From NCBI RefSeq assembly GCF_024256385.1, contig NZ_JAMLFW010000001.1, forward strand, positions 744,001-808,000: a DNA stretch of 64,000 nucleotides. The letters are read 5' to 3'. The DNA is from Anatilimnocola floriformis. Lineage in GTDB: Bacteria > Planctomycetota > Planctomycetia > Pirellulales > Pirellulaceae. Under the pieces are notes generated by a model. It was given only the letters and a program-made list of their open reading frames with translations. It was not told the DNA's origin and searched no databases. Below, one piece after another: positions 1-64,000 of the stretch. The translations under genes were made by a program, and so were the position numbers. How positions within the stretch are numbered: position 1 is the first letter of the stretch; every line of letters begins with the position of its first letter.

Positions 1-115
1 AAGCAGTGTTCCACAGGGGTGTTGAGTGCACAGATTCGGGCCGGCATCACTCAGTACCGACGTATGCGACAGGTCTGAATCTTTGCCTATCAATCAAGAA
101 GTCAACACAAGCACC

Positions 116-682
116 ATGAAAGCCACCAAAAAGAAACTTGCCGCCGCTCAACAAGTGGAACTCTTTCGCGTTCTGCAGGAACGCTTTGAGGAGAACATGG
201 CCCGCCATAAAGGGCTGAAGTGGGAGAAGGTTCTCGAGCGACTCGAAGCCAATCCCGACAAGTTGTGGTCGCTGCAGGAAATGGAGCGGACCGGCGGCGA
301 GCCTGATGTGGTGGGACTCGATAAGAAGACCGGCGAGTACATTTTCTTTGACTGCTCGGAGGAAACTCCCGCCGATCGGCGCAGTCTGTGTTACGACCGC
401 GCGGCGCTCGATTCGCGCAAAGAACACAAGCCCGTCAGTAGCGTGCTCGAAGTCGCGGCGGAGATGGGGATCGAGCTGCTGACCGAAGAACAGTATCGCG
501 AGTTGCAAACGCTGGGCGAGTACGATCTGAAAACGTCGAGCTGGATCGTCACGCCGGCCGCGATTCGCAAGTTGGGTGGCGCTCTCTTTGGCGATCGCCG
601 TTATGATCACGTTTTCATCTATCACAACGGCGCGCAGTCGTACTATGCGGCGCGGGCTTTTCGCGGCTGCCTCAAAGTTTAG
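116..682 (+). CDS. DUF4256 family protein
   Basis: Predicted soluble protein of 188 residues, function unknown. The C-terminal half carries the pattern I recall from DUF4256 proteins: a Gly-Gly-Glu-Pro-Asp-Val segment, a Tyr-Ile-Phe-Phe-Asp-Cys-Ser strand, and a distal Phe-Gly-Asp-Arg-Arg-Tyr-Asp-His-Val-Phe-Ile-Tyr-His-Asn-Gly stretch close to the C-terminus. I chose the ATG at 116 because the family begins with a Lys-rich helix just there; the reading frame stays open upstream to a GTG at 26, but that extension looks non-coding. An SRPBCC gene follows after 20 bases, so the two may be co-transcribed. No signal peptide or membrane segment is visible. The family assignment is from memory of the motif pattern. 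Confidence 0.75.
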   Translation: MKATKKKLAAAQQVELFRVLQERFEENMARHKGLKWEKVLERLEANPDKLWSLQEMERTGGEPDVVGLDKKTGEYIFFDCSEETPADRRSLCYDRAALDSRKEHKPVSSVLEVAAEMGIELLTEEQYRELQTLGEYDLKTSSWIVTPAAIRKLGGALFGDRRYDHVFIYHNGAQSYYAARAFRGCLKV

Positions 683-702
683 AGCTACTTCAGGAGTAAA
701 TC

Positions 703-1149
703 ATGTCTACCGGAACTGTTCGTTTTCAGCGCGTGTTGCGTTGCTCGCCCGAGAAGGTCTATCGCGCGTTTCTCGATGGTGATGCGATGGCCAAGTGGTT
801 GCCGCCGCATGGCTTCACGGGCAAGGTCCATTCGATCGATGTCCGCGTCGGCGGCTCCTACAAAATGTCGTTCACCAATTTCAGCAGTGGCGGCAGTCAC
901 TCGTTTGGTGGTGAGTATCTCGAGCTCGTGCCGAACGAAAAGATCCGCCATACCGACCGGTTCGATGATCCGAATCTGCCGGGGCAGATGGAAACGACCA
1001 TCACGCTGAAGAAAGTCAGCGTTGGCACGGAAGTGAACATCGTGCAGGAAGGAATTCCCGCCGTGATTCCTACGGAGGCTTGCTGCCTCGGTTGGCAGGA
1101 ATCGTTGCAGTTGCTCGCTCTGCTGGTGGAACCCGAGATTCCGGGTTAA
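703..1149 (+). CDS. SRPBCC / AHSA1-like domain protein
   Basis: A 148-residue protein that is essentially one START-like SRPBCC domain of the activator-of-Hsp90-ATPase (AHSA1) type, a fold that encloses a hydrophobic ligand pocket. Visible signatures are the N-terminal strand with Ser-Pro-Glu-Lys-Val-Tyr-Arg-Ala-Phe, followed by Met-Ala-Lys-Trp-Leu-Pro-Pro, a central Gly-Gly-Ser-Tyr strand, and a final helix with Gly-Trp-Gln-Glu-Ser-Leu, which normally closes the pocket. The ATG has an AGGAG sequence 7 bases upstream. It lies 20 bases after the DUF4256 gene, consistent with one operon. The TAA stop is the first three bases of an inverted repeat. Ligand and role cannot be told. Confidence 0.85.
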   Translation: MSTGTVRFQRVLRCSPEKVYRAFLDGDAMAKWLPPHGFTGKVHSIDVRVGGSYKMSFTNFSSGGSHSFGGEYLELVPNEKIRHTDRFDDPNLPGQMETTITLKKVSVGTEVNIVQEGIPAVIPTEACCLGWQESLQLLALLVEPEIPG

Positions 1150-1293
1150 CCGTAGGCGAGTCACTCTGTGACTCGCAACAGCGCCTTTGGCGCTCCTCGC
1201 ATAGAAACTAAACGGGGCCAGCTGACAAATTAGATGCTGTCCGCCGCTAGCCAAACACGTGTTGCGAGTCACGGAGTGACTCGCCTACGGTTA
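1147..1293. repeat. GAGTCAC-family inverted repeat whose ends are two stop codons
   Basis: Two 33-base arms at 1147-1179 and 1261-1293 are inverted copies with a single mismatch. Each arm itself contains a smaller palindrome (GCGAGTCAC...GTGACTCGC). The outer three bases of both arms are the TAA stop codons of the convergent SRPBCC and DUF1501 genes. The 80 bases between the arms contain no gene. Related partial copies occur near 28022-28040 and 54889-54906. Confidence 0.9.
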
Positions 1294-2676
1294 GGCCAAA
1301 ATCTTTTTCGCAATGTTGCCATGCACATCGGTCAGGCGGAAGTCGCGGCCGCTGTAGCGGTAGGTCAGTCGTTCATGATCGAGGCCGAGCAGATGCAGCA
1401 CGGTCGCATGCAGGTCGTGGATGTGCATTTTGTCTTCGACCGCCTTGATGCCGTGCTCATCCGTGGCGCCGTAACGCAGGCCACCTTTCACGCCGCCGCC
1501 GGCCATGAACATGCTAAAGCCGGTTGCGTTGTGATCGCGGCCATCTTCGTTCTGTGCATGCGGGGTCCGGCCGAATTCGCCGCCCCAAATCACCAGCGTG
1601 TCTTTCAGCATGCTCCGCTGCTTCAGGTCGTTTAGCAGGGCGGCGATCGGCCGATCGATCGAGGTGCAGTTCTGCGTGAGCTTGGTCCGCAGTTGCTGAT
1701 GCTGATCCCAGCCACCCATGCCGACCTCAATGAACCGCACGCCGCTTTCGGCGAACCGACGGGCCAGCAAACATTGCCGGCCGAAGTTATCGGTAGCTTT
1801 GTCGCCAATGCCGTACGACTCGAGCGTCGCCGGCGACTCATCGGCAAAGTCCATCACCTTCGGCACGGCGGCCTGCATGCGGAAAGCGAGCTCGTACGAT
1901 TCGATGATTCCTTCGAGTTCCGGATTCACCTTATCGACCTGCAGACGATCTTGATTCAGCTTCTGCAACAGATCGAGCTGCTGCCGCTGCTGCGGCGTGG
2001 TGAGTTGCGTGTTGCGAATGTTGGCCACGCTGGCCTTGGCGAGTTGCACTCCTTCGCCGCCGATCTTGGTGCCCTGAAAAGCGGCGGGCAGGAACGAACT
2101 GCCGTAGTTCTGCGCGCCGCCGATGCGACTGATGGGATTGATCGTGATGAAGCCCGGCAGTTCCTGATTCTCGGAACCGAGGCCGTACAGCACCCACGAG
2201 CCGAGCGACGGGCGGACGAATTGAAAATTGCCGGTGTGCATCTGCACGGCGGCTTGCGGATGATTTGGCAAGTCGCAATGCAAGCTATTTAGCAGGCACA
2301 GATCATCGGCGTGCTTGCTGAGGTTCGGAAACAGCTCCGAAATCGGCAAGCCGCTGTTGCCGCTCTGCGGAAACTTCCAGGGCGACTTGAGGAGCTTGCG
2401 ATTTCCCTTGCCATTCGCCTGGCCGGGGCTCTTGCCGTCGTCTTTGATCAGTTGCGGCTTGTAGTCGAACGTATCGACATGCGACGGCGCACCTTGCATG
2501 AACATGAAGATCACACGCTTGGCCTTCGGTGCGAAATGCGGTGGCCGCGGCGCGAGAGGATTCGTCGACGCGTCGGGATTGGCTTTTGCCTGTTGAGCGC
2601 AGAGTCCGGCGAGCGCGAGCAGGCCGAAACCGCAGGAAGTGCTTTGCAGGAGTTGGCGGCGTGAGATGGGATGCAT
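1291..2676 (-). CDS. DUF1501 protein (planctomycete, alkaline-phosphatase-like fold)
   Basis: A 461-residue exported protein of the DUF1501 family, expanded in Planctomycetota and distantly related to the sulfatase/alkaline phosphatase superfamily. The N-terminus shows a twin-arginine signal (Ser-Arg-Arg-Gln-Leu-Leu-Gln, then a hydrophobic stretch ending near residue 32). Family hallmarks are Met-Gln-Gly-Ala-Pro-Ser-His-Val-Asp-Thr-Phe-Asp near residue 60 and Gly-Gly-Glu-Phe-Gly-Arg-Thr-Pro followed by Gly-Arg-Asp-His near residue 370-385, likely metal-site residues. The ATG has AGGAAA upstream. It lies 170 bases downstream of, and on the same strand as, a DUF1549/DUF1553 cytochrome gene, the standard pairing for the family. 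Substrate is unknown; sulfatase-like hydrolysis is only inference from the fold. Confidence 0.92.
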   Translation of the reverse strand: MHPISRRQLLQSTSCGFGLLALAGLCAQQAKANPDASTNPLAPRPPHFAPKAKRVIFMFMQGAPSHVDTFDYKPQLIKDDGKSPGQANGKGNRKLLKSPWKFPQSGNSGLPISELFPNLSKHADDLCLLNSLHCDLPNHPQAAVQMHTGNFQFVRPSLGSWVLYGLGSENQELPGFITINPISRIGGAQNYGSSFLPAAFQGTKIGGEGVQLAKASVANIRNTQLTTPQQRQQLDLLQKLNQDRLQVDKVNPELEGIIESYELAFRMQAAVPKVMDFADESPATLESYGIGDKATDNFGRQCLLARRFAESGVRFIEVGMGGWDQHQQLRTKLTQNCTSIDRPIAALLNDLKQRSMLKDTLVIWGGEFGRTPHAQNEDGRDHNATGFSMFMAGGGVKGGLRYGATDEHGIKAVEDKMHIHDLHATVLHLLGLDHERLTYRYSGRDFRLTDVHGNIAKKILA

Positions 2677-2711
2677 GACTTTTCCTCGGCGAATGAGGCG
2701 TTGTTTATTCT

Positions 2712-2831
2712 GGTTCCCTCTCCTCGGTAACTCCGGGGAGAGGGTTAGGGTGAGGGGCTGTGCTGCAGATCGAGTCTAATCCGCTGCGAGCCCCTCACCC
2801 CGGCCCTCTCCCCGTGAGTACACGAGGAGAG
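2712..2831. repeat. CCCTCACCCC-family repeat pair in inverted orientation
   Basis: Two copies of a polypurine/polypyrimidine repeat face each other: an arm reading GGGGAGAGGGTTAGGGTGAG around 2737-2756 and its mirror CCCCTCACCCCGGCCCTCTC around 2791-2810. They sit in the 170-base space between the DUF1549/DUF1553 gene and the DUF1501 gene. Further copies are at 22029-22080 and 51538-51585. Confidence 0.85.
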
Positions 2832-2846
2832 GGAGTGAAGACGCGA

Positions 2847-5333
2847 TCAATACACATACCTAAACTCCGCCGACGCATACAGCGTGTGGCAGAGCGTGGA
2901 CCAGGCGGCTTGCCGGCCGTTGGCGGTTTCGAATTTCTTCAAGTACTGCTGCACTTCGTTGATCTGACTGGCGGTGGCAGGACGGCCGAGGAACAGCCGG
3001 AAGGCGTAGTCGATCCGCTGCGCATCATCCTTGTGACGAGCGTCGCCGAGGATCTTCTTCGCAGCCGCTTCGGCCTGATCGTGCACGACCGGGCTATTCA
3101 TCATGTAGAGCGCTTGGATGGCAACCGTCGTCACATCGCGCTGGCCGGTGACGAGTTCTGGATCGGCCATGTCGAAGACGTTGAGGAACTCTGGCACGTA
3201 GCCGCGGGCCATCGGCAGGTAACAGCTGCGGTGTTTGTTTTCCTTCAGCAGCGATTCCCCTTTCACCTGGCGGCCGAGTTCGCCATCGAGTTTCATCACG
3301 GGTGAACCGACGGGGCGCTCGAGGTTGAGTTGCCCGGAGGTGGCGAGCACAGTGTCGCGAATGGCTTCGGCTTCGAGACGACGGCGGCTCATGCGCCAGA
3401 CGTATTTGTTATCGGGATCGCTGCTGTAGTTGGCGTCGTTGTGAGCGCTCGACATTTGATACGTGCGGCTGAGAACGATCTCGCGGATTAGCTGCTTGGT
3501 CGACCATTTCTGGTCAATGAACCGCAGGGCCAGATGATCGAGCAATTCGGGATGCGTCGGCATGTCGCCCATCGCGCCGAAGTTATCGACAGTATCGACC
3601 AGACCGCGGCCGAAGAGGTGAAACCACACGCGATTGACCATCACGCGGGCAGTGAGCGGATTGCTTTTGTGCGTCAACCAGTTGGCCATTTGCAAACGGC
3701 CGCTCTGGGATTTGTCGACTTGCGGCGAGCCAGGGAACTGCAGCACACGGACAAAGCCGCGATCGACTTCATCGCCGAGGTCGTTCACCTCACCGCGGAT
3801 GTTGATTTTGCAATCCATCAGCTTCGCAGATTCGCGCACGCCCATCGCCGATTCGCCGGGCGGGGCCATCTTCTTTTCGAGCGCATCGCGCTCATCCATC
3901 AGCTGGGCCAGGCGGCGTTCTTCCTGACGGAATGGATTGGCGTTTTCGGCCTTCTTCCGCTTGGCGTTTTCTTTGGCTGGCTTGTTGGGGTTTTTCGGAT
4001 TCCCCAAGATCGGCGCGGGGCTCAGATCAGCTGAGCGTTTGGCGTGGACGAGGTCGAGTTTCGCTTGATTGATTTCACGTTCGATCCGCGCGAGCTCACG
4101 GCGGTCTTGCTCAGAGCCGGCTGATTTCGAAGTATCGACGAGCGATACGTATTCCCCTTCGTAGCCGGTTTTGTTGTTGCCGCGTTTCACACCCGAGAAA
4201 ACATCGGTGCTGCGAAAGATGCCGGCGAGGGCGTAATAGTCTTGCTGTTGAATCGGATCGAACTTGTGATCGTGGCACCGAGCACAGGCGACCGAGATGC
4301 CCATGACCGCGCGGGTCACGACGTCGATCTGTTCGTCAGCGACGTCCATCGCGAACTGCTCGGAGTTCTTTTCGTTCAAGCTCCGTGGGCTGAGGGCGAG
4401 AAAGCCGGTGGCCGTGATGTGTTCGTTTTTCTCGGCAGCGCCGCGCGATGGCAGCAAGTCGCCGGCGATCTGCTCGCGAATGAATTGATCGTAGGGTTTG
4501 TCCTTGGCGAAGGCGTCGTAGACATAGTCGCGATACCGCCAGGCATAGTTGTACGGAATGTTTCGCTCTTTGCCGCTCGATTCGCCAAAGCGGGCGACGT
4601 CGAGCCAGTGGCGGCCCCAGCGTTCGCCAAATTGCGGCGAGGCGAGGAGCTGATCGACGAGCTTTTCGGTAGCCTTCGGCGCAGGATCGAGGACGAAGGC
4701 ATCGATCTGCTCAGGCGTCGGCGGCAGACCGATGAGATCGAAATACAACCGGCGAATGAGCGTTGGCTTGTCAGCATCGGCGACCGGTGTGAGCTTATGT
4801 TTTTCCAAACCGGCGAGGACATAGCGATCAAGATCGGCGCGAGCCCACGTGGTGTTCGTAGTGGCCGGCGGCGGCGAGTTCTTCACCGGCTGCAGCGACC
4901 AGAATTTGCGGGCATCGACTAGGCTGATTTTCTTACCGACCGTGGAGGTATTGCTCTCGCGCGGATCGGGGGCGCCAAACGTGACCCACTTCACAAAGTC
5001 GCCGACGATCTCGTCCGACAGCTTTTGCTTCGGCGGCATCTCCAAGCCGTCCTGGTGTTTCAGGGCTTGGATGAGCGGGCTCTGGTCGGGCTTGCCGATG
5101 ACGATCGACGGGCCCATGTCGCCACCCTTGCGGATGCCGGCGCGGGTATCGAGCCGCAGGTTCCCTTTCACTTCCTTGGCGCTCGCCGAATGGCATTGGT
5201 AGCAATTGGCGATCAGAACCGGGCGGATCTTCTTCTCAAAAAAGTCGAGTGCCGCCGGCGTGATGTTCTCGGCCCCGTTCGCGAGCCGCAAGCCGCCAGC
5301 CAAGACGAACAAGAGTGGCAACAGGCGCTTCAT
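2847..5333 (-). CDS. PSCyt1-DUF1549-DUF1553 planctomycete cytochrome protein
   Basis: An 828-residue secreted protein with the three-part planctomycete layout. A signal peptide (about 1-20) is followed by a PSCyt1 cytochrome-c domain with Cys-Tyr-Gln-Cys-His starting at residue 44. A DUF1549 (PSCyt2) domain spans about 165-370 and contains a second haem-type motif, Cys-Ala-Arg-Cys-His-Asp-His-Lys-Phe-Asp-Pro. A DUF1553 (PSD1) domain spans about 545-800, with Asn-Arg-Val-Trp-Phe-His-Leu-Phe-Gly-Arg-Gly as anchor. Between DUF1549 and DUF1553 lies a charged, helical region rich in Lys and Glu. The ATG is preceded by CGAGG at good spacing. It is upstream of, and probably co-transcribed with, the DUF1501 gene. 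The biochemical role of these pairs is not established; extracellular redox or polymer processing is a guess. Confidence 0.93.
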   Translation of the reverse strand: MKRLLPLLFVLAGGLRLANGAENITPAALDFFEKKIRPVLIANCYQCHSASAKEVKGNLRLDTRAGIRKGGDMGPSIVIGKPDQSPLIQALKHQDGLEMPPKQKLSDEIVGDFVKWVTFGAPDPRESNTSTVGKKISLVDARKFWSLQPVKNSPPPATTNTTWARADLDRYVLAGLEKHKLTPVADADKPTLIRRLYFDLIGLPPTPEQIDAFVLDPAPKATEKLVDQLLASPQFGERWGRHWLDVARFGESSGKERNIPYNYAWRYRDYVYDAFAKDKPYDQFIREQIAGDLLPSRGAAEKNEHITATGFLALSPRSLNEKNSEQFAMDVADEQIDVVTRAVMGISVACARCHDHKFDPIQQQDYYALAGIFRSTDVFSGVKRGNNKTGYEGEYVSLVDTSKSAGSEQDRRELARIEREINQAKLDLVHAKRSADLSPAPILGNPKNPNKPAKENAKRKKAENANPFRQEERRLAQLMDERDALEKKMAPPGESAMGVRESAKLMDCKINIRGEVNDLGDEVDRGFVRVLQFPGSPQVDKSQSGRLQMANWLTHKSNPLTARVMVNRVWFHLFGRGLVDTVDNFGAMGDMPTHPELLDHLALRFIDQKWSTKQLIREIVLSRTYQMSSAHNDANYSSDPDNKYVWRMSRRRLEAEAIRDTVLATSGQLNLERPVGSPVMKLDGELGRQVKGESLLKENKHRSCYLPMARGYVPEFLNVFDMADPELVTGQRDVTTVAIQALYMMNSPVVHDQAEAAAKKILGDARHKDDAQRIDYAFRLFLGRPATASQINEVQQYLKKFETANGRQAAWSTLCHTLYASAEFRYVY

Positions 5334-5543
5334 GGGAACCTCGAAGGGCGGTTAGTTGGGTCAATCAATAAGATGCGCAGCGGTGGGCGGTTATTGGCCT
5401 TCGTTAAGTGGGCCTAGCGCGTGCCTCATCCCATCTGCTCAGAAATCGACGCTTCAGCGTAGCAAAATCAGCGCCGCACGCGGAAACGGCGCACTTAACA
5501 GCGTTAGACTATCCGCCCGTGACGGTTGACGGTTTTCGCGAAA

Positions 5544-5557
5544 TTACGTCAACGTAA
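5544..5557. promoter_or_regulatory. Palindromic candidate operator upstream of the cytochrome/DUF1501 module
   Basis: TTACGTCAACGTAA is a near-perfect 14-base palindrome (central pair mismatched) in the 273-base gene-free stretch 5334-5606, between the esterase stop and the DUF1549/DUF1553 start. It lies about 210 bases upstream of the cytochrome start codon. No convincing -35/-10 pair is attached to it, so the regulatory reading is speculative. Nothing else is seen in that stretch. Confidence 0.25.
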
Positions 5558-5606
5558 TATGACTCCCGCCGGTAAATGCCACGGGCCCCATCTCCCCATC
5601 GCCGAA

Positions 5607-6470
5607 TCACTCCACCCGCCACAGCCACTCCAGCGATTCCGGCAGAATCGCGCCGCCGTGTTTGCCGTTGTGGCCGCCGTCGCCGCCGACGAATTTGTGG
5701 TCGTACTTTTTGTACTTCAGCGCCGATTCCATCTCAAGGTTTGCCAGCCACCAGTTGCCGTGTTCGTTGTTCACGTCGTTCGAGCCATCTTGCAGGAAGA
5801 TGCGTAGCGGTTTGTTCGGCGTCTTCCGGATCAATGCGTGATAGACATGGCCGCCGCGGATGTTCGTGAAGCTGCCGACGTGGCTTAGCACTTTGCGAAA
5901 CGCGTCGGGCCGTTCCCAAGCGACCGTGAACGCGCAAATGCCGCCCGACGAGATGCCGCAGATCGCTCGCTGGTTCGGATCGTCGGTCAGTTTGTAATCC
6001 TTGCCGACGGTGGGGAGGATTTCGTCGAGCAAGAATCGCGAATACTGATCGCTGAGCGTGTCGTATTCAAAGCTACGATTGTTCGCCTGCCACGGGCTCT
6101 CGGATTTCAGCTCGCCCTTATGACCGGGATTGATGTAGATGCCGATCGTCACCGGCATCTTCCCTTTCGCGATGAGATTATCGAACACAATCGGCGTGCG
6201 GAACTCGCCCTTCACATCGGCGTAGGCATTGCCGTCTTGAAAAACCATCACGGCCGCGGCTTGTTCGGGTTTGTACTGCGCGGGAACGTAAACCCAGTAG
6301 TAACGCTTCGTACCTTCGAAGACTTTGCTCTCGTGCTCGTAGCGCTGCAGCTTGCCAACCGGCACATCGGCTTGACGCTCGGAATCAGGGCCGAGTTTGA
6401 ACTGCTCGTCGGCAGCGAAGATGGTTGTGGTGAATAACGCGATGAACAGGCAGCAGAGGGAGCGAAGCAT
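5607..6470 (-). CDS. Secreted alpha/beta-hydrolase esterase (esterase D / feruloyl-esterase-like)
   Basis: A 287-residue exported hydrolase of the esterase D / enterochelin-esterase-like group. A signal peptide ends near Ala-Ala at 19-20. Three expected catalytic elements are visible: the nucleophile elbow Gly-Ile-Ser-Ser-Gly-Gly (around residue 175), an acidic loop in Leu-Gln-Asp-Gly-Ser-Asn-Asp (around 226), and a C-terminal His in Gly-Gly-His-Asn-Gly-Lys-His. Such enzymes cleave esters of plant phenolics, acylated sugars or siderophores; here the substrate is open. ATG start with GGAG 10 bases upstream. It stands alone on the minus strand; a composite repeat lies immediately upstream (6489-6594). 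Confidence 0.85.
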   Translation of the reverse strand: MLRSLCCLFIALFTTTIFAADEQFKLGPDSERQADVPVGKLQRYEHESKVFEGTKRYYWVYVPAQYKPEQAAAVMVFQDGNAYADVKGEFRTPIVFDNLIAKGKMPVTIGIYINPGHKGELKSESPWQANNRSFEYDTLSDQYSRFLLDEILPTVGKDYKLTDDPNQRAICGISSGGICAFTVAWERPDAFRKVLSHVGSFTNIRGGHVYHALIRKTPNKPLRIFLQDGSNDVNNEHGNWWLANLEMESALKYKKYDHKFVGGDGGHNGKHGGAILPESLEWLWRVE

Positions 6471-6488
6471 GATGTTCTCCAGTGAATG

Positions 6489-6594
6489 TAGGCCGGAACA
6501 AGCGGCACTCCGCGCAGTTCCGGCAGGAAGCTGCGATCGACGTCCAACTGCTCAAATGCCGGAACTGCGCTGAGTACAGCTTGTTCCGGCCTAC
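6489..6594. repeat. GGCCGGAACAAGC-family composite inverted repeat, copy 1
   Basis: An outer arm TAGGCCGGAACAAGCGG and its mirror CTTGTTCCGGCCTA enclose inner arms CGCGCAGTTCCGGCA and TGCCGGAACTGCGC, so the whole 106 bases can fold as a long hairpin. It fills the space between the phosphoglucosamine-mutase-like gene and the esterase start. A second full copy of nearly equal length is at 8527-8633; partial copies lie at 36996-37033 and 38323-38360. Confidence 0.9.
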
Positions 6595-6599
6595 CGCTA

Positions 6600-7943
6600 T
6601 TAAACCTTTTGCAGAATCGCGTTTGCATCGGTGCACAGCTTCGCTGCCGCGTCGGCTGTCGGCGCTTCGGCGATGATGCGCACGATCGGTTCAGTATTGC
6701 TGCCGCGGATGATCAGCCAGCGGTCGGGCCAGTCGAGTCGCAAGCCGTCGAGGCGATCTGCGGTCGCTTCGGCAAAATGCTTTTGCAGCGCAGCGTACGC
6801 GGCGGGAAGTTTTTCCGCGGCGAGGGGCGTCGTGGTTTTGTGAATGTGATAGCGCGGTAACTCGGCGACGAGCTCGCTGATCTTTTTGCCGCGACTGGTG
6901 ATCGCGGCCAGGATCTGCGCCATGCCGACGAAGCTGTCGCGGACGTAGACGATGCGCGGATCGATCGGGCCGCCATTGCCCTCACCGCCGAAGACAGCGC
7001 CGACTCGTTTCATTTCGTCAACGACGTTGGCTTCGCCGACTGCCGATCGGCTGAACGGCGCTTGGTATTTTTCGGCAAGGTCTTGCGACATGCGACTCGT
7101 CGAGCAGTTGGTCACGACCGGGCCGGTCTTTTGACGCAGCACATGATCGAGGCAGAGAGCGACCGTGTACTCCTCGCCGATGTAGCGGCCTTGCTCATCG
7201 ATCACGGCCAGGCGATCGGCATCGGGATCCTGACAAAAGCCGATATCGGCGCCGGCGGCGACGACTTTTTCTTGCACCGATTTCAGATTCTCCGCCGTTG
7301 GTTCCGGCGGGTGAATGAATCGGCCGGTCGGATCGCCGCCAAGAATTGTCACCTGGCAACCGAGATTTTGCAGCAAAGTTTTTCCCAGCAGGCTCCCCGC
7401 GCCGGCGTTGCTATCGAGCAGCACCTTGCAGCCGCGGGCTTTGATGGCAGCGACGTCGACGGTCTCCAGCAGCAGTTTCAGGTGCGGGCCGGTGGTGTCC
7501 GATAGCGGCCGGATCGTGCCGATCTTGTCGTGCGGGGCCCAGGCAAAGCTGGCCGCGCGATAGCCATCGAGCACCTTTTTGCCCGCAACGGCGGGGATTA
7601 CTCGGCCTTCATGGTTGAAGAGCTTAAGGCCGTTATAGGGGAGCGGATTGTGGCTGGCGGAAATCTGCACGCCGCCGACCGCGCCATAATGCCGGACTAA
7701 CACACCTAAAGTCGGAGTCGATGCGACGCCGGCATCCCACACGTCTTTGCCGCTGGCGGCGAGGGCCGACTGAACAGCCGCTGCCAGCATGCTGCCGGTG
7801 GTGCGGCCGTCGCGGCTGACAATCACCGGTCCGGGCGGCAGCGTCGCCGCGAAAGCAGCCACATAACGGACGGCCAGGTCGGGCGTCAGACTTTCGCCAA
7901 TCACTCCCCGCAAACCCGAAACACTGATGATTGGCTCTGCCAC
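6600..7943 (-). CDS. glmM: Phosphoglucosamine mutase / phosphomannomutase-type alpha-D-phosphohexomutase
   Basis: An enzyme of the alpha-D-phosphohexomutase family, which moves phosphate between C1 and C6 of hexose phosphates and feeds peptidoglycan or polysaccharide precursors. Four family signatures are in order: the phosphoserine loop Ile-Ser-Ala-Ser-His-Asn-Pro, the metal loop Asp-Pro-Asp-Ala-Asp-Arg-Leu, the sugar loop Gly-Gly-Glu-Gly-Asn-Gly-Gly, and the phosphate loop Arg-Gly-Ser-Asn-Thr-Glu-Pro near the C-terminus. I place the start at a GTG at 7943, which has GGAGGAG 6 bases upstream; an in-frame TTG at 7970 has no such site. Length (447 residues) is normal. Gly-Glu-Gly-Asn-Gly-Gly resembles GlmM-type archaeal/planctomycete mutases, so glmM is the likeliest symbol but manB-like activity is possible. 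Confidence 0.82.
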   Translation of the reverse strand: MAEPIISVSGLRGVIGESLTPDLAVRYVAAFAATLPPGPVIVSRDGRTTGSMLAAAVQSALAASGKDVWDAGVASTPTLGVLVRHYGAVGGVQISASHNPLPYNGLKLFNHEGRVIPAVAGKKVLDGYRAASFAWAPHDKIGTIRPLSDTTGPHLKLLLETVDVAAIKARGCKVLLDSNAGAGSLLGKTLLQNLGCQVTILGGDPTGRFIHPPEPTAENLKSVQEKVVAAGADIGFCQDPDADRLAVIDEQGRYIGEEYTVALCLDHVLRQKTGPVVTNCSTSRMSQDLAEKYQAPFSRSAVGEANVVDEMKRVGAVFGGEGNGGPIDPRIVYVRDSFVGMAQILAAITSRGKKISELVAELPRYHIHKTTTPLAAEKLPAAYAALQKHFAEATADRLDGLRLDWPDRWLIIRGSNTEPIVRIIAEAPTADAAAKLCTDANAILQKV

Positions 7944-8085
7944 GATTGTCTCCTCCGTGTGACGACTCAAAAAGACTTCCCCCCCAACGGCCCCTTAGTA
8001 TAGAATCGCGCCAGGCGGTTATTACAGCGGGCGCTCATGGAACGGTCGTCCTAAATACAGCAACGGGCAATAGGAACGGTGGGTC

Positions 8086-8433
8086 ATGCAGAAGGTGTTA
8101 ATGTTCTGGCGGCAAGATCCGGGCGTAAAGCAGCCGGCAGAAACGATCTCACAAGAGTTGAGCTTCGGTGAAGACGTCGAAGGGCTGGTCGACCTGCCCA
8201 TCAAGGACGTGATCGACCGGATCAAAGCCGAGTTCACGGGCATCGACGAGAAGCCCGGCGTGTTGTTCGGCCGCGGCCATGCCGGCAAATTCGAAGTCAG
8301 CTGGAGCTGGCAGTTCTTCCGCATCGAAGGCCCGCACCTGGAAGAAGACGACCGCCAGAAGTTCCTCTCCATCGGCCGCGACTTCGGCTGCCAGGCGTAT
8401 GAGCCCAAGCCGACGTTCCCGATGAAGAGCTAG
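8086..8433 (+). CDS. Small conserved hypothetical protein
   Basis: A 115-residue soluble protein with no motif I recognise. It is acidic in the first half and contains a central aromatic strand Ser-Trp-Ser-Trp-Gln-Phe-Phe that suggests a compact beta-rich fold. The ATG has GGTGGG just upstream, and a strong intrinsic terminator follows 43 bases after the stop, so this looks like a single, well-delimited transcription unit. It starts 143 bases from the divergent mutase gene. Codon usage looks like that of its neighbours. I believe similar short proteins are widespread in planctomycetes, but I cannot attach a function. Confidence 0.75.
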   Translation: MQKVLMFWRQDPGVKQPAETISQELSFGEDVEGLVDLPIKDVIDRIKAEFTGIDEKPGVLFGRGHAGKFEVSWSWQFFRIEGPHLEEDDRQKFLSIGRDFGCQAYEPKPTFPMKS

Positions 8434-8475
8434 TAGCGAATTGCTCCTGCGATCGCTGAATCTGTTTACAAATCA

Positions 8476-8506
8476 ATCGCGTGCATCATCTGCACGCGAT
8501 TTTTTT
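8476..8506 (+). terminator. Intrinsic terminator after the small conserved gene
   Basis: A perfect 10-base stem (8476-8485 with 8491-8500), a five-base loop and a run of seven T on the plus strand make a textbook rho-independent terminator. Confidence 0.93.
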
Positions 8507-8526
8507 GCGCGCTGTAGCTGTAGCTG

Positions 8527-8633
8527 TAGGCCGGAACAAGCGGTACTCCGCGCTGTTCCGGCAGGAGGCTGAGATCGACGTCCCTCTACAAGTCATGCCG
8601 GAACTGCGCTGGGTACAGCTTGTTCCGGCCTAC
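8527..8633. repeat. GGCCGGAACAAGC-family composite inverted repeat, copy 2
   Basis: Same layout as the copy at 6489-6594: outer arms TAGGCCGGAACAAGCGG and CTTGTTCCGGCCTA, inner arms around GTTCCGGCAGGAGGCTGAGA and ATGCCGGAACTGCGC. It lies between the terminator at 8476 and the SDR gene, about 90 bases upstream of the SDR start. Confidence 0.9.
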
Positions 8634-8722
8634 GTCATACGTTGCTGCAAGATTCTGGCGACTCCTCGGTATATCCCGGCAGATACAATCTGCCACAATC
8701 AACGGGAACGAGGAGAGAAGTC

Positions 8723-9439
8723 ATGAACACTCAAGCACCAGTCGTCGTGATCACGGGCGCCTCGCAAGGAATCGGCGCGGGGCTCGTGCAGGGTTTTCTC
8801 GCCCAGGGCTATCGAGTGGTTGCCAATTCGCGCTCGATCAAAGCCGATAGCAATCCCAATGTGCTGACCGTGGCTGGGGATATCTCGAGCCCCACGGTTG
8901 CCGAGCAAGTAATCGCCGCCGCTGTCGAAAAGTTTGGCCGTGTCGACACGCTGGTCAACAACGCCGGCATGTTTCTCGCCAAGCCTTTTACCGAATACAC
9001 GGTCGAGGATTTCAATCGCGTCATCTCGCTCAATCTGGGCGGCTTCTTTTATGTGACACAGCAAGCGATCGGCCAGATGTTGAAACAGGGTGGCGGCGGA
9101 CATATCGTGAATCTCACGACGTCGCTCGTGCGGCAACCGATGAAAGGTGTCTCTGCCGCGATGGCTTCGATTACCAAGGGTGGTCTCGACGCGGTGACTC
9201 GCGGCCTGGCCATTGAATATGCCGACCAGAAGATCCGCGTGAACGCCGTCGCGCCGGGCATCATCGAAACCCCCATGCACGCTCCCGAAACGCACGACTT
9301 TCTCGCCAGCCTGCAACCGCTGAACCGGATGGGTTCGGTGCAAGAAGTGGTCGATGCGGTGCTGTATCTGGAGGGGGCAAAGTTCGTGACCGGCGAGACT
9401 TTGCATGTCGCCGGTGGAGCCCAGGCAGGGAAGTGGTGA
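8723..9439 (+). CDS. Short-chain dehydrogenase/reductase lacking the catalytic Tyr
   Basis: A 238-residue Rossmann-fold protein of the SDR family. The nucleotide-binding motif Thr-Gly-Ala-Ser-Gln-Gly-Ile-Gly is at 11-18, Asn-Asn-Ala-Gly is present, and the C-terminal Pro-Gly-Ile-Ile-Glu-Thr-Pro loop is normal. The active-site stretch reads Ser-Ala-Ala-Met-Ala-Ser-Ile-Thr-Lys-Gly-Gly, so the Tyr of the Tyr-x-x-x-Lys motif is replaced by a small residue while Lys is kept. I recall an SDR subgroup with a similar active site, so this may be a conserved variant rather than decay. ATG at 8723 with AGGAGAG upstream; the frame stays open further upstream but into a repeat. Substrate unknown. Confidence 0.88.
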   Translation: MNTQAPVVVITGASQGIGAGLVQGFLAQGYRVVANSRSIKADSNPNVLTVAGDISSPTVAEQVIAAAVEKFGRVDTLVNNAGMFLAKPFTEYTVEDFNRVISLNLGGFFYVTQQAIGQMLKQGGGGHIVNLTTSLVRQPMKGVSAAMASITKGGLDAVTRGLAIEYADQKIRVNAVAPGIIETPMHAPETHDFLASLQPLNRMGSVQEVVDAVLYLEGAKFVTGETLHVAGGAQAGKW

Positions 9440-9497
9440 GACGGCAATTGTGCTGGGCTCGCTTGTTTCAGTCTGCGTTACTGACGCGCCAAACTTC

Positions 9498-9526
9498 TTG
9501 ACATGCCACCGCAGATTTTGTACAAT
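9498..9526 (+). promoter_or_regulatory. Strong sigma-70-like promoter 410 bases upstream of dnaE
   Basis: TTGACA at 9498-9503 is a perfect -35 box; TACAAT at 9521-9526 is a 5-of-6 -10 box; the spacer is exactly 17 bases. The rest of the gene-free stretch 9440-9934 shows no gene. If this drives dnaE, the mRNA leader is about 400 bases. Alternatively it drives a small RNA. Confidence 0.6.
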
Positions 9527-9934
9527 TGAACAGTACTCATTGCCGATGAGCGTTACCAGCGGATGCACTTTGGGGCCATCGGCTGATGCGCTTGCGTTGA
9601 TCTATTTTCGACGAGAATGATCGATCGTTTGCAAGTTGTTGTTGAAAGGATAATCAAGTGGTGAGAAAAGGTTGTGGTGCTGTTTTGGAACTGTTGTAAT
9701 CACCCTCCCTTGAGGGATGAAAGTGTTGTGGGGATTTGGCGGTCGTTTTCGCTAAGTGATTTACTCAGAATGGTTTGTGGATTTCGCAGAACTGAAACAA
9801 CTGTTGTGAGAAATCGAGCTCCATTTGCCCTCGCTGGTTTCTGCCGATGCCCTAAAATGACAGGCTGCTAGCAGCGACTGATTCGACCCGATTGGCCGAT
9901 CTGTCTTCTCCCTTACTTTTGCAAGGATGCCCGC

Positions 9935-12900
9935 ATGTCGCGCTCGTTCGTCCACCTGCATTGCCATTCGCATTACAGCTTGCTCGATGGCGCCTCGCCG
10001 ATCGGCAAATTGGTGCAGCGGGCCAAGGACCACGGCATGAACGCCCTGGCCCTGACCGACCACGGCAATCTGCACGGGGCCCTCGAGTTCTATAACAAAG
10101 CCAAGGCCAAGGGGATCAATCCGATTCTCGGTTACGAGGCCTACATCGCCCCCGGCAGCCGCTTTGAAAAGAAGGACGCCGCGAACAGCAAGGAAGCCAG
10201 TTATCACCTCACGCTGCTCGCCCAGAATCGCGTCGGCTTTAAGAACCTGATCAAGCTGGCGTCGCACGCGATGCTCGAGGGTTTTTATTACAAGCCGCGC
10301 ATCGACAAGGAAATTCTCGAGGCCCACAGCGAGGGAATCATCTGCCTTAGCGGTTGTGTGTCGAGCGAGTTCAGCACGGCGATTCTCCGCGGCGGCGACG
10401 GCGAGGAAGCCTTCAAAAAGGCAATGGAAACCGCGGCCTGGTTTCACAAGCTCTTCGGCGATCGCTACTTCGTCGAGATCATGAACAACGGCGTCGATAT
10501 TCAACGGCTGCAGTTGGAAGGGGCCGTCGAAATCGCCAAGCGGATGGGCCTGCCGCTCGTCGCGACGAGCGATGCGCACTACGTCGACCGCGACGATGCC
10601 GAAGCCCAAGACGTGATGTTGTGTGTGAACACCGGCAAGTTCCGCACCGACAGCAACCGGATGAAGATGGAGAACGACTCGTTCTATCTCCGTTCGCCGG
10701 AAGAAATGTATGCGCACTTTCCGGGGCTCGAAGATGCCGTGGCGCGCAGCCAGGAAATCGCCAACAGCGTGTGCATCGATCTCGAGCTCGGCAAGCGGCA
10801 CTTCCCGGTCTATGCGTTGCCGGAAGGGCGCTCGACGGCGGAGTATTTGCGCGAGCTGTGCATCACAGGTCTGAAGGATCGTTACAGCGACGATCCCGAA
10901 ATGCTCAAGGATGATGTACTCGCCGATGTGGTCATCGCGCGTCTCGATCGCGAGCTCGACGTCATCAACAAGCTGGGCTTTCCGAATTACTTTCTCATCG
11001 TTTGGGACTTCGTTCGCGAAGCCCGCGACAAGGGCATTCCCGCCACGGCGAGAGGTAGCGGTGTCGGCGCGCTCGTTTGTTTTGCGCTGTATTTGAGCCA
11101 CGTTTGTCCGATCAAATACGACTTGCTGTTCGAGCGGTTTCTCGATCTGAATCGTAAAGAAGCGCCCGATATCGACATCGACTTCTGCAAAGAACGTCGC
11201 GGCCTGATCATCAATTATGTGAAGGAAAAGTACGGCGAAGCCAACGTTGCCCAGATCGGCACCTTCGGCACGTTGCAAGCTCGTGCGGCGATCAAAGACG
11301 TCGGCCGCGTGCTCGGTTTGCCGATGGATCGCGTCAACAAAATCACGTCGCTCGTGCCGGACGTGCTGCACATCTCGCTCGAAGAAGCGCTCGAGCAATC
11401 GGACGAACTAAAGCAGCTCAGCAACAGCGATCCGGAAGTTGCCGAGGTGCTGAAGCTCGCGCAAAAGATCGAAGGCCTGGCCCGCAACATCGGCACGCAC
11501 GCCGCGGCGGTGGTGATCGCCGACAAGCCGCTCACTGAGTACGTGCCGCTGGGCAAAGTCAGCGGCAAGAACGACATCATCACGCAGTGGTCGATGGGTG
11601 ACGTCGAAGCAGCTGGCCTGTTGAAGATGGACTTTCTCGGCCTCCGCAACTTGACCATCCTCAGCAAAGCCGAGGAAATCATCCGGCAGACGACGGGCAT
11701 CACGATCAACCCGTATAAGTTTCCGCTCGACGACAAGGCGACATTCGCTCTGCTGCAGCGCGGCGAAACGAAAGGCATCTTCCAGCTCGAATCGGGCGGC
11801 ATTCGCGACCTGCTGCAGAAGATGAAGCCCGACCATTTCCGTGACATCATCGCGACGAACGCGCTCTATCGCCCTGGTCCGCTCGAAGGCGGTATGGTGC
11901 GCGACTACGTCGAAGTGAAGAACGGCCGGCAGCAAGCGAATTACATTCATCCCGTGTGCGAAAAGGTTCTCGGCGAAACGCACGGCGTGATGGTGTATCA
12001 AGAACAAGTGATGCGGATTCTGAACGAGCTCGGCGGCATCGAGCTCGCCAGTTCGTACACCTGCATCAAAGCGATCAGCAAGAAGAAAGAAGAGCTGATC
12101 GCGAAAAACAAAGATCAGTTCCTGAAAGGCTGCGGCGAGAAAGGTCTTGCCAAGAACGAAGCCGAAGATTTCTGGAACATGATCATCAAGTTCGCGGGCT
12201 ACGGCTTCAACAAAAGCCACTCAACCGCCTACGCCCTCATTGCATATATGACTGCGTACTTGAAGGCTCACTATCCGGTTGAGTTCATGGCCGCGCTCCT
12301 TTGTGGTGATATCGAGGGCCGCAATTTCAAAACGAAGGATGCGCTCGTCGAGCATCTGGAAGATTGCAAGCGGATGAATATCGAGGTCGTGCCGCCGGAT
12401 GTGAATAGCAGCGATGTGGAGTTCACGGTCGGCGACGGCAAGATTTATTTCGGCCTCTCTGCGATCAAGGGTTGCGGCGGCAACGCGGGCGAAGCGATTG
12501 CAACCGCGCGGAAGAAGGGTGGGCCGTTCAAGGACTTGTTTGATTTCTGCGAACGGGTGGATTCGAGCGGCGCGAGCAAGGGTGTGATCGAAACGCTGAT
12601 CAAAGCCGGCGCGTTCGATTGTTTCAAAGCGAAGCGGTCGCAACTCGGCGCGATTATCGAACGAGCCATTCAGGCCGGTCAGAGCGTGGCGTCGGATCGC
12701 AAGAGCGGCCAGAAATCTTTGTTCGGCGCGTTCGGTGGCGACGAAGAAGCCAAGCCCGCCGTCACGATGCCGGATATCGCCGAGCTCGTGCCGAAAGAAA
12801 TGGCGCAGGCTGAGAAGGAAGTCCTCGGCTTTTATCTGTCGAGTCATCCGCTCGATGAATTTCGAAACAAACTCGCCATGTATCGTTCGCATACGGTGAC

Positions 12901-13513
12901 ATCGGCGAAGACGCTGCCGGAAAAGCAGGAAGTGATTCTCGGCGGCATGCTCGCGGCGCTGAAGTATGGCAATTCGAAAGATCCCAAGCCGGGCATGCCG
13001 TCGCGCTGGGTGATGTTCGACTTGGAAGACGTCGAGGGTGGCGTGATTCGTTGCACGATGTGGCCGAGCACCTTTGCCGAGTACGGCCAACTCGTCGCTC
13101 CCGATGCCATTCTCATGGCTCGCGGCCGCGTCGATCGTCGTGGCGGCGAAGAAGCGAATCTGAACATCGACGAGCTCACCACGCTCACCGACATCGACGA
13201 GCGGAGCACCAGCGGCATTGAGATCCGTTTTGACGAACGGCAGCACGGCCCGGAAACGGTGAAGAAGGCCTACGAAATCATCCGCGGCTATCCACCCACT
13301 GGCGAGAAGCCTGGCGTCCTGAAGATGCAGGTCATTACCGAGGATCGCACGCTTGTCGATCTGCGAGTGAAGAATCGCTTGAGCATTACGAAAGAACTCG
13401 AAGCGCGACTGCAAGATCTGCTCGGTGCGGGTTACTTGCGATTGCTCAAGTCACCGCCGAAACCATCTGCCGACCGGCCCAAACCACGGTTCCAGAAAGC
13501 TGGCGCGCGGTAG
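9935..13513 (+). CDS. dnaE: DNA polymerase III alpha subunit
   Basis: The replicative C-family polymerase (1192 residues, normal length), which extends DNA within the polymerase III holoenzyme. The N-terminal PHP domain begins with His-Leu-His-Cys-His-Ser-His-Tyr-Ser-Leu-Leu-Asp-Gly. The palm carries the catalytic pair in Pro-Asp-Ile-Asp-Ile-Asp-Phe (first Asp about residue 412) and the Gly-Ser-Gly-Val-Gly-Ala-Leu loop. Later regions include Gly-Tyr-Gly-Phe-Asn-Lys-Ser-His-Ser and a C-terminal OB-fold and tail. It resembles the housekeeping DnaE1 rather than the error-prone DnaE2 (full PHP motif, no imuAB neighbours). ATG at 9935 with AAGGA upstream. The stop is followed by an 8-base stem-loop at 13533-13552. 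Confidence 0.97.
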   Translation: MSRSFVHLHCHSHYSLLDGASPIGKLVQRAKDHGMNALALTDHGNLHGALEFYNKAKAKGINPILGYEAYIAPGSRFEKKDAANSKEASYHLTLLAQNRVGFKNLIKLASHAMLEGFYYKPRIDKEILEAHSEGIICLSGCVSSEFSTAILRGGDGEEAFKKAMETAAWFHKLFGDRYFVEIMNNGVDIQRLQLEGAVEIAKRMGLPLVATSDAHYVDRDDAEAQDVMLCVNTGKFRTDSNRMKMENDSFYLRSPEEMYAHFPGLEDAVARSQEIANSVCIDLELGKRHFPVYALPEGRSTAEYLRELCITGLKDRYSDDPEMLKDDVLADVVIARLDRELDVINKLGFPNYFLIVWDFVREARDKGIPATARGSGVGALVCFALYLSHVCPIKYDLLFERFLDLNRKEAPDIDIDFCKERRGLIINYVKEKYGEANVAQIGTFGTLQARAAIKDVGRVLGLPMDRVNKITSLVPDVLHISLEEALEQSDELKQLSNSDPEVAEVLKLAQKIEGLARNIGTHAAAVVIADKPLTEYVPLGKVSGKNDIITQWSMGDVEAAGLLKMDFLGLRNLTILSKAEEIIRQTTGITINPYKFPLDDKATFALLQRGETKGIFQLESGGIRDLLQKMKPDHFRDIIATNALYRPGPLEGGMVRDYVEVKNGRQQANYIHPVCEKVLGETHGVMVYQEQVMRILNELGGIELASSYTCIKAISKKKEELIAKNKDQFLKGCGEKGLAKNEAEDFWNMIIKFAGYGFNKSHSTAYALIAYMTAYLKAHYPVEFMAALLCGDIEGRNFKTKDALVEHLEDCKRMNIEVVPPDVNSSDVEFTVGDGKIYFGLSAIKGCGGNAGEAIATARKKGGPFKDLFDFCERVDSSGASKGVIETLIKAGAFDCFKAKRSQLGAIIERAIQAGQSVASDRKSGQKSLFGAFGGDEEAKPAVTMPDIAELVPKEMAQAEKEVLGFYLSSHPLDEFRNKLAMYRSHTVTSAKTLPEKQEVILGGMLAALKYGNSKDPKPGMPSRWVMFDLEDVEGGVIRCTMWPSTFAEYGQLVAPDAILMARGRVDRRGGEEANLNIDELTTLTDIDERSTSGIEIRFDERQHGPETVKKAYEIIRGYPPTGEKPGVLKMQVITEDRTLVDLRVKNRLSITKELEARLQDLLGAGYLRLLKSPPKPSADRPKPRFQKAGAR

Positions 13514-13532
13514 GACTCGCGTCCCAAATGTG

Positions 13533-13552
13533 CCCAGCCGAAGGCGGCTGGG
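13533..13552 (+). terminator. Stem-loop after dnaE, possible weak terminator
   Basis: CCCAGCCG and CGGCTGGG form a perfect 8-base stem with an AAGG loop 20 bases after the dnaE stop. Only two T follow, so termination would be weak, or the hairpin may stabilise the 3' end. Confidence 0.45.
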
Positions 13553-13618
13553 TTCCTCCGTAGCAATCCGTTGTCTCACCAGCGACAATCGACGTGACTT
13601 CTTCACGGAGATTGCTTC

Positions 13619-16600
13619 ATGGCCAGCTGGCGGTATTTCGGCGCGATTGTCTGCGCGTTTTCACTCGGCGTTATCGCTGCGGCGCAAGAGGACGAAGAGG
13701 AACCCTTTCTGCCGGGGCTGATCGCGCAATTTCAACAAGCCAAGTCATCGCCGGTGCAGCGACTCGAAGCCGTCGTGGCGGCCCATTGGAATGCACGGCC
13801 TGATGAACGACTCCGGCCTGGCGAACTCTTTACCGTCACCTACCGCGGCGTGCTCGATGTGCCCGACGATGGCCAGTATCAGCTGCACTTGCACGGCAAT
13901 GGCCAGGCCCGCGTGCTGCTCGATGGCAAGGAGTGGATCGCCGATCAAAAGCTTTCCGGCTGGGCCAGTTCCACGACTCGTCAGCTCACGTTCGGTCCAC
14001 TGCCGATCGAAATTCAATTCATCGCCACCGCCTGGCCGGCGCAGATCGGCTTGTTCTGGTCCAGCGATCGCTTTGAGCGGGAACCGGTGCCGGCGCGAGC
14101 TCTTCAGCATGCGCGCGAGATGGTGGTGTCGGACTCATTCGAACGTGGCCAGGTTCTCGCGCGAGCTCTGCGCTGCGAAGCATGTCATTCTTCCGGCGAG
14201 CAAAACCGCGAGCCCATGCCGGCGCCGGCCCTCGATCAACTGGCCGGCAATCTGCAGCGCGATTGGCTGGTGAATTGGCTTCGCGACGATGGCACCCACG
14301 ATCAGTTCAGCAACATCCGCAAGTCGCAGCGGCGGATGCCGTTTCTCAACATCGCCGCGGATGAAGTCGAGCTGCTCGCCGACTGGCTGCTCGCGGGAGA
14401 TGGCAAAAAACCGAAACCTGTCGCCGAAAAACCACCCAAAGCCGATCCCAAGAAGAAGCCGCGCACCACGGCCGAGCTGCATGCGGCCGGCGAGAATCTG
14501 CTGCGAACCAAAGGCTGCCTCGCCTGTCATGAAAGTGGCGAGTTCGGCGAGAGTGGCCTCTATGGCGGCGGCGATCTGACCAACATCGCCGCGAAACGCC
14601 CTCCAGAGTTCTTCGCGCAATGGCTACAAAAGCCGGAGACGCTAAATCGCGATCATCGCATGCCTGTGTTCGATCTCACCGCCGACGAACGCGAAGCTTT
14701 GTCGACTTATTTGAGTAGTCAGGGAAAGGGAGCCGAACGGCGCGAGTCGCGAGATGAGGCAAAGGAAAGAAATTCGCGTGCGCGGGAGATCGCGCGCAAG
14801 TATCGCTGCGACGAATGTCATCGTTTGCCCGAACAAGAACAAATTGCGAAGCTGCCAGCAGCCAAGTCGCTTGCTGATTTAACGGCAACATCGAATTGGG
14901 AGAAGTCGTGTGTCCGTGAGACGGCAAAAGATCCTAGCGGCCAGCCGTTGTTCACGCATGCTGCGCCGGTCAGCGATGCGCTGAAGGACTATTTCTCGCA
15001 GCGAGTCGCGCCCGACAAGACCTCCCTTAACAAACCCGACGGCGCGCAACTCGTCATCGAAAATAACTGCCTCGCTTGCCACTCCCGCGAACCGCAACTC
15101 GCCGGCGTGCTGCCGAAAAAGTTCGGCGATAAGCTCGTGCGCCTCGCCGAGTCCGATCCGGAACTCGCGCCACAGATTCCCGCTCTCACGCCGCCGTCGC
15201 TCAACAGCGTCGGCGACAAGCTGACCGATGCGGCGCTGGCTGGAGCCATCACGCGCGCAGGTCCAGCGCATCGGCCTTATCTGCAAGTGCAGATGCCGAA
15301 GTTTCGCTTGTCGAAAGCACAAATCGAGCAAGTCAGCGCGCACTTCATCGGCAGCGATCGCATTCCCGATTACGAGCGAACCAAACATCCGGAGCCGCAG
15401 CCAGCGCAGCTCGCCGCGCGAGCGCTCGCCGGCAAACGACTGGTCGGCACCGACGGCTTTAGCTGCACTGCTTGCCATCAAGTCGGCAGCGTGCAGCCGG
15501 TGAAAGCGCCGCCAAACGCTCGTGGCCCGACCCTCTCGATGCCGCAGAATCGGCTCCGCAAAACGTGGTTCGATCGCTGGGTTCGCAATCCTGCGCGGAT
15601 CGTCCCGCGGATGGAAATGCCCTCGGTACAAACGCCCGTTCGCGGCGTGCTGCAGGACAATCTTCACGACCAACTCGCCGCCGTCTGGCAAGTCCTCAGC
15701 ACTCCCGGCTTCGAACCGCCGTTGCCCGCGCCGGTTCGCACGCTCCGTTTTTATTCCAGCGAAGACAACTCGCAGCAACAGCCGCTCGTCGTTACCGATC
15801 TGATCGAATACGAAGGCCAGATGCTGGAGCGCGCCGCGCTTATCGGTTTGCCGAATCGGCAGAACGTTCTTTTCGATTTCGCCACGCACCGGTTGCTCGC
15901 TTGGAGCCAAGGGGATCTCGCGCGGCAACGAACGAAAGGAAAGAATTGGTACTGGGAGCCGGCGGGAAGTGCGCTACTGACGACGGGAATCCAGGAATCG
16001 GAGTTGGCCGTGGAAATCGACGGCCGACTATACTTCGCAGTCGCTGACGGACAATGGCTCGCAGAGCCCGAGCAATTTCGATTGAGCAGCGATCAGGCCA
16101 GCATTAAGTACACTCTCCGTTTTCGTCGCAGCAAGGAAGATGCCCAGCCGCCGTGGACTGTTTCGCTGCGAGTGCGACAGGACTTGAAGCCGGATTTCAA
16201 CGGGAATGGCTTGGTTCGCCACTTCGAACTATCCGGCGTTCCAGAGAACGCCAAAATTCATTGGCGACTGCTCGATGCCAAGAAACATGGCATCGAGCCG
16301 AGCGAAATGGAGACGAGCCCGCGCGGATTGAGTTTGAAATTGGCCAATTCGGGCTCGATCCAAGTCTCGGTCGACGGCCCGACGGAGTTTGGCTGGCTCA
16401 AATCGGACACAGCGACTATCGAGTTCAAAGGGCTGGCTCAAAGCAAGGTTTCTTGGAACGCGAGCTACCGTTCGCAGCTCCCTGCCGACGAATATCACGT
16501 GCCACGTTCACCGGCCGTTCCTTTCACGCAACCGCCAGTCACCATCGCGCCCGGCATGACCGGCGAGCGATTGACGCTCTCCACCGACATCATGCCAACC

Positions 16601-17932
16601 GCACTTGCATGGCGGCCGAACGGTGAACTCGTGGTCGCCTCGCTCAAAGGTCAAGTTCTCGCTTTTTCAACCAACGCACAAGCGACGGCGCAGCTGCAAG
16701 GAGAGCTTCTCGCCGATGGCTTGGCCGCCCCCTACGGCATTCAGGCAGGGCCTAATTATGTCGATGTCGTTGCGAAATATGGTCTGTTAAAAATCGTTCG
16801 CAATCGGGATGGCAGCCACGAAACGAGCCTGATCGCCTCTGGTTGGGGATACACCAGCGACTACCACGACTGGGCCGTTGGTTTGCCGAGTGACAGCAGA
16901 GGCAACTACTACATCGCCTTGCCCTGTTTTCAGGACAATCGTGCGGACGCGGCGAAACGGCTGCGTGGCTCGGTTCTGAAACTAACTCGGGCGATCGACG
17001 AGCAGCACCATCACAGGATGTACAATTTTGAAGTCCTCACCCACGGCCATCGGTTTCCGATGGGAATGGCACTGAATGCCGAGGATGAATTGTTCGTCAC
17101 GGATAATCAAGGCAACTACAACCCGTTCAATGAGCTGAATCATGTGCAGCCGGGGAAGCACTACGGCTTTGTGAACAAGGGCGAGGAGAAGCCGCAGGAA
17201 CTCACACCGCCGGCGATCGATATTCCGCATCCTTGGACGCGGAGTGTGAATGGCATCTGCTTTTTGAACACGCCGCGGACTCTGAATGACAAGCAGCTGA
17301 CAGCAGTGCGCGGCAGTGTCAGCATCTTTGGCCCGCTCGAAGGACATCTCGTCGGCTGCGAGTACGACACGCGGCGACTCATTCGCATGAGTCTGCAAAA
17401 AGTCGACGGCGAATATCAAGGCTGCGCTTATCCGCTGACCGTTCCCACGCCCGCCGAAGAAGCGCCGCTAGGGCCGATCTGCTGCGAAGTGAGCCCCGCC
17501 GGTGAACTCTTCGTCGGCAGCATTCGCGACAGCGGCTGGGGCGCGGGAAACAACATCGGCGAAGTGATCCGCATCAAGGTCGATCCGGCTAAACTCGGTT
17601 CCGGCCTGGCCGAGATGCGGGCGATCGTCGGCGGCTTTGAACTTGAGTTCTTCGTGCCGGTTGAGAAGGAGTTGGCCGAGCAACTCGAGAGCTATTCCCT
17701 CAGCAGCTACCGCCGGGAATCGACACCCGCGTACGGCGGCAACGACATCGATCGACGAACGGAAAAAATTGCGAAAGTCTCGCTCAGCCCGGATCGCAAA
17801 CGAGTGATCTTAGCGCTCGATCAACTAAGAACGGGGCACGTCTACGAACTCCGGATAAAATCACTGGCACCTGCCGAAGAGACATTCTTTCCCGCCGAAG
17901 CGCACTACACGCTGCGGCGAGTTCCCAAGTAG
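13619..17932 (+). CDS. Multihaem cytochrome c with PA14-like and sorbosone-dehydrogenase-like propeller domains
   Basis: A very large exported protein (1437 residues). After a signal peptide (about 1-21) comes a PA14-like beta-sandwich (about 30-150). Then five haem-c motifs occur with first Cys near residues 186 (Cys-Glu-Ala-Cys-His), 300 (Cys-Leu-Ala-Cys-His), 397 (Cys-Asp-Glu-Cys-His), 484 (Cys-Leu-Ala-Cys-His) and 616 (Cys-Thr-Ala-Cys-His). The C-terminal 450 residues look like a glucose/sorbosone-dehydrogenase beta-propeller of the planctomycete membrane-bound dehydrogenase type. The order suggests periplasmic sugar or alcohol oxidation with electron relay through a built-in haem wire, which is inference. 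ATG at 13619 with GGAG upstream. A membrane protein gene follows after 9 bases. Confidence 0.88.
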   Translation: MASWRYFGAIVCAFSLGVIAAAQEDEEEPFLPGLIAQFQQAKSSPVQRLEAVVAAHWNARPDERLRPGELFTVTYRGVLDVPDDGQYQLHLHGNGQARVLLDGKEWIADQKLSGWASSTTRQLTFGPLPIEIQFIATAWPAQIGLFWSSDRFEREPVPARALQHAREMVVSDSFERGQVLARALRCEACHSSGEQNREPMPAPALDQLAGNLQRDWLVNWLRDDGTHDQFSNIRKSQRRMPFLNIAADEVELLADWLLAGDGKKPKPVAEKPPKADPKKKPRTTAELHAAGENLLRTKGCLACHESGEFGESGLYGGGDLTNIAAKRPPEFFAQWLQKPETLNRDHRMPVFDLTADEREALSTYLSSQGKGAERRESRDEAKERNSRAREIARKYRCDECHRLPEQEQIAKLPAAKSLADLTATSNWEKSCVRETAKDPSGQPLFTHAAPVSDALKDYFSQRVAPDKTSLNKPDGAQLVIENNCLACHSREPQLAGVLPKKFGDKLVRLAESDPELAPQIPALTPPSLNSVGDKLTDAALAGAITRAGPAHRPYLQVQMPKFRLSKAQIEQVSAHFIGSDRIPDYERTKHPEPQPAQLAARALAGKRLVGTDGFSCTACHQVGSVQPVKAPPNARGPTLSMPQNRLRKTWFDRWVRNPARIVPRMEMPSVQTPVRGVLQDNLHDQLAAVWQVLSTPGFEPPLPAPVRTLRFYSSEDNSQQQPLVVTDLIEYEGQMLERAALIGLPNRQNVLFDFATHRLLAWSQGDLARQRTKGKNWYWEPAGSALLTTGIQESELAVEIDGRLYFAVADGQWLAEPEQFRLSSDQASIKYTLRFRRSKEDAQPPWTVSLRVRQDLKPDFNGNGLVRHFELSGVPENAKIHWRLLDAKKHGIEPSEMETSPRGLSLKLANSGSIQVSVDGPTEFGWLKSDTATIEFKGLAQSKVSWNASYRSQLPADEYHVPRSPAVPFTQPPVTIAPGMTGERLTLSTDIMPTALAWRPNGELVVASLKGQVLAFSTNAQATAQLQGELLADGLAAPYGIQAGPNYVDVVAKYGLLKIVRNRDGSHETSLIASGWGYTSDYHDWAVGLPSDSRGNYYIALPCFQDNRADAAKRLRGSVLKLTRAIDEQHHHRMYNFEVLTHGHRFPMGMALNAEDELFVTDNQGNYNPFNELNHVQPGKHYGFVNKGEEKPQELTPPAIDIPHPWTRSVNGICFLNTPRTLNDKQLTAVRGSVSIFGPLEGHLVGCEYDTRRLIRMSLQKVDGEYQGCAYPLTVPTPAEEAPLGPICCEVSPAGELFVGSIRDSGWGAGNNIGEVIRIKVDPAKLGSGLAEMRAIVGGFELEFFVPVEKELAEQLESYSLSSYRRESTPAYGGNDIDRRTEKIAKVSLSPDRKRVILALDQLRTGHVYELRIKSLAPAEETFFPAEAHYTLRRVPK

Positions 17933-17941
17933 CAGGTTGCC

Positions 17942-18508
17942 ATGAATTCACCATCGATTGCCCGTCCAGCACCGATCGCAGGCGAGGAGCTGCGCGTCCC
18001 GCTCTCGATGGCCGTTGGGATCATCGGCATGGGCTTTGTCGCCTTAATCTTTGGCGGCGGCATTGCGTTGCTCACTTGGCGGAGCTTTACGTTCGGCGGT
18101 CCAGCCGGCGAATATACCTTCACCGACTACGCAGGTTGGTTTGGCCTGTTCCTCGGCGTGTGTGGACTGCTGCTGATTCCCGCCGGCGTGCTGCTCCTCT
18201 TCAATCGCGGCGCTCTGGTGCTCGGTCAGGACCGGCTGCAATACGTCGTCAACCGTCGGAAGGTGATCACGCAGATTCCTTATCGCAACATCGCCCGCAT
18301 GGAGATTGCCACGGACGAAATCGGCGCACGCTTCATCGGCATCGAACTAGCCAATCTCGCCGATCCGGAGACCTATCATCCTGACGCCACCGGCTGCCAA
18401 GATCTTTCCGGTTGGCACTACAAGATCGAGAACAACTCGCCGCGGTTCCCTCTGGAGCAGATCTATCAGCATATCGCGACTCAAGCGAACGCGACGCGAC
18501 GGAGTTAA
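17942..18508 (+). CDS. Hypothetical membrane protein with two transmembrane segments
   Basis: A 188-residue protein. Two hydrophobic helices (about 23-45 and 62-87) form a hairpin, and the C-terminal half is a soluble beta-rich domain that resembles bacterial membrane-attached PH-like domains (residues about 90-180, with Arg-Lys-Val-Ile-Thr-Gln-Ile-Pro-Tyr). The start lies 9 bases after the multihaem cytochrome gene, with an AGCAGG site in that gene's end, so co-translation is likely and a role near that protein is possible. Its stop codon overlaps the stop codon of the convergent gene at 18505. I do not recognise a specific function. Confidence 0.75.
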   Translation: MNSPSIARPAPIAGEELRVPLSMAVGIIGMGFVALIFGGGIALLTWRSFTFGGPAGEYTFTDYAGWFGLFLGVCGLLLIPAGVLLLFNRGALVLGQDRLQYVVNRRKVITQIPYRNIARMEIATDEIGARFIGIELANLADPETYHPDATGCQDLSGWHYKIENNSPRFPLEQIYQHIATQANATRRS

Positions 18509-18903
18509 TCGTAAGCCACCACCAGCTTCGTCTTGATCCCCGGCTTCTTGGCAAACGGCACGGCTTTCAGTTCTTCAATGTTCTTGATGATCGGCAACGG
18601 CTGTTCGACATCCGGAAATTTATAGAGCGGCGTCATCTCACCGGTCGCAGGATTGAAGATCGAACTCGCCGGCGCGGGGCCTGCTTCGCCGCGATTGAAT
18701 TTGAGATAGACGAACTTCTTGCTGGCCGGATCGAAGGCCGTGTATTGCTCGAACCGCCGACCGCCGCCGAAGTTCACTTTATACGTGACTTCGTCTTCAC
18801 CCTCGCCGCTGCTGATCACGTAGCCAGATCCTGCCGAGGCCACGTTCACCGCGAGCAGCGAAATCAACAGCCAAGCCGACGTGCGAAAGTAAGTCGCGTT
18901 CAT
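18505..18903 (-). CDS. Small secreted hypothetical protein
   Basis: A 132-residue protein with a clear signal peptide (about 1-24, ending Ala-Ser-Ala) and a mature part rich in beta-strands, beginning Gly-Ser-Gly-Tyr-Val-Ile. No catalytic motif or Cys pattern is visible. ATG at 18903 with GGAAAG upstream; an in-frame TTG 60 bases earlier would add a basic stretch and is less likely. The gene sits downstream of the map terminator and so is probably its own unit. It is convergent with the membrane protein gene, sharing the bases of both stop codons (18505-18508). Function unknown. Confidence 0.72.
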   Translation of the reverse strand: MNATYFRTSAWLLISLLAVNVASAGSGYVISSGEGEDEVTYKVNFGGGRRFEQYTAFDPASKKFVYLKFNRGEAGPAPASSIFNPATGEMTPLYKFPDVEQPLPIIKNIEELKAVPFAKKPGIKTKLVVAYD

Positions 18904-18921
18904 GTGAGCTTTCCGGATAAG

Positions 18922-18950
18922 AGAAAACGGCCTCGCCGATCTGGCGAGGC
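18922..18950 (-). terminator. Intrinsic terminator after map
   Basis: GCCTCGCC at 18930-18937 pairs perfectly with GGCGAGGC at 18943-18950. On the minus strand the stem is followed by CGTTTTCTC, so it ends transcripts from map. Confidence 0.75.
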
Positions 18951-18993
18951 ATTTCGTTCTCAACCTCGAATATCCGGCCGTTGCATTTGAACG

Positions 18994-19752
18994 TCAACCG
19001 ACCGCTTCCGAACGCGTCGCAATAATCGGCTCGCCGTGCGTGATGATCACCGTGTGCTCAAACTGTGCGGTGCGGTTGTGCGGATGACCAATCAGCGTCC
19101 AGCCGTCAGCGGCTTCGTTGACTTGTGTGCAGTGTGTGGAAAGAAACGGCTCGACGGCAATGACTTGACCCAGCCGCAGCCGCCGACGATCGCTGTGGTT
19201 GCAATAGCTGACGATCCCTTCCGGCTCTTCGTGCAACTTCCGGCCGATGCCGTGGCCGGCGAGGTTCCTGAGCACTTTGAAGCCGTGCGACCTGGCAACT
19301 CGTTCGATGACCCTGCCCAGCTGATTGATGGCAGCTCCCGCGCGAGCATCGGCCAGCGCGGCATCGAGTGCCAACTTCGTCGCGTGGCACAGCAGCGAGT
19401 TCGACTTCGCAGCCGGCGGCACCACCACCGTGCCGCCCGTATCGGCGAAGTAGCCAGCAAACTCGGCCGAGACATCGACATTCACAATGTCGCCAGCCTC
19501 GATCACTCGCGCCCCGGGAACGCCGTGCGCGGCTTCCTCGTTCACGCTGATGCAGGTGTGGCCGGGGAAACCATAAGCAATTCTCGGCGCCGACCTAGCG
19601 CCAAAATGCTCCAGCAACTTGCCGCCGATTTCATCCAGCTCGACCGTCGTCATGCCGGGCTCGACGGCTGCCAGCATCGCATCGCGAACCTTGGCCACGA
19701 TCCGCCCAGCCCGCAAGATGCCGTCGAGATCACTTTGGTTTTCAATAGTCAT
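18994..19752 (-). CDS. map: Methionine aminopeptidase type I
   Basis: Removes the initiator methionine from nascent proteins (252 residues, normal for the short bacterial type I). All five metal ligands are visible in order: two Asp in Asp-Val-Ser-Ala-Glu-Phe-Ala-Gly-Tyr-Phe-Ala-Asp-Thr-Gly, His in Gly-His-Gly-Ile-Gly-Arg, Glu in Val-Glu-Pro-Phe, and Glu in Gln-Phe-Glu-His-Thr. The substrate-side His is in Phe-Pro-Gly-His-Thr. The ATG at 19752 has AAGGAAG upstream; the frame continues upstream but without family similarity. It is divergent from the DUF4365 gene and not next to secY or infA, where map is often found. Confidence 0.96.
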   Translation of the reverse strand: MTIENQSDLDGILRAGRIVAKVRDAMLAAVEPGMTTVELDEIGGKLLEHFGARSAPRIAYGFPGHTCISVNEEAAHGVPGARVIEAGDIVNVDVSAEFAGYFADTGGTVVVPPAAKSNSLLCHATKLALDAALADARAGAAINQLGRVIERVARSHGFKVLRNLAGHGIGRKLHEEPEGIVSYCNHSDRRRLRLGQVIAVEPFLSTHCTQVNEAADGWTLIGHPHNRTAQFEHTVIITHGEPIIATRSEAVG

Positions 19753-19962
19753 CGATTTCTTCCTTGCTCGCCGTTCCGTTTCACCTAGTTTGTCCAACGA
19801 TGCCTGAATTGTTGGGCGTCCCTCTATACTCGATCCTATCGAGCAACCTCCTACAACACTTCGGCCCGCAAAGCCGCAAATCGATGCCTGAACTGCTAGC
19901 ATCGGCCCTTCGGTTCATCTAGGTTGCAATCAGTCGTTATGCTATTTTGGCCGTGAGCATTG

Positions 19963-20517
19963 ATGATGTCCGATTCCGAAGACAGTCACCGCCCGCAGCG
20001 TAAACGGCGGACGCGCGAGCATGTGCTGGAAGATATCAGCGAGAATCACTTGGAGCGATTCGTTCTGCTGACAGGGCACATCCTGCGACGTCCCCGGCGC
20101 GACTATGGCGTCGATGTCGCGATGTTCCACTTTGCGAAGGATGGTGCGATCGAGAGCGGAGAGGTTCGTTTCCAACTCAAGGCGACCGATGCTTTGAATT
20201 TGATCCAGCAAGGATCTGTCATTTCGATGACGATCAAGACCGGAGACTTGCACTATTGGCAACTCGAAATTTACCCCTTCATTCTGGTCGTCTACGACGC
20301 GGCAGCCGACCGCGCCTTCTGGTTGCACATTCAAGAGTATGTCGGGCTGCATCCCGATTGCTTGGATCCTGACCAGGACTCCGTTCAGGTTCATATTCCA
20401 ACTTCCAACCAGTTGACGATTGAATCCATCGCAGCTTTTCGCGAGATGTCACTTCGAATCGTACAAGAGCTCACAGGTTCCGAGGAGCGTCCCGATGACC
20501 GCCGAAAACCAAGATGA
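19963..20517 (+). CDS. DUF4365 protein with PD-(D/E)xK-like nuclease signature
   Basis: A 184-residue protein of the DUF4365 type. Key elements are Arg-Asp-Tyr-Gly-Val-Asp-Val (near residue 50) and Val-Arg-Phe-Gln-Leu-Lys-Ala-Thr (near 73), which together look like the Asp...Gln-x-Lys core of Mrr/PD-(D/E)xK nucleases. The N-terminus is basic (Lys-Arg-Arg-Thr-Arg), compatible with nucleic acid binding. ATG at 19963 or 19966 is plausible; no clear ribosome binding site is seen. The last 23 bases overlap the start of a HicA-like gene in a different frame, implying translational coupling. Nuclease activity and any defence or toxin role are inference. Confidence 0.75.
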   Translation: MMSDSEDSHRPQRKRRTREHVLEDISENHLERFVLLTGHILRRPRRDYGVDVAMFHFAKDGAIESGEVRFQLKATDALNLIQQGSVISMTIKTGDLHYWQLEIYPFILVVYDAAADRAFWLHIQEYVGLHPDCLDPDQDSVQVHIPTSNQLTIESIAAFREMSLRIVQELTGSEERPDDRRKPR

Positions 20518-20767
20518 GCTGACGTTTGACGGACTCCAAAAGTTCTTGTTTCGCGTGGGTTTTGAACAACCGGCCAGGGTCAAACAATCGCTTGCCTTTC
20601 GTCATCCTGCGTCGGGCACGATCATTGTCCTCTCGATCCCAGCCGACAACCGAACGGTCCGCCCCGCAGACCTGCTATCAGTACTGATGCGGCTGGAGTA
20701 CGCGGGTTTGGCGAGCGACGCTGAATTGCTGCAGTTTCGCGCAGGCAAATTGCCGCTGGCTTCTTAA
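20495..20767 (+). CDS. Small HicA-like partner of the DUF4365 protein
   Basis: A 90-residue protein starting inside the DUF4365 gene (23-base overlap), with GAGGAG upstream of the ATG. The pattern Leu-x-x-Phe-Leu-x-x-x-Gly-Phe, then Phe-Arg-His-Pro-Ala-Ser-Gly-Thr, then a Val-Arg-Pro-Ala-Asp-Leu-Leu helix resembles the dsRBD-like fold of HicA mRNA-interferase toxins. The usual catalytic His in Gly-Ser-His is replaced here by Gln-Ser in Val-Lys-Gln-Ser-Leu-Ala-Phe, so a toxin of normal type is doubtful; it may be a binding partner or inhibitor. The tight overlap argues that the two proteins work together. HicA relation is by eye only. Confidence 0.6.
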   Translation: MTAENQDELTFDGLQKFLFRVGFEQPARVKQSLAFRHPASGTIIVLSIPADNRTVRPADLLSVLMRLEYAGLASDAELLQFRAGKLPLAS

Positions 20768-20799
20768 GAACGGTTGCACGAAGTGCCTGTTGCGGACAA

Positions 20800-21498
20800 T
20801 TAACGGCTCCGCGAGAACCACCCGCGAATGAGGCCGGCTTGATAAAACTGCACCGGCGCCGAAAACCAGCCGAGCTCGATGATCGACTCGATCGCCGCGG
20901 CGGGCAAAATCGCGACATCCTGGCGATAGGCTTCGCGCATCTTTTCAATCGTGGCAGGCGAGACTTCGGGCGTCGTCGCCATCATCCGCACCCACGGCCT
21001 CAGCAACTCTTCGAACTGCTTCGTCTCCGTCGCCGCCGATAGTTCGGTATTTACCAGCATGCCACCGGACCGCAGCCGCCGCGCGATCGAGCGAAAGAAT
21101 GCGGTCCGCGCCGACGGATCGAGAATGAACTGCGAGACGAGGAAGCAGGTCGCCCCGTCGTAGGCCTCTGCGTCCGGCAGTGAATCGACGGTTCCTTCGT
21201 GAAAAGAACATCGCGCCAAGAACCCGCCGGCCTCGGCTCGACGACGGCAAGCCTCAAGCATGGCGCCCGACAGATCGAGCGCCATGAAATCCCAACCTGG
21301 AAATGCTCGCGCTAGATGCTCGAGCTCCGCACCGGTGCCGACACCAACGCAAAGAACCCTCGCCCGCGCAGGCAACTCGGCAAACAGCGACTCAAGCAGT
21401 AAGTGAAGCGACTCTCGAATCGGCGCCAGCTTCGCCCATCGCGCGTCGTAACCCGCTGCTTGTTGATCGAAGAGGTGTTTGAGTTGTTGGTCGTCCAT
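20800..21498 (-). CDS. SAM-dependent methyltransferase, class I
   Basis: A 232-residue class I methyltransferase. Motif I is Val-Leu-Cys-Val-Gly-Val-Gly-Thr-Gly (about residue 48-56), followed by Met-Ala-Leu-Asp-Leu-Ser (acidic SAM-ribose contact) and Ala-Thr-Cys-Phe-Leu-Val-Ser-Gln-Phe as the motif IV region. The N-terminal Asp-Gln-Gln-Ala-Ala-Gly-Tyr-Asp is typical of small-molecule methyltransferases. ATG at 21498 is chosen as the start of the conserved helix; no clear ribosome binding site is present. It faces the DUF4365 pair convergently with 32 bases between stops. The substrate cannot be inferred. Confidence 0.87.
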   Translation of the reverse strand: MDDQQLKHLFDQQAAGYDARWAKLAPIRESLHLLLESLFAELPARARVLCVGVGTGAELEHLARAFPGWDFMALDLSGAMLEACRRRAEAGGFLARCSFHEGTVDSLPDAEAYDGATCFLVSQFILDPSARTAFFRSIARRLRSGGMLVNTELSAATETKQFEELLRPWVRMMATTPEVSPATIEKMREAYRQDVAILPAAAIESIIELGWFSAPVQFYQAGLIRGWFSRSR

Positions 21499-21539
21499 GA
21501 GAAACTGTATCAGAGTATCAGAGAAAACAAACGCAATAC

Positions 21540-21905
21540 TCAAACAGCAGGATAAGACACTCGCCCTTGTTGAGGATCGTACACGGCCAAGCCGTTTTTG
21601 TGGGCGAGTTGGGTGACGAAGCGTTGCACGTTCTCGGCTTGCGACCAGACACAGGCCATGATGACATGCCCTGGAGAGCGATCGAGCGCACAACTCCACG
21701 GACAATAGTCGTGATCATCAACCATCTCGTCCGAGATCGAATCGATTTCGGGATAACGCGCGGTTAACTCCTCATAGAACGCGTCGACCGCTGGATGCGG
21801 CGTCACGCCATCCCGCCGCTCCTCGCACAGGTCGGCATATAGTTTCTCGGCCTGCTTATCGGTCAGCCGCTTGGTGGTGTGCCAGACGCCGAGATCGAAG
21901 CTCAT
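21540..21905 (-). CDS. Conserved hypothetical protein
   Basis: A 121-residue acidic, soluble protein beginning Met-Ser-Phe-Asp-Leu-Gly-Val-Trp. I recall this start from a widespread family of short uncharacterised proteins that includes many actinobacterial and planctomycete members and may include immunity-type proteins. It has no signal peptide and no catalytic motif that I can name. ATG at 21905 with GGAG upstream. It lies 41 bases upstream of the methyltransferase on the same strand, so the two may be co-transcribed. Function unknown. Confidence 0.72.
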   Translation of the reverse strand: MSFDLGVWHTTKRLTDKQAEKLYADLCEERRDGVTPHPAVDAFYEELTARYPEIDSISDEMVDDHDYCPWSCALDRSPGHVIMACVWSQAENVQRFVTQLAHKNGLAVYDPQQGRVSYPAV

Positions 21906-21963
21906 GGAAGGTCTCCAGTCTAGTGTGTTGCCACACCGAGCACTTTAACAACATTCCATACGC

Positions 21964-22005
21964 AAAAAACCCGGCTGATCTCTCAACCGGGTTTCGTATT
22001 TTTTT
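21964..22005 (-). terminator. Intrinsic terminator after rpoD
   Basis: AAACCCGG at 21967-21974 pairs with CCGGGTTT at 21987-21994, with T runs on both sides, so it can act in both directions; on the minus strand it would end rpoD transcripts. Confidence 0.8.
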
Positions 22006-22028
22006 GATGGGAAGCTTTATTCGCTGCT

Positions 22029-22080
22029 CAGCCCCTCACCCCAACCCTCTCCCCGGAGTACCGAGGCGAGGGAGTTAGGA
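22029..22080. repeat. CCCTCACCCC-family repeat next to rpoD
   Basis: CCCCTCACCCCAACCCTCTC followed by an inverted tail GGCGAGGGAGTTAGG. It lies between the terminator and the rpoD stop codon. Confidence 0.85.
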
Positions 22081-22093
22081 GAGGAGACCGAGC

Positions 22094-23668
22094 TTAATCG
22101 AGGAAGCCGACCAACTCTTGGCTGCGGCTGGGTTGCTGCAGTTTGCGGACGGCTTTGGCTTCGATTTGGCGGATGCGTTCGCGGGTCACTTTGAAGATGT
22201 GGCCGACTTCTTCCAGCGTGTAGCTGTAGCCGTCGCCGAGGCCGTAGCGGAGCTTGATGATTTCGCGTTCGCGGTAGCTGAGTGTTTTCAAGACTCGGTT
22301 GATGCGATTGCGGAGCATCTCTTGCGAGGCGCCGGTGGCGGGGCTTTCGGCAGTGCCGTCCGGCAGCAGGTCGCCGAAGTGGCTGTCTTCGCTGTTGCCG
22401 ACAGGGCGATCGAGGCTGATCGGGTAGCGGCTCATGGCGAGGACGCGGCGAGCTTCGTCGACGGTCGTCTTTGCACGGCGGGCCGTTTCTTCGATCGTGG
22501 GCTCGCGGCCAAGCTCTTGGAGGAGCTGGCGCGAAACGTTGCGCACGCGGCTCATCGTTTCGACCATGTGCACCGGAATGCGAATCGTCCGGCTTTGATC
22601 GGCGACCGCACGGGTGATGGCTTGGCGAATCCACCAGGTGGCGTACGTACAGAACTTGAAACCGCGGCGATATTCGAACTTATCGACGGCTCGCATCAAA
22701 CCGGCGTTGCCCTCTTGGATCAGATCCAGGAACGACAAACCACGGTTGCGATACTTCTTGGCGATCGACACCACGAGACGCAAGTTGCCTTCCGACAGTT
22801 CGCGCTTAGCTTGCTGATATTCGGTGTAGACCACCTTCAGCAACTTGACGCGAGCCTTCAAGCTCGAGGGAGTTTCTTGAGCAGCAACCAGGATGCTGCG
22901 GAGTTCGCTCTGCCACGGCTTGCGGTCGGCGGCGGGTCCCTTTTGCAATTCGTGAGCATGAATCTTGGCGCGAAGTTCTTCGACGCGAGCGTGGAAGTCT
23001 TCGAGCGTGCGAATCATCTGTTCAATGCGTTGGGTACGTAAACCCAATTCTTCGACCAGGCGAACGCACTTGCGACGGCGACGGCTGAGGCGAACCCAGG
23101 CAATCTTGCGCTTGGTCTTGGGGGCCGATTTGCTCATGGCGAGCAAATAGTCCTTGCGATTGCGCTTCAGCAGGATTTCGAGGCACTTCAGGTTGTGGGG
23201 CAACCGGCCGAGGATTTGATCCTTTTCGAGGCGGTCGGTCACCGAGACCTGCACGGTGCGGTCGAAGGGCAATTCGCCTTCGTGCACGCGCTTCAGCACC
23301 TTGTAGGCTTGTTGGATCACATAGTCGCATTCCAGCAGTTTGGTGCGGAAGCGGCGACGGGTGACTTCGATCTTCTTGGCGAGATAGATTTCCTGCTGCC
23401 GGGTGAGCAGTGGAATTTCGCCCATTTGGGTCAGGTACATGCGAACCGGGTCGTCCGACCACGATTCGGAGTCCTCACCCAGGCTCATCAGTTCTTCGTC
23501 ATCCAGCTTGACGGGCGCATCGGCATCGGCGGCGCCATCGACGACATCCAGATCCGCAGTATCGTCATCCAGTTCGAGTTCGGCGACGGCTTGTACGGCA
23601 AAGCCTTCGTCTTCTTCCGGAGTACGGACTGCGTCGTCATCAAATTCATCGAGCATTGCGTCGAACAA
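22094..23668 (-). CDS. rpoD: RNA polymerase primary sigma factor
   Basis: Sigma-70 family factor of 524 residues that directs RNA polymerase to housekeeping promoters. Visible parts are an acidic N-terminus (region 1.1-like, rich in Asp), region 1.2 ([11 protein letters not shown]), region 2 with Asn-Leu-Arg-Leu-Val-Val-Ser and Ala-Thr-Trp-Trp-Ile-Arg-Gln-Ala, region 3, and region 4.2 with [10 protein letters not shown]. A basic insert of about 130 residues separates regions 1.2 and 2. I take TTG at 23668 as the start because AGGAG is 8 bases upstream; the first ATG (23656) would be too far. Upstream is a long gene-free stretch, suggesting complex control. Confidence 0.95.
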
Positions 23669-25037
23669 GGGGAGTGCTCCTACGGCGTTTCAAACGGGCG
23701 GCTACGAGTGAGGGGAAACAGTCGCAGTTACCGCCAGAGTGTGTTCAAAAATACTGTGTGCGAATCAGCCAAATTGTTTCAGGCGAATCAGTGGGTCAGG
23801 GAAACAGGTTGAAAACTCATTCGGTGATTGGAAAGGTACGCATCGAATTGTACGCAGGCGACAGGTGTCTGGATTGCTGCGAAAAGTTGATTTCGCAAAC
23901 GGAAGGGTGGCGGACTAACGCCAAGGCCGGTTTCGACTGGCAATGTCGACTTGCGACATAGCCAATAGAAAAGCAACGGGCCGATCTTCCCACAATGCAA
24001 ACAAATGTAACACCGATTCGAATCGAGGCTGCCTCACGTGCTGAAATGGAAGGAGATTGCGAAAGGGTAAACTGTAGTGGCTGTGTTTTGCTGCGAGTAC
24101 GCAGGAGGTCTTCTGCATCCCTCTCAACTTAACTCAACCGATCAGCCGTACGTCTTACGCAGGCCCACCAGTTTCGGCACGAGGAACATTTCTCCAATCT
24201 GGACCGAAGCTTCAGGATCACTAACCGACATCCAATAAAGGAACACCGCGGCTCGGCTGGGCTCGGTTCAACGGGTCTGAGTGACTCAGACGACGATGAA
24301 CAGGAACGGCGGAGCGGGATTCTACTTGGGTTGCTCAGCAACAGGCTGTCGTTCAGTGGTGGGTCGCTTCAATCTCGAACGGGTTGAGTGATGGAATCAG
24401 GCACGTCCTCTCGGCTGGTTGTGGTGGCCGTCGGATGCTTCGCCGAAGGAAAATATCGAGCGAAACAAACGAACAAGCAGTTAACCCACAACTTGGCCTA
24501 AGAACATGCCCCCGAGTGCCTTCTGTTCCCATCCTCAGCCACGCAAGCTGCCTTGGCAGCGCCAGCCTGAGCGATGAATCCACATTATTGGTGGGAAGGG
24601 ATATCAATCGCGGCTTGGCCGTGGCTTGCCTAATTCTAACTACGGTAAGTGCCAGGGCTAGTAGCGATGATAAGGAAAAGGACAGAAATCTGACGTAGGG
24701 GGTTCGGAGTGAGTTCCCCGCATTTTCGGGCGAAAAAGGAGGTTGCGGATTGACGCGGCGCATGTGCGGAAGTGCTAGCGGCTGGGCAGAGAGCATGCAG
24801 ATGTGAGAAGACAAAACGCAGAACCGAAAGGCGAAAACCGGCAATGGAAAATTAGCCTACGTTAGCATTCCGTTTACGCAACTCAACTTCGCCTCCTTGC
24901 TCCTGAATTCTGCTTTCTTCGTTCTGCATTCGCCTCGTCTTCCGCCTCCCGTCCTTCACCTCCTTCCCCCCGTCGTCGCCACAGAGCAAAATGAGCCAAA
25001 CTCCAGTCCGCAAACCACTTTGAAGAAAACGTCCGCC
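23669..25037. other. Gene-free stretch of about 1.4 kb upstream of rpoD
   Basis: No open frame here has a ribosome binding site or a recognisable protein; the longest (24353-24844, minus) looks like chance. Base composition seems less GC-rich than the flanking genes. 24860-24960 is a pyrimidine-rich run with short repeats of the type CAGAATTC/TCTGCATTC. I see no tRNA, insertion sequence or clear promoter. It probably holds the rpoD promoter region and decayed sequence. Confidence 0.6.
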
Positions 25038-25853
25038 ATGTCTGCTGTTGATCTGAAGGGGCAAGTCGCCGTCGTCACCGGCGCTAGTTTGGGAATTGGC
25101 GAAGCCACGGCTGTTGCTCTGGCGCGGGCTGGGGCCAGCGTGATCGTCAATTACCGCTCGCATCGCGAACAGGCCGAAAAAGTTGTCAAAGAGTGCGAAG
25201 CGGCAGGTGGACAGGCCGTTGCCGTCGCGGGCGATGTCGCTGAACAAGCGGCCGTCGAGAATCTAGTGGCCGAAGCGGTGAAGAACTTCGGCAAGCTGAC
25301 GATCGCCGTCAGCAACGCGGCGTTCAGCGATCGCGAGGTTTTCTATCAGGCCGACATGGCTGGTTTTAAGCGGACAGTTGATGTGACGATGTGGGGCGCG
25401 TTCTACCTGATGCGGGCCGCCACTCAGCAGATGATCAAGCAGGGTGAGTCTTCGCCGGGAGTACCCGGAGGCGGCTCGATCGTGCTGGTCAGTTCGCCGC
25501 ACGCGTTCATCCCGGCGCCGCGGGCGATGGCTTACAACATGTCGAAAGCCGCTGTCGAGCACATGGCCCGGACCGCTGCGATCGAGGTTGCTGAGCATCG
25601 CATTCGGATCAACGTCATCCAGCCCGGCTGGACCGACACTCCCGGCGAACGAAAGTTCGCCAGTGAAGACACATTGCAAACGGCCGGCGCAAAAATTCCG
25701 CTCGGCCGTCTCGGCACCCCCGCCGAAATGGCCGAAGGAATTTTGTTCCTCGCCGATCCGAAGAACACGTATCTCACCGGCGCCGCACTCCTCATCGACG
25801 GCGGCATCAGCTTACCGTGGTGGGCGAACCGGGGCTCGGCAGCACCTGGCTAG
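25038..25853 (+). CDS. Short-chain dehydrogenase/reductase (glucose-1-dehydrogenase-like)
   Basis: A 271-residue classical SDR. Cofactor motif Thr-Gly-Ala-Ser-Leu-Gly-Ile-Gly at 14-21, then Asn-Tyr-Arg-Ser at the end of strand 2, which favours NADP(H). The catalytic set is intact: Ser-Ser in Leu-Val-Ser-Ser-Pro and Tyr-Asn-Met-Ser-Lys. The NNAG-type motif reads Ser-Asn-Ala-Ala. The C-terminal Pro-Gly-Trp-Thr-Asp-Thr-Pro and Thr-Gly-Ala-Ala-Leu-Leu-Ile-Asp-Gly-Gly are standard. ATG at 25038 by alignment to the family start; no strong ribosome binding site is seen. Sequence resembles glucose 1-dehydrogenase/FabG-type enzymes, but the true substrate is open. Confidence 0.92.
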   Translation: MSAVDLKGQVAVVTGASLGIGEATAVALARAGASVIVNYRSHREQAEKVVKECEAAGGQAVAVAGDVAEQAAVENLVAEAVKNFGKLTIAVSNAAFSDREVFYQADMAGFKRTVDVTMWGAFYLMRAATQQMIKQGESSPGVPGGGSIVLVSSPHAFIPAPRAMAYNMSKAAVEHMARTAAIEVAEHRIRINVIQPGWTDTPGERKFASEDTLQTAGAKIPLGRLGTPAEMAEGILFLADPKNTYLTGAALLIDGGISLPWWANRGSAAPG

Positions 25854-25942
25854 TTGGGAATGTAGAATGCAAAACGCAGAATGCAGAATGAATTTGCATT
25901 CCCTCGTCTCCCATCTCTCGTCCCTCATCCCTTTGGCCACTC

Positions 25943-26509
25943 ATGCAACTCTATCTCGTCCCTTGCCACTGTGGTCAGCAGGTTCGCGTCCGCCCGAGTC
26001 AGGCCGGCGAACAATTGACTTGCCAATGTGGCGCGACCGTCTCGGTGCCGACGATCCGCGGCCTGAAGCAGTTGAAGACGGTCGACGATGAGCAGGTGCA
26101 AACGGCTCCTGCTGCGCCCATGTGGCAAGGCCCCGCTTTCGCGATCGGCTTGCTTGCGCTCTTCGCGGGCGCGATTGTGCTCGCCGCCAATGCAATTTAT
26201 GTCCCGGCTGAGTTGGCTTACCAACCACAGCACCTCGGCTTGACCGAAGAAGATATCAAGCGAGCCGAAGTTCCCGTGGCCGACCTTGGCATTGACGATC
26301 TGTATAAAGAATTCCGAGCACTTGCCACGCATGGCCGAAATGAAAACAGCGAGTACCTGGCCAGTCAGGCCGATCAAGCGCGCCGCAGTGTGCGACAACG
26401 GCAGACAACGGGCCTGGCGTTGACCGCCATGGGAGTGTTGTTGACGATCGCGGGCCTCGCGCCGCTGTTGGTAGGACGGACCAGTAGTCCGGCTCGAGCA
26501 GCGAAGTAA
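25943..26509 (+). CDS. Zinc-ribbon-like membrane protein, hypothetical
   Basis: A 188-residue protein. The N-terminus has two Cys-x-Cys pairs (Cys-His-Cys at 8-10 and Cys-Gln-Cys at 27-29), the short zinc-ribbon pattern common in planctomycete membrane proteins. Transmembrane segments are predicted at about 66-88 and near 160-178, with a polar, helical stretch between them. The ATG at 25943 has no strong ribosome binding site. It stands alone between an SDR and a TolC-type gene, both on the same strand but with gaps of 89 and 118 bases. Function unknown. Confidence 0.72.
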   Translation: MQLYLVPCHCGQQVRVRPSQAGEQLTCQCGATVSVPTIRGLKQLKTVDDEQVQTAPAAPMWQGPAFAIGLLALFAGAIVLAANAIYVPAELAYQPQHLGLTEEDIKRAEVPVADLGIDDLYKEFRALATHGRNENSEYLASQADQARRSVRQRQTTGLALTAMGVLLTIAGLAPLLVGRTSSPARAAK

Positions 26510-26627
26510 GACGCGTGCTTTCACGGAGTGAAAGCCGACAGTGCGACAGCAGTGCTGGCAATAAATTACGGTCTATCGCGAAGTTACGGCCTCTAGGGGT
26601 GCTGCTGAATCTGCCGATGAACTCAGC

Positions 26628-28007
26628 ATGCCCGCCTTTCATTGCCCACCTCTACCGTCGTCGTTCCGCCACGCCCTGCGCGCAACCGCGCTCGGGCTGG
26701 GTGGCTGTTTGCTCGCAGCAACTTCGTTTGCGCAGCAGCCGGTGAATATCAGGCCGGTAGCGCATCAAGAGCAACCGCCGCCGGCGGTGCATCAGCTGCC
26801 GCCACAGGGGCAACTCGCGCCGCCGCAACCTCATGCGGGGCTCGCACTCGAGCAACTCGAGCAGATGGCGCTGCACAACAACCCTTCGCTCGGCCGTGCT
26901 CACGCGCAGGTGCAGATCGCGAAAGGGACCTGGGTGCAGGTCGGCTTGCCGCCGAATCCCTCGGTTGGTTACTCCGGCCAGCAGCTCGGCAGCAACGGAC
27001 TCGCCGAACAACATGGCGTGTATGTGACGCAGGAAATTGTTCGCGGCGGCAAACTGAATCTCAATCGTCAGGCCGCCGCGCATGAAGTGGCTCGGGCCGA
27101 GCAGGAGTTGGTCGCGCAGCAATATCGCGTGCTCACCGATGTCCGTACCGCCTACTATCGCGTGTTGATCGCGCAGCGGCAGATCGATCTGACTACCGAT
27201 ATTGCCCGGATGTACAGCCAGGCACTCGACACAACCAACAAACTGCTAAAGGCCCAGGAAATCAGCCGGCTCGATCTGCTCGATGCTCAACTCGATTTGG
27301 AAAATGCCCGCGTCGCGCTGCAGAACGCGCAGTACAGCCATTCGTCCGCCTGGCGCAGTCTGACTGCCGTGCTTGGTCAACCCGATTTTCAACCGCAACC
27401 GTTGGCCGGCGATGTGACAGTCGCGGCCAAGAAGCTCAACTATCAGGAAATGCTGCAGCGAATGCTGACCGCAAGCCCCGAGATCGCCGCCGCGGCGAGT
27501 GAAATCGAACGGGCGCGCTGGGCCTATCAACGAGCGCTGGTCGAGCACAAAGGCAACGTCAACCTGCAAGCGCTTTACAACTGGCAAGACAACGGCATTG
27601 GCGGCCGGCCCGACGGCGCGCTCATCGTCGACATGCCGATCCCGATCTGGAACAAGAATCAGGGCGGCATCGTGAAAGCGCAGGGCGAAGTGACCGTGGC
27701 CGAGCACAAGATGGCGTTGCTAGAGCTGGATATTCAGCAGCGGTTAGCACCGGTCTTCGAGCGTTACGAAAGCTCGGCCAACCAGGTGGAGCGGATGCAA
27801 GGGACGATTCTCAAGCTCGCGCAGGAGAACGTTGACCTTTCGCGCAAAGCTTATCAGGCCGGTGAGCAGACATACCTGGAAATGCTCGACGCGCAGCGTA
27901 AGTACTCAAACGCACATTCGATGTATCTCGATGCCCTCCGTGATCTGCGGTTGGCCGAAGCCGAGATGGAAGGTTTCTTGTTGCAGAATAGCTTGCAGGC
28001 TAAGTAA
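26628..28007 (+). CDS. TolC-family outer membrane efflux protein
   Basis: An outer-membrane-factor protein of 459 residues, the type that forms a trimeric exit channel for efflux pumps. A signal peptide (about 1-35) is followed by a Pro/Gln-rich linker and then two tandem OEP repeats of long coiled helices, with conserved Asn-Pro-Ser-Leu near the first helix and a second internal copy after Ser-Pro-Glu-Ile. Best resemblance is to CzcC/CusC-like metal-efflux channels. ATG at 26628. No RND pump or membrane-fusion gene is adjacent, so it is an orphan here; partners must be elsewhere. A transglutaminase-like gene follows after 166 bases. Confidence 0.9.
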   Translation: MPAFHCPPLPSSFRHALRATALGLGGCLLAATSFAQQPVNIRPVAHQEQPPPAVHQLPPQGQLAPPQPHAGLALEQLEQMALHNNPSLGRAHAQVQIAKGTWVQVGLPPNPSVGYSGQQLGSNGLAEQHGVYVTQEIVRGGKLNLNRQAAAHEVARAEQELVAQQYRVLTDVRTAYYRVLIAQRQIDLTTDIARMYSQALDTTNKLLKAQEISRLDLLDAQLDLENARVALQNAQYSHSSAWRSLTAVLGQPDFQPQPLAGDVTVAAKKLNYQEMLQRMLTASPEIAAAASEIERARWAYQRALVEHKGNVNLQALYNWQDNGIGGRPDGALIVDMPIPIWNKNQGGIVKAQGEVTVAEHKMALLELDIQQRLAPVFERYESSANQVERMQGTILKLAQENVDLSRKAYQAGEQTYLEMLDAQRKYSNAHSMYLDALRDLRLAEAEMEGFLLQNSLQAK

Positions 28008-28173
28008 ACGCCGCCGTGTCATCCGCGACTCGCCTACGCTTCGTGTATAATACAGACTCGCCTTGCTGCCGCTGACCTGCGCGGCGCTCTCTCTTCCGGC
28101 AAGCACGCGAACCTATGTGTTCGACAGTTTTTGATTGGTCATGTGGCCGATCTCAGCCGGCGGTCCACACTTC

Positions 28174-28989
28174 ATGCTGATCAAAGTTGGTTACGAGATT
28201 GCCTTCGTTTCGCCACAGCCGGCGCCGATGGTGCTGATGCTCTATTTGCATCCCACGCGGGCGTTGACTACACGTCAGCCCGATCGACTGGCCATTCGGC
28301 CGCCGCTGCCGGTGGCCGAATACCACGACTTGTACGGCAACAAATGTGGGCGGATTGCCGCGCCGGCCGGTCGCGTGGTGTTCCGCAATGAAGCCCTGGT
28401 TGAAGACTGCGGCCTGCCCGATTTGCAAGCACCGCAGGCCACGCAGGCGCAGGTGCAAGATCTGCCCAACGACGTGCTGCTGTACTTGCTCGCCAGTCGT
28501 TACTGCGAAGTCGATAGCGAACTCAAGGATGTGGCCTGGCGGCTATTCGGCGAGACTCCGCCGGGTTGGGCTCGCGTGCAGGCGATCACCAACTTCGTCC
28601 ATCGGCACATTCGGTTCGACTATCAAAAGGCTCGCGCCAATCGCACGGCGCTTGACGCCTTTCGCGAGCGTGTGGGAGTCTGCCGCGACTTCATGCACCT
28701 GGCGATCACGTTCTGCCGTAATTGCAACATTCCCGCCCGCTACTGCACGGGCTATCTTGGCGACATCGGTGTGCCGGCGGTGCCGAGCCCGATGGATTTC
28801 AGCGCGTGGTTCGAAGCCTATCTCGGTGGCCAATGGTATGCCTTCGACGCCCGCAACAATGTGCCGCGCGTCGGCCGCGTGCTGATGGCCCGGGGTCGAG
28901 ATGCCGCCGACGTGGCTCTTACGACGACCTTCGGCGTGAATACACTGGAGTCGTTCAAGGTCTGGACCGACGAAGTTCGCGGAAACTAA
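28174..28989 (+). CDS. Transglutaminase-like protein
   Basis: A 271-residue cytoplasmic protein with a bacterial transglutaminase/cysteine-protease-like core. The nucleophile Cys is in Gly-Val-Cys-Arg-Asp-Phe-Met-His, and the Asp in Tyr-Ala-Phe-Asp-Ala-Arg-Asn matches the third triad member. The segment where the catalytic His normally stands reads Met-Asp-Phe-Ser-Ala-Trp-Phe-Glu, i.e. Ser replaces His; the codon is AGC. I chose the ATG at 28174 as the start of the conserved beta region. A TATAAT box with TG directly before it is at 28044-28051, without a good -35. The next gene starts 2 bases after the stop, so the two are an operon. Substrate unknown. Confidence 0.85.
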   Translation: MLIKVGYEIAFVSPQPAPMVLMLYLHPTRALTTRQPDRLAIRPPLPVAEYHDLYGNKCGRIAAPAGRVVFRNEALVEDCGLPDLQAPQATQAQVQDLPNDVLLYLLASRYCEVDSELKDVAWRLFGETPPGWARVQAITNFVHRHIRFDYQKARANRTALDAFRERVGVCRDFMHLAITFCRNCNIPARYCTGYLGDIGVPAVPSPMDFSAWFEAYLGGQWYAFDARNNVPRVGRVLMARGRDAADVALTTTFGVNTLESFKVWTDEVRGN

Positions 28990-28991
28990 GC

Positions 28992-29468
28992 GTGCGTGAC
29001 GATGCCGATCAGTGGTACTTCGCCTACGGCAGCAACTTGCTCGCCGCGCAGATGATCGAGCGGACCGGGCCGATTCGCACCGAAGAAGAACAGCCTCGTC
29101 GTGCGCGGCTGCCGAATCAACGCGTGGTTTTCAACATGCTCGGCAGTGATGGCGAAATTTACGCCAACATCGAGCCTGCCGCTCACGACGTGCTCGGCGT
29201 GGTCTATCGAATCGGGCCGCCAGGGCTCGCTAGTTTGGATGAGTTCGAAGAGGGCTACGAGCGGCGTCAGGTGATCGTAATCACTGACGACGGCGTTGAA
29301 CTGGCAGCGATCGTGTATGTCTCGCTGCCAGAAAACGTAACCGCGCCGCGGCAGCCGAGCGAGGAATATCTAACGCGGATCATTACCGGCGCGCGCGAGC
29401 AAGGCTTGCCTGGCGAATACATCGAAACGTTATTGGCGAACCTAACAGTTACTCATCGCCAACGGTAA
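28992..29468 (+). CDS. Gamma-glutamylcyclotransferase (AIG2-like) family protein
   Basis: A 158-residue protein with the family start Tyr-Phe-Ala-Tyr-Gly-Ser-Asn-Leu (9-16) and the catalytic Glu in Leu-Asp-Glu-Phe-Glu-Glu-Gly-Tyr. These enzymes release 5-oxoproline from gamma-glutamyl amines or glutathione-type peptides. Start is a GTG at 28992, two bases after the transglutaminase-like stop, with GCGGAAA upstream, so translation is coupled. Pairing with a transglutaminase-like protein could mean shared work on gamma-glutamyl bonds, which is inference. The 3' end overlaps the convergent lipoprotein gene by 20 bases. Confidence 0.87.
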   Translation: MRDDADQWYFAYGSNLLAAQMIERTGPIRTEEEQPRRARLPNQRVVFNMLGSDGEIYANIEPAAHDVLGVVYRIGPPGLASLDEFEEGYERRQVIVITDDGVELAAIVYVSLPENVTAPRQPSEEYLTRIITGAREQGLPGEYIETLLANLTVTHRQR

Positions 29469-29712
29469 CGTTGATCGCATCGCCGGTCGGCCTCTGCGGT
29501 GTTGTCCTTTGCGCACTCGGATTCACAGCTCCCTTGCGCATGTATTGCTGAGTTGTCGGCGGCGAAGTCGAGGGTTGATTGGCCGGCTTATTCCAGCCGT
29601 CGCCACCCATGGGCCACCAAGGCATCGGTTGGAGGCCACCGTTGGGCGACAAGCAACCGGTGGCAGTGCTGAGGGCGGCAATGACGATGATCGAGAGTCC
29701 GATTTTTTTCAT
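29449..29712 (-). CDS. Small proline-rich lipoprotein
   Basis: An 87-residue protein with a short lipoprotein signal: Met-Lys-Lys, a hydrophobic run, then Thr-Ala-Thr-Gly-Cys (Cys about residue 20). The mature part is Pro-, Gln- and Thr-rich without visible domain, as in many small planctomycete lipoproteins. I chose the ATG at 29712 because it precedes the signal; an upstream frame exists but reads through low-complexity repeat. It overlaps the end of the convergent gamma-glutamylcyclotransferase gene by 20 bases. Function unknown. Confidence 0.68.
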   Translation of the reverse strand: MKKIGLSIIVIAALSTATGCLSPNGGLQPMPWWPMGGDGWNKPANQPSTSPPTTQQYMRKGAVNPSAQRTTPQRPTGDAINVTVGDE

Positions 29713-29753
29713 GGCTTTATTCGTTGGGTGACTTGGGCTGCTCATCGCGAGAG

Positions 29754-29790
29754 CATGAATCTGCAATCTGAAGTTTGAAATCTGCAATTC
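29754..29790. repeat. TGCAATCTG-type low-complexity repeat
   Basis: Short tandem units built on AATCTGCAATCTGAA between the lipoprotein and DUF11 genes. The same unit recurs at 39341-39371 and 39415-39448; a looser AGAATGCAGAATG version is at 25862-25895. Confidence 0.6.
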
Positions 29791-32067
29791 CTACTGATCG
29801 CTGTAGACCCGCGTGCTCTCTTCGCGCGTGACTGGCGTGGGCCATTCGGCGCTGCTGATCTGCACACGGATGATGAAGTCGCCCGCTTTCTGAGCGTTGG
29901 CTTGAATTCGGAAGACGGCTTCTTCTTGTGGATTCAAACGAGCGAGAGGTTCGAAGATGACGCGCGAGCCATCGTTGGCGGCCCGCGTCGGCCCTTCGCC
30001 GGAAAGTGCCTTTAGTTCCGCCGGCAGGAGCGCGGCCAGGCGGATGTTGGTCGCCGTTTTGGTGCCGACGTTGCGAACTCGCACTTCGTAGGTCGTGTCG
30101 CCGCCGACTTCGATCGGATCCGAGAGATCGGCGATCGAGTGGACGAGTTCCGCCGAGGCGTCGACGCTCACCACTTGTTCGAACGCGGTGTTCAAGCCGA
30201 GATCCGCACGGCCTTCGATGCGAAGCTTTTGATCGCCGACTTCCAGCGGCACAGCGGTCAGCTTTACATTGCCGGCCTTCGTGGCCGGAAGTTCTTCCAG
30301 GCTCCAGAAGACGGCGTGTTGCTGAGCGTCGTATTGTCCTTGCGCGTCGGTTTCGACGAACTTCATGCCGCGGGGGAGATAGGCGACGAGTTCGACATCG
30401 CGAGCTGCCGCGGTGCCGGGGTTGCTGATCGACAGTGTGTAAGTCGCCGGCCGTTCGAGGAAACGCTTCTTTGGGCCGTTGATGCCGACCTGCAGTTGCG
30501 GGGCGACGACTTCGATATTGATCGCATGCTGGGCCGCGAGATTTCCATCGCCACGAACGACGATCGTGTTCTTGATCACGCCGGCCTTGTCAGCGCGGAG
30601 CGTGAGTTCCAGTCGCTTTGACTCGCCAGGGCGCAGCGTGCCGATTTCGTATTCCAGTTCGTTGCCGGCGACATGGGTCAGCCCCTGCGGCACGTCTTCT
30701 TCCACGACGATGCCCGTCGCGGCGCCGGTGCCGGGGTTGGTGACGGTGATCGTCATGTTGAGCGATTCGCCGATGAGCAGTTTCGCCGGAGCAGTATGTT
30801 CGATCTGCAGCATGGGCCGCGTGCAAACCGAGCGGGCCGTAGCCGAGGCGGCGAACGACACCTGGGCGACGCTGCCGATTTCACCTTCTTGCTGCGGCAT
30901 CACCTGTAGTTGAATGACTTGTTCGTCACCGGCCTGCATCGTGCCGAGCGGCCACACCAGCGTGCCATCGGCGGCGCGTTGGAATTGCGGCTTCGATTCG
31001 ACGAGTTGCGTGCCCTTCGGAATGTGATCGGTCACTTGCACTTGCTGAGCCGCGATCTGACCGACGTTTTTCACGCGCAGTTCAAAGGTCGCCAGTTTGC
31101 CGATTTGAATTTCCGCCGGCGCGATCTTCTCGAGCGTCAGCGCGGGAGTTTGTGCGCCTTCGAAGTGACGTTCGCCAGGCGTTCCTTTGCCGGTGGCTTC
31201 GCGGCCGGCCGTCATTTCGCTCGTCGAAGGATTCGCTGGTTGGCCATAACCACCGAGACTGCGAGGCGGTGACGACAACGATCCAGCCGACGGACCAACT
31301 GGACTTGGTGACGACGGTTGATATTGTTCGACCGGCGCAGCTGCCGGCGGCGGACTGGCAAAGCGATTGAGCGGCGCTGGTGCGGCGTAAGACGGAGCCG
31401 GGGCTGGCGCTGCATAGGACGGAGCCGGGGCCGGTTGCAGGTGCGTTGGCGCCAACGAAGTCGGCGGGCCGAGCGGTTGCGGCGGCCCCAGTTGTTGTGG
31501 CGGTGCTGTTTGCTCTGGCTGCGCGTAAGCATCGGCCGGCGGTTGCTGCGGGAACGGCGCGGGCTGTTCAGCGGCCGGCTGTTCGGCCGGATCATTGTCG
31601 GCCACGCCAAAGCCACGGATCGGATTGACGGGAGCTTCAGCCGTATTTGTTTCAGGCTGCGTAGCATCTGGCGGCGGACCAAACGCGGGCGCTGGCCCGG
31701 CAACCGGCGGTTGATACGGCGCGGTGTGTCCACCGTCGCCGTACGCAGGCTCCAGCGGCGCGGGGGGCGCGCTCGACGGCTGACCGTAAGTCGGGTTGTT
31801 GTTGAATGCGAACGGCTGCTGTGCGGTGGGCGGCGGCGGCGGTGCGTTCGGATCGAAGGCCGGCGACTCGGCGGATAGCTGGGCGACTTCGCCATCGCCC
31901 ACGCCGGTGACGACTTTCTTCGGTTCTGGCAGCGGCGCCTTTTTGCTGAAGCGCGAGTACGCCGCCCACGCCGTGAACACGCCAGTGCTCATGACGACGA
32001 GGATGAGTGCGAGCTTGATGCTCACCTTTGCACGAACCCACTTGAGCATTCCCCATACGCGGTTCAT
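29791..32067 (-). CDS. Large envelope protein with DUF11 repeats and proline-rich stalk
   Basis: A 758-residue protein with a single N-terminal transmembrane segment (about 17-40), a long Pro/Ala/Gln-rich low-complexity region (about 60-290), and then at least four DUF11/CARDB-type beta-sandwich repeats. The repeats carry Asn-Val-Gly or Asn-Pro-Gly and Pro-x-Gly at regular spacing (for example Val-Lys-Asn-Val-Gly-Gln and Val-Thr-Asn-Pro-Gly-Thr). Such proteins are anchored envelope or surface proteins. ATG at 32067, in front of Asn-Arg-Val-Trp-Gly; an upstream TTG-started extension is less likely. The low-complexity stalk may be length-variable between strains. Function unknown beyond a structural role. 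Confidence 0.85.
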   Translation of the reverse strand: MNRVWGMLKWVRAKVSIKLALILVVMSTGVFTAWAAYSRFSKKAPLPEPKKVVTGVGDGEVAQLSAESPAFDPNAPPPPPTAQQPFAFNNNPTYGQPSSAPPAPLEPAYGDGGHTAPYQPPVAGPAPAFGPPPDATQPETNTAEAPVNPIRGFGVADNDPAEQPAAEQPAPFPQQPPADAYAQPEQTAPPQQLGPPQPLGPPTSLAPTHLQPAPAPSYAAPAPAPSYAAPAPLNRFASPPPAAAPVEQYQPSSPSPVGPSAGSLSSPPRSLGGYGQPANPSTSEMTAGREATGKGTPGERHFEGAQTPALTLEKIAPAEIQIGKLATFELRVKNVGQIAAQQVQVTDHIPKGTQLVESKPQFQRAADGTLVWPLGTMQAGDEQVIQLQVMPQQEGEIGSVAQVSFAASATARSVCTRPMLQIEHTAPAKLLIGESLNMTITVTNPGTGAATGIVVEEDVPQGLTHVAGNELEYEIGTLRPGESKRLELTLRADKAGVIKNTIVVRGDGNLAAQHAINIEVVAPQLQVGINGPKKRFLERPATYTLSISNPGTAAARDVELVAYLPRGMKFVETDAQGQYDAQQHAVFWSLEELPATKAGNVKLTAVPLEVGDQKLRIEGRADLGLNTAFEQVVSVDASAELVHSIADLSDPIEVGGDTTYEVRVRNVGTKTATNIRLAALLPAELKALSGEGPTRAANDGSRVIFEPLARLNPQEEAVFRIQANAQKAGDFIIRVQISSAEWPTPVTREESTRVYSDQ

Positions 32068-32520
32068 GTCAGTACGCCTCTGGCCCTGGGCCCAAACTTG
32101 AGTAATTCCGCCGACGAGTTCGCGCAAAATCGCGATCCGGCGGGTAATTAGCAAAACGAGGCGAAGCCGGAAAGGGCAAAGGAAGGCAAGAACTAAGAAG
32201 TCAGAACGCAGAATGGAGCGATGAACGCTAGCGATTTGACTTTTGCCTATTCAGTAATTTATCGCGGCGAAATCTCCCGCGGCTGAAAATCGACGTATGT
32301 TTTAGATGGGTTTGGCCGCAGCAACTGTCGCTGGTTTGCTGCGGTCGCGCTCGCCACTTGCTTGCACACACAACGCTCTCGCGTTTCACCGCGCGAGGGT
32401 AGTTGTGTGGGCGGCAGACCTGAACCAGGGGCGCCAGCGCTCCCTCCCCGAATCGAGGCCGTCGCGTATCCGCTGCGCGACGGCCTCTCTTTGTTTCTTG
32501 CCTGGGCCCGACTTATCGCC
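32068..32520. other. Gene-free stretch upstream of the DUF11 gene
   Basis: No convincing gene. The left part likely holds the DUF11 gene's promoter, not recognised; the right part holds the hairpin at 32455-32487. Nothing else seen. Confidence 0.5.
32455..32487 (+). terminator. Perfect 12-base hairpin, terminator-like
   Basis: GAGGCCGTCGCG pairs perfectly with CGCGACGGCCTC around a 9-base loop. On the plus strand it is followed by TCTTTGTTTCTT; on the minus strand there is no U-rich tail. It lies just downstream of the Cys-rich peptide gene (minus) and no plus-strand gene precedes it. Confidence 0.6.
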
Positions 32521-32787
32521 TTACTTGGCGGGAGCTGGTTCCGGCGGCGGAGCATTTTGATCGACGGCCGGAGCCGGTTCGGCCGCAGCCATGTTTGGAT
32601 CGGCCATGGCTCCGTTGTGATAGCCGTTCACTTGGCAGCCGGTCTGGCAACCATAATGTTGGGTCGCGCAGCCGTTGCCACAGCCGCGGCGCGATTGACG
32701 GCCGCCGCAACGACGACCAGCTTCGGCGTCGAGCGAGGTTAACAGGGTAAACGTGCCGACCAACGCCAGCAGGAAGAGGTTCTTCAT
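32521..32787 (-). CDS. Small Cys-rich exported peptide
   Basis: An 88-residue precursor with a signal peptide (about 1-23, ending Ala-Glu-Ala). The mature part is Cys-rich (five Cys in roughly 25 residues: Arg-Arg-Cys-Gly, Gly-Cys-Gly, Gly-Cys-Ala, Gly-Cys-Gln, Gly-Cys-Gln) and then Ala/Pro-rich. Exported Cys-rich peptides of this kind are common in planctomycetes and are sometimes abundant in the envelope. ATG at 32787 with GGAG 9 bases upstream; a longer open frame lies upstream but lacks a signal. The hairpin at 32455-32487 follows. Function unknown. Confidence 0.72.
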   Translation of the reverse strand: MKNLFLLALVGTFTLLTSLDAEAGRRCGGRQSRRGCGNGCATQHYGCQTGCQVNGYHNGAMADPNMAAAEPAPAVDQNAPPPEPAPAK

Positions 32788-33088
32788 CTCAATCACTCCA
32801 AAGTATTTGTGCCCTACGCCGGCTAAGAGAGGCCGGCTCGGCTCGCTGGTAAAGCAGATGCGATGCCAAAAGATGCGCACGGCAAAATTGGTGAGCAGAC
32901 TGCCCCATTCAGCGGAGAGCGGCAGTGATTCAGAGCCGCGCTATGGATGAGAAGATGGAGATGGATTGATCCTTTGCCGTTCGGCTTGAGCGCGCGCGAA
33001 CCATTTTCTCTGCACCGCCTGCGAGCTAGCAGCGCATTCCTTAGAATGTGCCGCAGCAACCTCGAATCCTCTCACTGGAGCACGACAC

Positions 33089-33568
33089 ATGGCAGATTGG
33101 CTTGAAGAAGGCACCAAGGCCCCGGCCTTCACTTTGGCGGACGACAACGGCAACAAGGTGAAGCTCGCCGACCTCAAGGGGAGCCCGGTCGTTCTCTACT
33201 TTTATCCCGCCGACGACACCCCCGGCTGCACGCGCGAAGCCTGCGCCTTTCGCGATCAACAAGCCGAACTGAAAAAGCTCGGCGCGAAGGTGCTCGGCGT
33301 GAGCCCCGACGATGTCGCCAGCCACGGCAAGTTTCGCGACAAGTTCAAACTCAACTTCCCGCTCCTCGCCGATCCGGATCACGCGGTGGCCGAAAAATTC
33401 GGCGCTTGGCGCGAGAAGAATATGTACGGCAAAAAGTCGATGGGCATCGCCCGCTCGACGTTCTTAATCGACGGAACGGGTGTCATTCGCAAAGTCTGGC
33501 GCGCGGTCAAAGTCGACGGCCATGATGCGAAGGTGCTGGAAGCGCTTCAGGCGATGATCGAAGAGTAA
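33089..33568 (+). CDS. bcp: Thioredoxin-dependent peroxiredoxin, Bcp/PrxQ type
   Basis: Reduces hydroperoxides using thioredoxin. The 159-residue protein has the atypical 2-Cys pattern Pro-Gly-Cys-Thr-Arg-Glu-Ala-Cys (peroxidatic and resolving Cys five residues apart) in a Tyr-Pro-Ala-Asp-Asp-Thr-Pro-Gly context, plus the conserved Gly-Val-Ser-Pro-Asp and Ala-Arg-Ser-Thr-Phe-Leu-Ile. It is cytoplasmic (no signal). ATG at 33089, with no strong ribosome binding site but a good family start. A GGACGGACCATTGGTCC-family repeat follows the stop. The 5' stretch 32788-33088 shows nothing clear except a small GCCGGC stem near 32819. Confidence 0.94.
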   Translation: MADWLEEGTKAPAFTLADDNGNKVKLADLKGSPVVLYFYPADDTPGCTREACAFRDQQAELKKLGAKVLGVSPDDVASHGKFRDKFKLNFPLLADPDHAVAEKFGAWREKNMYGKKSMGIARSTFLIDGTGVIRKVWRAVKVDGHDAKVLEALQAMIEE

Positions 33569-33576
33569 CTCTCTTC

Positions 33577-33667
33577 GTAGGACGGACGATTGGTCCGTCC
33601 AAGAAGCGGGTACTTCGCCCATCTGACTGCCAGAGCCACTCTAGACGGACCAATGGTCCGTCCTACG
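33577..33667. repeat. GGACCATTGGTCC-family mirror pair, copy 1
   Basis: TAGGACGGACGATTGGTCCG near 33578 and its mirror GACGGACCAATGGTCCGTCC near 33644 flank 35 bases. Each arm is itself palindromic. It separates the convergent bcp and GT-C-like genes. Larger related units occur at 37457-37551 and 48844-48934. Confidence 0.88.
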
Positions 33668-33681
33668 GATCGGGTCGCCGA

Positions 33682-35304
33682 TCAATAGTTAATCCACCCC
33701 AGCTGATACCAATATTCAAACAGCCACGGCTGGGACCATGGATTGAGCGCGGCGTAATTCGCCGAGAAGACGCTGATCGCAAAACAAATGACGGCGGCGA
33801 TTCGGCCCCAGCGTGAATTGGCGGTGGCATCGGCGGCGGGGATGATCGCGAGCAGCCACAGCGGAATCAGCCAGAACAACCACCTCAGGCCACTCGTCAC
33901 ACCGCCGTAGTTACGATCGATGAGCGGTCGGCTGAAGTAAAAGGCCAGCACGACGAGCGTCAGTAACGTGATCGCCGCGGCAAGAAACCACCGCGCGTCG
34001 CGTGGGCCGCGCAACCACAGGAACAAACCCCACACGCTGAAGAGCCAAATCGGTGTGAGGGAAAACAGGCCGTGGTGACCAATCAGGCAATTGAAAATGT
34101 AGACCGCGACCGACGGCTCGCCCTTATCGACGCCCTGCAGACGATCGGCAGTCCAATATGTTCCCTCGTAGTCATACCAGTCGTCCCACGCGCGGATCTC
34201 GATCTTGTCGGGCTTCACCAATTGCACGGCCAGGCGGTCGTGGCCATCTTCATCCCAAATCACCCACCGCTCGCCAGCAGTGCGTGGTTCAATGATCGTC
34301 TTCGGCGAGAGCTCGATCCCCTTGGCTTTTACTTCGCTAATGGCAACCGGCGGCAGCTGACCCGCTTCGAATTTTGCGGCCAGATCGGCCGGCAGTTGTG
34401 CGAGGACCGGGCCGTCTTTGTAGCGATGGGCGTAGGCCGGTTTCAAACTCTCATGCGCGAGGTAGTTCGTGCCGAGGGCGGCGGCAAATACAATCACCGC
34501 GGCAGGAGTGAACGCCACGAGTGTTTGCAGCGGTGCTCTCCACAGAATCACCACCGCGAGCATCGCGAAAAAAGCCAGCGCCGGCAACTCGCAAGTTACG
34601 GCAAAAGCCGCCGCGAGGCCTGCGACTACAAATCGCCACCAAGCCTTTGAATCGTTGGAGAAAACGGGCCACAGCGCCGCGAGCGCGACGATCACCGCCA
34701 CGGCAGCGACGACGTGGTTATTGAGCGTGATGGCAAACGTTGACAAAAAAGTCGCCTGCGTTGCGCACGCGACGACAAAGATCCGGCCCCATTGGCTCGT
34801 TCCCAACTTCTCGGCAAATAGCGCCACCAACCACATCGCTCCGATCAGCGGCAGCACATGACTGAGCAGCAGCATGAGTCGCGCGACATAAAATGTCTGA
34901 TGCTTGTTGCTCAGCGACGCCCCGGTTGTGTTTTTGATCAGCCAATACTCGCCCGCCATCAGCGTTGGCAGGAGCGTAGGCTTGCTGGAATAAAAATGTT
35001 CCTGGCTGTCGCGGCCGCGATGCTTTACGAGGTCGATCGTGTGCCACGCCCGTTGCCGATCTCCCTTGGCATTGAAGATGACATCGTCGATTGCATACGT
35101 TCCTTGATCACCGAGTGAGCGGATCGTGCACCAGCGACTTCGGTCGTTTGCACTCAAAAACGGCGAAGGATCGGCGATGCTCGTCGAGCGCACCTGCATC
35201 AACCGCGACGCCATTCCTGCCATCGCTACCGCGATCAGCAGCGCATACACGCCCCAGCGAATGGGTTGCCACTCATCCTTTTTCAACGCCGCCGTTTCCG
35301 CCAT
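33682..35304 (-). CDS. Polytopic membrane protein, GT-C-like glycosyltransferase candidate
   Basis: A 540-residue integral membrane protein with about 10-12 hydrophobic helices and one large external loop (about residues 60-130, plus a soluble stretch near 290-380). The early loop after helix 1, the Asp/Glu pairs (Asp-Gln-Gly-Thr-Tyr-Ala-Ile-Asp-Asp) and the overall layout resemble GT-C transferases that use lipid-linked sugars, but I cannot assign a family. The start ATG (35304) is 19 bases after the stop of a GtrB/DPM1-like GT2 gene, which would make the lipid-linked sugar donor. So the pair most likely glycosylates an envelope polymer or protein; that is inference. Confidence 0.75.
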   Translation of the reverse strand: MAETAALKKDEWQPIRWGVYALLIAVAMAGMASRLMQVRSTSIADPSPFLSANDRSRWCTIRSLGDQGTYAIDDVIFNAKGDRQRAWHTIDLVKHRGRDSQEHFYSSKPTLLPTLMAGEYWLIKNTTGASLSNKHQTFYVARLMLLLSHVLPLIGAMWLVALFAEKLGTSQWGRIFVVACATQATFLSTFAITLNNHVVAAVAVIVALAALWPVFSNDSKAWWRFVVAGLAAAFAVTCELPALAFFAMLAVVILWRAPLQTLVAFTPAAVIVFAAALGTNYLAHESLKPAYAHRYKDGPVLAQLPADLAAKFEAGQLPPVAISEVKAKGIELSPKTIIEPRTAGERWVIWDEDGHDRLAVQLVKPDKIEIRAWDDWYDYEGTYWTADRLQGVDKGEPSVAVYIFNCLIGHHGLFSLTPIWLFSVWGLFLWLRGPRDARWFLAAAITLLTLVVLAFYFSRPLIDRNYGGVTSGLRWLFWLIPLWLLAIIPAADATANSRWGRIAAVICFAISVFSANYAALNPWSQPWLFEYWYQLGWINY

Positions 35305-35323
35305 GGCCGTTGCCGTTCCTTCG

Positions 35324-36301
35324 TTAAGCCCGTTCGTCCGGCTTCGTTGCCGCGATGCCGATCCGATCCTTGATCGAATACTGATTCACATTCCGCCCGT
35401 AATATGCCGTGATCAACTCGGCGAGAAAACCCATCGAGATCAACTGCGCGCCGAGCAGCAGCGCTCCCATCGAATACATCACGGCAGGGCGGTTGTGCAG
35501 GTCTTCCATTTCCCAGGCGGGAAAGATTTTGTCGACGATCCAATACACAGCCAGGTAAAGCAAACCCATGCTGCCGATGAAGAACGAAAGGATACCGAGC
35601 GTGCCGAGCAAATGCTGAGGCCGTTCCTTGAAACCGGTGAGAAAGTAGACCGTCAGCAAATCGAGAAAGCCCTTTACGATCCGCGACACGCCGTATTTGC
35701 TATAGCCGAACTTGCGAGAGCGGTGATTCACGACCACTTCGCTCACGCCCCAACCTTTTGCCGCGGCGAGCACCGGCACAAAGCGATGCAACTCACCGTA
35801 GATCCGAACTTCCTCGAGCACCTCGCGGCGATAACACTTGAACCCGCAGTTGTGATCGTGCAGCTTCACGCCGGTCAGGCGGCCGACCAGCCAATTGAAC
35901 ACGCGCGACGGCCCGACTTTGTGCCAGGGATCATGACGCACTTGCTTCCAACCGCTGATCACGTCAAAGCCCTTGTCGAGCTCTTCGATAAACCGCGGCA
36001 CTTCATGCGGATCATCCTGCAGATCGGCATCGAGCGTGAAAACCAAATCGCCCTTCGCCGCTTCGAAGCCAGCCGACAGCGCTGCCGCCTTGCCGAAGTT
36101 GCGCCGAAAGCGAATGCCGCGAACGCGCTCATCCTCGGTCGATAGCGTCCTGATCAAGTCCCACGAGCCGTCCTTCGAGCCATCGTCGATGAACAGGATT
36201 TCCATCTCGTATTTTTGTTCCGCCGAAACCTCGCACAGCTCTTTGTGCAATGCGCGCAGGCTCTCGACTTCGTTGTAAACCGGAATGACGAACGTCAGCA
36301 T
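35324..36301 (-). CDS. Family 2 glycosyltransferase, DPM1/GtrB/ArnC type
   Basis: A 325-residue membrane-bound GT2 enzyme. The GT-A domain starts at the N-terminus with Val-Ile-Pro-Val-Tyr-Asn-Glu, has Phe-Ile-Asp-Asp-Gly-Ser-Lys-Asp-Gly-Ser, the DxD-type Thr-Leu-Asp-Ala-Asp-Leu-Gln-Asp-Asp-Pro and Gly-Phe-Lys-Cys-Tyr. Two C-terminal transmembrane helices (about 235-262 and 270-295) anchor it. These enzymes transfer a sugar from a nucleotide donor to polyprenyl phosphate on the inner face. Start ATG at 36301 chosen because the family begins there; the open frame upstream reads into a repeat. It leads the two-gene unit with the polytopic protein. Confidence 0.9.
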   Translation of the reverse strand: MLTFVIPVYNEVESLRALHKELCEVSAEQKYEMEILFIDDGSKDGSWDLIRTLSTEDERVRGIRFRRNFGKAAALSAGFEAAKGDLVFTLDADLQDDPHEVPRFIEELDKGFDVISGWKQVRHDPWHKVGPSRVFNWLVGRLTGVKLHDHNCGFKCYRREVLEEVRIYGELHRFVPVLAAAKGWGVSEVVVNHRSRKFGYSKYGVSRIVKGFLDLLTVYFLTGFKERPQHLLGTLGILSFFIGSMGLLYLAVYWIVDKIFPAWEMEDLHNRPAVMYSMGALLLGAQLISMGFLAELITAYYGRNVNQYSIKDRIGIAATKPDERA

Positions 36302-37037
36302 GGCGGGAACGAACTTGGAGGGAGTAACTCGGAACTGCAGATACGATAATCCAAATCCGCTCCGCCCGTGAGGCTCGGCCGGCCGCAGCGGGCTGCGTAC
36401 GTGGCCATTCAAGCGGCGCTTCTGACCCACGCTCGCGATTGCTGCGACCACGAGCCTTGTACCAGCGATGAAACGCCCCCTCTTTCGTACCCCCAGAATA
36501 TAACAGGCAATACAAGCCACCATTTCTTTCGCAAGTCGTTTCTGCGAAAGACTTAGAGACATAAATCGTCTGCAATATCGCCTCTCGAATATCACACTTT
36601 ATTGCCGCTAATTCGGGTGGCTGGCAATGGGCTGGTGGAGAGCACGCCATCTGCGCACGAGGCCGTTGGCCTAAGTGCCGCCCTGATGGTTGTGCGGTTT
36701 CGACCGTTCCATAACGGTTTGGGAACGAACTACTGGCGGCAAGTCGTTCTGCAGATTGGCTTTCAGAGCGCGCTATTCGCGGCAAGTCGCTGAAAACGGG
36801 TTGTTGCGAACTGTTGTGAGAAAATGCCGGTCTGGAGCCAGAATTTCGCACAAGCCTCAGTAGAGTCGAGACTTAGAGAAGCTACGAAAAGCGCGCACAA
36901 GTGTTGTGAAGCTCACCGGCGCGCGGAGCTAAGGGATGACGTCGGCCGGAACCTGTGGTTCCGGTTGATTTAGAGATTGACGTCGCTTGGCCTGCTTGCC
37001 GGAACTCCGCGGTACCGCTTGTTCCGGCCTACCGTCA
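36302..37037. other. Gene-free stretch upstream of the GT2 gene
   Basis: No gene seen. It contains AACTGTTGTGAGAAA at 36809-36823, the same 15 bases that occur upstream of dnaE (9799-9813), and at its right end a partial GGCCGGAACAAGC-family repeat (36996-37033). A promoter for the GT2 gene should lie in the left part but was not recognised. Confidence 0.55.
36996..37033. repeat. GGCCGGAACAAGC-family repeat, partial copy 3
   Basis: TGCCGGAACTCCGCGGTACC and CGCTTGTTCCGGCCTACCG form a short palindrome just downstream of the small lipoprotein gene stop. Confidence 0.75.
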
Positions 37038-37289
37038 TTACTGAGCGGCTTGGCGGCCGGCTTGTTGAGCTTCCAGGTCGGTCTTGTAGGCCTTCATCGC
37101 CGCGGCTTCACGCTGCAGCTTGAATTCCGGACCCGGCGGGAAGTATTGAATATCGTCTTGAATGTAGTACGCGCTCGGGAGGGTTTGTCCCGCTTCCACG
37201 ACCTGGCAACCAGTGTTGGCCAGGGCCAATACCGCGAGGCTCGAAGCAGCCAGCGTCATCGTCAGCAGGCGGTGAGAAGAATTGTTCAT
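37038..37289 (-). CDS. Small lipoprotein, hypothetical
   Basis: An 83-residue lipoprotein precursor. The signal is about 1-27 with lipobox Leu-Ala-Asn-Thr-Gly-Cys; the mature part has aromatic residues (Tyr-Tyr-Ile-Gln-Asp-Asp-Ile-Gln-Tyr-Phe) then a charged helix ending Gly-Arg-Gln-Ala-Ala-Gln. I chose ATG at 37289 with GGAGAC upstream. It is alone on the minus strand, bounded by repeats on both sides. I do not recognise the family; function unknown. Confidence 0.68.
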   Translation of the reverse strand: MNNSSHRLLTMTLAASSLAVLALANTGCQVVEAGQTLPSAYYIQDDIQYFPPGPEFKLQREAAAMKAYKTDLEAQQAGRQAAQ

Positions 37290-37456
37290 CGCAGTCGTCT
37301 CCAGTCGCAATACCAGCGGTGCTAGCGAAGCAGCACTTAAACTTCCAGCCGCCGGCAGACCTTGCGCCGCCGTTACAACCGGAACGTGTTACAGCAGTCA
37401 GTATCGACGTGCTGGCTGGCAAACTTTGACGAAAGGAAAGGCTTTTCGGGGAAAAC

Positions 37457-37551
37457 TGTAGGACGGACCATTGGTCTGTTCCAAGGCCGGTCTGGCAACC
37501 AGATCGGCGTGGTACCCGATTCTTGGCCGGACCAATGGTCCGGCCTACGCA
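37457..37551. repeat. GGACCATTGGTCC-family composite repeat, copy 2
   Basis: An outer mirror pair (TAGGACGGACCATTGGTC at the left, GGCCGGACCAATGGTCCGGC at the right) encloses CAGATCGGCGTGGTACCCGA. A close match with the same internal segment occurs at 48844-48934. It occupies the space between the small lipoprotein and the Lys-rich membrane protein gene. Confidence 0.88.
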
Positions 37552-37552
37552 G

Positions 37553-38311
37553 TTACTTCTTGCCCTTGGCGAGTCCGCGGTCGACGATCTTTTTCACTTC
37601 GTCGCCGATGTCGATTTTGAATTCCTCGTCGGGAACTTCGGCTTCGTCGGCGAGTTCCTTGGCGCCGGCGATGAAGGTTTTGATCTCTTCATCGGTCAGC
37701 GTCGGCTTGATTTGCTTCTCGCCCTTCGGGCCGTCCTGCTGCAGCGGGGCGAGGAGCTCATCGAGGTCTTCCTGGTCGATTTTCTTATCCATGCCGCCGC
37801 GGACGAGTCGCTGCAGTTGCTTGCGGGCGTCGGCTTTTTCCTCGGCAGAGAGCCCCGACTTGTCGAGGTATTGCTTCTCGATGCCGAAGCAGACGAAGAG
37901 CGGAATCAGCGGCGACTCTTGCAACTCGTTGAGGATGTTCTCGGCATCCTTCTCGTTGATTTCGCCCTTCCTGTAGGCATCGACCAGGCGATCGACTTCG
38001 GCGATGACTTGCTTTTTGTCCTCGGCAGTGAGTTCCGATTGCTCGATCCCTTGCACGACGACAAACCGCACGCCGCTGACCACCAGTTGCTTGGCTTGTG
38101 TGGTGACGTAGTACGCCCCGCCAACGCAGGCCACGATGAGCAACAGCAGGCCGATGAGCCCAGCGATCAAGCAGCCCCACAGACAGCCGCTTTTGCTTGC
38201 GGGTTGCGGCGGATTTTGATCCGGAAAGCCTGGCCCGCCATGAGGCATCGGCGGCTGATTGGGTTGCGGATAAGGGTTTTGATAACTGCCGGATTGCTGG
38301 GGATAAGACAT
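37553..38311 (-). CDS. Membrane-anchored charged protein, hypothetical
   Basis: A 252-residue protein. The cytosolic N-terminus is Pro/Gln/Tyr-rich (about 1-40), followed by one transmembrane helix (about 43-67, containing Gly-Cys-Leu-Trp-Gly-Cys) and a long charged, mostly helical C-terminal domain rich in Lys, Glu and Asp. This layout is frequent among planctomycete proteins of unknown function. ATG at 38311 with GAGAGAA upstream. A GGCCGGAACAAGC-family repeat (38323-38360) lies directly upstream. No catalytic motif is seen. Confidence 0.72.
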   Translation of the reverse strand: MSYPQQSGSYQNPYPQPNQPPMPHGGPGFPDQNPPQPASKSGCLWGCLIAGLIGLLLLIVACVGGAYYVTTQAKQLVVSGVRFVVVQGIEQSELTAEDKKQVIAEVDRLVDAYRKGEINEKDAENILNELQESPLIPLFVCFGIEKQYLDKSGLSAEEKADARKQLQRLVRGGMDKKIDQEDLDELLAPLQQDGPKGEKQIKPTLTDEEIKTFIAGAKELADEAEVPDEEFKIDIGDEVKKIVDRGLAKGKK

Positions 38312-38322
38312 GTATTCTCTCA

Positions 38323-38360
38323 GTAGGCCGAAACAGCTGTACTCAGCGCCGTTCCGGCAT
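38323..38360. repeat. GGCCGGAACAAGC-family repeat, partial copy 4
   Basis: TAGGCCGAAACAGCTGTACT followed by CAGCGCCGTTCCGGCATAT, a degenerate single unit between the PmoA-type gene and the membrane protein start. Confidence 0.65.
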
Positions 38361-38388
38361 ATTTGGCAAAGGTCTGTTGATGATCAGT

Positions 38389-39327
38389 TTATTTGCTCTT
38401 CGGCGGCACGTCGCCGATCTTGGTGAATGCGGCAAATTGTTCGTCGATGCTTGTTTTATCCTGCAGACCGCCATGCACCCAGTAGCCATAACGAAGCTTG
38501 AGCTTGTCACCCACGGCGAGCGAGCGCGGCGCTTCATAACTCAAGCAAGCGCCCATCCAGCCGTCGTCACGCACGTGGAAGTGCGAGGGGTAACTCGGAT
38601 TCATGGGATGATCAAAAAGTGTGACGCCGCCTGATTCCGTTTTCGTCAGTGGGCCGCTGTAATCGACCCACTTGGCTTGCTTCCAAAAGACGCCCGCTTC
38701 ATTCACGCCCCCTTCGCTGTTCAGAATCCGGCCGCCGCCATCATGCACGCCAATGGTCTTTGCCATTCGCACGCCCGTGATGCCGAACGGCGTTTTTCCA
38801 AAGGTCACGCCCTCCTTCGCCGCAGCGCCGGGAGCGAGCAGCAGATCGATCACCAGCAGCCATTCACCGTTCTTCTGCGGCAGAAACCGCATCGCGCGGG
38901 TCTCTTCGAGCAGTTTGTTATTGGCTTCGTCGACCCAAGTGTTTTCAACTTCGATCAGCGCCTCGGCATCGGTGTCTTCAAATCGGCTCACGCGTTTGTG
39001 AACGATGCGGCCCTTCGTCGAGTCGTTCCAAAAGCCCACGCCGTTCACATCGTGATGGCTAATCCACAAGCTGTTGTGATGGCTGTGGCTGTTAGGATCG
39101 CGAGGATGCCCCATCCGCGTGTGCGATTTGCCGCTCGGGCCGATCAGCGGATAAAGAAAGGTCCGCCGATTGTCGGCGCCAAAGTAATACCGGCTGATCT
39201 CTTTGCCATCCCACTCGACCGCCGCCTGACTCTGCGGCAACGGCAACACCTGCATGGTAGGAACGGGCTGCGGACCTGCGGAAGCTTGGCTGACGAGAGC
39301 GATCGACATCAAAAGCGGTAGCAACAT
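38389..39327 (-). CDS. PmoA-family (DUF6807) secreted protein
   Basis: A 312-residue exported protein of the DUF6807 family, often labelled PmoA-like (no close link to methane monooxygenase subunits). A signal peptide covers about 1-17. A His-rich block near residue 70-95 (Arg-Met-Gly-His-Pro, Ser-His-Ser-His-His-Asn-Ser-Leu-Trp-Ile-Ser-His-His) and a second region with Phe-Asp-His-Pro-Met-Asn-Pro-Ser-Tyr-Pro are typical. The family commonly accompanies glycoside-degradation loci in planctomycetes. ATG at 39327 with GAGGAG upstream. It sits downstream of greA on the same strand but separated by 122 bases of repeat. Activity unknown. Confidence 0.86.
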   Translation of the reverse strand: MLLPLLMSIALVSQASAGPQPVPTMQVLPLPQSQAAVEWDGKEISRYYFGADNRRTFLYPLIGPSGKSHTRMGHPRDPNSHSHHNSLWISHHDVNGVGFWNDSTKGRIVHKRVSRFEDTDAEALIEVENTWVDEANNKLLEETRAMRFLPQKNGEWLLVIDLLLAPGAAAKEGVTFGKTPFGITGVRMAKTIGVHDGGGRILNSEGGVNEAGVFWKQAKWVDYSGPLTKTESGGVTLFDHPMNPSYPSHFHVRDDGWMGACLSYEAPRSLAVGDKLKLRYGYWVHGGLQDKTSIDEQFAAFTKIGDVPPKSK

Positions 39328-39340
39328 CGATCGCTCCTCG

Positions 39341-39448
39341 ATTGCAGATGGCAGATGGCAGATGTCAGATTGAGGACAAATACCTTCGCTGCTTCGTTCG
39401 CTCCCGCCTTTTTTCAGTCTGCAATCTGCAATCTCAAATCTGCAATCC
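39341..39448. repeat. TGCAATCTG-type repeat block
   Basis: ATTGCAGATGGCAGATGGC at the left and CTGCAATCTGCAATCTC at the right are imperfect mirrors that fill the space between greA and the PmoA-type gene. Confidence 0.65.
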
Positions 39449-39449
39449 C

Positions 39450-39938
39450 TTAGTCATCCAAAAAGCTGAAATCGATTTTCAGGACTTCGAGTTCATACGA
39501 ACCCTTCGGCGCGGGGATCTCCGCGGTCTCGCCGATTTTTTTGCCGAGCAAGCCTTGGCCCAGCGGGCTGGTGACCAGAATCTTGCCGGTGTCGTAGTCT
39601 TCTTCGCCGCTGCCGACGAGGGTGTAGACCTCTTCCTCGTCCATGTCGACATCGCGGACGGTGATGGTCGCGCCAAAGCAAACCTGATCGCGCGGCAGCG
39701 TGGCGGGATCGATGATCTGGGCCCGCGACAGTTCGCTCTTCAGATGGTTGATCTTGGCCTGCAGCAAGCCTTGCGCTTCGCGCTGGGCGTGGTACTCGGC
39801 GTTTTCCTTGAGATCGCCTTCCGCCCGCGCGGCAGCGATCTTTTCGGCGATCAGGGGCATTTCGACGTTATCGAGGCGATCCAATTCGGCCTTCTTTTTA
39901 TTGAAGCCCTTCTTGGTCATTGGTACGTATTCGACCAT
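39450..39938 (-). CDS. greA: Transcription elongation factor GreA
   Basis: Stimulates transcript cleavage by backtracked RNA polymerase. The 162-residue protein shows the N-terminal coiled coil with Met-Thr-Lys-Lys-Gly and the acidic tip [10 protein letters not shown], and the C-terminal FKBP-like domain with [12 protein letters not shown]. Length is normal. ATG at 39938. It stands downstream of an ArsR gene but is isolated from it by an intrinsic terminator at 39979-40010, so it has its own promoter (not recognised). Confidence 0.96.
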
Positions 39939-39978
39939 GTCAGCAATTCCACTAGCAGAACGAGCAAACCGATAGAAA

Positions 39979-40010
39979 CAAAAAAATCGCGACCTTCCTG
40001 CGAAGGCCGC
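39979..40010 (-). terminator. Intrinsic terminator after the ArsR gene
   Basis: GCGACCTTC at 39989-39997 pairs (one G-U) with GAAGGCCGC at 40002-40010 around a four-base loop; on the minus strand seven T follow. It ends the ArsR transcript before greA. Confidence 0.88.
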
Positions 40011-40105
40011 GGCAGTGAACTAAGTTGAGCGAATTAGTTGAGATGTTATTCTGTGCCTTGCAGCCGCCGCTGTAAAGCAGAGTTCGGGCTTAACGGTCGC
40101 GCGCT

Positions 40106-40432
40106 CTAGGCGCCCTTCGATTCCAGCTTCAGATCGAGATGACAGCAGCCGAAGTTGATTTGAGCTTCGCCCTCGGCTGAGGTTGCGGCTTGCACCTCGG
40201 GATGAATCGAGTACTGAATGAACCGCCCCTGCCGCGTGGGCAGCACGATCTTGCTCCGCCGCAGAATCGAGAGGTGATGAGACACCTTGACGATGTCCTC
40301 AGACAACTGCTCGGCGATCTGACCGACCGTGCACGGCCCCCGAAACAACACTTGCAGAATTCGCAGCCGCTCGGGATCGGCGACGGCTTTGAGCCGCTCG
40401 GCACAGTTTTGAAATTCCTCGGGCTCTTTCAT
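40106..40432 (-). CDS. ArsR-family winged-helix regulator
   Basis: A 108-residue DNA-binding repressor of the ArsR/SmtB type. The winged helix shows Leu-Lys-Ala-Val-Ala-Asp-Pro-Glu-Arg-Leu-Arg-Ile-Leu (helix 2-3), Val-Gly-Gln-Ile-Ala-Glu-Gln-Leu and Val-Ser-His-His-Leu-Ser-Ile-Leu (recognition helix), then a beta-wing with Gly-Arg-Phe-Ile-Gln-Tyr. The metal-binding Cys-Val-Cys motif of classical ArsR is absent; a Cys-Cys-His cluster near the C-terminus (Phe-Gly-Cys-Cys-His) could bind a metal or haem. ATG at 40432. The neighbours give no target; a terminator closes the gene as a single unit. Confidence 0.88.
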   Translation of the reverse strand: MKEPEEFQNCAERLKAVADPERLRILQVLFRGPCTVGQIAEQLSEDIVKVSHHLSILRRSKIVLPTRQGRFIQYSIHPEVQAATSAEGEAQINFGCCHLDLKLESKGA

Positions 40433-40548
40433 CGATTCCCCACTGCCAGCCGATTTCCTGCAGTCAATCTAGCGGTTGCCAGTCTAACCCGGCTTGCAGT
40501 TTCTCTCTATAGCGCTGGGGATTGCTTTGGCGCTAGGGAGCATCAGTA

Positions 40549-40572
40549 GGTCAGGCACTTCAGTGCCTGACC
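40549..40572. repeat. REP element, copy 1 (5' of the RAYT gene)
   Basis: GGTCAGGCACT and AGTGCCTGACC form a perfect 11-base stem around TC. It lies about 75 bases upstream of the RAYT start; identical copies are at 41205-41228 and 47216-47239, and an inverted one at 41270-41294. Confidence 0.93.
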
Positions 40573-40646
40573 AGCGCCAACTCTTGATTTCACATTGCCT
40601 TCGCCTATGCTGCCCAAATCTTCCCTGCCCACCTCTGCTCTGTCTT

Positions 40647-41198
40647 ATGTCGGACTATCGTCGATACTTCGTACGCGGAGGCACGTATTTCTTCACGGTG
40701 GTTACCGAGCGCCGCGCGTCGCTTTTCGCAGATGAAAAAGCTCGCGAAATCCTGGGTAACGTCTTGCGCGAGTCTGTCATTTGGCGGCCGTTCAAAGTCT
40801 TGGCGATTGTCCTGTTGCCCGATCATTTGCATGCCATTTGGCAACTACCAGCGGGCGACGACAAGTACGACATCCGCTGGAATTGGATCAAACGCCAATT
40901 CACCATGCGCTGGCTGCGGACCGGCGGTCGCGAACAGCGTCGTCGTCGATCTCGCATCCGCGAGCGCCGCCGAGGAATCTGGCAGCGTCGGTATTGGGAG
41001 CATTTAATCGACGACGAATATGATCTGGAGAACCATGTCGACTACATGCACTACAACCCCGTCAAGCACGGCTACGTGAAGCGGCCGCGCGACTGGCCAG
41101 AGTCGTCATTTCACCGCTGGTCAATGCTCGGTCACTATGACCTCGATTGGGGAAGGTCGTACATACCCGTGGAACTGCCAGGCAATGCTGGCGAGTAG
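40647..41198 (+). CDS. REP-associated tyrosine transposase (RAYT)
   Basis: A 183-residue Y1-type single-strand nuclease related to IS200/IS605 transposases. The HUH motif is Pro-Asp-His-Leu-His-Ala-Ile-Trp (His at 60 and 62), and the candidate catalytic Tyr is at 133 in Asp-Tyr-Met-His-Tyr-Asn-Pro-Val-Lys-His-Gly. The N-terminal Tyr-Phe-Val-Arg-Gly-Gly-Thr-Tyr-Phe-Phe-Thr-Val is typical of RAYTs. Length is complete, no frameshift. ATG at 40647. The gene is flanked on both sides by identical REP palindromes (40549-40572 and 41205-41228), the standard REP-RAYT arrangement in which the protein is thought to cut and spread its own REPs. The codon composition is like the host. Confidence 0.93.
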   Translation: MSDYRRYFVRGGTYFFTVVTERRASLFADEKAREILGNVLRESVIWRPFKVLAIVLLPDHLHAIWQLPAGDDKYDIRWNWIKRQFTMRWLRTGGREQRRRRSRIRERRRGIWQRRYWEHLIDDEYDLENHVDYMHYNPVKHGYVKRPRDWPESSFHRWSMLGHYDLDWGRSYIPVELPGNAGE

Positions 41199-41204
41199 CG
41201 AGTA

Positions 41205-41296
41205 GGTCAGGCACTTCAGTGCCTGACCGGCGCCGTCGACCGACTCCCTCGTAACCCCCGAGTCCATTTCGTCAGGCACTGAAGTGCCTGACCTAC
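41205..41296. repeat. REP pair in opposite orientation (3' of the RAYT gene)
   Basis: A direct copy of the REP (41205-41228) and an inverted copy (41270-41294, GTCAGGCACTGAAGTGCCTG) face each other with 41 bases between, a BIME-like unit. It sits between the RAYT gene and the convergent outer-membrane protein gene. Confidence 0.92.
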
Positions 41297-41303
41297 AAAT
41301 TTT

Positions 41304-42269
41304 CTAGTACCGCAATATGTAATCCGCCGTAAACCGGTGCTGCATCACACCGCGCTCGTCGGTCAACGGCAATTCATAGGCGAGACCGATTTCGTTGAGC
41401 AGGCTCGGTTTGAATTTGAGGCCCAGCGCACCTGTGACAATATCGGTGCCGGCGACCCCCGTCGCGCCAAAGTTAAAGAAGTCACCACCCTGAATGCCAT
41501 TGAACGCCACGTTCGTGCCGTTGCTCAGCCAGTGATACCAGGTGCCTTCGGCGAAGACATACCAACAGCTGCAGTTCAGCTGTCGATCGACGTGGGCCGA
41601 CCAGTAAAAGACCTGATTCTCGGCCGAGCGATCGACAGGCAGACGAAAGCCAGCCGCCGTGATCAAGTGATTGGCATCGCCAAACAGGGCGCCATAGGTG
41701 GCGAAGACGTTGAACTCGCCGTCGCCGTTTCCTTGCAAGGCTTGCGTGCTGCCGGTGGGAAGTTCGAAGGTCGCTCCCACGCTCAAGATCCGCTGGCAAC
41801 AGCAATCCTTCCACAGATTGTATTTGAGCCCCAGCGACAGATCGGCCCAACCATCATCGAGCGGCGCACCGGCCGACGGAAAGATGAAGCCATCTTTGGT
41901 CGCGATCAACGATAAGTCTTCCGTGAGCGCCGCCCGCAACTGCACCGCGAGCACCTGCAACCGGCTGGCCGGAATTGCGCCTCCGGCCAGCGTGGGAATC
42001 TGGTGATCGATGAAAATGAAGCGGGCTTCGGTCAGCGTCCGCGGGTCCTCGAAAAACACGGGGTTCGTCATCGGGCTGATGAAACCAGCCCACGACGGAT
42101 CGGTCGCCTGAATGAATCCGAGCAGGGCCGGCTGACAACCATCGTCGCAGGCAGTGCAGCCCGAATCGACGCCGTGGTATTCGGCCTCCTGGGCCGCCGC
42201 CATCCCGGTGACGAGCACCGATACCCCGAACATCAACACTGCGACGAGGCCGCTCAATCGAGTAGGCAT
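41304..42269 (-). CDS. Outer-membrane beta-barrel-like protein, hypothetical
   Basis: A 321-residue exported protein. Signal peptide about 1-27 (ending Ala-Ala-Ala-Gln). The mature part starts with two Cys pairs (Gly-Cys-Thr-Ala-Cys and Asp-Gly-Cys), then a series of amphipathic strands with alternating aromatic residues and a terminal Tyr-Ile-Leu-Arg-Tyr, the pattern of an outer-membrane barrel. It also holds a Cys-Cys-Cys run (Asp-Cys-Cys-Cys-Gln-Arg). Planctomycetes have several families of such proteins of unknown function. ATG at 42269 with AGGAG 6 bases upstream. Single gene; the stop is next to the inverted REP. Confidence 0.78.
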   Translation of the reverse strand: MPTRLSGLVAVLMFGVSVLVTGMAAAQEAEYHGVDSGCTACDDGCQPALLGFIQATDPSWAGFISPMTNPVFFEDPRTLTEARFIFIDHQIPTLAGGAIPASRLQVLAVQLRAALTEDLSLIATKDGFIFPSAGAPLDDGWADLSLGLKYNLWKDCCCQRILSVGATFELPTGSTQALQGNGDGEFNVFATYGALFGDANHLITAAGFRLPVDRSAENQVFYWSAHVDRQLNCSCWYVFAEGTWYHWLSNGTNVAFNGIQGGDFFNFGATGVAGTDIVTGALGLKFKPSLLNEIGLAYELPLTDERGVMQHRFTADYILRY

Positions 42270-42453
42270 GGCAGGCTCCTTCCTGGCTTTATGATTTGCT
42301 GCGTATCCGTAGCAACTGGCACTGCGTGGAGCAGTGATATCAATGCATGCGTAGCATGCTGCAATGGCTATCGGCGCGTAGCGGAACGGCGCACAGGCAA
42401 ATATGCGCACTAGGGAATGTCCTTAGTCCGCAAAGCCGCACATTCGTTAAGGC

Positions 42454-44862
42454 TCAATGCCGCAGTAGGAATTCGCTACCGTTGAGCAGCGCGTGTTGCA
42501 GATCTTGCAGCCCCGCCGCCAGGTCAGGCTGCTCCTTAAGATAGTCCTCTGCGATCTTTTGCTCGCGCGCCGTGGGCCGGCGACTGAGAGTGGCGAGATA
42601 GAGTTGCTCGACGATCAGCGGTTGCGATTGCTTTGCCGCGACGGCGAGGCCGATGCGACTCTTGTCCGCAGCGAGTCGCTTGACGAGGCTGGGATTATTG
42701 AGGAGATGAATCGCGCCGGCCAGATCGGCGTCTTCTTCGCGGGCACAATCGCAAGCGGTGTCGCGAACCGGGCGCGAGGTAGCCATCAGAAAGTGATTTT
42801 CAACGGCCCCTTCGGCGAGTTCACCAGCTCGCGTGCCGACGGGATAACCCGGATATTCATCGGGCACGCCGATGGCAGAACTGATCGCATCGAGCAGTTG
42901 CTCGCTGGTGATGATCCGCACGTGCGTGTGCGTGAAGTAGCGAGCCGGCGCGGCTGCATGTTTGGATTGCTGCGGCGTTTCGGCAGCTAGTTGATAGGTC
43001 TTCGACCGCAGAATGAGCCGCAGAACCGGCTTGATTTTGAAGTCGCCTTTCACGAACTCCGTCGCCAACGCATCGAGCAACTCCGGATGCGATGGCGGAT
43101 TCGTATCGCGAAAATCATCAACCGGCTCGACGATGCCGCGGCCCAGCAAGTGATACCACAAGCGGTTCACGGTCGAGCGGGCGAAGTAGCGGTTGTCGGG
43201 CGCGACGAGCCAGGCCACGAGCGGTGCGCGGCGGTCGTCTTCGGGGCCAACCTTCTCCGGCGTGAAGCCAAAGACAGCGGGCTCAAGATTCTTGCGTGTG
43301 AGCGGATGCTGTACGTCGCCGTTGCGCTGCAGATAGACGACTTCATCGTCGAGATTGAACTGTTTCCCCTTGAGCTTGACTCGCGCGAAGAACGCCGCCA
43401 GTCCGTAGTAGTCACCTTGCGTGATCGCTTCGAACGGATGGTTGTGGCACTTAGCGCAGCCGATTCGCACTCCCAGAAACAGCTGACCAAAACTCTCGGC
43501 TGCTTCTTCTGGATTGCGCGCCACGCGATAAAAACTGGCGGCTGGATTTTCGAACGTGTTGCCGCGGGCGGTGAGAATGTCCTTCGCCAATTCGGTCATC
43601 GGCCGATCTTCGGCGAAATGGTCGATCAGATACCGATGCAGGCGATGCACGCCGCGGAGCGAGATCGTCGTTCGGTTGCCGCGCATCACATCGGCCCATT
43701 TCAGCGCCCAGTAAGTGGCGAACTCGTCGCGCTCTAGCAATTCGTCGATAAGTTTCTCGCGTTTGTCAGCGGCCGGCGAATCAAGGAACCGCGCGGCCTC
43801 TGCAGGCTGCGGCAAAATACCCAGCACATCGAGGTAGGCTCGCCGTAGAAAAGCTTCGTCGTTACAAACGGCGGCCGGTTGCAGCTGCAGCGCTTTCTGC
43901 TTCGCAAAGATTTGCTCATCAACAAGGTTCGCCGGCGCCGGCCCTTTGAATTGATAGTCCGGATCGGCTTCGACATAGGTCAGCTGCACGCTGCGAACCT
44001 GCTCGAGATAACGCACCAGCACATTGGCTTCTGCCGTGGCAGTGAACTCGACGAGGCCGTTCGCAGTGACGCTCACGGCTTCGTCCATGGGGACGCTGAA
44101 GACTGCTTCGCCGGTGACGTCGACGATCGAACCATCGGCGAACTTAGCGAGCGCGACGAGTTGTTGCTGGCGACTGCCAGCAGCGAGTCGGCGCGAACCG
44201 GGAAGGACTTCGAGGCTGACGAGTTGCCGCGGCGCGGTGGAATCGGGACAGCCGGCGGCAATCCAATCACGCAGCACCAGATACGCCGTGTCAGTAGTTT
44301 GAAATCGCACGCCGCCCTGATGCGGCATCCGGCCAGAACCTTTGCGGAGAATCAAACTCTGCTCGGGCTCGAACGGATTCGTGCGGCGACTTGAACCTTC
44401 GCGGACCAGGGTTTGCAAATCGCCAACTGGATCAAAGCCACGCAGGCTGAGGCGAAAGCCACCCTTACCCTGCGGGGAACCGTGGCAGGCGCCCTGACTG
44501 CAGCCGGCGCGACTTAGAGCTGCCATTACATCGGTGCGATAATCGATCGGCTTGGGCTTCGCGAAATCGGCAACGATGATCGTCGCCGTCGCTTTGCCGC
44601 TCGCGGTTGTCGCTGTGATCGTTGCCGTTCCGTCACCAATTGGTGTTACGATGCCTATCGTGGAAACAGTCGCGATCTTGGCATCAGACGACTCGTACTT
44701 GGCCGTATGAGTTACGTCGGCGCTGTTGTTTTCGGAGACGAGGAGTTGCACGTGCGAGCGTCCGCCGGTGAGCGTGAACTCAGCGGGTGCGATCGCGATA
44801 TCCGCGGCGGCTGAGACCGCGGGAACGAGCGCGATGACAATCAGGAAAGGAGTGAATCGCAT
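42454..44862 (-). CDS. DUF1549/DUF1553 cytochrome protein with N-terminal Ig-like domain
   Basis: An 802-residue exported protein. After the signal peptide (about 1-20) comes a Big_2-like Ig domain (about 22-98), which the other module's protein lacks. Then a PSCyt1-like stretch with Cys-Ser-Gln-Gly-Ala-Cys-His, a CX4CH variant of the haem site, a DUF1549 domain (Asn-Leu-Val-Asp-Glu-Gln-Ile-Phe) with Cys-Ala-Lys-Cys-His-Asn-His-Pro-Phe, and a C-terminal DUF1553 domain (Asn-Arg-Leu-Trp-Tyr-His-Leu-Leu-Gly-Arg-Gly). Start ATG at 44862, two bases after the stop of the pre-peptidase-domain gene, so the two are translationally coupled. Divergent from a DUF1501 gene, forming a full module. Activity unknown. 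Confidence 0.92.
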   Translation of the reverse strand: MRFTPFLIVIALVPAVSAAADIAIAPAEFTLTGGRSHVQLLVSENNSADVTHTAKYESSDAKIATVSTIGIVTPIGDGTATITATTASGKATATIIVADFAKPKPIDYRTDVMAALSRAGCSQGACHGSPQGKGGFRLSLRGFDPVGDLQTLVREGSSRRTNPFEPEQSLILRKGSGRMPHQGGVRFQTTDTAYLVLRDWIAAGCPDSTAPRQLVSLEVLPGSRRLAAGSRQQQLVALAKFADGSIVDVTGEAVFSVPMDEAVSVTANGLVEFTATAEANVLVRYLEQVRSVQLTYVEADPDYQFKGPAPANLVDEQIFAKQKALQLQPAAVCNDEAFLRRAYLDVLGILPQPAEAARFLDSPAADKREKLIDELLERDEFATYWALKWADVMRGNRTTISLRGVHRLHRYLIDHFAEDRPMTELAKDILTARGNTFENPAASFYRVARNPEEAAESFGQLFLGVRIGCAKCHNHPFEAITQGDYYGLAAFFARVKLKGKQFNLDDEVVYLQRNGDVQHPLTRKNLEPAVFGFTPEKVGPEDDRRAPLVAWLVAPDNRYFARSTVNRLWYHLLGRGIVEPVDDFRDTNPPSHPELLDALATEFVKGDFKIKPVLRLILRSKTYQLAAETPQQSKHAAAPARYFTHTHVRIITSEQLLDAISSAIGVPDEYPGYPVGTRAGELAEGAVENHFLMATSRPVRDTACDCAREEDADLAGAIHLLNNPSLVKRLAADKSRIGLAVAAKQSQPLIVEQLYLATLSRRPTAREQKIAEDYLKEQPDLAAGLQDLQHALLNGSEFLLRH

Positions 44863-44864
44863 GG

Positions 44865-47192
44865 TTACTTCTTCTTCTCCATCGGCGGAGCTTTCACTTC
44901 CAAGTCGAATTCCTTCGGCCGGGGCTCTTCCTGAAAATTCCCCACCTGACCGGTCGCAGTGAAGCGGAACCGGTGGCGACCTTGGCGGAAGTCGTCGGGA
45001 ATCGTGACGGCAAATTCCGTGCTGTTTGCTTCAGCGGCAATCGTCAGTTTCTCGGGCAACTGCAAGCCAGAAATCGGCTGCACTTCGATCTCTACCGGGC
45101 CGGCGAACGACGGCAGGCGTTGCAGCGCCAGGCGCAAATTGAAATTGCTGCCCGGCGGCAACGTGGTCGGCGGCGGCGGATCGATGGTCACCTCAAAACC
45201 AGGCTTCACGATCAACTGTAGACTCCGCTGTAGCGTGACCGTTCGCGGTCCTTGCTTCGCCACGGCAGTGACGTCAATTCGTTCGCTCGCGTCATTGGCC
45301 AGGCTGCGCGAAATGAAGAGAGCGGGAACACTCGCTTCCTCTTTGGTCGCATTCGCGATGCGGGCAAAAACTTGCTTGCGGCCTTGCTTCTCTTCGCCAC
45401 ATTGACCGCCGATCGCGGTGAAGGAAATCGGCTCGGCGAAGCCATTGTCGCGCGTGGTGACGATCGTCGCCGTGGCTTGTTGATAGCGCGGCAAGACCAA
45501 CTCCGGCGCGGCGAGCTCCACGGTGAACGGCACGGCGGGTGTGATCTGCAGCGCGATGCTGCGCGTGCAGGTTGCCGGCAGCCAACGCTGGTTTTCGCGG
45601 AGGGCATGTTTGATGAGATCGACGTTGATCAGTTGCCGATCGACGAGTGGTTGAACGGTGAGGGCGGCGGTGATCTCTTGTTCGCCAACTTTGGTTTTGG
45701 CGAGGACTTGGATGGAAGAGAGACCGAGCGGGGAGTTATTGGCTGCGCGGAGTTTGCAGTCGAGGGAGTTGACGCCTTCGGGGATGGTCGTTGGTTCTAG
45801 AGTGACTCCTGCCGGTGCGTTCACGAGAGAGAGTTCAATGAGGCCGGGGCACTCGGTGCGAGTGACCGCGAAGGGAAGGCGTTGATACGAACACAGAGGC
45901 ACAGAGAGCGCAGAGATTTCGGATTTGAGTTCTAGTTTGGGTTGTTGGGGAGCGATGTCGATGCGGTAGGCGTGCGCGGGACTGCCACTGCCGCTCAGGT
46001 CGCGGACTTGGATGTAATACAAACCGTCGTCGCCAACGTTGAAGTTGAACGCGGCTTCTTCGAGGGCGCCGCCGGGGAGTGTCACGTCGTCCATGCGCTG
46101 CATCTCGCGGCCTGTCCGGTCGAGCAGAATGACTTCTAGATCGGCCGCAGATTGAATCGTCTTGGTCTCGGCCCGCAGCGACAGCTTTTGCCCCTTCGTC
46201 AGATAGAGCGTGAAGCAATCTACATCACCAGCCGGGTTCAGCACTCCTTGCAAGCTTGCAGGAATCGTGGCGACATGCGTGGGACTATCGCGAGTATCGT
46301 TCGGTTCGCTCTCGACGATAGCGGCAATAGCCGAAACCGTCAGCGGCAACCAAGTTGCAACGGAATCGTCTTTTCGCTTCACAGCTGGAAAGAAATTGCC
46401 GAGAGGTTGATCGGCGGCGGTGGTTACTTCCACCTCGCCGTTGATTTCAGGCAGCGCGATCTTCGTCGCGACACCCGGCAGAATCGTCGACGGCAGTGAA
46501 ACGCGCGCGGCCGCGAATTTGCCGATGCGCAGCCAGTATTGCCAGTGAGGCGAACCGAGATAACGACTGTCGCGAACTTCAAGCGTGTAGGTTCCCGCGG
46601 TTTTGAACGTGTGTGAGAACACACAGTCGTAAAAGATGCCCGGCGAGTTGTCCTTTTGCACAATTCGCTTGCCGTGCTCGTCAACGATCGTCAGCAGCGG
46701 ATCGGCGTCGCTGCCGAAACGACTGCAGACGATGTCGAACGAAATCTGCTCGCCCGCCGCTGCCGTGAAGCGAATGCGGTCGACCTCGGCGGCTTGCAGA
46801 TCACCGGCAATCGCAACTGGAAGTTTCTGCAGCGGTTCGTTCGTGGCTTTCGTCGGCGGCAGTTCATCGACGGCGAAGAGTTGCAGATTGCTCAGGCCAT
46901 CTTCGGTTGCGAGCCGCAGACCATAGATTCCCAGTGGGCAATCGGCGGCGACGTTTACTTCCACTTCGGCGCGAGCCAAGGCGCTCGACTGCACCTTGAT
47001 CTGAAAAAACTTCTCCGGCAGCGAAAACCATAGTTGCTGAGCCCGATCGAGTTCGCTGCCGACAATCGTCAGTTTATTGGCCTGGCCGCGAGTGAGCGCC
47101 GGCGGCTCGAGATGCTCGATGAACGGCTCGGCCTGGGCGGTGGAAGCCAAGGCAACGGCCAGCAGCGTGAAGATGAACAACCTCAAGTGCAT
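44865..47192 (-). CDS. Large secreted protein with pre-peptidase C-terminal (PPC)-type repeats
   Basis: A 775-residue exported protein. Signal peptide about 1-20; then repeated beta-sandwich domains of the bacterial pre-peptidase type, with Phe-Asp-Ile-Val-Cys-Ser-Arg, Tyr-Thr-Leu-Glu-Val-Arg-Asp and the acidic Glu-Pro-Asn-Asp/Asp-Val-Asp-Cys-Phe-Thr-Leu pattern of PPC domains. No protease domain is seen. Genes like this often precede DUF1549/DUF1553 genes in planctomycete modules, probably as a binding partner. ATG at 47192 in front of the signal; a longer frame runs through the REP at 47216-47239 and is unlikely. Its stop is 2 bases from the next start. Function unknown. Confidence 0.87.
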   Translation of the reverse strand: MHLRLFIFTLLAVALASTAQAEPFIEHLEPPALTRGQANKLTIVGSELDRAQQLWFSLPEKFFQIKVQSSALARAEVEVNVAADCPLGIYGLRLATEDGLSNLQLFAVDELPPTKATNEPLQKLPVAIAGDLQAAEVDRIRFTAAAGEQISFDIVCSRFGSDADPLLTIVDEHGKRIVQKDNSPGIFYDCVFSHTFKTAGTYTLEVRDSRYLGSPHWQYWLRIGKFAAARVSLPSTILPGVATKIALPEINGEVEVTTAADQPLGNFFPAVKRKDDSVATWLPLTVSAIAAIVESEPNDTRDSPTHVATIPASLQGVLNPAGDVDCFTLYLTKGQKLSLRAETKTIQSAADLEVILLDRTGREMQRMDDVTLPGGALEEAAFNFNVGDDGLYYIQVRDLSGSGSPAHAYRIDIAPQQPKLELKSEISALSVPLCSYQRLPFAVTRTECPGLIELSLVNAPAGVTLEPTTIPEGVNSLDCKLRAANNSPLGLSSIQVLAKTKVGEQEITAALTVQPLVDRQLINVDLIKHALRENQRWLPATCTRSIALQITPAVPFTVELAAPELVLPRYQQATATIVTTRDNGFAEPISFTAIGGQCGEEKQGRKQVFARIANATKEEASVPALFISRSLANDASERIDVTAVAKQGPRTVTLQRSLQLIVKPGFEVTIDPPPPTTLPPGSNFNLRLALQRLPSFAGPVEIEVQPISGLQLPEKLTIAAEANSTEFAVTIPDDFRQGRHRFRFTATGQVGNFQEEPRPKEFDLEVKAPPMEKKK

Positions 47193-47215
47193 CGCGGTCA
47201 CTTTCGGCGGTGGCA

Positions 47216-47239
47216 GGTCAGGCACTTCAGTGCCTGACC
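47216..47239. repeat. REP element, remote copy
   Basis: The same 24-base palindrome as next to the RAYT gene, here between the divergent PPC-type and DUF1501 genes, 23 bases upstream of the former's start codon, so its hairpin would form in the 5' leader. Confidence 0.92.
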
Positions 47240-47439
47240 TACAGCGGGAGGGGAGGTAAGGTGGGGCGAAATTGAGTCTCATCACGAGACTAAAACCGAC
47301 TGCAGATAAATCTTGCGGCCAGCCGATGATTTCGTTAGCGTTAATATATCAAGAGCCAGTAATGGATGTCACGCTGATTCCCGCCTACGATAGTCATCCC
47401 GCCTGAATTCACGATCCCCACCTTCCACAGGATCCCGCC

Positions 47440-48831
47440 ATGCTGCGACTGATCGGCCCTGCTGCCTATCCGGGCGAACACGTAAGCCGCCGCGAAATGA
47501 TCCGCATCGGCGGTTTGCTGGCCGGCGGCGTTGCGCTGCCGCAGTTGCTTGGTTCGCCGATCGCCCGCGCAGCCGGTCAGCCGAAGTCGTTCGGCATCGC
47601 CAAACGTTGCATCATGCTCTACCTGTCGGGCGGCCCGCCGCAGCACGACACGTTCGATCCCAAGCCGGATGCCCCGGCCGATATTCGCGGCGAGTTCAGC
47701 ACCATTCAATCGTCGAACGGCGGCTACCGGATCGGCGAGCATTTGCCACTCACATCGAAGTGGATGCACGAGGTTGCCCTCGTTCGCTCGATGCATCACA
47801 CGCACAACGATCATGCCCGCGGCTCGTACTGGATGTTCACGGGCTATCCGTTTCTCGGCGGCGTCCCCGAAGCCGACAACATGACCCGCGCCGACATGCC
47901 GCACCTCGGCAGCGTCATTGCCAAGGTCGCGCCGCAAGGTTCGCTCCTGCCGTGGGCGCTCGTGCCGCAGCGGATGGATGTTGCCGGCGGTCGCCGTGTC
48001 GGTCAGTTCGCCGGCATGCTCGGTTCGAAGTACGATCCGCTGCTGCCAGGCGGCGATCCGAACGATGACAACTACAAGCTCGAGCAAATTCCGCTCGCGC
48101 CAAATTTGCCCGCCGATGTCGCGCGTCGCCGTTTAAAGCTCGTCGATCAACTCGATACACAAATCGAATCGCTGCACAACAGCGCACAGGCTCAAGCCCT
48201 CCGCGCCAATCAATCTCGCGCGCTCGATGTCGTCAGCAGCGATGCGGTGCGAAAAGCGGTCGATCTTTCGAAAGCCGATGCTGCCGATCGCGAACGCTAC
48301 GGCCGGAATCTTTTCGGCCAGTCGGTCTTCCTCGGCCGGCGGTTGTTGCAAGCCGGCACGCGACTTGTGCAATGCAATTGGCAACGGTCACAAGGGAGCG
48401 ACGGCTTTGCTTGGGACACACACTGGAACAACTTCTCGGCACTGAAGGACTATTTGATCCCGCCCTTCGATCGGGCGTTTCATGCCCTGATGACCGATCT
48501 GAAGCAAACGGGCGAACTCGACGAAACGCTCGTCATCGTCGCCGGTGAATTTGGCCGTTCGCCGAAGGTAACGCTCAAGAACGCCGGCCGCGAACACTGG
48601 CCCGATGTGTACACCGTGCTGTTCGCCGGCGCCGGCATCAAACCGGGCGAAGTCTACGGCAAGAGCGACAAGATCGGCGCGTACCCAGCCGAATCGCCGA
48701 CCACGCCCGCCGATTTCGTTGCGACCATTTATCACCTGCTGGGCATCGACCCGCACCGCGAAGAACATGATCAGGTCGGCCGGCCCTTCGCGCTATCGAA
48801 GGGGGATGCGATCAGCGGGATCATGGTTTAG
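47440..48831 (+). CDS. DUF1501 protein, second copy
   Basis: A 463-residue exported protein of the DUF1501 family. The N-terminus has a twin-arginine signal (Val-Ser-Arg-Arg-Glu-Met-Ile-Arg-Ile-Gly-Gly). Core signatures: Leu-Ser-Gly-Gly-Pro-Pro-Gln-His-Asp-Thr-Phe-Asp near residue 62-73, Met-His-His-Thr-His-Asn-Asp-His, and Ala-Gly-Glu-Phe-Gly-Arg-Ser-Pro with Gly-Arg-Glu-His-Trp-Pro (the copy at 1291-2676 has Gly-Arg-Asp-His). Start ATG at 47440 with AGGA upstream. It is divergently arranged to the PPC-type/DUF1549-DUF1553 pair across 247 bases that hold a REP; a regulatory region for both directions must lie there. Substrate unknown. Confidence 0.92.
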   Translation: MLRLIGPAAYPGEHVSRREMIRIGGLLAGGVALPQLLGSPIARAAGQPKSFGIAKRCIMLYLSGGPPQHDTFDPKPDAPADIRGEFSTIQSSNGGYRIGEHLPLTSKWMHEVALVRSMHHTHNDHARGSYWMFTGYPFLGGVPEADNMTRADMPHLGSVIAKVAPQGSLLPWALVPQRMDVAGGRRVGQFAGMLGSKYDPLLPGGDPNDDNYKLEQIPLAPNLPADVARRRLKLVDQLDTQIESLHNSAQAQALRANQSRALDVVSSDAVRKAVDLSKADAADRERYGRNLFGQSVFLGRRLLQAGTRLVQCNWQRSQGSDGFAWDTHWNNFSALKDYLIPPFDRAFHALMTDLKQTGELDETLVIVAGEFGRSPKVTLKNAGREHWPDVYTVLFAGAGIKPGEVYGKSDKIGAYPAESPTTPADFVATIYHLLGIDPHREEHDQVGRPFALSKGDAISGIMV

Positions 48832-48843
48832 TTGCTCCTTCGT

Positions 48844-48934
48844 TGGCCGGACCATTGGTCCGATCAATGCCGCGACTGGAGCTAGATCGGCTTGGTACCC
48901 GATTCTTGGCCGGACCATTGGTCCGGCCTACGCG
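48844..48934. repeat. GGACCATTGGTCC-family composite repeat, copy 3
   Basis: TGGCCGGACCATTGGTCCGA at the left and GGCCGGACCATTGGTCCGGC at the right enclose CTAGATCGGCTTGGTACCCG, which closely matches the unit at 37457-37551. It separates the convergent DUF1501 and Rieske genes. Confidence 0.88.
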
Positions 48935-48937
48935 GTT

Positions 48938-49255
48938 CTATTCCGGCCGCAGCTTTACCCACACCCAACCGTCGCGCACTTCCACCTGATGCGCCGCGGT
49001 GTCTTCGGTCGCCGGCATCGTCAGGGCCTTGCCGTTGCGAATGTCGAACTTCGCACCGTGGCGCGGGCAAGCAATCGTATGATCATCGAGGCGGCCGTCG
49101 CTCAACGGCCCGCCGTCGTGCGTGCAAACGTCGTCGATGCAAAAGAACTCTCCGCCGACGTGAATCAGCACCACGACGCGATCTTCGATCTCGAGCAACT
49201 CGCGGCCTGGATCGGAGAGTGAGTTGACGGCAACGGTTTTGACAAAGTCAGACAT
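48938..49255 (-). CDS. Rieske [2Fe-2S] ferredoxin-type protein
   Basis: A 105-residue soluble Rieske protein. Cluster ligands are in Cys-Thr-His-Asp-Gly-Gly (box 1) and Cys-Pro-Arg-His-Gly-Ala-Lys-Phe-Asp (box 2), 20 residues apart. It resembles the ferredoxin subunits of ring-hydroxylating dioxygenases and NirD-like small proteins. Without a partner oxygenase or reductase nearby the electron acceptor is open; in planctomycetes such genes often occur near Fe-S cluster assembly loci, which is not the case here. Start ATG at 49255 (an in-frame GTG 12 bases upstream is possible). Single gene. Confidence 0.91.
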   Translation of the reverse strand: MSDFVKTVAVNSLSDPGRELLEIEDRVVVLIHVGGEFFCIDDVCTHDGGPLSDGRLDDHTIACPRHGAKFDIRNGKALTMPATEDTAAHQVEVRDGWVWVKLRPE

Positions 49256-49322
49256 GGAGTAAATCACAGGGCGATGATTGGATGAGTGCTTGATTCTAGC
49301 AGTTCAACTCCTTTCGCGGAGC

Positions 49323-49437
49323 ACAGTCGCCTTTCACTCCGTGAAAGGCGCGTCTTCGCTCGGTCGCGTGTCGAGCCACGTTCCACTCGCCTCGAAAATG
49401 GAAAGACGCGTCCTTTCGCGGAGCGAAAGGCGACTGT
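49323..49437. repeat. CTTTCGCGGAGCGAAAGG-family inverted repeat
   Basis: ACAGTCGCCTTTCACTCCGT at 49323 and its mirror near 49402-49437 (CTTTCGCGGAGCGAAAGGCG) enclose about 45 bases. A related fragment sits at 26515-26535. It fills the space between the Rieske and sialidase-like genes, upstream of the latter. Confidence 0.88.
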
Positions 49438-49483
49438 GTACAATCCGGTTCGCCAATTCATCCATTCTCTGCGGATTCAAATC

Positions 49484-50551
49484 ATGCATCGATTTCTGCT
49501 GGCAGCCATTTGTCTCGCCTGGTGCAGCGTCAGTTCCGCCGCCGATCTCCCAGCCGGTGTCGTTGCGGAAGAATTCATCTACACCGAGCCACCGCACCCG
49601 CAGTGCCATGCATCGACGATTGCAGAAACGAAGGATGGCTTGGTTGCGGCTTGGTTTGGCGGCACGAAAGAGGGAGCGAATGACGTCGGCATTTGGTTTT
49701 CAAAGCAGACAAAAGTCGGCTGGAGCAAACCGGTTGAAGTTGCCAACGGCAAGGATGAAGAAGAAAAGCAGTTGCCGTGTTGGAATCCCGTGCTGTTCGA
49801 CATGCCTGCCACGACTGCGCGCAAAGGTGAGTTGCTGCTGTTCTACAAGGTCGGCCCAAGTCCGAGTAAATGGTGGGGCATGTTGATTCGCAGCAGCGAT
49901 CAGGGGCAGACGTGGAGCGAGCCGGAAAAACTGCCGGAGGGAATCCTTGGGCCGATCAAAGACAAGCCAGTGTTGCTGAAGGACGGCACGTTGCTGTGCC
50001 CGAGCAGCACCGAGCACAAAGGTTGGCAGGTGCATATCGAATCAACGAAGGACGGCGGCCGCACGTGGCAGAAGACCGAGCCGCTGTGCGACGGCATGAC
50101 GCAGCACGCCATTCAGCCGACCATCCTGCAGACAAAGTCCGGCCTGACGATTCTCTGCCGCACGCGCACTCCCGGCAAAATTCTGCAAGCGACCTCGACC
50201 GACAACGGCGCAACGTGGAGCAAACTTGAGCCGATGGATCTCGTAAATCCCAACTCTGGCATCGATGGTGTGACGCTTAGCGATGGCCGTCATTTGCTCG
50301 TCTATAATCACACGCAAAAGGGTCGCAGCCCGCTCAACGTCGCCGTCTCGACCGACGACGGCAAAACCTGGCAAGCCGCTGCCGTGCTTGAAACGCAGCC
50401 GGGCGAGTACTCGTATCCCGCCGTCATCCAAACTTCGGATGGCTTGGTGCATATCACTTACACCTGGAAACGGCAGCGCGTGAAGCACGTTACACTCGAG
50501 CCGGCGAAACTAAAGTTGCTGCCGATCGTTGAGGGAGTGTGGCCGAAGTAA
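49484..50551 (+). CDS. Secreted sialidase-like (BNR-repeat) exo-glycosidase candidate
   Basis: A 355-residue exported protein with a signal peptide (about 1-19) and a six-bladed-propeller-type sequence. Four Asp-box (BNR) motifs are visible: Ser-Ser-Asp-Gln-Gly-Gln-Thr-Trp, Ser-Thr-Lys-Asp-Gly-Gly-Arg-Thr-Trp, Ser-Thr-Asp-Asn-Gly-Ala-Thr-Trp and Ser-Thr-Asp-Asp-Gly-Lys-Thr-Trp. Family members are sialidases or related exo-acting hydrolases or lyases of acidic glycans; classical arginine-triad residues could not be assigned by eye. ATG at 49484. A lipoyl-domain gene follows 39 bases later on the same strand. Substrate: a host or algal glycan is plausible but unproven. Confidence 0.86.
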   Translation: MHRFLLAAICLAWCSVSSAADLPAGVVAEEFIYTEPPHPQCHASTIAETKDGLVAAWFGGTKEGANDVGIWFSKQTKVGWSKPVEVANGKDEEEKQLPCWNPVLFDMPATTARKGELLLFYKVGPSPSKWWGMLIRSSDQGQTWSEPEKLPEGILGPIKDKPVLLKDGTLLCPSSTEHKGWQVHIESTKDGGRTWQKTEPLCDGMTQHAIQPTILQTKSGLTILCRTRTPGKILQATSTDNGATWSKLEPMDLVNPNSGIDGVTLSDGRHLLVYNHTQKGRSPLNVAVSTDDGKTWQAAAVLETQPGEYSYPAVIQTSDGLVHITYTWKRQRVKHVTLEPAKLKLLPIVEGVWPK

Positions 50552-50590
50552 CCTTGACCAAAACAGCTCGCCGACGGTACAAGCCGCCGC

Positions 50591-50833
50591 ATGTCGCAAA
50601 TTTCACTTATTCTGGCCGATCTCGACCTGGGCGATGTCCCAGTACTCGCCTGTTCTTGGCTTGCCGAGAAAGGGGCACGTGTCGTGCAAGGCGATCGCTT
50701 GCTGGAAGTAGTCGCCGGAGAAATCTGCGTCGATCTCGAAGCGCCGGCGACGGGCCGATTGGTGCAACGTTGTGTTGGGCCTGAAGAACGGCTGACGATC
50801 GGTCAGGTGCTGGCCGTTATTTCAACGACTTAA
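50591..50833 (+). CDS. Lipoyl/biotinyl-like domain protein without the attachment Lys
   Basis: An 80-residue stand-alone single-hybrid-motif domain. The core matches lipoyl domains (Gly-Asp-Arg-Leu-Leu-Glu-Val, then Val-Asp-Leu-Glu-Ala-Pro-Ala-Thr-Gly, then Gly-Gln-Val-Leu). In lipoyl domains the turn reads Glu-x-Asp-Lys; here it reads Val-Val-Ala-Gly-Glu, with Glu (codon GAA) at the Lys position, so lipoylation or biotinylation is not expected. I recall related planctomycete proteins with the same Ala-Gly-Glu turn. ATG at 50591. The 3' end overlaps the convergent histidine kinase gene by 17 bases. Function unknown. Confidence 0.75.
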   Translation: MSQISLILADLDLGDVPVLACSWLAEKGARVVQGDRLLEVVAGEICVDLEAPATGRLVQRCVGPEERLTIGQVLAVISTT

Positions 50834-51536
50834 CTCGCAGTGTGAAACGGGCGCCACTGCCTCGTTCACTTTCGACTGTGATCTCGCCCTGATGCAACTC
50901 GGCGATTCGCCAGGCCTTGCACAAGCCGAGGCCTAGCCCGCGGCCTGCTTCGCGGCCAGAGAAGAACGGGTCGAACAAGTGACGGCGCACTTCCGGTGAA
51001 ATACCCGGGCCGTTGTCGCTGACGGTGAATTCGAAATGCTCACCGCTGGCTGCCGCGACGAGTTGAATTTCGCCGCTGGTGCGTAGTGCTTCGAGCGCGT
51101 TCTTGATCAGCGCCGCGAGTGCGGCAGCGATTTGCGTTCGATCGGCAGAGAGCAGCGGCAGATCGGCTGGGACTTCGGCCAGGTGCAATTTGGTCTGCTG
51201 TTCTTTGGCGGTGGCCGCTTGCTGCGCGACGACTTCTCGCAGCAGTTCTGCCGCATCAAAGGCCGTCACATTCGGCTGCGGCGGGTGGGCAAAGAGCATG
51301 AGATCGGCCAGCATCTCGAAGGCGCGAAAGGCCTGGGCGTTGATGGCTTCGAGCGCGCGACGGCGATCGGCGTCTTTTTCGCTGGCAAGCAGCGATTGCG
51401 CCCGCATCGAGATATTGGTGAGCGGGTTATTGATCTCGTGACTCAAGCCGTAGGCAAACTGCTTGAGGGAGGCGAGCTTTTCGCGCTCGAGATCTTGGGC
51501 AAAGCGGGATTGAATGTCAGCATCAATCGGCGGCAC
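50817..51536 (-). CDS. Cytoplasmic histidine kinase without sensor domain
   Basis: A 239-residue kinase with only the transmitter: a dimerisation/phosphoacceptor helix with Ser-His-Glu-Ile-Asn-Asn-Pro-Leu (His 33) and a catalytic ATPase domain with an N-box (Leu-Ile-Lys-Asn-Ala-Leu-Glu-Ala-Leu), Asp-Asn-Gly-Pro-Gly-Ile and Gly-Leu-Gly-Leu-Gly-Leu. There is no transmembrane or PAS sensor part. The start is a GTG at 51536, and the GAGGGG in front of it belongs to a CCCTCACCCC-family repeat (51538-51585). It follows the HTH-receiver gene on the same strand and is its probable partner. Signal input must come from another protein. Confidence 0.87.
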   Translation of the reverse strand: MPPIDADIQSRFAQDLEREKLASLKQFAYGLSHEINNPLTNISMRAQSLLASEKDADRRRALEAINAQAFRAFEMLADLMLFAHPPQPNVTAFDAAELLREVVAQQAATAKEQQTKLHLAEVPADLPLLSADRTQIAAALAALIKNALEALRTSGEIQLVAAASGEHFEFTVSDNGPGISPEVRRHLFDPFFSGREAGRGLGLGLCKAWRIAELHQGEITVESERGSGARFTLRVKSLK

Positions 51537-51537
51537 G

Positions 51538-51585
51538 GCCCCTCACCCCAACCCTCTCCCCGGGTACGGGGCGAGGGAGTAAGAA
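51538..51585. repeat. CCCTCACCCC-family repeat between regulator and kinase
   Basis: CCCCTCACCCCAACCCTCTC plus the mirror tail GGGGCGAGGGAGT. It fills the 70-base space between the response regulator stop and the kinase start. On the minus strand its GGGTGAGGGGC directly precedes the kinase GTG. Confidence 0.85.
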
Positions 51586-51606
51586 ATATTTGCTAACGCA
51601 AATAGA

Positions 51607-52194
51607 CTAAGCGTTGGCCGCTCGTTCCATTTCGAGCATGTCGCACACGCGGTCGAGCAGCTTCTCGACAGTGAACGGCTTTTGCATGAAGTCGTCGGCG
51701 CCGGCGGCTTTCAGATCGGCGACCTTGTCTTGCTCGATCATACCGCTGATGCAGATGACCTTCACCGATTCCAGCGTGCTATCGCTGCGAATGCGTTGGC
51801 AGACTTCTTTGCCGTTGATGTCCGGCAGCATGATGTCGAGCACCACGATGTCCGGCAGAAATTCCTTGACCATCATGCCGGCATCGAAGCCGTTATTGGC
51901 GACCTTCACCTCGAAGCGGCCGTCGCGGAGGAACGAGTCGCGGAGGAGTTCGCTCAGTTCCACGTCGTCGTCGACGACGAGCAGCTTGCGTTTGCCGCTC
52001 TCCAGGGCGTCGGTCGGAATGCCGTTGTCGCGCATGAAGTTGAACAGTTCATTGCGCGGAATGCGGCGAAAGCGGCTGCCCGGCACGCGGAAGCCCTTGA
52101 GGGCGCCGTTGTCGAAGCAGCGAATGATCGTTTGCTGGCTCACCTTACAGATCTTGGCGGCCTCGCCCGTGGTGAACACCGTCTTCAATGACAT
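51607..52194 (-). CDS. Response regulator with N-terminal excisionase-like HTH and C-terminal receiver
   Basis: A 195-residue regulator in reversed order: residues about 5-55 form a MerR/excisionase-like DNA-binding helix-turn-helix (Phe-Thr-Thr-Gly-Glu-Ala-Ala-Lys, Ser-Gln-Gln-Thr-Ile-Ile-Arg, and a wing with Arg-Arg-Ile-Pro), and residues about 70-190 form a receiver domain with Val-Val-Asp-Asp-Asp, the phospho-Asp in Ile-Val-Val-Leu-Asp-Ile-Met-Leu-Pro and Lys in Met-Gln-Lys-Pro-Phe. Most response regulators have the opposite order. ATG at 52194. A sigma-70-like promoter lies about 240 bases upstream (52436-52463), giving a long leader. Together with the kinase it forms a two-component pair; targets unknown. 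Confidence 0.9.
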   Translation of the reverse strand: MSLKTVFTTGEAAKICKVSQQTIIRCFDNGALKGFRVPGSRFRRIPRNELFNFMRDNGIPTDALESGKRKLLVVDDDVELSELLRDSFLRDGRFEVKVANNGFDAGMMVKEFLPDIVVLDIMLPDINGKEVCQRIRSDSTLESVKVICISGMIEQDKVADLKAAGADDFMQKPFTVEKLLDRVCDMLEMERAANA

Positions 52195-52435
52195 GGCTGT
52201 GAACCATCCTTCCCTTACGATGGTTAGACCGGCTGGTTGACCTCGGCAGAGGGCTCCCCGCTTCCGCGACGACTCGAACGAGCCGCTGCATCATGCGCCG
52301 GTGATGACTCCGTTTGACTGAACAGCTGCCCTTGGCAAACTACGCCAGAACCGTAGCCGTTACAGTTGACTCGCTTACTGCAAATCACAGGAACGGCTAA
52401 CCTTTCCAGGCTTACCAACCTTTCCTGTCGTGGGC

Positions 52436-52463
52436 ATTATAGCGGCGCGACCTAACCAGTCAA
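52436..52463 (-). promoter_or_regulatory. Sigma-70-like promoter for the response regulator and kinase
   Basis: On the minus strand TTGACT (52463-52458) and TATAAT (52441-52436) are separated by 16 bases. The inferred transcript has a leader of roughly 235 bases before the ATG at 52194; the leader contains two GGAAAGG-type repeats near 52400-52425. The rest of the stretch 52195-52614 shows no gene. Confidence 0.65.
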
Positions 52464-52614
52464 GATTAGTTTTTTTGTCGCAAAGCATTACCGCGTAATC
52501 AGTTGCAGCCTAACAGTCGAATTGGTGCGAGAATTTGGATAAGACACGTGGGAAGGGGATGCCGGGGAGGGAAAGCATGGTGCGGGCACACTGATAGTCC
52601 TATTATTGTCCAGC

Positions 52615-53175
52615 ATGGAGATGATCGAACCGAGAGAGGTCATTCGCGAACATTTGCGCCGGTTCTTCGCCGGCCACTCATGTGACGAACATGTCTGGAC
52701 GCTCGGGCCGGCGCTAGACGAGTTGCCGAGGCTATTCGTCCTGGAATTTGCTCCAGGACCGCAGTCCCGCTTGTGGACTTACGTAACGGTCGGAGCCTGG
52801 GAAGTCCGCGCTGAACCGCGACTTGAGTTCATGATTGCGGCGCCCGACCAAGACCAGCGGCACGTCGAACTCCTGTTCATGACCGCGTGGTATCACGGCA
52901 ATAGAGGCCTGGGCACTGGTCATACCTTGCCCATCGGTGAGTCTTGGCTACCCGGTTCGAAGTGTGACTTCTTCCTGGTTTCGTTGCCCTACCCATTTGG
53001 TCCGCAGTTGGAAATCTGCAACTTGCCGGACTGGCATCTGCATGTGCTTTGGCTACTCCCGATCACGTCGGCTGAGCGCGAGTTCAAAGTGCGTGAAGGG
53101 CTCGAGGCACTTGAACAGCGGTTCGACGCGGCTGCGATAGAATATTGGTCGCCGAATCGGCCGTCGGTGGTGTAG
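52615..53175 (+). CDS. Suppressor-of-fused (SUFU) domain protein
   Basis: A 186-residue protein consisting of one SUFU domain: Val-Leu-Glu-Phe-Ala-Pro-Gly-Pro in the first part, Thr-Tyr-Val-Thr-Val-Gly-Ala in the middle, a His-Thr-Leu-Pro-Ile-Gly-Glu-Ser-Trp-Leu-Pro-Gly-Ser turn and a C-terminal Trp-Leu-Leu-Pro-Ile-Thr-Ser-Ala-Glu-Arg helix. Bacterial SUFU proteins are best known as immunity proteins of polymorphic toxins; here no toxin gene is adjacent, so it is an orphan. ATG at 52615 is preferred over an upstream TTG. Single gene, divergent from the response regulator. Confidence 0.85.
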   Translation: MEMIEPREVIREHLRRFFAGHSCDEHVWTLGPALDELPRLFVLEFAPGPQSRLWTYVTVGAWEVRAEPRLEFMIAAPDQDQRHVELLFMTAWYHGNRGLGTGHTLPIGESWLPGSKCDFFLVSLPYPFGPQLEICNLPDWHLHVLWLLPITSAEREFKVREGLEALEQRFDAAAIEYWSPNRPSVV

Positions 53176-53423
53176 GGACTCAGAAGAAATTGCACTCCGT
53201 GAGGCGCTCGTCAGGGTTCAGTGGTTACCTGCGGCGCTCCCAAATCGAATCGATCCGATGCTGGCTACTCATATCATCGCTCGCTATCACCGCCCGCAAT
53301 CCTTCCGCCACTTTCCCATTCTCTTTTTCCGGAACATTCCTCACGTTCGTTAGCGTCGATTGCCGATGCTAACGCCAAGCTCGATAGTCCGCCCCCAATT
53401 TGGATTGCGCAGAGGGATTTGCC

Positions 53424-54878
53424 ATGCTCGTCATCGTTAGCGACTTGCACTTGAACGATGGTACCACCGGCGCGTTGCTCGATGCGGGCGCTGCGGAGTT
53501 GCTTACCGACCGCGTTTGCGATCTGGCTTACCGTGCGTGCTGGCGGGCCGATGGTAGCTATCAACCCATTCAACGTGTCGACCTCGTCCTGCTAGGCGAC
53601 GTGCTCGACATCATCCGTTCGCAGCGCTGGCTCTCCAGCGACGTCCGGCCGTGGAGCGATCTGCATTCCCCCGCCGGCGTCGAAATGGTTAGCGGCATTA
53701 CCAGCGAAATCCTTCGCAAGAACGTCGAGATCATTCGCCAGCTGCGGGCTCTCGCGACCGAAGGGATCGTCACCGTGCCGCTTGCCGGCAGCGATGGCAA
53801 ACCGCTTTCGCATCACGAAGAAATGCCGGTCGCGGTTCGCACCCACTACATGGTGGGCAATCACGATTGGCCGTTGCACTTGCCCGGCGCTAGCTACGAC
53901 TTGCTCCGTCACAAGGTCGCTCATCACCTGGGCCTGGCCAGTCCGCACAACAAACCGTTCCCGCACGAAGCGGCTGAAAGCGAAGAACTCGCCGATGCCC
54001 TCCGTCGTCATCGCGTGCTCGCTCGCCACGGCGACATTTTTGATCCACTGAGCTTCTCCGACGATCGGGCGGCCAGCAGCATCGGCGACGCGCTCGCCAT
54101 TGAACTGATCGCGCGCTTCCTGCAACGGATCGAAGCCGAACTCCGCGGCGACATCACTCCCGCTGCAATGGCTGCCATACAAGAGGTCGATCAAATCCGG
54201 CCAACGTTGCTGGCTGCCAATTGGATCGAATGCACGCTCGAACGGCACGTGCCGCAGCTGGCCATTCGCAACATCGTTAAGCGACAGTGGGACAACCTGG
54301 TCGACGATCTGCTCCAACTCGAAGTCATTCGTCATCACAGCCGCTGGACGCCAGCCGATGTGATCGATGGTCTCGCCGGCGCTTTGAAGTTCAGCAAGCG
54401 CGATTCGTCGCAGTGGATGAACCGCACGCTGGCCTGGCAAAGCGAACTCCGCGGCGCCAGCAGCGAATCGTACGTCGCTCACGCTCTCGCCGAAGCCGAT
54501 TTGCGGAACCGCCGCGCCCGGCACATCGTGTATGGTCACACGCACAACCACGAAGCCATTCCGCTCGATGCGAGCCATGCTGATGGTTATGTGCTGAACC
54601 AAACCTACGTGAATGCCGGTACCTGGCGCCGCAGCTATCGCGCCACGCAAGTTGCCGCGGCCACGCAAGAGTTCGTCGCCAGCGAAAGTTTCTCGCTCCT
54701 CGCCTTCTATCAAGCCGATGAGCGGAGTGGTCGCAGCTACGAAACCAGCCATGGTTCGCTCGCGCCGAAGAGTGCGTACGTCAGTGCACCGCCGGCAGCA
54801 CCGGTCGATACGACCTTCGGTACGCATCATCTGCGGGCTCCGCACTTCTCGCGGCAACAAAGCCGCAGCCGAGTCTAG
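53424..54878 (+). CDS. Metallophosphoesterase
   Basis: A 484-residue calcineurin-like metallophosphoesterase. The five metal-site motifs are in order: Ser-Asp-Leu-His-Leu (residue 6-10), Leu-Gly-Asp-Val-Leu-Asp, Gly-Asn-His-Asp-Trp, a single His region (Arg-His-Gly-Asp-Ile) and Gly-His-Thr-His-Asn-His near residue 375. The middle carries a long helical insertion (about 190-330) not usual for the family. ATG at 53424 with GAGGG upstream. Substrate is unknown (nucleotides, phosphodiesters or phosphoproteins). Single gene; a GAGTCAC-type repeat fragment follows at 54889-54906. Confidence 0.88.
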   Translation: MLVIVSDLHLNDGTTGALLDAGAAELLTDRVCDLAYRACWRADGSYQPIQRVDLVLLGDVLDIIRSQRWLSSDVRPWSDLHSPAGVEMVSGITSEILRKNVEIIRQLRALATEGIVTVPLAGSDGKPLSHHEEMPVAVRTHYMVGNHDWPLHLPGASYDLLRHKVAHHLGLASPHNKPFPHEAAESEELADALRRHRVLARHGDIFDPLSFSDDRAASSIGDALAIELIARFLQRIEAELRGDITPAAMAAIQEVDQIRPTLLAANWIECTLERHVPQLAIRNIVKRQWDNLVDDLLQLEVIRHHSRWTPADVIDGLAGALKFSKRDSSQWMNRTLAWQSELRGASSESYVAHALAEADLRNRRARHIVYGHTHNHEAIPLDASHADGYVLNQTYVNAGTWRRSYRATQVAAATQEFVASESFSLLAFYQADERSGRSYETSHGSLAPKSAYVSAPPAAPVDTTFGTHHLRAPHFSRQQSRSRV

Positions 54879-54888
54879 CTGTAGGTGA

Positions 54889-54906
54889 GTCACTTAGTGA
54901 CTCGCA
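54889..54906. repeat. GAGTCAC-family palindrome, partial copy
   Basis: GGTGAGTCACTTAGTGACTC is a near copy of one arm of the repeat at 1147-1293, located just after the metallophosphoesterase stop. Confidence 0.75.
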
Positions 54907-54913
54907 TACACTA

Positions 54914-56059
54914 TTAAGCTTGGATCACTTCCAGCAACCTCGACACATCGTCGAGGTTGTTGTACCCGTGCAGACTAATTCGCACTCCGCCGCCACGGCA
55001 ACTGACAACCACGTCGGCGGCGAGAAGTTTCTCGCGCAACTGCATTGGTTCGCTGCCAGGCATGTTGAAGGTAATGATGCCTGAACCGTGCCCCGCTACT
55101 TCCGCGCTCAAGATCTCCGCGTTGCTCTTGCGTAATTCATGGCGGGCATGAGCACTAATGGCATCCACTTCAGCGCCAACTGGTGACGCCTGCGGAGTGA
55201 CGCCCAGTTCGCGAAACATGGCCAGACTCGCCGCGAAGCCGATCTGGCCGACCATGTTCGTCGAACCACCTTCGTAGCGCGCAGCGACTGGCCTGAGTTG
55301 AAAATCGAGATTGGCAAAGTCGTATTGTCGCTGCACACTGTTCCAGCCGACGTGCACTGGGCGAATCAGATCGAGATGTTCCCGCCGCATGAACATCACG
55401 CCGGCGCCTTCAGGACCCAACAGCCACTTGTGACCATCGGCGGCGAGAAAGTCGACGTGCGTGCGGCGGACATCGAGCGGATAGACGCCGAGTCCCTGAA
55501 TCGCATCGAGGAAGAAGAGAACATTCCTCCGCCGACAAAGCTCAGCAACCTGATCGAGATCGAGGCGATAGCCGCTGGCATAGCCGACCCAACTCACGGA
55601 GAGAATTCTCGTCCGCTCGTCGATCGCGGCTTCGAGGCGATTGAGATCGACGATTCCTCCCGGCGCGTCGACCAACCGGCATTCGACGCCCAACGGGGCT
55701 AGGTTCTGCCAGGGATAGACATTCGACGGAAACTCGTTGGCCAGGGTGACGACATTATCCCCCACCTGCCACGGCAGGCCCTGAGCGATGTAGTTGATCC
55801 CCGCCGTAGTATTCGGCAGGAGGGCGATTTCGGCGGTTTCGGCCCCGATCATGGCTGCGGCGTGGGTTCGGCCTTGTTCGACCTGCCGGTTCCATTCGGG
55901 CCAAACGGTGTCTCCCAGCTCGGTCGCCTGCTGCAGCCAGCGGGCAATCGCGGCCTGGGTGGGCTCCGGCAACGGCCCCACGGCGGCATGGTCGAAATAG
56001 GCGAACCGCCGGGCAATCGGCATCTGGCGACGGAAATTTTCGCGGGTAGATATAATCAC
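54914..56059 (-). CDS. Class-V aminotransferase (cysteine-desulfurase-like fold)
   Basis: A 381-residue PLP-dependent enzyme of the class-V aminotransferase group (NifS/SufS/CsdA-like fold). The N-terminal Tyr-Phe-Asp-His-Ala-Ala-Val-Gly-Pro and the PLP Lys in Asp-Gly-His-Lys-Trp-Leu-Leu-Gly-Pro are typical, as is Leu-Asp-Ala-Ile-Gln-Gly upstream. The catalytic Cys loop of SufS-type desulfurases is not evident; kynureninase- or isopenicillin-epimerase-like activity is equally possible. The start is a GTG at 56059 or an ATG at 56023; neither has a good ribosome binding site. Neighbours do not reveal the pathway. Confidence 0.87.
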   Translation of the reverse strand: MIISTRENFRRQMPIARRFAYFDHAAVGPLPEPTQAAIARWLQQATELGDTVWPEWNRQVEQGRTHAAAMIGAETAEIALLPNTTAGINYIAQGLPWQVGDNVVTLANEFPSNVYPWQNLAPLGVECRLVDAPGGIVDLNRLEAAIDERTRILSVSWVGYASGYRLDLDQVAELCRRRNVLFFLDAIQGLGVYPLDVRRTHVDFLAADGHKWLLGPEGAGVMFMRREHLDLIRPVHVGWNSVQRQYDFANLDFQLRPVAARYEGGSTNMVGQIGFAASLAMFRELGVTPQASPVGAEVDAISAHARHELRKSNAEILSAEVAGHGSGIITFNMPGSEPMQLREKLLAADVVVSCRGGGVRISLHGYNNLDDVSRLLEVIQA

Positions 56060-56264
56060 GGTTGTATGACCATTGCAGAATGGTCCGTTTTGAGCGACAT
56101 TTTGTGGCTTGTTCCGAGCGGTTTCAGCCGCCCGCGCGCAGGTGACTTCGCGGCGGCTGGAATTATACTAGGACCCGACCGGCGGATTGTCTGCGTTTGC
56201 AACAAGTCTGCTGGCGGGCCCTTCGCCATGAGTTTGCAGCTTTGCAGAAGTAGGGAAGTCGGGA

Positions 56265-56450
56265 ATGCCAAAGGTATTGTGTATCGCCGGGATGGTCGTC
56301 GCCGTCCTCGTCGCGATCCTGTTCATTCTCGACCTGGCCCTTCCCGCCATGATGTTTCGCCGCGCCTACATCATGATGGACATTGTGATGATCATCTGCG
56401 CGCTCGCCCTGGGCGTGGTGAGCTGGCTGACGCTGAAGGAACAGAAGTAG
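56265..56450 (+). CDS. Small two-helix membrane protein
   Basis: A 61-residue protein made almost wholly of two hydrophobic helices (about 5-25 and 35-56) with a short charged turn (Phe-Arg-Arg-Ala-Tyr). ATG at 56265 with GGGAAG upstream. I recall short membrane proteins with the same Met-Pro-Lys-Val-Leu-Cys start in planctomycetes but no function is known. It stands alone between a class-V aminotransferase and the VapBC operon. Confidence 0.7.
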   Translation: MPKVLCIAGMVVAVLVAILFILDLALPAMMFRRAYIMMDIVMIICALALGVVSWLTLKEQK

Positions 56451-56478
56451 GGCAGGATATTTCGCAGATTCTACGGTG

Positions 56479-56526
56479 CCTGGGATCCCAGAACGCGATA
56501 AAATGCAGTGAACGGTTGATCCCAGG
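56479..56526 (+). promoter_or_regulatory. Candidate VapBC promoter with inverted operator
   Basis: CCTGGGATC at 56479-56487 and its mirror GATCCCAGG at 56518-56526 flank a TAAAAT -10-like box at 56499-56504; the left site also forms the palindrome TGGGATCCCA. This arrangement fits autorepression by a VapB/VapC complex, as is common for such operons. Confidence 0.55.
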
Positions 56527-56535
56527 AACCAACAC

Positions 56536-56763
56536 ATGACTCAGACCTTTCTGGCGACTTACGAAGACGGCGTGCTGAAGCCGCACGAACCATTGCGGTT
56601 GCTACCTCAGTCGCAAGTCCGAGTCGTTATCGAATCAGTTGACACACCAACAGACGAAGAACGTGCTCAAGCCTGGGAGTCTGTTCAGCGATTGTGGAAA
56701 GAGTCACCAATTGACTCCGGCGGAGATCGTCTGACGCGCGATCAGCTGCATGAACGGCGTTGA
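56536..56763 (+). CDS. vapB: DUF104 (AF2212-like) antitoxin
   Basis: A 75-residue antitoxin of the DUF104 group. The first 35 residues hold the DNA-binding beta-strand start with Thr-Tyr-Glu-Asp-Gly-Val-Leu-Lys-Pro, then Leu-Arg-Leu-Leu-Pro-Gln-Ser-Gln-Val-Arg-Val-Val-Ile; the C-terminal part is charged and probably wraps its toxin. ATG at 56536. Its last 14 bases overlap the start of the PIN-domain gene in another frame, the usual antitoxin-toxin coupling. Autoregulation through the palindrome upstream is likely. Confidence 0.85.
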   Translation: MTQTFLATYEDGVLKPHEPLRLLPQSQVRVVIESVDTPTDEERAQAWESVQRLWKESPIDSGGDRLTRDQLHERR

Positions 56764-57166
56764 TACGAATATCCTGATTTATTCGGTAGACGTGAACGAG
56801 CCGATCAAACAGCTGAAAGCCCAACAGCTACTTCAGCAGTTGGCTCGAGGCCCAGTCCCCACTTTGCTGCCATGGCAAGTCATTGCCGAATTCTTGCAGC
56901 AACTTCGGAAGTGGAAATCGGCGGGCAAAATCGATCACGCCAAATTTGTACAGCACATCCAAACGTATCGATTGCTTTTTCCTTTGGTATTTCCCAGAGC
57001 GGACATAATCGATCGCTCGTTGGCCCTCTCCGAAAAATATAGCTTGTCACACTGGGACAGCATGATTCTGGCTGCTTGCCAATCCGCCGGCATCACCACG
57101 TTGTACACAGAGGACATGGGAGCGCCGCGTACGATTGATGGCATTAGCCTAGTCAATCCGTTTTGA
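56750..57166 (+). CDS. vapC: VapC-type PIN-domain ribonuclease toxin
   Basis: A 138-residue PIN-domain protein, the toxin of a VapBC pair; such toxins cleave tRNA or rRNA. Acidic active-site residues are visible at Asp5 (Gly-Val-Asp-Thr-Asn), a Glu in Val-Ile-Ala-Glu-Phe, an Asp in Ser-His-Trp-Asp-Ser-Met-Ile and Asp in Tyr-Thr-Glu-Asp-Met-Gly. Length is normal and no frameshift is present, so it should be active. ATG at 56750, overlapping the antitoxin gene by 14 bases. Target unknown. Confidence 0.92.
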   Translation: MNGVDTNILIYSVDVNEPIKQLKAQQLLQQLARGPVPTLLPWQVIAEFLQQLRKWKSAGKIDHAKFVQHIQTYRLLFPLVFPRADIIDRSLALSEKYSLSHWDSMILAACQSAGITTLYTEDMGAPRTIDGISLVNPF

Positions 57167-57282
57167 TGCTGCGCTACTCGCTCAGACTGGGCCGCTCTTG
57201 TTCAGCAAAGAATCTCTTCCCAGCTGAATTTCACTGGCGAGGTGGACTTGATGTCCATTTTCGGTAGTTACTCGCGCGTTAA

Positions 57283-58083
57283 TCATGTCGCCTTCGTTCG
57301 CAGTTCCGCCAGCACCCGGTACGGTTCTTCCACCATCACCACTTTCTTCGGCTGGCCCTTGGGTGGCAACTTCGGCTTCGTGGTTTCCGGCGCGTTCCAA
57401 TACGGGTTCATTCCCAACATGCCACGCAGGATTATCGTGGTGACTAGGAACACGCAGTAGTGAATCGCTCCCTGGCCGAACTCGAGATCGAGGCTGGCAT
57501 TGGCGCAGAAGGCGCCGATGACGACGACGACGGGAATCGCAAAGACAAAGAGAAAGCCGTTGGTCGGCGACACTTGAAAGGCGTCCATCAAGTACGCCAT
57601 GACGTACCAGTACAAACCCCAGATAGCCGGATAGACCAGCGACGGCGCGATGAGCCGCAGGAGGAGTTCCTGCCGCGAGAAGGGGGCGAACTCGTCATTG
57701 CGCAAAAAGTGGTACGCGGCGTACGACAGCGGCGGCGCGAGCAGGAAGGCGCCGAGGATCTGTAGCAGCAGCGGCGTGGAACCATTTTTGAAAACAACCC
57801 GCAGCACTAGCGACACAATGAGGACGAGCACAATGCTCCCCACGATGCCGATGATCATCGGCCGGGAGAGTTTGGTTTCGGTGCGCGAGATCGGCTTGAG
57901 GACCGACTGCCCCTTGCTGTCCTTCGGGCCGGACATTTCCGGCGCATGCACCACCACCTGCTCCGAGAGCGTGGGGACGGTGATGATGGTTTTGCACTTC
58001 GGGCAGGGCCCTTTTTTGCCGGCGTATTTTTCGCTGACTTGAAAGCGGGTGTGGCATTTCCCGCAGGTAACATCAATGGGCAT
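57283..58083 (-). CDS. Zinc-ribbon membrane protein, hypothetical
   Basis: A 266-residue protein. The N-terminus has an MJ0042-like zinc ribbon (Cys-Gly-Lys-Cys-His, then Cys-Pro-Lys-Cys, about residues 7-30), followed by a polar linker and five or six transmembrane helices (from about residue 75 on, including Ile-Gly-Ile-Val-Gly-Ser-Ile-Val-Leu). The C-terminus is a charged tail with Lys-Pro-Lys-Leu-Pro. This is a common planctomycete architecture of unknown function. ATG at 58083. It is on its own, convergent with the VapBC operon (116 bases). Confidence 0.75.
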   Translation of the reverse strand: MPIDVTCGKCHTRFQVSEKYAGKKGPCPKCKTIITVPTLSEQVVVHAPEMSGPKDSKGQSVLKPISRTETKLSRPMIIGIVGSIVLVLIVSLVLRVVFKNGSTPLLLQILGAFLLAPPLSYAAYHFLRNDEFAPFSRQELLLRLIAPSLVYPAIWGLYWYVMAYLMDAFQVSPTNGFLFVFAIPVVVVIGAFCANASLDLEFGQGAIHYCVFLVTTIILRGMLGMNPYWNAPETTKPKLPPKGQPKKVVMVEEPYRVLAELRTKAT

Positions 58084-58198
58084 ATACGGTCCGCGATGAG
58101 CAACCAGGGCCGAAAAGAGGCAAGATAAGTGAGCGAGGCAAGTATATCACCCTCTTTGGCGAACTGTTACTGCGAGTTCGCGAGCTCCCGGCAACTTG

Positions 58199-59539
58199 CT
58201 AATTAATCGCCCGATAAGCCCCGAAGTTTTTAGCGGCCAGTTCTTCGAGGAACGTGCTGAATCCACCGTCGGCGCCGATGCCGATGCAGTGGATCGTGGC
58301 CCGGCGGACGCGGTTGAGACTGGTGATCACCTCGACGATTTGCCGCGGATTGGTGATTTTGCCGACCGTCGGCGAGCCATCGGTCAGAAAGTAGATCGCG
58401 TCGCAATCTTGCTGCAGCGCGGTGTGCAGCGCTTCGTACGAATTGGTCATCGCCGCCGCCTGGCCGGAGGCGACAAACTTCGTCGCCGCTTCGCGCGATT
58501 GGGGCGTGACGGCTTGGAGTTCGCGTTTCCAGACGAAGACTTCGGAGTGGAACGCGATAACGTTGAAAGTCACGTCGCCGGGAAGTTGCGAAATCGTGGT
58601 CGTCAGTTCGCGCTGGGCGGCCGCGAGTTTCGGGCCCGACATACTGCCGGAGTAATCGGCGATGAACACGATCTTCGAGCCGTACAGTGGCAAGCCATAG
58701 TAGGACGGTTGACCGGCCTTGGCTGCATACTCATTGGGCTTCACGGGCCCTTCGGGAAAGACGAAGGTCGCTTGCTTGTCTTTCCACCAGGCGGCCAGAT
58801 CGGGCCGATCCATCGGGCTCAAACCGCTCAGCTGCAATAGCCGGCGATCAATGTCGGCCCGCATTTCTCCGCGAGCCGTTTCTTGCATCTCGACGAGTTG
58901 CGTCACCGCTTCTTTGTCGTTGAGTTTGCACAGAGCTTGAATCAGTGCGCGACGCAAACCAGAGTGGCCGGAAAAGAGGGGCAACTTGTGAACCTGCAGC
59001 AGAATCTTGCCATGCTCGGGATTTCTCGAATCGCCGAGCTCATCAACGACATTGGCGACAATCAGCAAGCCAGCTGGCGATTGCCCGGCCAGATCGACAA
59101 CCTCGGCCAAGCCGGTGCGGACTGAGGGAACGGTCGAGGCAAAGAGAACTTCCAGCTTCACCTTCGTGCTGGGATCGGCCTTTCGCAGTTTGAAATCGGA
59201 CGTGGCGCTCGTCACCAGAAATTTGCCGACGGCTTCGGAGTCGGCAAACGATTGCAAGGTTTGCTGACAGCCGAGCGAGACATCGGGGAAGCTCGAGAGT
59301 GCGCCTTGCGTGAGCAGCAGATCGGCGCAATCGGCGACAGGATAATCGCGCAACTTGGCGATAGCGGCGGCGCGGATCTCGGGCTTGTTCGATCGTAGCT
59401 CGTTTAGAATCTTCTGCCGCGCGCCCTTGAACTTCACGTCCAACTCACCAGCGGCAACTCCACTGGTCAGGCAGGCAGTGAACGCGATCACCATTGCCAG
59501 TTGCAGAACCTGGGCACAAGCGCGACGGAAGTGATTCAT
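58199..59539 (-). CDS. Exported von Willebrand factor A domain protein with N-terminal repeats
   Basis: A 446-residue exported protein. Signal peptide about 1-30; then about 200 residues that look like armadillo/HEAT-type helical repeats (Ala-Ile-Ala-Lys-Leu-Arg-Asp, Leu-Ile-Gln-Ala-Leu-Cys-Lys-Leu), then a vWA domain from about residue 285 with the MIDAS motif Ala-Asp-Tyr-Ser-Gly-Ser-Met-Ser and Asp in Phe-Leu-Thr-Asp-Gly-Ser-Pro-Thr. Such proteins bind partner proteins through a metal ion. ATG at 59539 with GAGGGA upstream. Single gene. Role unknown, probably envelope protein interaction. Confidence 0.85.
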   Translation of the reverse strand: MNHFRRACAQVLQLAMVIAFTACLTSGVAAGELDVKFKGARQKILNELRSNKPEIRAAAIAKLRDYPVADCADLLLTQGALSSFPDVSLGCQQTLQSFADSEAVGKFLVTSATSDFKLRKADPSTKVKLEVLFASTVPSVRTGLAEVVDLAGQSPAGLLIVANVVDELGDSRNPEHGKILLQVHKLPLFSGHSGLRRALIQALCKLNDKEAVTQLVEMQETARGEMRADIDRRLLQLSGLSPMDRPDLAAWWKDKQATFVFPEGPVKPNEYAAKAGQPSYYGLPLYGSKIVFIADYSGSMSGPKLAAAQRELTTTISQLPGDVTFNVIAFHSEVFVWKRELQAVTPQSREAATKFVASGQAAAMTNSYEALHTALQQDCDAIYFLTDGSPTVGKITNPRQIVEVITSLNRVRRATIHCIGIGADGGFSTFLEELAAKNFGAYRAIN

Positions 59540-59789
59540 CGGAGAGTCCCTCGTTAACTGCAGCCCACTGTCTCAACCATTCTAATCCCGCCCGGAGTTG
59601 CCACGCTAGATTTGCGGTCCGCTGCCAGTTGACGAAATTTGGCGAATCACACTCGTTATTCGCTGCTCTGGCTAACGTTGTCGTTATTTGCTGGGCCACC
59701 GTTTATATTCCTGATCGATTCCAAGTGACATTTGCAACGGTGCGAATTGATCCAGCAAGAAGTAAGCACAACGCTCAGGCGAGGCGAAC

Positions 59790-60053
59790 ATGTGGCAAAT
59801 GACACTACTGTTGGCGCGAAATGAAGAAATCAATCAGTGGCTGAACGAACACCCGCTCGTGTTGGGTTTGATTTTCTTGGCGCTCGGCGCGCTGCTGGGA
59901 GGCTGGGGAATTCGCGAGCTGATGACCGGCGTCGCTCACGATAAATACGGCAACGCGATGACCGGCGGCATGGGGCAAATGTTGGCGATCGTGCGCATTG
60001 TCGGCGGCGTGGGATGCATTGGATTCGCGCTCTATAAGATTGCGTTCGGTTAG
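59790..60053 (+). CDS. Small membrane protein, hypothetical
   Basis: An 87-residue protein with two transmembrane helices (about 22-41 and 65-85) linked by a charged loop (Val-Ala-His-Asp-Lys-Tyr-Gly). The ATG at 59790 has no strong ribosome binding site but the N-terminus before the first helix is polar, as expected. It lies 46 bases upstream of the GH99-like gene on the same strand, possibly one transcript. No family is recognised. Confidence 0.65.
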   Translation: MWQMTLLLARNEEINQWLNEHPLVLGLIFLALGALLGGWGIRELMTGVAHDKYGNAMTGGMGQMLAIVRIVGGVGCIGFALYKIAFG

Positions 60054-60099
60054 ATTGCGGCTGCGTTCGTCTTGTCCTTCGATACAGGTTGCTGAAATC

Positions 60100-61326
60100 A
60101 TGCGCATCACGCTGCTCTTCTGCTTTCTCTCGTTGGCGTTATTGGCCGGACAGACTCACGCCGCAGATCCACAGGCTGTGATCGACGCGACGACGCTTCA
60201 CCAAAAAATACTCTGCGGCTATCAAGGTTGGTTTCGCTGCGATGGCGATGAATCCGGCGAAGGATGGCGGCATTGGAGTCGTAACTCACGGCGACTGACC
60301 ACGGAATCGCTAACGTTCGAGATGTGGCCTGACCTGACGGAATACACAGCCGAAGAAAAGTTCGCCGTGCCGGGCTTCACCTATCCCGATAGCAAGCCGG
60401 CCGAGCTCTTCAGCAGCGTGCACGCCATGACCGTCGAGCGACATTTCGAATGGATGCGCGAGTACGGGATTGATGGTGTGTTTCTGCAGCGGTTTCTGGT
60501 GGAAGCGCGCAAGCCATCGAGTGCGCTGGTCCTCAAGAATGTACGCGCCGCGGCCGCCAAGACCGGCCGCACTTACGCCATGTGTTATGACCTATCGGGC
60601 GCTTCCGCCGAAAAGATGACGGAGACGCTACTCGCCGATTGGCAGAGGTTGGTTTCAGAAGACAAGATCACCGCCGATAAGAATTATCTTCATCACAACG
60701 GCAAACCGGTGCTGTTTGTCTGGGGCTTTTTCAGCGACCGCTTTTCCGCCGAGATCGCCAATCGGTTGATCGATGGTTTGAAAGGCCCAGACAACGATCG
60801 CGTGGTGCTGGTTGGTGGCAGTCAGTGGTATTGGCGACGCGAGAAGGATGCCGAGTGGGGAAAAGTTTTTCGGCGGTTCGACGTGATCAGTCCCTGGAAC
60901 GTCGGCAATACGCAGCGAGTCGACGGCGCGAAACACGCGGCGACCGATTACTGGAAAGACGATCTCGCCGCCGCGAAGCAAGCGGGCATGAAATACCTGC
61001 CGGTCGTTTATCCGGGCTTTGGTTGGACGAATCTCAAGGGAGCCGCTGCCGCGAATCAAACCATTCCGCGCCTCGGCGGCGATTTCTTCTGGCGGCAGTT
61101 TCACACGGTGGCCAATCTCGAAATCGACATGGCGTATGTAGCGATGTTTGACGAGGTTGATGAAGCCACGGCGATTTTTAAAGTGACCAACGAGCCGCCG
61201 TCGCCGGGCAAGTTTCAAACCTACGACGGCCTGCCATCGGATTGGTATCTCCGCTTGATGGGGGCGGGGAGCCAATTGATCCGCGGTGAAATCAAAAACA
61301 CGCGCGAGTTGCCGCTGCAGCGCTGA
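60100..61326 (+). CDS. GH71/GH99-like exported glycoside hydrolase candidate
   Basis: A 408-residue exported protein. Signal peptide about 1-22, then a single (beta/alpha)8-type domain resembling GH99 endo-mannanases/GH71-like proteins: early Cys-Gly-Tyr-Gln-Gly-Trp-Phe, Ser-Arg-Asn-Ser-Arg-Arg, Tyr-Gly-Ile-Asp-Gly-Val-Phe-Leu-Gln-Arg-Phe, Leu-Val-Val-Tyr-Pro-Gly-Phe-Gly-Trp-like and Ala-Met-Phe-Asp-Glu-Val-Asp-Glu-Ala-Thr. The two-Glu catalytic set could not be fixed by eye. ATG at 60100. In planctomycetes such proteins probably act on algal or bacterial polysaccharides. Confidence 0.84.
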   Translation: MRITLLFCFLSLALLAGQTHAADPQAVIDATTLHQKILCGYQGWFRCDGDESGEGWRHWSRNSRRLTTESLTFEMWPDLTEYTAEEKFAVPGFTYPDSKPAELFSSVHAMTVERHFEWMREYGIDGVFLQRFLVEARKPSSALVLKNVRAAAAKTGRTYAMCYDLSGASAEKMTETLLADWQRLVSEDKITADKNYLHHNGKPVLFVWGFFSDRFSAEIANRLIDGLKGPDNDRVVLVGGSQWYWRREKDAEWGKVFRRFDVISPWNVGNTQRVDGAKHAATDYWKDDLAAAKQAGMKYLPVVYPGFGWTNLKGAAAANQTIPRLGGDFFWRQFHTVANLEIDMAYVAMFDEVDEATAIFKVTNEPPSPGKFQTYDGLPSDWYLRLMGAGSQLIRGEIKNTRELPLQR

Positions 61327-61340
61327 AAACCGGTGCATCA

Positions 61341-61391
61341 AAAAAAGCCGCCCCGCTGCTTCTATCCGGAGGGGACAAAGCAGCGGGGCGG
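61341..61391 (-). terminator. Strong minus-strand terminator without a matching gene
   Basis: CCGCCCCGCTGCTT (61348-61361) pairs over 14 bases with AAGCAGCGGGGCGG (61378-61391); on the minus strand six or seven T follow. No minus-strand gene lies within 750 bases upstream, so either a small RNA or distant read-through from the exonuclease is ended here. Confidence 0.85.
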
Positions 61392-61407
61392 GACTCAATA
61401 CACTCGC

Positions 61408-61428
61408 AAACCGCCGAAGCGGTTTTTG
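61408..61428 (+). terminator. Intrinsic terminator after the GH99-like gene
   Basis: AAACCGC and GCGGTTT around a CGAA loop, followed by TTG on the plus strand and by TTTG on the minus strand, so it may work both ways. Confidence 0.7.
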
Positions 61429-61797
61429 TGGGGTGAGAATTATCTGCGGCCGGCAGACGAGTGCGGCGCTGGTTTGACGTGATTCGCAGAACAAACTGAA
61501 AACCAAGCCAATGACCGCACCATGGGGCCCCTGGAATTGGGTCCCAGGCAGACAAGCGGCGAAGACCGCTCGCAACCAACCCATCGGTCGCACGCGAGCC
61601 TCGCGCCGACGTCAGTGCTGGGGCGTTTCTCTCGGGGAACAGAGAAATAGACCGCAGTCGGGGAAAAAGGTTCACGGGCAACTGGCAATTGCCTTACCTC
61701 GGCCCCAGCCCATACCCTCGCCAACGGCACGCGATTCGCTACAATCGGTCGTTTGGCTGCCGATCCTCTCGAATGTCTTTGCCTGGTTGGGTCTGTA

Positions 61798-62058
61798 ATG
61801 ACGAACGCTGAAATTCGCGACGAAATCCTCGATATTCTCTCCGACATCGCTCCCGATGAAGATCTCAGCGGCGTGGTCGACGACAAGCCGTTCCGCGAGC
61901 AGCTAGAGCTCGACAGCATGGATTTTCTCGACATCGTGATGGAGCTCCGCAAGCGCCACCGCGTCCAGATTCCGGAAGAAGATTACGGCCATCTCGCCAG
62001 CATGGCGAGCACGGTGGCTTATCTCGAACCAAAGATGAAAGACATCGTCAAGAAGTAG
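61798..62058 (+). CDS. acpP: Acyl carrier protein
   Basis: An 86-residue carrier protein with the phosphopantetheine attachment Ser in Leu-Glu-Leu-Asp-Ser-Met-Asp-Phe-Leu-Asp. It carries acyl or other thioester-linked groups. It stands alone, not beside fabF or fabD, so it may serve a special pathway rather than bulk fatty acid synthesis. ATG at 61798 chosen; an upstream frame extension looks non-coding. It sits between a GH99-like gene and a divergent exonuclease gene. The symbol is indicative only. Confidence 0.9.
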   Translation: MTNAEIRDEILDILSDIAPDEDLSGVVDDKPFREQLELDSMDFLDIVMELRKRHRVQIPEEDYGHLASMASTVAYLEPKMKDIVKK

Positions 62059-62159
62059 CTTCGGGAGGGCGAGGCTCCTGCCGAGCCGCGCCGGTCGAAA
62101 GCAGTCGCCACCAGACATCATTAGTCCACCGTCGCGGCTCGGCGGGACCGGGAAGTCCC

Positions 62160-62726
62160 TTACACGCGAATCTTTCGCAGTAAGTGGCACAAGATGGCTG
62201 CGATATTCCAGGCATCATCGTGACCGCGGTGGTGCGTTCCTTCTAGCGGCATGCCGATTCGCTCGCAGGCTTCATCGAGGCCGATCCCACCGTTGTCACC
62301 ATAGGCGACGGCAAAGAGCGTCTTGATATTCAGATGGCCGACGCCAAATGGGTAGGGCACGGTCTGTTCGCGGCACACTCGCTCGAACTGCCGCCGGTCG
62401 TAGTCGCCCCAGCTGGCCCAGAGCCGGTCGTGCGAGCGATATTCTTTTTTCAAAATGCCGACCGCATCGGCGAGCGTTCCCGCCGTGCGAAAATGCTCGT
62501 CGTTGAGCGTCGTTAGCTTCGTGCAGAACTCGCTGATCTTGCTCCGCACCGGCTTGATGAGCAGGCTCCGCTTCTCGACTCGCTCGAGCTTCTTGGCATC
62601 GACCGGGCAGAGCCCGACCTCGATGATCTCGCTGCTCTGACCCGGCGGCGGATAACCCTGCCAGCAGGTCGATTCGACATCGATCACGAGAATTTGGTCG
62701 AGCAGCTTCATTCCAGATTTGTCCAT
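62160..62726 (-). CDS. DEDDh-type 3'-5' exonuclease
   Basis: A 188-residue exonuclease of the RNase T/DnaQ/oligoribonuclease superfamily, DEDDh branch. The first acidic pair is in Val-Ile-Asp-Val-Glu-Ser-Thr (ExoI), a middle Asp is in Trp-Gly-Asp-Tyr-Asp (ExoII), and the final His and Asp are in His-His-Arg-Gly-His-Asp-Asp-Ala (ExoIII). Single-domain proteins of this type act on short nucleic acids or in 3' end maturation. ATG at 62726 has GGAGGG close upstream; an in-frame ATG at 62711 is also possible. Convergent with the ACP gene. Confidence 0.91.
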   Translation of the reverse strand: MDKSGMKLLDQILVIDVESTCWQGYPPPGQSSEIIEVGLCPVDAKKLERVEKRSLLIKPVRSKISEFCTKLTTLNDEHFRTAGTLADAVGILKKEYRSHDRLWASWGDYDRRQFERVCREQTVPYPFGVGHLNIKTLFAVAYGDNGGIGLDEACERIGMPLEGTHHRGHDDAWNIAAILCHLLRKIRV

Positions 62727-62740
62727 TCCCTCCGGCGTGC

Positions 62741-63739
62741 TTAGCCCGGATACCAGATCTTGCGTGGATCGCTCGCGGGGCGTTGATAATCGTAAGCCGC
62801 GTCGATCAGCCGGCGGTAATCATACTGCGGCCGCCAGCCGAGCAGGAACTTGGCCTTCGCATTGTCGAGCCAGGTCGAGTAATACGGCGTGCCGACATCG
62901 ACCGAGGGAATGCCCCGCGTCTGCTGCAAATGCTCGGCAACTTTTCGATAATCAACCGGCTCGTCGCAGCAGATGTTGAACGTCTGCTTCTCTGCTTTCG
63001 GATGATCGAGCGCCGCGAGAATCGCGCTGACCAGATCACTGACATGGACAAAGTTCCGCTGCACAGGTTCACCGGCCGGATCGAGCATCACCGGCACGCG
63101 ACCTTCTTTCACGTACTGATCGGCTTTTTCGGCGCCGACCAGATCCCGCCACCGCGGCCCGCCGAAGACATCGTCGCCAAAGCTCAGCTGATATTTGAAA
63201 TCGTCCTTCTCCATGATCCACGGCGCGCGAAGGCAGCAGGAGTTCAGATCGTATTGAATTTGAAACTGCTCGAGCATTACTTCCTCGAGCACCTTCGACA
63301 GCGCGTAACAACCTTTGTACGCGCTGTGCGTTTGCTCTTCGGTGACCGGCAGCGGATGGGGATACACAAAATGCCCCATGGCAGCATCGCCGCCGATCAG
63401 TACGAACTGTTGGAAGTCCGCACTCTGCCGGGCCGCTTCGAGCAACCAAAACAGCCCCTTCACGGTGACGTCCATCACGTCCTCGGGCGTTTCTTTGCAC
63501 GTGGCGAGGTGCAGCACGTGCGTCACGCCTTGCATCGCCTTGTCGACAACAGCTCGATCGGCGATGGAACCGCGCACCGATTCCACGCGTGCGTGCGCCG
63601 GCAATTGGCGGTTGTGAGTCAGCGCGCGAATCCGCCAGTTTTGATGGGCGGGAGATTGCAGCAGCGTTTCGCAGAATTGCTGGCCCACTTTGCCAGTAGC
63701 GCCGGTGACGAGCAGGAGGGGAGAGGTGTTTGAAGGCAT
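62741..63739 (-). CDS. NAD-dependent epimerase/dehydratase (extended SDR)
   Basis: A 332-residue extended SDR. Cofactor motif Val-Thr-Gly-Ala-Thr-Gly-Lys-Val-Gly at about 10-18, Val-Leu-His-Leu-Ala at the fourth strand, and Tyr-Ala-Leu-Ser-Lys (catalytic Tyr and Lys) near residue 146. The substrate region carries Arg-Ala-Pro-Trp. These enzymes epimerise, dehydrate or reduce nucleotide sugars, or process sugar acids such as uronates. ATG at 63739, no clear ribosome binding site. It is 14 bases upstream of the exonuclease on the same strand, probably one operon. Confidence 0.88.
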   Translation of the reverse strand: MPSNTSPLLLVTGATGKVGQQFCETLLQSPAHQNWRIRALTHNRQLPAHARVESVRGSIADRAVVDKAMQGVTHVLHLATCKETPEDVMDVTVKGLFWLLEAARQSADFQQFVLIGGDAAMGHFVYPHPLPVTEEQTHSAYKGCYALSKVLEEVMLEQFQIQYDLNSCCLRAPWIMEKDDFKYQLSFGDDVFGGPRWRDLVGAEKADQYVKEGRVPVMLDPAGEPVQRNFVHVSDLVSAILAALDHPKAEKQTFNICCDEPVDYRKVAEHLQQTRGIPSVDVGTPYYSTWLDNAKAKFLLGWRPQYDYRRLIDAAYDYQRPASDPRKIWYPG

Positions 63740-63810
63740 CGTCGATTCGATGGAATGAGGCCGATTGAGTGAAAATAGTCAGGCTAGTTGTATCTGTGTT
63801 CGTGCCTCTT

Positions 63811-63952
63811 AGCCACCGGCTTCAGTCGGTGGTGAGATGCCAACAACGTCTTCGGCTTTAGCCATTCACTCTGCTCACGGCTGTGACGTATTGCGATGGC
63901 TAAAGCCGATTTCTCTCGATATTGGAACCCACCGACTGAAGCCAGTGGCCAA
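63811..63952. repeat. CACCGGCTTCAGTCGGTGG composite inverted repeat at the window end
   Basis: Outer mirror pair CCACCGGCTTCAGTCGGTGG (63814-63833) and CCCACCGACTGAAGCCAGTGG (63928-63948), inner mirror pair CTTCGGCTTTAGCCATTC and GCGATGGCTAAAGCCGATTT. The whole 140-base unit can fold as nested hairpins. It lies upstream of the epimerase gene; the remaining 48 bases of the window show nothing. Confidence 0.85.
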
Positions 63953-64000
63953 TAGGTAACAATATGCGCCTGTGGTAATTTGTTGCTAGAATGCTTCCCA

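Follow-up and report, generated by a model that had tools for sequence, protein, structure and literature searches.

A REP-associated tyrosine transposase and its probable family of GTAG-footed palindromes in Anatilimnocola floriformis

The window, a stretch of 64,000 nucleotides of the Anatilimnocola floriformis genome, contains a gene for a REP-associated tyrosine transposase (RAYT), here termed RAYT-A, with GTAG-footed palindromes (REP-A) on both of its sides. Together these very probably constitute a REPtron, i.e. a single-copy RAYT (TnpA_REP) with a REP family of its own. This reading is founded on the protein family, the catalytic residues, the GTAG foot, the dispersal of the palindromes and a REP architecture that agrees with RAYT clade. 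The elements of the system in the window are:

40647..41198, plus strand: RAYT-A gene, REP-associated tyrosine transposase of 183 aa (NF047646, PDB 4ER8, PF01797), with intact HUH motif and Tyr
40546..40571, plus strand: REP-A copy 1, with GTAG foot, 10-bp stem and 2-base loop
41202..41227, plus strand: REP-A copy 2, starting 3 nt past the RAYT-A stop codon
41271..41296, minus strand: REP-A copy 3, inverted relative to copy 2
47217..47242, minus strand: REP-A copy 4, with GTAG on the minus strand

In the list of open reading frames the RAYT-A frame spans 40494-41198 counted from the first TTG; the ATG at 40647 is the likely start, giving a protein of 183 residues that ends at 41198. Profile searches recovered a match of 177.6 bits to NCBIfam NF047646 (REP-associated tyrosine transposase; cut-off 80) and one of 24.6 bits to the Y1 HUH domain PF01797 (cut-off 23), and the sole PDB match at E ≤ 0.001 was E. 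coli TnpA_REP (4ER8, E 2.8e-38). The catalytic set is present as His60-Leu-His62, Tyr133 and Asn137; in E. coli TnpA_REP the catalytic residue is Tyr115. RAYT-A thus combines a Y1 HUH core, a His-x-His motif and a single catalytic Tyr with a match above the cut-off of the RAYT model, which bears out the description of a full-length RAYT with intact HUH motif and Tyr in the earlier note made from the letters of this DNA; its further characterization as active-looking is fair, as judged from the sequence. The Y1 HUH domain is common to RAYT-A and to ordinary IS200/IS605 insertion sequences, one of which might be present here with the palindromes as its ends by chance. Such an element is most improbable and was rejected, since the IS200 model NF033573 gave 12.7 bits (cut-off 55), none of the six neighbouring genes tested matched a transposon-associated family, and full-length RAYT-A occurs only once in the source genome (the next two matches there are 31% and 25% identical) with palindromes dispersed independently of it. 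The gene, in other words, does not move with its ends.

The palindrome GGTCAGGCACTTCAGTGCCTGACC is found at 40549-40572 and 41205-41228, inverted at 41271-41292, and in a further copy at 47217-47238. A search of the window with its 22-mer, allowing up to 3 mismatches, gave 8 strand-wise matches, which are the same four places read on both strands, and none in 100 dinucleotide shuffles of the window; palindromes on both sides of the RAYT and further copies, as the earlier note had it, are therefore confirmed. Copy 1 ends 75 nt before the RAYT-A start codon, and copies 2 and 3, arranged tail to tail, make up a REPIN-like pair whose outer ends both carry GTAG, so that the gene is flanked by one GTAG-footed copy upstream and an inverted pair downstream. 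Copy 4 has its loop in the opposite orientation to that of copies 1 to 3; it lies a short way upstream of position 47192, where a PPC-domain gene on the minus strand probably starts. The proposal of a REP in a 5' leader at 47216 holds for the presence of the copy (at 47217), but its placement in a leader is conjectural, since the signal-peptide-like start at 47192 is about 25 nt downstream of the copy and yet the copy falls inside a longer GTG-start frame extending to 47285.

Across the source genome the same 22-mer, with up to 3 mismatches, gave 15 forward and 14 reverse matches, and the reversed-pattern control gave none. These correspond to 16 places, which on their better strand differ by 0 bases in six cases, 1 in six, 2 in one and 3 in three; two of the last kind (L014 and L015), which have no GTAG flush with the stem, were left out, giving a count of 14 REP-A copies. 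In all 14 the GTAG lies flush with the stem on at least one side, on one side in seven and on both in the other seven. Six copies are exact over the 22-base core and six others are one base off, five of them through a common TTAA centre. Eleven of the 14 lie between long open reading frames and three at the starts of possibly over-extended ones, i.e. the copies are dispersed and mostly outside genes, although 14 is a low number for a REP family and counts against the REPtron reading. The only close inverted pair among them is that at 41202-41296, and pairs dispersed as units, as expected of REPINs, were not found in this set. The palindrome is accordingly not confined to the RAYT-A locus, and the protein scores with the RAYT model rather than with that of IS200; hence neither of the two findings named beforehand as speaking against the pairing was obtained. 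A mostly intergenic location, and the capacity to fold in RNA, would also suit terminators or regulator sites whose place around RAYT-A is coincidental. This alternative is very improbable: no terminator-like site was recovered at 40100-41600, which covers three REP-A copies (shuffles mean 1.1), so that terminators were rejected, and it leaves unaccounted for the GTAG foot of all 14 copies and the occurrence of other stems with the same foot beside the RAYTs of relatives.

The seven single-foot copies have the centre TTCA on one strand and TGAA on the other, and the six TTAA-centred copies are all double-foot; the remaining double-foot copy, the diverged L016, has the centre TTCA. Double-foot REPs have been described for subclass 2.4, and it was proposed that they could stem from a central deletion between the members of an inverted pair (PMC6006769). 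The seven double-foot REP-A copies, bounded by GTAG and CTAC, resemble these, but belong with a RAYT whose only PDB match is the subclass 2.2 protein 4ER8. We tentatively consider, as a possibility with the balance against it, that REP-A exists in two mobile forms served by one RAYT. One would be the single-foot form, represented by the seven copies with TTCA/TGAA; the other would be a palindrome of 30 bases, symmetric and double-footed, to which the six TTAA copies belong, five of which are identical. On this view the double-foot form would go back to a single deletion, at one point, between the members of a tail-to-tail pair, and would since have multiplied as a replicating unit in its own right. 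As all six TTAA copies are fused at the same point, a single fusion followed by spread is favoured over repeated fusions. At the relative locus L061 an inverted REP pair is spaced by only 4 nt, and this pair is possibly an intermediate toward the double-foot form.

The association of RAYTs with GTAG-footed hairpins extends well beyond this locus. RAYT-A matches were found at E ≤ 1e-3 in 105 and at E < 1e-40 in 48 of 199 genomes of the same family, its own included. Searching for perfect palindromes (arms of at least 9) missed nearly all REPs of the relatives, a foot-plus-stem search recovered them, and words common to both flanks revealed longer bulged hairpins at most of the remaining loci. 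The 30 loci searched (that of RAYT-A and those of 29 relatives) contained 110 GT[AG]G-footed hairpins, where shuffles that keep base composition only had a mean of 2.4; ten of the 30 had none, and L057 and L069 had only distant ones. By eye, 24 of 32 loci without recurrent short hairpins were judged to have longer bulged ones, most with a visible GTAG foot. Among 80 named relatives from several phyla, 28 had perfect GTAG hairpins within 500 nt (60 matches, against 0-5 for each of ten control feet), and in the other 52 no such hairpin was found within this distance, which counts against the REPtron reading. The linked REP-RAYT unit proposed earlier is upheld by the protein family, the flush GTAG feet of all 14 copies, their dispersal and the GTAG hairpins that related RAYTs have of their own.

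The architecture of the REPs is in line with RAYT phylogeny. In a tree built from 52 RAYTs, with long and short hairpin labels assigned by eye, the short-hairpin label (20 rows) requires 2 changes against a shuffled mean of 16.0, and RAYT-A falls in a supported clade (97/96) of 16 rows that all bear this label; within it stems are often common to sister RAYTs (L048/L058, L050/L059, L046/L075). The 52 rows were drawn from 59 by removal of L062, L090, L097 and L098 (internal stops), L100 and L101 (fragments) and the distant L019. With 78 named rows added, RAYT-A is placed in a starred set of 19, made up of the 16 short-hairpin rows, L052, and one row each from Phycisphaeraceae and Methylobacter; this enlarged tree is without L168 and L201 (stops) of the 80 named rows and without L018, L070, L077 and L099 of the 52. 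At the level of genomes, the number of REPs is only partly tied to the presence of a RAYT. By a broad pattern, 25 of the 199 genomes had 10 or more A-type REP matches, and a close RAYT was found in 16 of these 25 versus 32 of the 174 others (Fisher p 5.7e-6 from counts read by hand, a value that overstates the evidence since the genomes are related). The nine REP-rich genomes with no close or only a partial RAYT (G016, G018, G020, G022, G081, G137, G173, G179 and G196) count against the REPtron reading and may reflect loss, assembly gaps, or the action of another RAYT on a similar REP.

Comparison with published systems places RAYT-A close to a known type. E. coli TnpA_REP (4ER8) belongs to subclass 2.2, or RAYT group 2, in the classification of PMC6006769, and its REPtron is matched in the protein family, the 5' GTAG foot of the flanking REPs, the presence of one inverted pair, and the combination of a single gene with dispersed REPs. 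The differences are that REP-A has only 14 copies, that it is a perfect hairpin with a 10-bp stem and a 2-base loop, whereas REPs of subclass 2.2 are for the most part long and contain mispairs (PMC6006769), and that RAYT-A has an insert before IWQ which is absent from E. coli TnpA_REP. Trp94, Gln95 and Arg104 of TnpA_REP are among the GTAG-contacting residues described as well conserved in several subclasses (PMC6006769). RAYT-A keeps Trp112 and Gln113 at the positions of Trp94 and Gln95, but has Asp122 aligned with Arg104, a position that varies among relatives and that we count against the REPtron reading. If the REPtron reading is correct, then by analogy with E. coli TnpA_REP the protein would bind the folded single-stranded REP hairpin, read the GTAG foot as a guide for its action, and cut with Tyr133 and rejoin, so that REPs might spread as single units or inverted pairs, chiefly to intergenic places, with the RAYT gene staying put. 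Cutting, mobilisation and a preference of RAYT-A for REP-A are likewise predicted from this analogy.

The earlier view that such a pair is unusual in this lineage does not survive, given the close RAYTs in 48 of the 199 same-family genomes, nine more NF047646-like genes in the source genome, and the publication in 2013 of GTAG REPs and RAYTs of Planctomycetes (PMC3733652). That paper reports GTAG repeats from the PVC superphylum (Planctomycetes and Verrucomicrobia; R. baltica and O. terrae). For R. baltica it describes several families of REPs, and also "a plethora" of genes for tyrosine transposases that have repeats in their flanks. The systems described there share with the present one the GTAG foot, several REP families per genome and many flanked RAYT genes. 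RAYT-A and REP-A are thus a low-copy pair of an already described sort, one that is frequently encountered in this bacterial family.

The source genome itself is rich in related systems. NF047646 recovered ten genes, three of them over the cut-off, and PF01797 ten, five being common to both sets, so that there are 15 Y1 genes in all. A repeat common to both flanks was found at nine of the ten NF047646 genes, with a GTAG foot visible by eye in six; this shared-flank test, like that of the relatives, was run on the real loci alone, without a shuffle control, and in the flank-repeat test of these genes perfect GTAG hairpins numbered 11 versus 0-3 for each of ten control feet. RAYT-B (L018, G000:C2:1626317-1626769) has flanking hairpins preceded by ATAG, not GTAG (GCCTCGATTGCTTGAGCAATCGAGGC), and L113 (G000:C2:1226505) and L114 (G000:C2:1068038) are frames of about 300 aa with Y1-domain matches and palindromic repeats in their flanks. 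Two further hairpin families occur in the window:

33647-33659, 37529-37541, 48849-48861 and 48912-48924: family D, GGACCATTGGTCC hairpins with a GTAG foot, frequently arranged as inverted pairs
26518-26534, 49331-49347 and 49413-49429: third hairpin family (CTTTCNCTCCGNGAAAG), with no GTAG foot

Hairpins like CTTTCNCTCCGNGAAAG also flank the RAYT-like gene L323 and occur in the L322 locus. Family D (GTAGGNCGGACCATTGGTCCGNC) has 52 forward and 59 reverse matches in the source genome, 1 in G053, the sole other genome of the genus compared, and 0 in the other 197 genomes. The idea that family D is an orphan, or is served by RAYT-A, was dropped because the RAYT gene L117 sits between two D pairs that flank it. 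The largest REP family found in this genome, X1 (GTAGCTGAATTCGCCAGAATTCAG), has 78 forward and 77 reverse matches (control 0); the copy at G000:C1:101467 and about 155 further matches are GTAG-footed and nearly identical, many of them paired in inverted orientation at a distance of about 48 bases. In 30 loci of its roughly 155 copies, neither tblastn with the Y1 proteins of this genome nor a motif search recovered a RAYT beside X1, and X1 words occurred at none of 16 own-genome Y1 loci. Families D and X1 do form dispersed inverted pairs. As both are far larger than REP-A and RAYT-like genes are many, RAYT-A represents a small system in a REP-rich genome.

G053 has two matches to RAYT-A that are 250 kb apart, one of 43 residues (72% identical) and one of 41 (61%); an intact but more distant RAYT (49%) is also present. 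The 43-residue fragment lies between degraded REP-A-like hairpins beginning GTAGGTCAGGCA or ending TTGCCTGAACTAC, and no REP-A within 3 mismatches was found in that genome, a single case that fits a REP population fading once its RAYT is dead. A 12.5-kb query from the window matched G053 as separated stretches with the RAYT at a break, and no clean empty site was recovered there, again a point against the REPtron reading; the leader of the 47217 copy lacks the REP in G053, but is too diverged to prove a clean insertion. The interval 40432-41304 coincides with a break in gene order, the greA/arsR side lying at about 0.61 Mb and the gene on the other flank at about 8.18 Mb of the 9.0-Mb contig of G053. 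The reduction of a RAYT-A-like gene to fragments within the genus, and the 14 copies of REP-A compared with the match counts of families D and X1, raise the alternative that RAYT-A is a relic which once spread REP-A and is now inactive or retained for another role, the copies merely persisting. We regard this as rather unlikely, given the intact frame with its catalytic residues and the limited divergence of the REP-A cores (exact or one base off in the six and six copies noted above).

One such REP-RAYT pair is routine, but its family is well suited to comparison. Across the REPs of many related RAYTs the GTAG foot stays constant and the stems change, which bears on the question of what residues recognise the stem and what residues the foot, and ten RAYT-like genes with REP populations of 14 to about 155 copies are available in one genome. 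The contrast with G053 bears in turn on the fate of REPs whose RAYT has decayed, which seems to be the case there.
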